22,108 nucleotides of DNA. Source: a virus. Within the stretch, counting starts at the first letter, position 1. Each line of letters begins with the position of its first letter. Below, in pieces: positions 1-22,108 of the stretch. Position numbers and translations under genes: made by a program. The stretch lies in the IMG/VR virus record IMGVR_UViG_3300034152_000380, positions 1 to 22,108 of that record. The stretch is one strand, 5' to 3'. The notes below the pieces were generated by a model. The model was not told the DNA's origin. It saw only the letters and a list, made by a program, of their open reading frames with translations, and made no database searches.

Positions 1-321
1 CCAGTATTTAACCAATTCAAACGACAAATCATCCTGAATAAACATACAATGTTCTGATATTCCAGATTCATACCACTCAATAAGAGTAGTAAATTCATTC
101 ATTACAATTGATGCATCTGATGGTGCTAATAGCATAAGATCTAACTTATGCCCCCACTCATCTATTTTATCAGTAGAAAATCTAGAAGCAGAAACTCTTG
201 TATAGTCTGTTATTCCCCATTTTTTAAACTCCCCCTCAATATGTTCTTTTCTATCTACTCTATGATCTAAATTTAAATAAAATATTGGTGGCAATCCTTT
301 CAATTTGTTTTCCAAATCCAT
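1..321 (-). CDS. Glycosyltransferase family 25-like protein, partial (N-terminal 107 residues)
   Basis: The frame is open from an ATG at 321 to the window edge, so only the N-terminal 107 residues are visible. The opening IFYLNLDHRVDRKEHIE (residues 13-29), followed by a GITDYTRVSA segment, resembles the start of family 25 (LPS biosynthesis type) glycosyltransferases. In that family 'Y.iNLd.r.dR' begins the nucleotide-sugar fold and 'R..A' follows the first helix. HCMFIQDDLSF near residues 91-101 fits the acidic sugar-nucleotide/metal-binding segment. The start overlaps the stop of the DegT-like gene by one base (TAATG), which indicates translational coupling. The inferred role is transfer of a sugar to a surface glycan or a virion protein. 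The acceptor and sugar cannot be read from the sequence, and the C-terminal half is outside the window. Confidence 0.6.
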   Translation of the reverse strand, partial: MDLENKLKGLPPIFYLNLDHRVDRKEHIEGEFKKWGITDYTRVSASRFSTDKIDEWGHKLDLMLLAPSDASIVMNEFTTLIEWYESGISEHCMFIQDDLSFELVKYW

Positions 322-941
322 TAGTTAAAAACCCTCATTTTTGGTAAATATGGATAATCTTGATACGTCCAATATTTTGGTTCCATATCCTTAACTTTAT
401 AAAACTTATTCAATCCATTCAATGCAGATTCTGGAGTCATGTAATAGTGATATCCCATTATATCTATATCCTGTTTTGACCATGGAATATCCATTCTTCT
501 ACCATCATAAGACATTTTCTTTAAAGTTTCATATGCAATAATATCATCAGTAAGTATCATTCCACCTCTACCAATAGAAAGATGTTTTCTAAATTGAAAA
601 CTTAAACACATATATGTTCCCGATATATAAGAATCCTGTTCCCAAAAAACAGCAGCATCTATAATATTAGTGTTACCTAAAGTATAGTTATTACTCCATT
701 TATTCTTTTCAAATTTCCAATTTAAATTAAGTTTTTTACAGATAAATGGGATAGAGATATAAGTATGCTCTGGAATAGTAACTTGATCATAACCCTCATA
801 TCTTAAACATAATTCAATTGCATGTGTACAAGAATCAGTAGCAATTGCATATTGTGAACCAAAATATTCTGCAATTACTTCTTCAAATTCTTGTACGTAT
901 GAAAATGGATTAGATTCCTTGTTCATATAATTTAAAGTCAT
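321..941 (-). CDS. Compact DegT/DnrJ/EryC1-like PLP-dependent sugar aminotransferase
   Basis: At 206 residues this is much shorter than the usual 360-400 of the DegT/DnrJ/EryC1/StrS family, but the landmark motifs are in order. They are YVQEFEEVIAEYFGSQYAIA (15-34) with the following TDSCTHAIEL; IPEHTY (56-61); IIDAA with Asp95 as the expected PLP-nitrogen partner; SFQFRKHLSIGRGGMI (114-129) with Lys119 as the expected Schiff-base lysine; and GYHYYMTPESALNGL (163-177). About 45 residues between strand regions before IIDAA and over 100 residues at the C terminus are missing relative to full-length members. These proteins normally transaminate nucleotide-linked keto-sugars. The ATG at 941 overlaps the sulfotransferase by 32 bases. 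A second ATG at 926 would overlap by 17 and is also possible; neither has a clear Shine-Dalgarno site. Whether it is active or a reduced paralogue is open. Confidence 0.7.
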   Translation of the reverse strand: MTLNYMNKESNPFSYVQEFEEVIAEYFGSQYAIATDSCTHAIELCLRYEGYDQVTIPEHTYISIPFICKKLNLNWKFEKNKWSNNYTLGNTNIIDAAVFWEQDSYISGTYMCLSFQFRKHLSIGRGGMILTDDIIAYETLKKMSYDGRRMDIPWSKQDIDIMGYHYYMTPESALNGLNKFYKVKDMEPKYWTYQDYPYLPKMRVFN

Positions 942-1641
942 CTTCGTATAATTTATTAAATTCTTCTGGATCTGGTTCTATATAGTCCTCATATATTTTT
1001 TCACATATTTTAGTGTAGTTTGGAACAAAATGTTTTGAATTTCTTAAATGCATTATTTCAAATGGTTTATACTTAAATCTCTCCAACTCATCGATTATAT
1101 TATCCCTAATAAAATTATTTACTTTTTCTGATAAGTTCTCATCCATTTTAAGCAATACAATATTACCATTGTTTTCAAAACATAATCTTAAAAATATTTT
1201 TTGTGGTGCAGTATGCTCATCATACACATACTTTTTACTTTTAATTTGTTTAAGAACCCAATCTAAAGGTGGTCTATATCTACACATAAACTCATTTAGA
1301 CCAGAAACCCATCTACCAACAGGGTCTCTAGTCACCGAAAAAAAAGTATGTCCAGATTCAACAAAATACTTTGCTAAAAAATCTGGATTTTTTGCCCTGG
1401 GCATTTTATCTAAGGGTATGAAGTTTGGATAACTCGTATTAAATGCTGTAGTAATAGAAGTGCTTCCACACTTATCAATATGCATATAAACAAGTTTATT
1501 TTTACTTTCCCAATAACAATTGACAAATCCTTCTTGATGAATAACTTGCCCCTTTAATCCTTTTTGCAACTTAAACGTAAAAGTGGAACAATTCTTTTCA
1601 TGATTTCGTATTACTTCATCAACTACCGCTCTTCTTTTCAT
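910..1641 (-). CDS. Sulfotransferase-family protein
   Basis: This 243-residue protein carries the two PAPS-binding signatures of sulfotransferases. VYMHIDKCGSTSITTAF (51-67) fits the 5'-phosphosulfate loop, with Lys57 and the GSTS turn. FFSVTRDPVGRWVSGL (100-115) fits the 3'-phosphate-binding segment, with Arg105-Asp-Pro and Ser113. Family members move sulfate from PAPS to hydroxyl or amino groups of carbohydrates or small molecules. No signal peptide or membrane segment is visible, so it would act in the host cytoplasm. Its ATG lies in an ATGA overlap with the stop of the oxygenase gene, and its 3' end overlaps the aminotransferase. This places it in one co-translated cassette. The family assignment is fairly secure; the acceptor is unknown. 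Confidence 0.75.
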   Translation of the reverse strand: MKRRAVVDEVIRNHEKNCSTFTFKLQKGLKGQVIHQEGFVNCYWESKNKLVYMHIDKCGSTSITTAFNTSYPNFIPLDKMPRAKNPDFLAKYFVESGHTFFSVTRDPVGRWVSGLNEFMCRYRPPLDWVLKQIKSKKYVYDEHTAPQKIFLRLCFENNGNIVLLKMDENLSEKVNNFIRDNIIDELERFKYKPFEIMHLRNSKHFVPNYTKICEKIYEDYIEPDPEEFNKLYEDDFKLYEQGI

Positions 1642-2174
1642 ATCATTGCTGTTATTTGTAATGTATATCTATTTTCAGACCCTATATTTGCTGCTATATG
1701 TGGAGTGCTTCCTTTCCAAGAATAATAATCGCCTTTAGACCAATTAACAATTGGATATTTATTTAATTCAAAATAGTGACCAGATTTCCAATCATCTAAA
1801 AATACCAATATTCTACAAACTTTATTTGAATCTTCTATATTATTAATACTTCTATATTTTACATAATAATCACTATGCTCTGGCATTATCGTTCCAGGTG
1901 GCATACAGTATATAGACATAATCAAATTATCTATTTGATATAGAGAATTTTCTATAAAGACTCCATTTTTTTTAATTTCATCCTTAATATCAAAACACCA
2001 TTGAGGAAGACCTCGATATTCTTCTTTCAATAGTCCAGTGTAATTTACATAATAATGACCCAAAGATTTCCAATAATTTACAGTATCATTGTCTGGAAAC
2101 TGTCTTCTATCTAGATATTCTATATTTTTAAAGTCTCCTATTAGTTTAGGATCTATAGAATTTTTAATAATCAT
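1638..2174 (-). CDS. 2-oxoglutarate/Fe(II)-dependent oxygenase-like protein
   Basis: The 178-residue protein has the facial triad expected of 2OG-Fe(II) dioxygenases: His100-x-Asp102 in MPEHSDYY, a distal His159 in GSTPHIAANI, and Arg169 ten residues later in GSENRYTLQIT as the likely 2-oxoglutarate carboxylate ligand. The spacing resembles aspartyl/prolyl-hydroxylase-type members. Several such oxygenases are known from cyanophage genomes, mostly without assigned substrates. It starts nine bases after the helicase 41 stop, and the spacer is almost entirely an A-run on the coding strand. It is followed by the sulfotransferase through an ATGA overlap. A hydroxylation feeding the sulfotransferase is an attractive but unproven idea. 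Confidence 0.72.
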   Translation of the reverse strand: MIIKNSIDPKLIGDFKNIEYLDRRQFPDNDTVNYWKSLGHYYVNYTGLLKEEYRGLPQWCFDIKDEIKKNGVFIENSLYQIDNLIMSIYCMPPGTIMPEHSDYYVKYRSINNIEDSNKVCRILVFLDDWKSGHYFELNKYPIVNWSKGDYYSWKGSTPHIAANIGSENRYTLQITAMI

Positions 2175-2183
2175 TTTTTTTTT

Positions 2184-3566
2184 TTAAAATTTAAAAGAAC
2201 CAAATTTTTCTTTTATAGAAGATTTTTTGCTGTCATCATATTCTTCATCTCTATCACCAGAATCAATAATTTCTTTTTGTGCATCCTGTTCACAATCATA
2301 CAATCTCATTTTTGCTCTGTCAATTCCAACAACAAATCTTTTATGTATAGTTGGATCATTATATCTATTTTTAAGTTGTTTTATCATAATTTGTCCCAAT
2401 TGTTCCAACTCTTCAGTGCTAATAAGGGCAAACATAAGATCAGCAGTAGCAGGGAGACCAAAGGATTCAGAAGTATCAGTAAGTTCAACATCAGAATTAC
2501 CGTAACCACTGCGAGTGGTTTGAGTAGCAGAGAAAATGGGGACATTGTATTCACAAGCCAACCCTCTAAGTTCTTCAGCAATCGACTTGATGAAAGTATA
2601 AGAGTTGATATTACTATTTCCCCTATACCGAGAGGAAGCACAAATATTAAGGTAATCAATAAAAATAATATTAGGTTTAAATGACTTCTTAAGTGCAAGT
2701 TCATTAAGAAGTGCCTTAAAATGTCCACTATGAGCAGAAGCAGTGGGATACTCTTTAATTATAAGAGTTCCTTGAGTTTTTTTGACAATACTATTAACCT
2801 TACTTTCAAAAATTTGCTTAGGTAAATCAACCAATTCTTGAATAGGAACATTCAGAAGATTGGCATCAATTCTCTCTGCAATTTTTTCTTCTGCCATCTC
2901 CAAAGTAATGTAAAGAACATTATATCCTTGCAAAAGACAAGCAGAAGCCATGTGACACATAAAAAGAGATTTACCAACCCCAGTTCCAGCAAGAGCAATA
3001 TTGAGAGTTTTATTTGGAAGTCCACCTTTGGTAATCTTATTAAGATACTCAATATCAAATGGAATTTTTTCTAATTTCCTATGATAAAATTCATACCTTT
3101 GTTCAGAATTTGCAAAGTAATCATGCCCAATATTATTATCAAAAGATACTGATAAAGCATCACTCAAAATAGACGGAATTGCATCTCTACTTTTTTTATC
3201 ATCTTTACCATCAGCAATATGAATTGCCTCCATCAAAGCAATATAAATTGCCCTATCCCTACACCATTTTTCTGTTGTATCAATTAACCATCCATGCTCG
3301 GTAGGATGATAATCTAAATTATTAAAAAAAACTTCAAACTCTTTTACATTATCTTGAGTTATATCACTTCTATTGGATATCTCAATTTTTAATGCTTCTA
3401 TTGTAATTTGAGTATTGTATTTTGAAATAAATTTAACAACTTCTTGGAAAATTATTTTTTGTGAGGGATCACTGAAGTAATTTTCTTGTATAAATGGAAT
3501 GACTTTACGGGAGTATTCTTCATCAAATATTAAATTTTTAAGTACCGTATTCTCAACATTATCCAT
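2184..3566 (-). CDS. 41: Replicative DNA helicase, T4 gp41-like (DnaB family)
   Basis: The 460-residue length is close to T4 gp41 (475). The N-terminal half is an all-helical DnaB-like domain. The RecA-like core carries Walker A AGTGVGKS (193-200), the catalytic glutamate in YITLEM (Glu223), and Walker B IIFIDYLNI (Asp304). A later SATQTTRSG segment fits the arginine-glutamine sensor of DnaB helicases. It forms the hexameric 5'-3' helicase that unwinds the fork and recruits the primase. No primase (gp61) or loader (gp59) gene is in this window. The gene starts three bases after the uvsX stop and is the last core replication gene before the accessory cassette. Confidence 0.95.
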   Translation of the reverse strand: MDNVENTVLKNLIFDEEYSRKVIPFIQENYFSDPSQKIIFQEVVKFISKYNTQITIEALKIEISNRSDITQDNVKEFEVFFNNLDYHPTEHGWLIDTTEKWCRDRAIYIALMEAIHIADGKDDKKSRDAIPSILSDALSVSFDNNIGHDYFANSEQRYEFYHRKLEKIPFDIEYLNKITKGGLPNKTLNIALAGTGVGKSLFMCHMASACLLQGYNVLYITLEMAEEKIAERIDANLLNVPIQELVDLPKQIFESKVNSIVKKTQGTLIIKEYPTASAHSGHFKALLNELALKKSFKPNIIFIDYLNICASSRYRGNSNINSYTFIKSIAEELRGLACEYNVPIFSATQTTRSGYGNSDVELTDTSESFGLPATADLMFALISTEELEQLGQIMIKQLKNRYNDPTIHKRFVVGIDRAKMRLYDCEQDAQKEIIDSGDRDEEYDDSKKSSIKEKFGSFKF

Positions 3567-3569
3567 TAA

Positions 3570-4586
3570 TTATTTTCCGTAACTAAATTCTTCCTTTGCA
3601 ATTTCATCAAGTTTTTCCATCACTTCTGGAGTAAAATAGACTTCTGGTTCTTTAAGAATTGCTTTGGCATAGACTTTCTTGGTCTCACCATCAACAGTCA
3701 TTTCATATCTACCAGCAACGTTTTTCCAAAGTCCTCCAATCTCACCGAGTTCAAGAAGACCATAATATCGATCAAGACCACGCTCATCATAAAACAAACG
3801 AATTTCCACATCTTTATTCTCTTTACTTAGACGCGACTTAGCAGTCTTTGCCTTGATAACATTTCCAACGACTTCCGTTCCGTCCTTCTCCTTTTTCTTG
3901 CTAAGATAAATGATCGTAGAGGCAGCGTACTTAAGACCGCTACCACCACCCATTTCTTTTGTAGGAACATAAGCACCGATGACATCGTAGGTATGATTGG
4001 TTACAATCATTGGAATGTTTGCTTGACCCAACTTCAAAGTTAGCATTCTGAAGGCACCCTTGACCAGTTGGGATTTTGTCATATCACGAACTTGCTTGTC
4101 GTTGAGTGCATCAGTAATCTCCTTTTCGGTTGATAACATACCTAAGGAGTCTAGCACAAACATACAAGGTTTGCGTTCATCTACGGGTTTCTTTAAGTAT
4201 ATATCTACTGCCTTCAGTGCTTTACTACGAAACTCCTCAATTGTAACAACATTTACAACAACTACTCTAGTTAAATCAAGTCCACGACTTTCAAGAAGAG
4301 ACTTATTAATTGCTGCTTCAGTGTCAAAGTACAGACAGTAACCGTCAGGATTAGAATCCAAAAAGTTTTTAACAACAGCGAGAGAGAAGAAAGTTTTGCC
4401 AGTAGAAGACTCACCAGCAATGGCAGTAATCTTATTCCCAGATACACCACCAAATATACTACCTGAAACCAATGCATTAAAAATATACGAACCTGTGTCC
4501 ACATAAGTTTCAGTCTCATCAATATCTGATGCTAATTTAGTATAGTCATCACCAATTTCTTTTACAATATCTTTAAGAAAATCCAT
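3570..4586 (-). CDS. uvsX: UvsX, RecA-like recombinase
   Basis: The 338-residue protein is somewhat shorter than T4 UvsX (391). Walker A is GESSTGKT (58-65), Walker B is CMFVLDSLGM (141-150), and a RecA-type L1/L2 region follows, including TNHTYDV and MGGGSGLKY. It forms the presynaptic filament on single-stranded DNA and catalyses strand invasion for recombination-dependent replication and repair. The ATG overlaps the polymerase stop by one base (TAATG). Its DNA looks less AT-rich than the flanking genes in places: I counted 26 G or C in bases 3901-3960. This may reflect stronger codon selection on a highly conserved gene. Confidence 0.95.
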   Translation of the reverse strand: MDFLKDIVKEIGDDYTKLASDIDETETYVDTGSYIFNALVSGSIFGGVSGNKITAIAGESSTGKTFFSLAVVKNFLDSNPDGYCLYFDTEAAINKSLLESRGLDLTRVVVVNVVTIEEFRSKALKAVDIYLKKPVDERKPCMFVLDSLGMLSTEKEITDALNDKQVRDMTKSQLVKGAFRMLTLKLGQANIPMIVTNHTYDVIGAYVPTKEMGGGSGLKYAASTIIYLSKKKEKDGTEVVGNVIKAKTAKSRLSKENKDVEIRLFYDERGLDRYYGLLELGEIGGLWKNVAGRYEMTVDGETKKVYAKAILKEPEVYFTPEVMEKLDEIAKEEFSYGK

Positions 4587-7081
4587 TAGTTAAAAAATGA
4601 TTCAAGGTTTACAGTTTTTTCTACATTCCAACCAATTGCATCTAAAATAGATTTAAGTGGTTCAACAAAACTCTTTTCAAATTGTAGGTCATAATCAATA
4701 TACTTGTCAATTCCAAGTTCTAAAGGAAAATCTTGAATGAATGAAATTACATTTTCCCTAATTGGATTTGCTTTTTTTAAATATAAGAATTTAATTTTTT
4801 CACCATTATTAATCAAAGAGTATTTATTAGTAAGATTTTTATTTTTAATATAATAATTGAATAACAAGGCACCGCGAATATGAATCGGTGTTCCTTTTAC
4901 ATATATTGAATTTGATGATTTATATTTTTGAACATCAGAAGCTGTTCTTGGAAATGAAATTTGTTCTGGAGGAAAATTTCTAAATTCTTTACGACTTCTT
5001 TCAATAAAATCAATAACCTCATCTTCAGTACCACTCATCATCAACTTAAGAGCATCTTTAATCATTTTACGACAAGGTGCTGGGGTAGATGATTTAACTG
5101 CTTCAATACCCATCATCTTAAGTTTAGGTTCTTCATAGCGAACACCTTCACTATCCCATACATTAAGAATATAACGCTTCTTAGCAGTCCAAATACCACG
5201 ATCAGCAATATTCTCCCTCTTCATTTGCATTTTTTGGTCATATGCATTGAGATACTGGGCCAATTCTTGGTAAGAACTTTCAATATACTTTTCAAGTTCC
5301 ATTTCACAGATCTTATTAAGGAAGTCAACAATGCCTTTAGTAGTTTTTTCTCTTCCCTGGTATACCTTATCGATAAGAGGACCCATATTAAGATAAATGG
5401 AATCGGTATCAGAAGCAATGACATAATCAACATCATTTGTTTTAAGAATTCTATTTAGATACAGGTTCATCTTGTTTTCAATCCAACGGATTGAAACCTG
5501 ACCAGATAAAGTAATTGCTTCTGCATTTGCTAATTTAAAATACCTGAAGTATTGATTACCAATAGCACCATAAGCAGAGTTAAGAGAAATCTTCTTCGCC
5601 ATTTGAATGTTGTTACATCTGGCGATTTCCTTTTCAAGGTCTTTAGTAGGAGTCTTCTCATACTGTTGTTTTGCTTCAAGCATTTTTTTCTTAAAAATTT
5701 TGCGCTCACCATACATCTTCTCCATCAATTCAGGAAGAAATCCACGAACATCTTTACGATACATTGCACCATTAGCACACACCGCATAATCAGAATAATC
5801 ATCAAACTTTATTTGGCGATTAAGAATTTTTTCTACTGTTACTGATGGGTGTTTTTCTTCTAACAAAGTTTCTGGAGAAATATTATATTGCATAATCAAA
5901 TGTGGATATAGAGAATTTAAGTCAAAACTCACAACCCAATCATATTTTCCAGGAATTGGTTCTTTAACATATGCTCCAGCATATTTTGATTCTTTGTCAG
6001 TGCTTTCTTTTGGTGGAATTACGATGTTTCTATTTTTCAAGTAATTGAAGATAATTGTATCCCACATTCTTACTTGATAAAAAACATCTTCATAATTAAC
6101 TTTGGCATCGTATGCCATGGTTAACGCAAGATCAATTAACTTCATCTTGTCTTCCAAACGGTCAACAAGTTCTACGTCAATAATGTTGTACTCTACAAAC
6201 TTTTGCCACCCATTAGTATAAAAATCTTTAAAAGTATCAAATTCAGAGTGGTCAAGTTTTTTCTGCCCTAACTCCACATTGGCAATATGGTCCAGACGAT
6301 ATGATTCTTGATTAGTATATGTGAATTTTTTATATAGATCCAAATAATCTAATTGAGATATTCCACCAATATCATAAGATATTTGCTTTCTACCAGAAAC
6401 ATATAATTCTCGTTCTGTGACTAATCCCCAAGGAGAAAGTCTTTTCATCAGTTTTTCATTTAAAACCCTATCCAACCTTCTTACAATATAAGGAATATCA
6501 TAAAGTTTACTATTCCATCCAGTAATGACTTCTGGAGTATTCTCCATCCACCAATTAATAAAATCGTTTAGAAGATCATATTCATTATTGAATCTTTTAT
6601 AATAAACATTATCTTGCTTAATTTTAAAAGGTCCTTGACCCCAAGTGACAATTTCTTTTGTTGTATAATCTTGAATGGTAATTAGAAGAATTTCTTCCGC
6701 AGCACTTTCAACATCTGGAAATCCATTCTCAGAGGCAACCTCAATATCAATTGTAAATACTTTAATTTTATTAATATCAAATTTTATTTCCGATTCTTTA
6801 TAATTATCAGAGATGTATTGATAGATATATCTGTCATTTCCATAAATTTTAAACCCATCAACTCCCTCATACTTTTTAATAAATTCTCTACATTCTCTTA
6901 CAAATCCAGGATTGACTTTTTCAACATATTCCCCAGCAAGAGTTTGATATTTTGTCTTTTTATTAGCAGGTACAAAAAGGGTCGGAGTAAATTTCTCCCT
7001 GGTCATGAAGCTTCTACCATCTTCATATCCACGAACAAGAAATTGGTCTCCGACCATTTGAACATTGGTATAAAACCTCAT
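4586..7081 (-). CDS. 43: Family B DNA polymerase, T4 gp43-like
   Basis: The protein has 831 residues (T4 gp43 has 898). The exonuclease domain shows Exo I FTIDIE (Asp112, Glu114), Exo II around NSKLYDIPYI (Asp195) and Exo III YNIIDVELVD (Asp302). The polymerase domain shows motif A DLNSLYP (from Asp387), motif B KKISLNSAYG (496-505) and motif C SDTDS (Asp558, Asp560). All catalytic residues are present, so both proofreading and synthesis should be intact. The C-terminal NLESFFN resembles the short clamp-binding tail of T4 polymerase. The gene is contiguous, with no intron or split, and is coupled to its neighbours by one-base TAATG overlaps on both sides. Confidence 0.97.
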   Translation of the reverse strand: MRFYTNVQMVGDQFLVRGYEDGRSFMTREKFTPTLFVPANKKTKYQTLAGEYVEKVNPGFVRECREFIKKYEGVDGFKIYGNDRYIYQYISDNYKESEIKFDINKIKVFTIDIEVASENGFPDVESAAEEILLITIQDYTTKEIVTWGQGPFKIKQDNVYYKRFNNEYDLLNDFINWWMENTPEVITGWNSKLYDIPYIVRRLDRVLNEKLMKRLSPWGLVTERELYVSGRKQISYDIGGISQLDYLDLYKKFTYTNQESYRLDHIANVELGQKKLDHSEFDTFKDFYTNGWQKFVEYNIIDVELVDRLEDKMKLIDLALTMAYDAKVNYEDVFYQVRMWDTIIFNYLKNRNIVIPPKESTDKESKYAGAYVKEPIPGKYDWVVSFDLNSLYPHLIMQYNISPETLLEEKHPSVTVEKILNRQIKFDDYSDYAVCANGAMYRKDVRGFLPELMEKMYGERKIFKKKMLEAKQQYEKTPTKDLEKEIARCNNIQMAKKISLNSAYGAIGNQYFRYFKLANAEAITLSGQVSIRWIENKMNLYLNRILKTNDVDYVIASDTDSIYLNMGPLIDKVYQGREKTTKGIVDFLNKICEMELEKYIESSYQELAQYLNAYDQKMQMKRENIADRGIWTAKKRYILNVWDSEGVRYEEPKLKMMGIEAVKSSTPAPCRKMIKDALKLMMSGTEDEVIDFIERSRKEFRNFPPEQISFPRTASDVQKYKSSNSIYVKGTPIHIRGALLFNYYIKNKNLTNKYSLINNGEKIKFLYLKKANPIRENVISFIQDFPLELGIDKYIDYDLQFEKSFVEPLKSILDAIGWNVEKTVNLESFFN

Positions 7082-7341
7082 TACTTAGTCAAGTCACCAT
7101 ACAGTTTTTTTATTCTATCACTCGGTTCTGCAATCGTCAAGATTTTATCTGAATGAATCATAAACTCTGATTGTTTTGTCAATTCATTCAACCAAGGAGA
7201 TAATGTACCATCTGGCAAAATGTTAAAAGGTTCGATTAATTTACAATCTGGTTCACCAATATCAGCAGAAGATGCCTCTTCAATTTTTGAAATCAATGTT
7301 CCACCACTTTGAAATACAATTACTTTTGTTTCTTGTTCCAT
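7081..7341 (-). CDS. Sm-like small protein, paralogue C (upstream of gene 43)
   Basis: This 86-residue protein is of unknown function. It shares an ordered pattern with the products at 7343-7684 and 20647-21054: an N-terminal VFQSGGTLISKI (9-20) matching KTGE.I.S.V, then a Pro-containing turn (EPF, 37-39), a P-W-[LI] element (SPWLNEL, 48-54), and ILTIAEPSDRIKKLY (67-81). The glycine-containing first-strand turn and short beta-rich layout suggest the Sm/LSm-like small-barrel fold; I recall a structural report of an Sm-like protein of putative cyanophage origin. Here the usual KTGE is reduced to SGG. The gene is coupled to polymerase 43 by a TAATG overlap. Fold and role are inferences from pattern only. 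Confidence 0.6.
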   Translation of the reverse strand: MEQETKVIVFQSGGTLISKIEEASSADIGEPDCKLIEPFNILPDGTLSPWLNELTKQSEFMIHSDKILTIAEPSDRIKKLYGDLTK

Positions 7342-7342
7342 A

Positions 7343-7684
7343 TCAATTATCCTCGTTTAAAATTATAGATTGTGATTCAGATTCTTCAGATACTTTAAGA
7401 ATATCCCTCAAATACATACCATAAAGTTCATCTACTGGATCGATAAATGTTACAATCCAGTCAAGAGGGACTGGAAATCTAATTCCTTTACCGAGAGGAA
7501 TCCAAGGATTCAAATTAATATCAAAAGATGCGCCACCTGTTTTTTTATTAATTTTTGGTTCTGTTGTTTTTACTACACAAGGTTTAATAAAAAAGTAACC
7601 AACTACTTTTTCTTCTAACAACATTTCTTCAACTTGAGAGATAATTTGCTCTCCTGTTTTCACAACTGCTAACTTAATTGCCAT
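7343..7684 (-). CDS. Sm-like small protein, paralogue B
   Basis: At 113 residues, this protein begins with VVKTGEQIISQV (7-18) and continues with a lysine-rich insertion (41-49), NPWIPL (59-64) and IVTFIDPVDELYGMY (77-91). These match the same ordered elements in the proteins at 7081-7341 and 20647-21054. The likely fold is the small beta-barrel of Sm-like proteins, which in other systems oligomerise and bind RNA. It is the first gene of the transcription unit that includes the polymerase, 24 or so bases downstream of the likely transcription start. Its stop lies one base before the ATG of the next Sm-like gene. No Shine-Dalgarno site is visible; the leader is an A/T tract. The C-terminal tail is acidic and serine-rich. 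Confidence 0.65.
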   Translation of the reverse strand: MAIKLAVVKTGEQIISQVEEMLLEEKVVGYFFIKPCVVKTTEPKINKKTGGASFDINLNPWIPLGKGIRFPVPLDWIVTFIDPVDELYGMYLRDILKVSEESESQSIILNEDN

Positions 7685-7713
7685 ATTTTTTTAATTTAGT
7701 TTAGTTTAATTCT

Positions 7714-7742
7714 ATACTAGCACAAACAATAAAAAAGGGCAA
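7714..7742 (-). promoter_or_regulatory. Candidate sigma-70-type promoter for the Sm-like/43/uvsX/41 unit
   Basis: On the minus strand a -35-like TTGCCC (7737-7742) is followed after 17 bases by TAGTAT (7714-7719), which has a TGC just upstream giving an extended -10. It lies directly after the hsp20 terminator and about 30 bases before the ATG at 7684. The -35 shares bases with the terminator stem. Consensus match is moderate. Confidence 0.5.
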
Positions 7743-7767
7743 CAGTTGATAGTTGCCAACCTTGCCC
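7737..7767 (-). terminator. Rho-independent terminator after hsp20
   Basis: On the minus strand GGGCAA (7762-7767) pairs with TTGCCC (7737-7742), and an alternative inner stem GGCAAC/GTTGCC is also possible. The stem is followed directly by six T residues (7731-7736). This ends the hsp20 transcript before the polymerase unit. Confidence 0.8.
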
Positions 7768-7779
7768 TATTTGACGACG

Positions 7780-7802
7780 ATATTTGGGATATACCCAAAT
7801 AT
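7780..7802 (-). other. Perfect 9-bp hairpin just after the hsp20 stop
   Basis: Bases 7780-7788 and 7794-7802 form a perfect 9-bp inverted repeat with a 5-base loop, two bases past the hsp20 stop codon. It lacks a T-run, so it is not itself an intrinsic terminator. It could protect the 3' end of the hsp20 mRNA or pause polymerase ahead of the terminator at 7737-7767. Confidence 0.65.
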
Positions 7803-7804
7803 AT

Positions 7805-8239
7805 TTAGAACCAATCTTTTCTTTTATGATGCTCTGGAACAATTTTTCTCAACTCGATAGTGAGGAGTCCATCCTCAAAGGTAACGTCTTTGACTTCTGT
7901 GTCATCTGCAAGTGTCCATGCTCTCTTGAAGCTTCTTTGAGCCAGTCCCTTATGGACATAGTTGGTGTCAGTTTCTTTATCTTCCTTTTGTCCTTCGATA
8001 AAAAGTTTTCCATCTTGAGTGTAAACGTTGACTTCTCTTTTTTTAAATCCTGCTAGTGCTATCTCCAGTCTTGATTCAACATTACTTACGGAAACAAGAT
8101 TATATGGTGGATAATTAGAAGTAGTTTCATGAAGATTAAATAGACGATCAAAATATTCATCCATTCCAATACTATTGCGTGTGATTCTATCCATCAACTG
8201 TGGAAGATCTGCAGCAGTATACCTTGTCATGTTAGTCAT
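7805..8239 (-). CDS. hsp20: Hsp20/alpha-crystallin small heat-shock protein
   Basis: The 144-residue protein has a short variable N-terminal region (1-46) and an alpha-crystallin domain from about 47 to 133. The domain contains RSFKRAWTL (102-110) and the family hallmark G-x-L in FEDGLLTIEL (121-130), followed by a short basic tail. Small heat-shock proteins form oligomers that hold unfolding proteins in a refoldable state. They are common in T4-like cyanophages, where roles in scaffolding or capsid assembly have been proposed. The start at 8239 has a good AGGAG site eight bases upstream. The gene sits alone between its own promoter and terminator, so it can be expressed independently of the replication genes on both sides. 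Confidence 0.93.
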   Translation of the reverse strand: MTNMTRYTAADLPQLMDRITRNSIGMDEYFDRLFNLHETTSNYPPYNLVSVSNVESRLEIALAGFKKREVNVYTQDGKLFIEGQKEDKETDTNYVHKGLAQRSFKRAWTLADDTEVKDVTFEDGLLTIELRKIVPEHHKRKDWF

Positions 8240-8247
8240 TTTAGTAA

Positions 8248-8252
8248 CTCCT
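8248..8252 (-). promoter_or_regulatory. Strong ribosome binding site of hsp20
   Basis: AGGAG on the minus strand, eight bases before the ATG at 8239. It is one of the few near-consensus Shine-Dalgarno sites in the window and fits a separately and strongly translated gene. Confidence 0.75.
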
Positions 8253-8299
8253 TTTTAAGCGAGGTTTGATTGTATGAACCATTTCGGCTTTCACTACTA

Positions 8300-8305
8300 A
8301 TTATA
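8300..8305 (-). promoter_or_regulatory. Candidate -10 box of the hsp20 promoter
   Basis: A consensus TATAAT on the minus strand lies downstream of the regA terminator, giving a leader of roughly 55 bases before the hsp20 ATG. The expected -35 position falls in the T-rich terminator tail and matches poorly, so an activator or phage-modified polymerase may be involved. Confidence 0.5.
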
Positions 8306-8321
8306 CAAAAAACATAAAAAA

Positions 8322-8340
8322 ACGGGATGTTGAATCCCGT
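8322..8340 (-). terminator. Rho-independent terminator after regA
   Basis: On the minus strand ACGGGAT (8334-8340) pairs perfectly with ATCCCGT (8322-8328) around a 5-base loop, and T residues follow (8316-8321). It begins seven bases past the regA stop. A shorter T-run on the other side could give weak termination on the plus strand too. Confidence 0.85.
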
Positions 8341-8346
8341 ATCTTT

Positions 8347-8787
8347 TTATTCGGTTTCCTGGGTCTTTCCTTTTTTCCCAATGTTATATTTTTGTTCAAG
8401 AATCCAATCATTCTTATCTTTATAAGAAAGAACTTTAATTTGATTTAATGGGGCAATGTCCATTATAGAGTCTTCATTAACGATTGTAATGAGTCCCCAA
8501 TCAGCAAGAAGTCTTGCAATGCGATTACGTCTTTGAACATCATTTACTGTCAAGTTTGCATGTTTACCATCAAGAGCAAACAATTCCTTGAAATGAGTAA
8601 TATAATATCTACCTTGCTTATGCAAAATATGACAAGATTGATATAGTTTTTTCTCCTTGCGAGATGCGACTCCAATGCGAGTCAAAGTCTCACGGACTTT
8701 AAGAAAATCATCAGGTTCATTGAGGATAACTTCCACCATCATTTCAGGTGTCCAATTTACCTGTGGTTCAATAGTATTAGTTGCCAT
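8347..8787 (-). CDS. regA: RegA translational repressor
   Basis: The 146-residue product aligns along its length with T4 RegA (122 residues). Conserved stretches include VEVILNEPDDFLKVRETLTR, LYQSCHILHKQGRYYI, HFKELFALDG and ADWGLITIV. RegA binds initiation regions of many early mRNAs, in T4 including genes 44, 45, 62 and its own, and blocks ribosome loading. I choose the ATG at 8787 because GGTGGA lies seven bases upstream; the longer open frame would need a TTG at 8808. That start overlaps the gene 62 end by 11 bases. The product has about 16 extra N-terminal residues compared with T4. An internal pair of ATGs around 8739-8742 would give a T4-sized protein. Confidence 0.95.
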   Translation of the reverse strand: MATNTIEPQVNWTPEMMVEVILNEPDDFLKVRETLTRIGVASRKEKKLYQSCHILHKQGRYYITHFKELFALDGKHANLTVNDVQRRNRIARLLADWGLITIVNEDSIMDIAPLNQIKVLSYKDKNDWILEQKYNIGKKGKTQETE

Positions 8788-9166
8788 TTTTTGTTCCACC
8801 AGTTTCAAGTTTATTTTTAATAAAATCGATTTGTTCTTTAGATAATATGTTCAATGCTTGCATTGCTTTTTCATTACTATAACCATAGTACTGTTTAACA
8901 ATGTCAATATATTGGACTTTATCCTTTCGGAGCCAAGGAGAAAATCTCTTACGCTTCCTCAATGTATTTATGTAAAATTGATATTGCATATCTTTATCAA
9001 GATGACTCAATTTATTCATTTCATTTGCAAATAATATAGAATCGATGTGAGAAGATAAGCATTTATTCACAATAAACGGAGGATACCCTTTGATTAAAGT
9101 GGGGTCATCTTTAATCAAATTTTCTTTAGTGTGATTAATAGAATTTAACCAATCTTTTAGTTCCAT
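8777..9166 (-). CDS. 62: Clamp loader small subunit, gp62-like
   Basis: The 129-residue product is shorter than T4 gp62 (187) but resembles the short form I know from cyanophages. It opens with LKDWLNSINHTKENL and contains FIVNKCLSSHIDSILFANEM (51-70), KRKRFSPWL and QYYGYSNEKAMQAL. Context supports the call: it lies just upstream of regA and downstream of gene 44, as in the T4 order 45-44-62-regA-43, apart from the inserted genes. Gp62 with four gp44 subunits forms the pentameric loader that opens the gp45 ring. The 3' end overlaps regA by 11 bases. Confidence 0.85.
   Translation of the reverse strand: MELKDWLNSINHTKENLIKDDPTLIKGYPPFIVNKCLSSHIDSILFANEMNKLSHLDKDMQYQFYINTLRKRKRFSPWLRKDKVQYIDIVKQYYGYSNEKAMQALNILSKEQIDFIKNKLETGGTKNGN
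8795..8800 (-). promoter_or_regulatory. Ribosome binding site deciding the regA start
   Basis: GGTGGA on the minus strand, inside the last codons of gene 62, seven bases before the ATG at 8787. It supports this ATG over the upstream TTG. Confidence 0.6.
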
Positions 9167-9167
9167 A

Positions 9168-9311
9168 TTACTTAAAAACAGCAGTTACTCCCATTATTTT
9201 TGCATCAGGATTACGAGCAAGAGCAACTTTTCTTGCATCTTCATAATCTCTAGCAATCACATCTTCTTTAAAAACGGTTCCCGCTTTATACAAGGTTACT
9301 TGACATTTCAT
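9168..9311 (-). CDS. Small conserved-looking hypothetical protein, 47 residues
   Basis: An ATG at 9311 opens a 47-codon frame ending in TAA at 9168-9170. The product starts MKCQVTLYKAGTVFKEDVIA and ends ALARNPDAKIMGVTAVFK. It reads as a small beta-alpha-beta protein with a central RDYEDARKVAL helix. It overlaps the end of dam by 26 bases and leaves one base before the gene 62 start codon, exactly filling the space between them. The snug fit and protein-like composition argue that it is real. I recall similar tiny ORFs in T4-like marine phages, but no function. Confidence 0.65.
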   Translation of the reverse strand: MKCQVTLYKAGTVFKEDVIARDYEDARKVALARNPDAKIMGVTAVFK

Positions 9312-10128
9312 AATTCATCAAAAGCAATTCTTTTCTATTTTTTTGTTCCCTCATGTATTCACCAATTGAGCGCATTGTATATGTTAAATCAAACTCCGCA
9401 GCATTCCAATTTTTAAATCGCTCTTTTACCAATTGGTCTGAATTATAACTAATCAGTTGATCCATAATACATGCATCACAATCAGAAGCGAATTTATCAT
9501 GGTCAAATCCCTTATGCATTGTTCCCTTACGACCATAGAGATTATCCTTAATATCATAAGGAGGATCAAGATACATAAAAGTACTCTCAGTACTATCCAT
9601 CAAAAAATCATAAGAATAGTTAGTTATACGCCATTTTTTAATCAACTCAGAATAAGCAGGAAGTTTATCAATTCCACGCATACTAAAGTTTGAATTAGAT
9701 GCTTGTTCAGAAAAAGAAGAACTTTCAGTAAGACCAGAAAAACTACATTTATTTACAATGTAAAATGCTACTGCACGAGTAATATTAGACAAACTCTGGT
9801 CATTAACTTGCTCCTTTGATTTAAGAAAAAGTTCTCTCGCTAAAGCAGGAGTATTATTTTCCGATTTTAAAGCAACAAGACTGTCTTTAAGGTCAGTCCC
9901 AAACATCTGTAATTGTTGCCAAAAATTTACAAGAGGTTCATACAAATCATTCACCCAAATATCTAAGTATGGATATTTTTTTGTAATATGAATTGCTACG
10001 CTTCCTCCACCAATAAACGGTTCTCGATATTCTTTATAATTACGAAGATCTGGAAAATAAGGATTCATTTTTACACAGGCACGAGATTTGCCACCAGGAT
10101 AGCGAAGGGGTGTCTTTAAAGATTTCAC
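9286..10128 (-). CDS. dam: DNA adenine methyltransferase, Dam/D12 class
   Basis: The 280-residue protein shows the D12-class motifs. TPLRYPGGKSRA (6-17) and EPFIGGGSVA (36-45) form the S-adenosylmethionine site, and YLDPPYD (186-192) holds the DPPY catalytic motif for N6-adenine methylation. T4 Dam (259 residues, GATC) is the nearest well-known relative. The specificity here is inferred, not shown, and GATC sites do occur in this window (for example 2344, 3470 and 7440). It starts with GTG at 10128, overlapping the TAG stop of the upstream gene by one base, with GAGGA about ten bases upstream. It lies within the clamp-loader operon, directly after a gene with a nuclease-like pattern. Confidence 0.9.
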   Translation of the reverse strand: MKSLKTPLRYPGGKSRACVKMNPYFPDLRNYKEYREPFIGGGSVAIHITKKYPYLDIWVNDLYEPLVNFWQQLQMFGTDLKDSLVALKSENNTPALARELFLKSKEQVNDQSLSNITRAVAFYIVNKCSFSGLTESSSFSEQASNSNFSMRGIDKLPAYSELIKKWRITNYSYDFLMDSTESTFMYLDPPYDIKDNLYGRKGTMHKGFDHDKFASDCDACIMDQLISYNSDQLVKERFKNWNAAEFDLTYTMRSIGEYMREQKNRKELLLMNYEMSSNLV

Positions 10129-10670
10129 TACAAATATTCCTCAATGCAAGAGAACATCTTATCAACGTCACATTCTCTTTCTGCTGGAGTAATGTTTTCA
10201 GCAATCATAGTAAAATTGTTTTTTAGTTCTACTTTAGGATCATTTGTTCCCTCTATTATACAATCATATACTTGTTCCCAAGTTGAATATCCAACAGACA
10301 TTTTTCTAGTATCAATAAGAAGAATATAATCAAAAGTTTTTACTAAATCTTCTTTTTTCCAATCCTTACGTTGTTGACTAGAAGGGTTAAAATTTTTTAA
10401 TACAAAAATAGAACAATCTCCGTTTTTTTTAAACATATCAAGTTTTGATTTCATTTCAACAGATTCCTCAGTATCTTTAATAACAAAATCTCTACCATTA
10501 TCAAATAATCCAACATGCTTAAGTTGCCCGTTCGACCATTTACAAAAAGACTTTTCTGTATAATGAGCACGAACTCCTCTAAAAGAACTACTTTTCATTA
10601 GTTTTGTATTCGATGCTTTTACCCATCCAAAAAATTCTTTAAAATTTACTTTATCAAAATTAATACTCAT
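10128..10670 (-). CDS. Unknown protein with a PD-(D/E)XK-like pattern, partner gene of dam
   Basis: This 180-residue protein is not one I recognise. GRDFVIKDTEESVEMKS (59-75) gives Asp61, ten residues, then Glu72-x-Lys74, each acidic residue on or beside a hydrophobic strand. That is the layout of the PD-(D/E)XK nuclease core found in many restriction enzymes. A further strand-like segment, FDYILLIDTRK (113-123), follows, as expected of the fold. It lies between gene 44 (ATGA overlap) and dam (TAGTG overlap), so it is co-translated with the methylase. A restriction-type endonuclease guarded by Dam is a reasonable hypothesis. A regulatory or DNA-binding protein of another fold is equally possible until structure prediction is done. 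Confidence 0.5.
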   Translation of the reverse strand: MSINFDKVNFKEFFGWVKASNTKLMKSSSFRGVRAHYTEKSFCKWSNGQLKHVGLFDNGRDFVIKDTEESVEMKSKLDMFKKNGDCSIFVLKNFNPSSQQRKDWKKEDLVKTFDYILLIDTRKMSVGYSTWEQVYDCIIEGTNDPKVELKNNFTMIAENITPAERECDVDKMFSCIEEYL

Positions 10671-11614
10671 TTAAATTCACACTCACACATAATTTCAGTT
10701 AATGCTGCCAGAAGATTAATTTCCTGATCAGCAACAAAAGCAATCTGATACTGATACTTAGCAATAATAAGAACAGCAGCAGGAATAGAAGGACCATTAA
10801 GAGATTCATAAAGAGCGTCATAAATACGACGCAAAAGAATAGATGGGTCATTATCTAAATTATTAACAACCCATTTACGCACTTCAGAAAAATTCTTTTC
10901 TTTAAGATTTGTAATAAGATCATTTACAGAGACATCGGAGAAAGAAGCAAGAATTGCAGAATCAATCTTACCACTTACAGAATACTTTTGACACTCATTT
11001 AAGACTCTTCTCCAGTCTGGAAAATGCTTATTAATTAACTCGGCAAGTACCTTTTTATCCGATTCAATCCCCTCTTTAGATAAGATTTCATTAAGTCTTT
11101 TGAAAAACGAAGCAGCGATTGTTGCTTTGGTTTTTCCAGTGATTCCAAATTCAACCACTGCACATCGGGAGTGAAGTGGTTCGATGATTTTGTTTTTAAA
11201 GTTACATGTGAGGATGAATCTACAATTGTTACTAAATTCCTCAATAAAAGCCCGTAAGAGGAGTTGAACATCATTGGTTGTATTGTCTGCCTCATCAATG
11301 ATGATGACTTTGTGTTTAGCAGTTGACGAAAGCGATACGGTCGAAGCGAAGTTCTTCGCATTGTTTCGGACAGTATCGAGGAATCGACCTTCGTCGGATC
11401 CATTAATGACATAAAAATCTACTCCAAGTTCATTGCAAAGTGCTTTTGCTACAGTAGTTTTTCCACATCCTGCAGGACCTGCAAGAAGCAAATTAGGGAC
11501 TTCTCCTTTATCCAAAAAATCTTTAAAAGTTTTTTTAATATTTTCTGGAAGAATACAATCTTCAATAGTTCTGGGTCGATATTTTTCAACCCAAAGAAAT
11601 TCATCACGACTCAT
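10667..11614 (-). CDS. 44: Clamp loader large subunit, gp44-like AAA+ ATPase
   Basis: At 315 residues it nearly matches T4 gp44 (319). It begins with the clamp-loader opening WVEKYRPRTIEDCILP. Walker A is GPAGCGKT (46-53), Walker B is VIIIDEAD (103-110) with the DEAD box, sensor 1 lies around ILTCNFKNKI, and the SRC arginine finger is at 149-151. Four copies with one gp62 open the sliding clamp and load it at primer junctions. It starts three bases after the preceding gene and ends in an ATGA overlap with the nuclease-like gene. Confidence 0.96.
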   Translation of the reverse strand: MSRDEFLWVEKYRPRTIEDCILPENIKKTFKDFLDKGEVPNLLLAGPAGCGKTTVAKALCNELGVDFYVINGSDEGRFLDTVRNNAKNFASTVSLSSTAKHKVIIIDEADNTTNDVQLLLRAFIEEFSNNCRFILTCNFKNKIIEPLHSRCAVVEFGITGKTKATIAASFFKRLNEILSKEGIESDKKVLAELINKHFPDWRRVLNECQKYSVSGKIDSAILASFSDVSVNDLITNLKEKNFSEVRKWVVNNLDNDPSILLRRIYDALYESLNGPSIPAAVLIIAKYQYQIAFVADQEINLLAALTEIMCECEFK

Positions 11615-11617
11615 AAT

Positions 11618-12130
11618 TTATACCCAATCAGGTTTACGATTTGGTAGACGAATATAATTATCGCATACCCAAGATTTAGAAGCAATATACATTTTGTATG
11701 CAGTAAATGTATCAATGCTCGTATCAAGTTTGTATTCATCAGGCATAGCTCTGACGAATGTCGTGTGATTGCTATAGTTCACATTTGGAAAGATTTCATT
11801 TGCAACAAGAAGTGTGTGAAAGCAAGTATGAGTTTTTTCATATCTTGCAGCGTATTCTTGGCACAATGCAAATCCATGAACCAGCAACCACCGTGCATTT
11901 TCTTCAGACTCACTCGCCCAGATGGTACATGGATGATTACGAAAAGCACCCTTCTCGGTGGCATAGGGAGTACCGTCTGCCTTGGGAAGAGTGCCGTATC
12001 CATGCCCCCACTTGTCTGATGCCACGATAGAGAGCATCTGACAGGTCTCTAAGGGCATCTTGACGATGTGCTTGTCAGGGAGCACCTGTGCAGATTTTGT
12101 GGGACATGGTGATGTGACAAAGATGTTCAT
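11618..12130 (-). CDS. Conserved phage protein of unknown function, GC-rich insert between genes 45 and 44
   Basis: The 170-residue protein resembles a family I have seen in T4-like phages, with a hallmark D-KH-VKM--ET-Q-L near the N terminus: LPDKHIVKMPLETCQMLSIV, 17-36. NHPCTIWASES follows in mid-protein, then LCQEYAARYEKTH. Conserved His, Cys and Trp residues suggest an enzyme. There is a faint resemblance to the T4 DenV N terminus, which I would not rely on. Its start is coupled to the end of gene 45 by TAATG. Its base composition is unlike its neighbours: bases 11941-12120 count to about 53% G+C, against roughly 28% for 12181-12240. This points to recent acquisition from a higher-GC phage lineage. 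Confidence 0.7.
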   Translation of the reverse strand: MNIFVTSPCPTKSAQVLPDKHIVKMPLETCQMLSIVASDKWGHGYGTLPKADGTPYATEKGAFRNHPCTIWASESEENARWLLVHGFALCQEYAARYEKTHTCFHTLLVANEIFPNVNYSNHTTFVRAMPDEYKLDTSIDTFTAYKMYIASKSWVCDNYIRLPNRKPDWV

Positions 12131-12792
12131 TAAGTTACTGAGTCTGGTTCCAAAGCAATATAATAGGTCAAATCATATTCAACACTATTAAATTGTGACA
12201 AAAGTTTATTTGAAATAGCAACCTTGTAGGTTCCAGTAATAATCTTAATATTCTCAACTTTAAAATTAAAACAAAACTCTTTTTCAGTCTCACCAACAAC
12301 AATTTGAAAATCATTGGAGGTATCATTCTTCTTATCTCTAACAACAATTTTAACCACACCCGCTTCACCAACAACAGATAGATCTGGAAGTTGGAAGATG
12401 TTTGCCGCTTTGAGAAGACTCACTAACTGGTCTTTAGTAATCTCAAATTCAACGTCAGAAGAAGGAAGAACAAGCTCTTTTTCTGGAGGAACAACGATTA
12501 CACTTGGATCTGCAAAAAAGTAATTAGATCTACTTTTACCTTCTCTAATTACCACATAATTATCATTAGTAAAATCAAGAGTTGGACTATTATGTAGATC
12601 TAAACCATTCAAAAACTGATTCAAATCATAAATTCCAAAATCTTTTGAGAACTCTTCAGAAATAGTTGCTTCTGCAAGAATATTCTTCATCACACTAATT
12701 GTGCGAAGTTTATTGCCTTGTTTAAAAAGAATTGACTGATTAATTGAAGAGAAGTTTTTGAGCAGTGTTAGAGTTTTATCAGAAAGTTTCAT
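12130..12792 (-). CDS. 45: DNA polymerase sliding clamp, gp45-like
   Basis: With the ATG at 12792 the product is 220 residues (T4 gp45 has 228) and begins MKLSDKTLTLLKNFSSINQS, close to the T4 start MKLSKDTTALLKNFATIN. IYDLNQFLNGL and the C-terminal YIALEPDS also match T4. The trimeric ring holds polymerase on DNA and, in T4, is the mobile activator of late transcription with gp55 and gp33. The start is fixed by an AAGGA site five bases upstream; a longer frame would use TTG at 12816. The gene overlaps the end of the DUF3310-like gene by 14 bases. Confidence 0.95.
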   Translation of the reverse strand: MKLSDKTLTLLKNFSSINQSILFKQGNKLRTISVMKNILAEATISEEFSKDFGIYDLNQFLNGLDLHNSPTLDFTNDNYVVIREGKSRSNYFFADPSVIVVPPEKELVLPSSDVEFEITKDQLVSLLKAANIFQLPDLSVVGEAGVVKIVVRDKKNDTSNDFQIVVGETEKEFCFNFKVENIKIITGTYKVAISNKLLSQFNSVEYDLTYYIALEPDSVT

Positions 12793-13309
12793 AAGATTCC
12801 TTAATTTCATTATCAAGTCCAGAGAAGTGCCAAAGAAGAATACAATAATGAATTGCTTTCAGAATATCCATTTTTGACTTACCATTCTTCTTCCCAAATC
12901 GAGAGAGATATTTAATCGCATTAGAGCGGCAGAATGGTTCTGCATCACCAATACTCTCAATCAAATCAAGAGTTTGAGTTTTAGATTCTTGAGAAGTATA
13001 GTGGGACTTATAAGTACTTCCAAGATACTCTTTAATTTCTTTTAGAATTCTGTCTTCATTATACTTCCAAAACCCATTAGTGTTATTAAGATTTAGATCA
13101 AATTCAAAAGTATTTTTTGAATTTGAAGTGCTGTGGATAGTAGATCCATTAGTAGAACTACTAAAAGAAATAGTATCAGAAGCATAACTGTATGGATTTC
13201 CAGTTAGACTAATTCCATCATAATCCCAATAGTTTTGGTTATATCCATCCATCAAACTACTACTATAAGTAGATTCAAAGTTTTCATTTTTATCTGGAAT
13301 TTCAGACAT
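12779..13309 (-). CDS. DUF3310-like protein with low-complexity N-terminal region
   Basis: The 176-residue protein has two unlike parts. Residues 1 to about 80 are rich in Ser, Asn, Tyr and Thr and look disordered. The C-terminal part, AEPFCRSNAIKYLSRFGKKN (123-142) followed by GKSKMDILKAIHYCILLWHF, matches the DUF3310 pattern, in which a Cys/Asn-containing AIKYL-R-G-K segment precedes a D--KA--Y helix. The family is widespread in phages and is sometimes labelled a nucleotide kinase without firm evidence. It is the first gene of the clamp/clamp-loader/RegA unit and overlaps gene 45 by 14 bases, so it may set translation of the clamp. Confidence 0.75.
   Translation of the reverse strand: MSEIPDKNENFESTYSSSLMDGYNQNYWDYDGISLTGNPYSYASDTISFSSSTNGSTIHSTSNSKNTFEFDLNLNNTNGFWKYNEDRILKEIKEYLGSTYKSHYTSQESKTQTLDLIESIGDAEPFCRSNAIKYLSRFGKKNGKSKMDILKAIHYCILLWHFSGLDNEIKESYETF
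12798..12802 (-). promoter_or_regulatory. Ribosome binding site deciding the gene 45 start
   Basis: AAGGA on the minus strand, five bases before the ATG at 12792. It supports the T4-like start over the upstream TTG. Confidence 0.6.
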
Positions 13310-13336
13310 AGTTTTTCATATTAAAGAACAAAAAGG

Positions 13337-13356
13337 GGGAGGCACAATTACCTCCC
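13337..13356 (-). terminator. Rho-independent terminator after the CobS/MoxR-like gene
   Basis: On the minus strand GGGAGG (13351-13356) pairs with CCTCCC (13337-13342) around an 8-base loop, followed by CC and a T-rich tract (13331-13334 and beyond). It starts nine bases past the gene stop. Confidence 0.8.
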
Positions 13357-13365
13357 AGTATTATA

Positions 13366-14490
13366 TCAGTTTGCTTGATGATCGTCAAGATTATGAGTTA
13401 CATTGTCATCCTCTGGCATCTTAAAATTAGCATCAACTTTATCATACAGTTCCAGGAATGCTTGCTTAGTCTCTTCATCAAAACGATTCACGCAAACTTG
13501 AATTGCCTTTGCCTTATCTTGGAAGATAGAATAAGCACGAATGATATGAACGAGGCGGCGAGTGCTGATGATTTCCTCAATGCCACCATCGTAGAAAGTC
13601 TTACGGATAATATCACCCCAGTCCACCAGGCGCTTACAGAAGTCACGGTCTTCCACACCAAGGTCCAGAGCGATTCCTTCTAGAATCTTCTGTTCTGTTG
13701 CAGGAGAAGGATAAGACTGTTCAAAGGTCACAGGGAATCGTTCTAGGAATGCTTCATTAAGAACATTGGTGCCGATAAAACGACCATCATCAGAACCCTT
13801 ACCCTTAGTGTTTGCAGTGGCAATCACATTAAACCCATCAGATGGTTTCACAAACCTACCAATTTTTTTCAAGAATACACCCTTACCTTCAAGGATAGAT
13901 TGGAGACAAAGAATCTTGTTAGAAGCAAGGTCAACCTCATCTAGAAGAAGGATTGCACCTCGCTCCAATGCCTCAATAACGGGACCATTATGCCAAACAG
14001 TAGCTCCATCAACAAGACGGAAACCACCAATAAGATCATCTTCATCAGTTTCAATTGTAATATTGACACGAATCAATTCCCGACCAAGTTGAGCACACGC
14101 TTGCTCCACACTGAACGTTTTACCGTTACCCGAAAGACCCGTAATAAACGTAGGATAAAAAAGACGGGACTGAATAATTTTTTTAATATCAGAAAAGTTA
14201 CCAAAGCGGACGAAGGTATCATCTTTTTGTGGAATAAGATTTTGCTCTACTGCAGGCATAGCAGAGGGTGCTTTATAAGAACGTTCGATTTCTTCAAGTT
14301 CTTGAGTCATTTCGAGATTCCAACGTCCTCGTGAAGTTTTAAAGTTTTCAAGATAGCGAGTTACTGTTTGATAGTTGAGACTGCGAGATGCACAATATCC
14401 ACGAATGTCTCCAGAACTAATATCAGTACCAAACAGTGATTGAAGATCAGAAATTAGTTGTTCGTTGTTCACAGAGGTTTTGCGGGGCAT
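13366..14490 (-). CDS. cobS: CobS/MoxR-type AAA+ ATPase
   Basis: The 374-residue protein has an N-terminal region (about 10-65) with a helix-turn-helix-like look. A MoxR-class AAA+ core follows, with Walker A GLSGNGKT (118-125), the family loop DEDDLIGGFRL (149-159) and Walker B ILLLDEVD (180-187). NVIATANTKG (sensor 1) and the arginine-containing LERFPV follow. The best-known relative is CobS, the ATPase of aerobic cobaltochelatase, and cobS homologues are characteristic of T4-like cyanophages. MoxR-type ATPases normally act with a VWA-domain partner, and one lies directly upstream at 14579-16744. No CobN chelatase subunit is visible. The role could be assisting a host chelatase or remodelling some other complex. 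Confidence 0.85.
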   Translation of the reverse strand: MPRKTSVNNEQLISDLQSLFGTDISSGDIRGYCASRSLNYQTVTRYLENFKTSRGRWNLEMTQELEEIERSYKAPSAMPAVEQNLIPQKDDTFVRFGNFSDIKKIIQSRLFYPTFITGLSGNGKTFSVEQACAQLGRELIRVNITIETDEDDLIGGFRLVDGATVWHNGPVIEALERGAILLLDEVDLASNKILCLQSILEGKGVFLKKIGRFVKPSDGFNVIATANTKGKGSDDGRFIGTNVLNEAFLERFPVTFEQSYPSPATEQKILEGIALDLGVEDRDFCKRLVDWGDIIRKTFYDGGIEEIISTRRLVHIIRAYSIFQDKAKAIQVCVNRFDEETKQAFLELYDKVDANFKMPEDDNVTHNLDDHQAN

Positions 14491-14522
14491 AATGTAGTTA
14501 GGTGTTTTGTATCAACAAATTA

Positions 14523-14550
14523 ATTATACAGTGGGAGAGATGCCTTGCAA
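14523..14550 (-). promoter_or_regulatory. Sigma-70-type promoter for the cobS-like gene
   Basis: On the minus strand TTGCAA (14545-14550), 16 bases, then a consensus TATAAT (14523-14528), about 30 bases before the ATG at 14490. The -35 sits inside the loop of the preceding hairpin, so termination and initiation elements are interleaved. Confidence 0.6.
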
Positions 14551-14557
14551 GTCTCCC
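14533..14557 (-). terminator. Hairpin between the CobT-like and cobS-like genes
   Basis: GGGAGA (14552-14557 on the minus strand) pairs with TCTCCC (14533-14538) around a 13-base loop. There is no T-run, so it is a weak terminator at best. It may instead be a processing or pausing site ahead of the cobS promoter. Confidence 0.4.
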
Positions 14558-14578
14558 AGGTGACAGTTTGAGAACTGG

Positions 14579-16744
14579 TCAGCAGATTAATTCCATGAAC
14601 TGACCAAGAATTTTCTTATTCATTTTTTTGTTTTTCAAACTTTTAGTAAAAGCACTTTTAATCTGACTCTTTGTTGCATCTTCCGTTACTTTAAAATCAA
14701 CATCACTTGAAAGTGCATTGGAAGAAATTCCAAAGTAACTGTGATACCCAGACCTTTTAATGGTAAAGGACTTATCTTTTTTCCAACTTCTCATAACAGC
14801 ATCATACTCATCACCATAAAAACCATAGTACTTTCTAATAAATTGACATGCGTCTCTGGGCATCACAACACGAATTCCAATAAAATTAATATTTTTAAAT
14901 TTATCTTTAAGGTTTTGAAGGAGAACATTGGTCATGTCTAATCCATGAAATTTATAAGTATGTCCAAGTTTCCTATCCCTTAGAACAGTATGTCCTGGTG
15001 AAATATTACGACACCCATAAAATGATTCTTTCTCCCATTTATTTTTAACTTCATGATAATACTTCAAAGGAGGAGCTTCACCATCAGTTAAAATTACACA
15101 CTGAACTTTTTGGACATTATTTTGTTTTTGAAATTCTGGAAGAATTTTGTGCAAACAAACCAATGTTTCATTCAAAGGAGTTCCAGACAAAGACATTCCT
15201 GCAGGAATAGAGTACTGACAGTAAAAAGTTCTACCAAAGTCAGCAACAATTCTATAGATGTTTTTCATTTGATTTTGCAACTCTTTACCATTTGTCTTAC
15301 TAGTAAAAAGATGCATAAGAGAAAACCAATCACCAATAGCAACTACATTATCTTTTTTAGTATATGGTTGTTGAGGTAAAATTGCCTTTCCCAAATCATC
15401 ATATTTTACTCTCGGATAATCACAAGTAAAAGCATAAACATCAAAAGGAATAGAAACTTTTTTACAGAACCAAATCAAACTATAAAGTTGTTTAATTGTG
15501 TCTGACATAACTTCCCCCATTGATCCAGACCAATCAAGAATAAAAACTAGTCCATGATTTTTTCCGTCTGGAATAACAGTAACTTTTTTAAACAAATCTT
15601 CATTATACTTATAAGTATGAAGACGAGATGTATCTAAAATTCCAGTACGAGAAATTGATGCTCTAGAATAAGTATCAGCAGATTTACGACACTCAAATTC
15701 TTTAACAAGATAGTTAACTTCTTTTTGAGAATCTTTTTTAAACTTGTTAAATGATTTATCAATATCAAAAAAACAAGATTCAATATAATTTTTCCAATGT
15801 TCATCACATTTAGAATGAATTTCTTGATTACTGATAATATAGGTATCAACATTAACATCTGGAAGTTCGATGTAAGTATTTCCAAATGAAGATCGGTCAA
15901 TAAGGTCTTTGAGTGATTCTTCAAAAGACTTCATTGTTTTAACTTGCTGCCCATCCGATTGATTTCCTCCAAATATTCCAGAATCCAAGGCATCAGAAGA
16001 GTCGGAAGATTGCTCTTCCTCACTACCATCAATTTTCCCATCACTACCACTAGCAGAGGATTCCTTACTATCTTCTGCTAATTCTTCACTGATATTAGAA
16101 GATTCTTGATTTTCAGTATTTTGAATTGCATTATCACCAGACCCAAATTCGTTTTGATGAGAGTTCAGTGATACATCAACTTTTTTAAGATTTTCTTCTT
16201 GTTTGAGACAATAATTATAAAGTTCTTTAGCACAATTCAAAGCATCTTCAAAAGTTTCTGAGGAAGCAATTTTATCAACGATAACTTGTTCTTCTTCATT
16301 AAATTTAATATCAATAAAATTACCGATTTTAAAATATAGATTTACTCTATCCGCAAGATTATAAGTTTGAATATCATCATCACCAATACAAAAGAAATCT
16401 TGGTCTGCCAGTTGCTTATATCCAGTATAAAACGTCTTTGGTAGTCCCATATAACGACGCTTCATCAATTTCTCAATGCGAGCATCTTCAACAACATTTA
16501 AAAATTGTGGTGGAATCTGATTTTCCTTAATCCAATCTTGATCTGGAGTATACAGTGCATGACCAACTTCATGACCAACCAAAAGGTCATAAACTTGATT
16601 GCTTGCCTTTTCCCACATTGGAAGAGTTAAGACACGACTATGTACATTAAAGCAAGCAGTTTCTACTTTTTGATGCTCTACAACCAAGTCTTCAGTTGCA
16701 AGAAGACGGGCAAGAGTTCCTTTGACTTCGTGATTTACTGACAT
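14579..16744 (-). CDS. CobT-like protein: metallopeptidase-type HEXXH domain fused to a VWA domain
   Basis: The 721-residue protein has three parts. An N-terminal domain carries a zinc-site motif HEVGH (58-62) and a downstream VEDARIEKLMKRRYMGL (85-101), reminiscent of the E-AR-EA---RRM-G segment of CobT, whose glutamate could be a third ligand. Residues about 199-257 form an acidic Ser/Asp/Glu-rich linker, which CobT also has. GILDTSRLHTY (368-378) then leads into a VWA domain with the MIDAS motif DWSGS (Asp404, Ser406, Ser408). CobT is the partner of CobS in cobaltochelatase; other MoxR-VWA pairs activate metalloenzymes. The adjacent cobS-like gene makes a functional pair likely. It overlaps the small upstream ORF by ten bases. 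Peptidase activity is not established. Confidence 0.75.
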   Translation of the reverse strand: MSVNHEVKGTLARLLATEDLVVEHQKVETACFNVHSRVLTLPMWEKASNQVYDLLVGHEVGHALYTPDQDWIKENQIPPQFLNVVEDARIEKLMKRRYMGLPKTFYTGYKQLADQDFFCIGDDDIQTYNLADRVNLYFKIGNFIDIKFNEEEQVIVDKIASSETFEDALNCAKELYNYCLKQEENLKKVDVSLNSHQNEFGSGDNAIQNTENQESSNISEELAEDSKESSASGSDGKIDGSEEEQSSDSSDALDSGIFGGNQSDGQQVKTMKSFEESLKDLIDRSSFGNTYIELPDVNVDTYIISNQEIHSKCDEHWKNYIESCFFDIDKSFNKFKKDSQKEVNYLVKEFECRKSADTYSRASISRTGILDTSRLHTYKYNEDLFKKVTVIPDGKNHGLVFILDWSGSMGEVMSDTIKQLYSLIWFCKKVSIPFDVYAFTCDYPRVKYDDLGKAILPQQPYTKKDNVVAIGDWFSLMHLFTSKTNGKELQNQMKNIYRIVADFGRTFYCQYSIPAGMSLSGTPLNETLVCLHKILPEFQKQNNVQKVQCVILTDGEAPPLKYYHEVKNKWEKESFYGCRNISPGHTVLRDRKLGHTYKFHGLDMTNVLLQNLKDKFKNINFIGIRVVMPRDACQFIRKYYGFYGDEYDAVMRSWKKDKSFTIKRSGYHSYFGISSNALSSDVDFKVTEDATKSQIKSAFTKSLKNKKMNKKILGQFMELIC

Positions 16745-16929
16745 TGGGTTAACTGTGAACTGAATTCATCATAAAGCGAAGGGTCGCCTTGTGGACGACC
16801 CATGTGACGCTTTTTAAATTGTCTCAGTCGCGCTTTCGCTTGTCTCAGCGCCTGGGGTTTCTTTTTCCCCTTGTCGTTCCTCCTGGAAGGATTTCGACCA
16901 TTTTCCCAGATTTTGTGATGATTTGACAT
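16735..16929 (-). CDS. Small basic protein of unknown function, 64 residues
   Basis: An ATG at 16929 opens a 64-codon frame whose product is very rich in Lys, Arg and Gln. Examples are KGKKKPQALRQAKARLRQFK (21-40), then HMGRPQGDPSLYDEF. A charged, helix-forming segment of this sort suggests nucleic-acid binding, but no family is recognised. It overlaps the CobT-like gene start by ten bases. There is no Shine-Dalgarno site, and 116 bases of it are also open in another frame (16814-17005), so only one of the two may be translated. Its DNA is more GC-rich than the surroundings. Confidence 0.5.
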   Translation of the reverse strand: MSNHHKIWENGRNPSRRNDKGKKKPQALRQAKARLRQFKKRHMGRPQGDPSLYDEFSSQLTQCQ

Positions 16930-17005
16930 TTGGGTAACAAATCCGATTAATGACTTCCCAGAATCTATCTATAAATCTATCAACCCAGTCAGGTTCTTGT
17001 TCCAC
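16814..17005 (-). CDS. Possible small ORF with GTG start, overlapping the 64-residue basic protein
   Basis: A GTG at 17005 opens 63 codons. The first part, EQEPDWVDRFIDRFWEVINR (2-21), looks like an amphipathic helix rather than random translation, and it fills the otherwise empty 90 bases between gene 46 and the 64-residue ORF. The C-terminal half is acidic and overlaps that ORF in a different frame. No convincing Shine-Dalgarno site is seen. It may be a genuine small gene whose tail runs into its neighbour, or a chance frame. Confidence 0.3.
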   Translation of the reverse strand: MEQEPDWVDRFIDRFWEVINRICYPNVKSSQNLGKWSKSFQEERQGEKETPGAETSESATETI

Positions 17006-17018
17006 TTTTTAAATTGTC

Positions 17019-18734
17019 CTACACTTTAGCAAGTCTACTAAATCCTTTAACTTTTTCAAATTTTAAAACATCCGTAAATTTATCTCGCATTCCCTCTTTA
17101 TGAGATATCACAAAAGTATTAGAATCTTTAATTACATATCGAATGATTTTCATGAATTCATCTGTACCAAAAGTATCCAAAGAAGAATCAAAAGTTTCAT
17201 CAAAAATAATTAAATTACAATTAAGCGAATTTTTAATTTTTGCAATCTCTCTCCAAGTAAACAAAAGAGCAAGATCAATTCTCATTCTTTCACCTTCACT
17301 AAAAGAGGTATATGAAAAATCTTCTTGAACTGGTGATTGTATAGATTCATTGAATTCTTCATCCAAACAAAAATTAATAAAGAATTCCATCATTTGAAGA
17401 TATCTATTTACTTGATGATTAATCATTGGTAAATATTTTTTAATTACCTTCTTTTTAACTCCACCGTCCTTTAAAAGATCATGTATAAAACTATAGTTTA
17501 TTAGCAAATCTTTTTTTGCATCAACCTCATTCAATACCTCTTTATGTTGAGACTGAAGATCTTTTAGTTTATCATTTTCAGTATTTCTACTTTTAAGTTG
17601 ATTGGTAATAGTTTGAACTTCTTGTTCAAGATCTCCGATTTGTCTCTGGTATCCAGATATTTTAGTATTGATTTGAGAAATTTCATGTGTGAGTGAAGTT
17701 ACCTCCTTAGATAGTATAATAAACTGATGTTCTCGCTCTTCTTCTTCTTTAATTGCATTTTCAAGTTCAGAATAACCCGATTGCAACTCCTTTGCTTTAT
17801 TTTGAACATCATTTAGCTTATTTATTCTAAAGTCTTCATCAATTTCTTGAGTACATGTAGGACAAACCGTATTACTATTAAAAAACTTGTGGTCAGTAGT
17901 TATTGTCGATATTTTTTGAGAGATCTTTCCTTTTAAATTATTGAGTTTACGAAGTTTTTCATTTGCTCCAGAATAATCAGAAAGAGTTTTTTGTTTCTCT
18001 AAAAGTTTATCTTCAATCTCAAGAGAATCTAGCAAAAGATTATCTTTTTCTTTTGTTAAAAACGATATTGATTCTTTTTTAGATTCTATATCTCTTTTAC
18101 CAATATTTTCAATTTCTTCAATAAACTTTTCTTGCATACTAACTTTTTCTTCAAGACTCTCTTTTTTTAACTCAAAAGTTTTAACTTCATCACGAATAGA
18201 TTTAATTTTATCTTTAGTGACAGAATTCATTGAAGAAAAGATTTTAATGTCAAGAAGGTCTTCAATTACTTCTCTTCTGTTAGATGCACTAAGTTGCATA
18301 AAAGGAATAAAATTACTACTACCCAAAATTACAATTTGAGTAAATGACTTGTAATTCATTTTAAGAACTACATTCTCCAACCAATTTTGTTGGTCTTTTG
18401 ATGCAGAGTCTTGATTTAGAAGATTTCCGTTTTTATATATTTCAAATATTGTTGGTTTTATACCTCTTACAACTTTCCATTCAGTTGTTCCGATTTTAAA
18501 TTCAATCTCAACTACACAATCTTTTTCATTTACAGAATTGATAAGTTGTGGTTTATTCACACCTCTAAAAGACTTTCCAAATAAGGAAAATGTTAAAGCA
18601 TCTAAAATTGTACTTTTACCCGATCCATTATTTCCAATGATTAACGTTGTTGAACAATTTGTAAAATTAATCTCAGTAAATTGATTCCCAGTACTTAAAA
18701 AGTTTTTATAGCGAATTTTTTCAAATAATATCAT
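17019..18734 (-). CDS. 46: Recombination nuclease ATPase subunit, gp46-like (Rad50/SbcC family)
   Basis: At 571 residues it is close to T4 gp46 (560). Walker A GNNGSGKS (34-41) is near the N terminus, and long coiled-coil arms flank a zinc-hook CPTC (291-294). The C-terminal lobe has the ABC signature FSEGERMRIDL and Walker B LIIFDETFDSSLD. With gp47 it forms the Mre11-Rad50-type complex that resects DNA ends for recombination-dependent replication and helps degrade host DNA in T4. It overlaps the DUF3110-like gene by 14 bases. Confidence 0.96.
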   Translation of the reverse strand: MILFEKIRYKNFLSTGNQFTEINFTNCSTTLIIGNNGSGKSTILDALTFSLFGKSFRGVNKPQLINSVNEKDCVVEIEFKIGTTEWKVVRGIKPTIFEIYKNGNLLNQDSASKDQQNWLENVVLKMNYKSFTQIVILGSSNFIPFMQLSASNRREVIEDLLDIKIFSSMNSVTKDKIKSIRDEVKTFELKKESLEEKVSMQEKFIEEIENIGKRDIESKKESISFLTKEKDNLLLDSLEIEDKLLEKQKTLSDYSGANEKLRKLNNLKGKISQKISTITTDHKFFNSNTVCPTCTQEIDEDFRINKLNDVQNKAKELQSGYSELENAIKEEEEREHQFIILSKEVTSLTHEISQINTKISGYQRQIGDLEQEVQTITNQLKSRNTENDKLKDLQSQHKEVLNEVDAKKDLLINYSFIHDLLKDGGVKKKVIKKYLPMINHQVNRYLQMMEFFINFCLDEEFNESIQSPVQEDFSYTSFSEGERMRIDLALLFTWREIAKIKNSLNCNLIIFDETFDSSLDTFGTDEFMKIIRYVIKDSNTFVISHKEGMRDKFTDVLKFEKVKGFSRLAKV

Positions 18735-18990
18735 TTTCTTCAGGTGGAATTACAATGTCATTTTTAGTAATAATTGCATACTCATATTCATGTAGTTGAC
18801 ACGTTTTAACAATTAATTCATCATCAACTTCTACAATTGAAAGTGATGGATAGTCTTGCTCTTCAAGCATCATAGAAAATCTTAATGCATCATCCTCTTC
18901 TTCAAACAAATAAAGAACTTGATCTCCATGCTGATTTATAACGCAATAAGCTCCTTGGTCTTCTTTTCCATCTAAAGTTAGGATATACAT
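18721..18990 (-). CDS. DUF3110-like protein, cyanobacterial type
   Basis: The 89-residue protein matches the DUF3110 pattern: an opening YILTLDG---GAY, then LYLFEEEDDALRFSMMLEEQ (26-45), a V-E-D-- middle, and the ending IVIPPEEND (80-88) equivalent to the family's terminal PPE-N. The family is, to my knowledge, mainly found in cyanobacteria and plastid lineages, which supports a cyanobacterial host. Function is unknown. The gene lies between nuclease genes 47 (two bases upstream) and 46 (14-base overlap), so it is made together with both subunits. Confidence 0.75.
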   Translation of the reverse strand: MYILTLDGKEDQGAYCVINQHGDQVLYLFEEEDDALRFSMMLEEQDYPSLSIVEVDDELIVKTCQLHEYEYAIITKNDIVIPPEENDII

Positions 18991-18992
18991 GG

Positions 18993-20036
18993 TTATACTA
19001 ATTCACAAGCCTCTTTATAAACTTCTTGAATTATTTTTTGAATTGCTGTCTTATTTATTTGAGACTCACAATCTTCAACATATCTATTCAATATAGAAAC
19101 CGTATCTTCTGATTCTGGATCATATTCTTCGGGTACAGAATTTGAATCTAAGAATGTTTCTACAATTTTTAACTCTGCAATATTGATATCATATAATTTA
19201 TCTACAAATTTTTCAAACTTTCTTACATCACTTTTTTTACGAACAATTAGTTTTACAATCTTATTCTCATAATCACTTTCATTAATTGTTTTATAGTCAT
19301 TATCTTCATAATTAATGACCTCAAACATTCGATATGGATTATTGACTGGAACTAAGTTAAGGTCTTCAGTATCAAAAATATGAAATCCTCTCTCATCTCC
19401 AATATCATTAGAATAAATTTCGTAAGGATTTCCTAGATAGAAGATTTTTCCATTATCCGATCTAGTGTGATAGTGTCCCGAGAAGACAAGTTTGAACTTC
19501 TCAAATAATTTGCCATCCATACCTTCTTCCATGGTGTGTCCACGATAAGCTGGAAATCCTGAGAGTTCCAAGTGCCCCATCGCACAATTGCAAGAAGTAC
19601 TTTTGATAAGTTTACAAGTTTTTTCATAATTTTCTTCATTAATCCAAGGAATAATTAATACTCCAAGATTTCCTATTTTTATCTCAGTTGGTTCAGAATA
19701 AACATGAACATTTTGATACTCCCTTAGAAGTAAATCAATAGAATTTAAATCATTAGTATTTTTATAGTATGCAGTATGATTTCCAATTACAGTATGAACG
19801 GTACACCCAAGGTCTTTAAGTCTATCGTAATAATTATCCTTTGCCCAAGCAAGAGCAGCAAAGTCTATTCCTTTCCGACTATCAAATGTATCACCTAAAT
19901 CTATAATTGTTTTAATGTTATTTTTGATGATGTTTGGAAAAAACACATCTTCATAAAATTTTAGAAAATAATCATGAAATAATTTAGAGTTTTTACGAGC
20001 ACCAAAATGCTGATCTGTTATGATTGCAGATTTCAT
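18993..20036 (-). CDS. 47: Recombination nuclease subunit, gp47-like (Mre11/SbcD family)
   Basis: The product is 347 residues (T4 gp47 has 339). Metallophosphoesterase motifs appear in order: IITDQHFG with Asp8 and His10, DLGDTFDSRKG with Asp49, IGNHTAYY with Asn86-His87, MGHLEL with His154, and SGHYHTR with His187 and His189. These ligate the two metal ions of Mre11-type nucleases. It pairs with gp46. I place the start at the ATG of 20036, which overlaps the gene 55 stop by one base (TGATG); one codon further upstream is a TTG. All metal ligands are present, so it should be active. Confidence 0.95.
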   Translation of the reverse strand: MKSAIITDQHFGARKNSKLFHDYFLKFYEDVFFPNIIKNNIKTIIDLGDTFDSRKGIDFAALAWAKDNYYDRLKDLGCTVHTVIGNHTAYYKNTNDLNSIDLLLREYQNVHVYSEPTEIKIGNLGVLIIPWINEENYEKTCKLIKSTSCNCAMGHLELSGFPAYRGHTMEEGMDGKLFEKFKLVFSGHYHTRSDNGKIFYLGNPYEIYSNDIGDERGFHIFDTEDLNLVPVNNPYRMFEVINYEDNDYKTINESDYENKIVKLIVRKKSDVRKFEKFVDKLYDINIAELKIVETFLDSNSVPEEYDPESEDTVSILNRYVEDCESQINKTAIQKIIQEVYKEACELV

Positions 20037-20530
20037 CAATACCTTGATTTTGAGTGAATGCTGTCCTTGATGGAATTATACTCCGAATAGTTGCAACCGT
20101 CAATGGTATTATCGTCTACAAAAACCTCATCATAACCAGTCTTCTCAAGAATTTTATTTTTGATTTCCAATTGCTTCTTTTCCTTTTGAATTCTCCGAAG
20201 GAAAGCATAGTGAATAATTTGAGTAAAATATGCAAAAGGATTTTGAGACTTCTCTGGATTGAAATTGTGAATGTACTGAACACAATTTTCAATTCCATCA
20301 GAAATCATATCATCTTTAAAAATATAATTTACAAAGTTTGGTTTAAATGACAAATGAGTTGCAATCTTTAAAAAGCAATCACCAAGATAATTTGTAATTC
20401 TTGGTTTTGGATCTCCTCTCTTTTCTGCAAGATCCACCTCTTCTCTATATTTAATTAGAGCTTCTAAAAATTCTTTATTGTTTACGTAGTGTATTGACCT
20501 TTTTCTTTTTGTCATGGGTGTTGTGCTCAT
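20036..20530 (-). CDS. 55: Late-transcription sigma factor, gp55-like
   Basis: The 164-residue protein (T4 gp55 has 185) has YVNNKEFLEAL (15-25). A sigma-region-2-like block at 73-119 includes DDMISDGIENCVQYIHNFNP and NPFAYFTQI---AFLRRIQKEKK, closely following T4 gp55. It replaces the host sigma factor on RNA polymerase for late promoters, working with the gp45 clamp encoded downstream. The start at 20530 is preceded by an A/T-rich leader without a Shine-Dalgarno site; a second ATG is at 20515. It heads the 55-47-DUF3110-46 unit. Confidence 0.94.
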   Translation of the reverse strand: MSTTPMTKRKRSIHYVNNKEFLEALIKYREEVDLAEKRGDPKPRITNYLGDCFLKIATHLSFKPNFVNYIFKDDMISDGIENCVQYIHNFNPEKSQNPFAYFTQIIHYAFLRRIQKEKKQLEIKNKILEKTGYDEVFVDDNTIDGCNYSEYNSIKDSIHSKSRY

Positions 20531-20554
20531 AAAAACTTTTAAATATTTGTTTAA

Positions 20555-20584
20555 ATTATAACACTACGAACTCAAATTAATCAA
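20555..20584 (-). promoter_or_regulatory. Sigma-70-type promoter for the gene 55-47-46 unit
   Basis: On the minus strand TTGATT (20579-20584), 18 bases, then TATAAT (20555-20560), followed by a leader of about 20 A/T-rich bases to the gene 55 ATG. It lies back to back with a plus-strand promoter only four bases away. Confidence 0.6.
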
Positions 20585-20598
20585 GGGCTTGACAAGGG
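20582..20598. repeat. Direct repeat CAAGGG spaced by one helical turn, with small palindrome
   Basis: CAAGGG occurs at 20582-20587 and again at 20593-20598, an 11-base offset. The first copy forms part of the palindrome CAAG-GG-CTTG (20582-20591). The repeats sit between and within the -35 boxes of the divergent promoters, where a regulator binding one helix face could control both. Confidence 0.35.
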
Positions 20599-20617
20599 TC
20601 TCAAAAATCAGTACAAT
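20589..20617 (+). promoter_or_regulatory. Near-consensus sigma-70 promoter on the plus strand, antisense to all genes
   Basis: TTGACA (20589-20594), exactly 17 bases, then TACAAT (20612-20617): 11 of 12 consensus bases with optimal spacing. Transcription would start near 20624-20625 and run rightwards, antisense to the Sm-like gene at 20647-21054 and then uvsW. A GGAGG at 20627-20631 precedes ATG at 20636, which opens a four-codon frame ending at 20650. No plus-strand gene of normal size follows, so the product may be a small or antisense RNA. Confidence 0.6.
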
Positions 20618-20635
20618 AACCTTTGTGGAGGTTTG

Positions 20636-20650
20636 ATGGGACTAGCTTAA
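20636..20650 (+). other. Four-codon mini-ORF with Shine-Dalgarno site downstream of the plus-strand promoter
   Basis: ATG GGA CTA GCT TAA, four bases after a GGAGG. The predicted transcript start is only about ten bases upstream, so the leader would be very short. It could be a leader peptide or chance. It overlaps the 3' end of the minus-strand gene at 20647. Confidence 0.25.
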
Positions 20651-21054
20651 TTACTTTTATAGAGTCTTTCTAAGATCTCTTTAGCATCATTTACATTAGA
20701 GATGTATCCCATTTTTCTACTAATCTTTTTTCTTACTTTATTGGGATCCTCTTTTTTACTAAATGGAGTAGATTCTTGAATCCAAGATTGATACATTACA
20801 ATCATTTCAAGATCTTTAGATTCACTCATAGTTAAAATATCATCCATATCAATAACAAACATGTCATCTTTAGTGGTTTTTAACCAAGGTTCTATCTTGT
20901 AACCAGTCATACCACCTCTTGTAGTCACTTCAGATAATGTAATTGGATTTGAAAGCAACAAAAGAGTTTTTTCATCTTCTTGACAAGGCATTACTTTAGA
21001 GAATATCTCTTCACCAGTTTTTAACTTTAGTGTTGCGTAAAAATCTTCTTCCAT
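20647..21054 (-). CDS. Sm-like small protein, paralogue A (downstream of uvsW)
   Basis: This 135-residue protein carries the same ordered elements as the two small proteins upstream of gene 43: LKTGEEIFSKV (11-21), SNPI (35-38), EPWLKTT (55-61), and ILTMSESKDL (73-82) followed by an aromatic at Tyr88. It adds a C-terminal extension of about 45 mostly charged residues. The N-terminal 85 residues suggest an Sm-like small barrel, a fold often used for RNA binding in rings. It starts one base after the uvsW stop, so it is co-expressed with that RNA-DNA helicase. Function is unknown; fold assignment is by pattern only. Confidence 0.65.
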   Translation of the reverse strand: MEEDFYATLKLKTGEEIFSKVMPCQEDEKTLLLLSNPITLSEVTTRGGMTGYKIEPWLKTTKDDMFVIDMDDILTMSESKDLEMIVMYQSWIQESTPFSKKEDPNKVRKKISRKMGYISNVNDAKEILERLYKSN

Positions 21055-21055
21055 A

Positions 21056-22108
21056 TTATTCTTTTAGATTAACGTTGATTATTTCATAATTAAACCTTTC
21101 TTCATTATAAATCTTAATTCGTTCTATTAAATGATTCAAAGTATAATTCTTTTTTGATTTATGAGTGCAATCATCAGATATATCATAAAGCATCGCCTTT
21201 GTTTTGTTTTTTCCTTTTCTTAAAACTCTTCCGATACTTTGTAAATTTCTAATTCTAGATTTACTTGGTGATGCAAAAACTACGTTGTGTAGGTTTCTTA
21301 TATTTATTCCAGTAGAAAATACACCATATGAAGCAACAATAATTGCATTAGATTCTCTCTCAGTAATCTCTCTGACAAGCTCTCTTTCTTCTGCATCTAC
21401 TCCACCATGAACAAAAAATACTTTTCTATCTTTTTGTTTATAGTGATTGATAAGTTCAAATAATGGTTTACCATGAGTCTCAACTCTTGAAAATAAAATA
21501 AGAGTATTACCTTTTAAGTCTAATGATAAGTTTTTTATAAATTTATTTCTTCTCTCATGATTAATTAAATATTGAATTTCATCTTCATAGCTTTCAAATA
21601 TTTTAGGATTATGCTTTAATACTAAACATCTAATGTCCAGTTTTGAAACATGTCCCTTCTCCATCAATTCAGCAGTTCTGATAATCTTATAAGAAGGTCC
21701 AAATAATCCTTCAAGAACCCATTTATGTGTTTGAGTACCATCTAAAGTTCCAGTAAATCCAAAACGATATTTTGCATGATGAAGTTTTGTCATGATACTA
21801 ATCAATGACTTACTTTTAAATAAATGTGCTTCATCACCAATAACTACTCCATAGTCTTCAAAAAAAGATCTTTCTAATTTATAAATTGATTGCCAAGTTG
21901 TAATGATAACTGAAGCATCTGAAGTTTTTTCTCTACCAGAATATATTTTGTGGCAATATGAGTCAGCATCCCAACCATAATCTTGAAAGTCCTTGTACAT
22001 CTGTTCTACAAGAGATGTCGTTGGAACAACTAGAAGAATTTTTTGCCCTTTATCCACATAGTATCTTACGAGAGAATAAATCATCAGTGATTTGCCTGAT
22101 GCAGTGGG
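21056..22108 (-). CDS. uvsW: UvsW-like RNA-DNA/DNA helicase, C-terminal part (5' end outside window)
   Basis: The frame stays open to the window edge, so this is the C-terminal 350 residues of a protein that in T4 has 587. The first visible residues PTASGKSL are Walker A (motif I). They are followed by VVPTTSLVEQM (Ia), VVIGDEAHLF (DEAH-type motif II), GFTGTL (III), LILFSRVETHG (IV), ASYGVFSTGINI (V) and QSIGRVLRKGK (VI). T4 UvsW unwinds R-loops and branched DNA, shutting off origin initiation and driving recombination-dependent replication. An internal ATG at 22084 is not the real start, since Walker A lies upstream of it. The Sm-like gene A follows one base after its stop. Confidence 0.95.
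   Translation of the reverse strand, partial: PTASGKSLMIYSLVRYYVDKGQKILLVVPTTSLVEQMYKDFQDYGWDADSYCHKIYSGREKTSDASVIITTWQSIYKLERSFFEDYGVVIGDEAHLFKSKSLISIMTKLHHAKYRFGFTGTLDGTQTHKWVLEGLFGPSYKIIRTAELMEKGHVSKLDIRCLVLKHNPKIFESYEDEIQYLINHERRNKFIKNLSLDLKGNTLILFSRVETHGKPLFELINHYKQKDRKVFFVHGGVDAEERELVREITERESNAIIVASYGVFSTGINIRNLHNVVFASPSKSRIRNLQSIGRVLRKGKNKTKAMLYDISDDCTHKSKKNYTLNHLIERIKIYNEERFNYEIINVNLKE

Follow-up and report, generated by a model that had tools for sequence, protein, structure and literature searches.

In essentially all of the T4-like marine cyanobacterial viruses examined, a predicted promoter of near-perfect consensus stands at the start of g55, the gene for the late-transcription sigma factor, facing away from that gene and reading antisense to its neighbours. 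Its recurrence at this position is not due to chance, and it probably belongs to a switch that times infection. Few marine viruses are as abundant as the T4-like cyanophages, and it is unsettled how, lacking the regulators of T4, they put early, middle and late expression in order. A geneless promoter that shares its −35 region with the g55 promoter is a concrete and testable candidate for the late switch, while a palindrome common to a few promoters in each phage provides a handle for finding the regulator.

The g55 junction and its two promoters

The window, that is, the whole stretch of DNA analysed, is a virus record of 22,108 bases and represents a fragment of a T4-like cyanophage of the Kyanoviridae type. 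The minus strand carries all genes around the junction: uvsW, an Sm-like gene, g55, the g47 nuclease gene and those for a DUF3110 protein and g46. Between g55 and the Sm-like gene lie 116 nt, which contain both of the promoters, facing away from each other. The features are:

20036–20530, minus strand: g55, late-transcription sigma factor (phrog_234, E 1.2e-67)
20555–20560, minus strand: −10 box of the g55 promoter, TATAAT, extended by TG-N (TATAAT in 46/62 lineages, TG in 58/62)
20579–20584, minus strand: −35 box of the g55 promoter, TTGATT (in most relatives TTGTCA, overlapping the antisense −35)
20589–20594, plus strand: −35 box of the antisense promoter, TTGACA (exact in 48/48 dereplicated junctions and in 77/77 of the g55-selected set)
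20612–20617, plus strand: −10 box of the antisense promoter, TACAAT (family pattern TANNAT)
20618–20633, plus strand: start-site palindrome AACCT-TTGTGG-AGGTT, a candidate operator, conserved and centred ~8 nt after the −10, on the predicted +1
20624–20626, plus strand: predicted antisense transcription start, placed by its spacing to the −10
20647–21054, minus strand: Sm-like gene (phrog_471; PF16243 at 37.5 bits, cut-off 29.4); the predicted antisense transcript would run opposite to it
21056–22108, minus strand, cut by the window end: uvsW helicase, opposite the antisense transcript if read-through reaches it

Two further observations concern the surroundings. A probable g47 promoter (TTGACG-17-TATAAT, 20103–20075, minus strand, 11/12) lies within the 3′ end of g55, just upstream of g47. 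Terminator-like sites are in excess between 2109 and 22108 (21 vs 7.4 ± 3.1 in shuffles), and they include two-way hairpins at 13337–13356 and 8322–8340.

The original prediction had described back-to-back promoters at this junction; both are present where it placed them, with the four bases that it gave between their −35 hexamers. The antisense promoter, TTGACA-17-TACAAT (20589–20617, plus strand), scores 11/12 against consensus. It had been called the best promoter match, which holds on the plus strand, where it is the sole match at 11/12, but not across the window, where it is one among five. That no plus-strand gene follows was borne out, the downstream plus-strand ORFs being only overlaps of minus-strand genes; in S-SM2, where almost all genes run in one direction, the next gene on the antisense strand lies ~100 kb ahead of the junction promoter. 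With TTGACA and a TATAAT-like −10 held 16–18 bp apart in the family, the promoter is of the host sigma-70 type. Boxes of TTGACA and TACAAT do not agree with a late promoter of the T4 type, which was also considered and would have TATAAATA as its −10 and lack a −35.

The g55 promoter of the window consists of TTGATT (20584–20579), a spacer of 18 and TATAAT (20560–20555), scoring 10/12 and having TG before the −10; its conserved extended −10 is TGNTATAAT. In a scan of 62 lineages, which mis-scored the sense boxes of Syn9 and Syn19 because it began too far downstream, the g55 −35 TTGTCA overlapped the antisense TTGACA (TTGTCAA/TTGACAA, offset −1) in 36. The offset was 7–10 in 24/62, the window included, a shift of 8–11 bp or about one helical turn. 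In Syn9, the two −35 boxes form the palindrome TTGACA..TGTCAA. Whether by this overlap or, as in the window, by lying 4 bp apart, the two are close enough to constitute an overlapping divergent pair. Two polymerases cannot share overlapping −35 boxes, and promoter competition would therefore be the simplest consequence.

A CAAGGG repeat with 11 bp spacing had also been described across the junction. The repeat is there, but most relatives do not keep it; it is composed of the conserved TTGACAAGG and the clade-specific TTGATT −35. Its candidacy as an operator was dismissed because the repeat itself is not conserved among relatives.

Conservation of the antisense promoter

Two sets of relatives, of 80 loci each, were fetched independently of the promoter, one by way of the Sm-like protein and the other by similarity to the g55 protein; loci L082–L200, which had been retrieved using the motif itself, were excluded from the conservation statistics. 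When the Sm-like set and the isolates were searched with a relaxed pattern, the promoter was found in 91/95 junctions, the remaining four being two that are truncated and two with TTGACA-17-TAGACT. After dereplication at 85% identity (n = 48), every junction had an exact TTGACA and a TANNAT −10, and 43/48 had a 17 bp spacer. Pairwise identity among these junctions was 100% in the −35 box, 45% in the spacer, 89% in the −10 box and 39–40% further downstream. Conservation of the boxes while the spacer has diverged indicates that the promoter is under selection, in the manner of a sigma-70 promoter, whose boxes are selected and whose spacer is not. Two spacer bases, 16 and 17 from the TTGACA start (20604–20605 in the window), are a conserved A-A of ~1.4 bits each; the spacer is otherwise free.

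In the g55-selected set, TTGACA-16..18-TANN(A/C)T occurred at the same place in 77/79 loci, the other two having TTGACA-17-TAGAGT, while a control stretch of equal length gave the promoter pattern in 0/80. Isolates with the junction promoter are P-SSM2, S-SSM7, Syn19, S-RSM4, Bellamy, S-SCSM1, P-TIM68, S-CAM7, Syn9 and S-SM2. Each of the six complete genomes scanned has just 3–5 near-consensus promoters on its anti-coding strand, and of these it is the junction promoter that keeps its position in 6/6. The TTGACA and TACAAT boxes, whose conservation had been named beforehand as a check on the prediction, are thus both kept across cyanomyoviruses.

A chance consensus match in AT-rich DNA might be suspected, given that promoter matches in the window are, as bare matches, no more frequent than in shuffled sequence (94 vs 89.2 ± 9.7 expected), even though shuffles of the intergenic sequence alone gave P 0.004 for the antisense promoter match. 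The antisense promoter is significant because it is conserved, not through its bare consensus score: its retention in independently fetched loci with diverged spacers, against none in the control stretch, refutes the explanation by chance, to which we assign a negligible probability. We conclude that the antisense promoter is, as judged from its conservation, very probably a real and functional one.

The palindrome at the predicted start site

Directly after the antisense −10 lies an inverted repeat, whose family form is nACCT-TTGTnn-AGGTn. Promoter and palindrome recur together at one to three other promoters per phage in the same genomes. Further copies of this element lie at 43249 in S-SM2, 50786 in Syn19 and 52764 in Syn9, at three other places each in S-CAM7 and Sf-FS3, and in S-SCSM1, S-RSM4, SynMITS9220M01 and three long metagenomic contigs. 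Some copies precede small ORFs, either of phrog_1653, where a ribosome-binding site is apparent, or of phrog_12251 and phrog_3371; others are non-coding. The phrog_1653 proteins, of ~64–72 aa, appear repeatedly after the element (L202, L234, L238, L139) and may be a member of a regulon or a regulator. Copies at L152 and L251 (Sf-FS3 33883) face the 3′ ends of other genes and so represent more antisense copies. No match to the whole promoter–palindrome element was found in ~85,000 prokaryote genomes, which indicates that it belongs to the phages; a host origin was rejected on the same absence of the pattern from prokaryote genome contigs.

The palindrome variant at g55 resembles the copies in its own genome more than those in other genomes (mean score 12.0 vs 7.3, permutation P 4e-5), in a small comparison, of 11 genomes, whose extra copies were found by consensus pattern, so that weaker copies may be missed. 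Likeness of the spacer, which served as a control, did not differ within and between genomes (6.7 vs 6.5, P 0.35). Since the palindrome varies in concert within genomes and the spacer does not, the copies appear to be kept alike by selection rather than by recent duplication. One palindrome at several promoters of a genome, differing from genome to genome, is what would be expected of an operator, and this suggests that a phage-specific trans-acting factor recognizes it. Two points count against this reading: both element copies of Syn9 have an imperfect palindrome, and at the coding copies the GGAGG of the 3′ arm would act as a ribosome-binding site, an alternative cause for part of the palindrome's conservation.

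An RNA hairpin formed by the inverted repeat was set aside as a candidate, the predicted start falling inside the repeat and RNAalifold finding no structure. Many variants of the repeat keep pairing or give G-U pairs on the plus strand, but swapping its 3′ halves between phages left the pairing score nearly unchanged. We treat the repeat as a presumptive DNA palindrome rather than an RNA hairpin.

Possible products of the antisense promoter

The antisense promoter had been proposed to make a small RNA. Searches of Rfam at gathering scores gave no match, RNAalifold found no consensus structure over +1 to +60 or +1 to +150, and the fold of the RNA predicted for the window is ordinary (z −0.51). 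Across relatives, no terminator is conserved at a fixed place opposite the Sm-like gene, that gene has no excess of synonymous constraint beyond the gene end, and neither an ORF nor a start codon is conserved on the plus strand after the promoter. The junction thus has neither the conserved structure or terminator nor the constraint on the opposite coding sequence that mark a cis-antisense or small RNA gene, and a dedicated structured small RNA is disfavoured. The RNA circuit that had been built on the Sm-like protein fared no better, adjacency being its sole support.

What the promoter could make instead is a long antisense RNA that spans both uvsW and the Sm-like gene, perhaps extending beyond them, and which would silence these genes early or protect their mRNA from host RNase E. 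The number of canonical plus-strand terminators between 20624 and 22108 is zero, the corresponding strand of S-SM2 is the one that is gene-free for ~100 kb, and read-through is plausible because cyanobacteria are not known to have Rho. Furthermore, antisense transcription has been reported in Kyanoviridae, with protection from RNase E proposed (PMC10976474), and for one such RNA, CfrI of cyanophage S-PM2, there is proof (Millard et al., 2010, via PMC2984593). Silencing alone, however, leaves unexplained why this promoter abuts or overlaps that of g55 and why it has its start-site palindrome in common with sense promoters, and we consider a long antisense RNA a rather doubtful account of the junction. 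A discrete, trans-acting small RNA that starts with the conserved start-site sequence is suggested by S-CAM7. Its four copies agree in that sequence and over most of the first ~35 nt, and two of them, both non-coding, have canonical terminators at distances of ~65 and ~135 nt downstream. The negative results of the structure, terminator and Rfam searches, together with identity that falls to background level downstream of the promoter, nevertheless make such an RNA unlikely at the junction. The two terminator-bearing copies themselves (L210, S-CAM7 209585; L236, S-CAM7 64077) are candidate small RNA genes, which have most of their first ~35 nt in common with the g55 antisense start.

Two other readings would give the promoter a product or role of a different kind. 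It might drive a small unrecognized plus-strand protein with GGAGG as its ribosome-binding site, the window sequence being GGAGGTTTG ATG GGA CTA GCT TAA; elsewhere (S-SM2 43249, L234, W04 36828), the GGAGG of the element does look like a ribosome-binding site. Across loci, the longest ORF starting no more than 70 nt from +1 has a median of 13 codons and reaches at least 30 codons in only 10%, and a small ORF, rejected on these lengths, is very improbable. Scarcely more credible is a replication origin in which the promoter would prime an R-loop, as at T4 ori(uvsY), on which UvsW would act: a strong geneless promoter does adjoin uvsW, but cumulative GC skew, by which we looked for an origin in six genomes, has no turning point at the junction.

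Proposed mechanism

We propose a paired-promoter switch that would time g55, in which the antisense promoter opposes g55 and a regulator at the palindrome shifts the balance; we regard it as a plausible model, somewhat short of an even chance. The two promoters, their conservation, the overlap of their −35 boxes, the palindrome and its concerted variation within genomes are all observed. On this foundation, the host-type sigma-70 promoter would fire away from g55, and transcription from the predicted start would enter the Sm-like gene, then uvsW, in antisense direction. It stands back-to-back with the g55 promoter, and in the lineages, the majority, in which the −35 boxes overlap, RNA polymerase could presumably occupy one promoter at a time; where they do not overlap, the two would compete closely for polymerase. 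Because the boxes do not overlap in the clade of the window, occlusion there would be partial. Antisense elongation would, in addition, oppose transcripts coming from uvsW and the Sm-like gene. A putative phage-encoded regulator would most likely act at the palindrome on the antisense start, which is common to one to three other promoters per phage. While the antisense promoter was active g55 would be held down, and action of the regulator would release it, thereby setting the time of late transcription. The suggestion that both promoters answer to one regulator gains partial and indirect support from the −35 overlap and from the palindrome common to promoters of one phage.

More tentatively still, we envisage a small cyanomyovirus regulon of two to four promoters, marked by the start-site palindrome and read by a putative, fast-evolving phage regulator. 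Its one invariant member would be the antisense promoter, joined to that of g55 and acting as a late-transcription timer in phages without MotA and AsiA.

Comparison with known systems

Host-type promoters are known in T4-like cyanophages (PMC2984593). CfrI of S-PM2 resembles the g55 junction in that antisense transcription in a T4-like cyanophage runs opposite a gene end and the neighbouring gene. It differs in belonging to the psbA/homing endonuclease locus, where neither a gene for a sigma factor nor a pair of back-to-back promoters is involved, and in being experimentally proven, whereas the junction antisense RNA is predicted from sequence. Doron et al. (2016, ISME J) are said to have mapped Syn9 transcription and to have described a ‘novel regulatory element’ of early genes and host-like middle promoters. 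The promoters reportedly described in that study resemble the one at the junction, being of the TTGACA-N17-TATAAT class and found in T4-like cyanophages without MotA/AsiA; the start-site palindrome may be, or may overlap, the novel element, and the antisense start, too, may already be on record there. In the papers that were searched, an antisense promoter at g55 is not mentioned.

T4 has the orthologous late sigma factor gene, g55. Its middle transcription uses MotA/AsiA, and the Sm-like neighbour (phrog_471) is a cyanophage arrangement. Overlapping promoter pairs that face away from each other are familiar in bacteria and phages, for example those of the araC/araBAD type and of phage switch regions. 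The junction is like these pairs, in which polymerase binding is mutually exclusive and regulators are shared; it is unlike them in that one of its arms is geneless and points antisense into a phage housekeeping operon.
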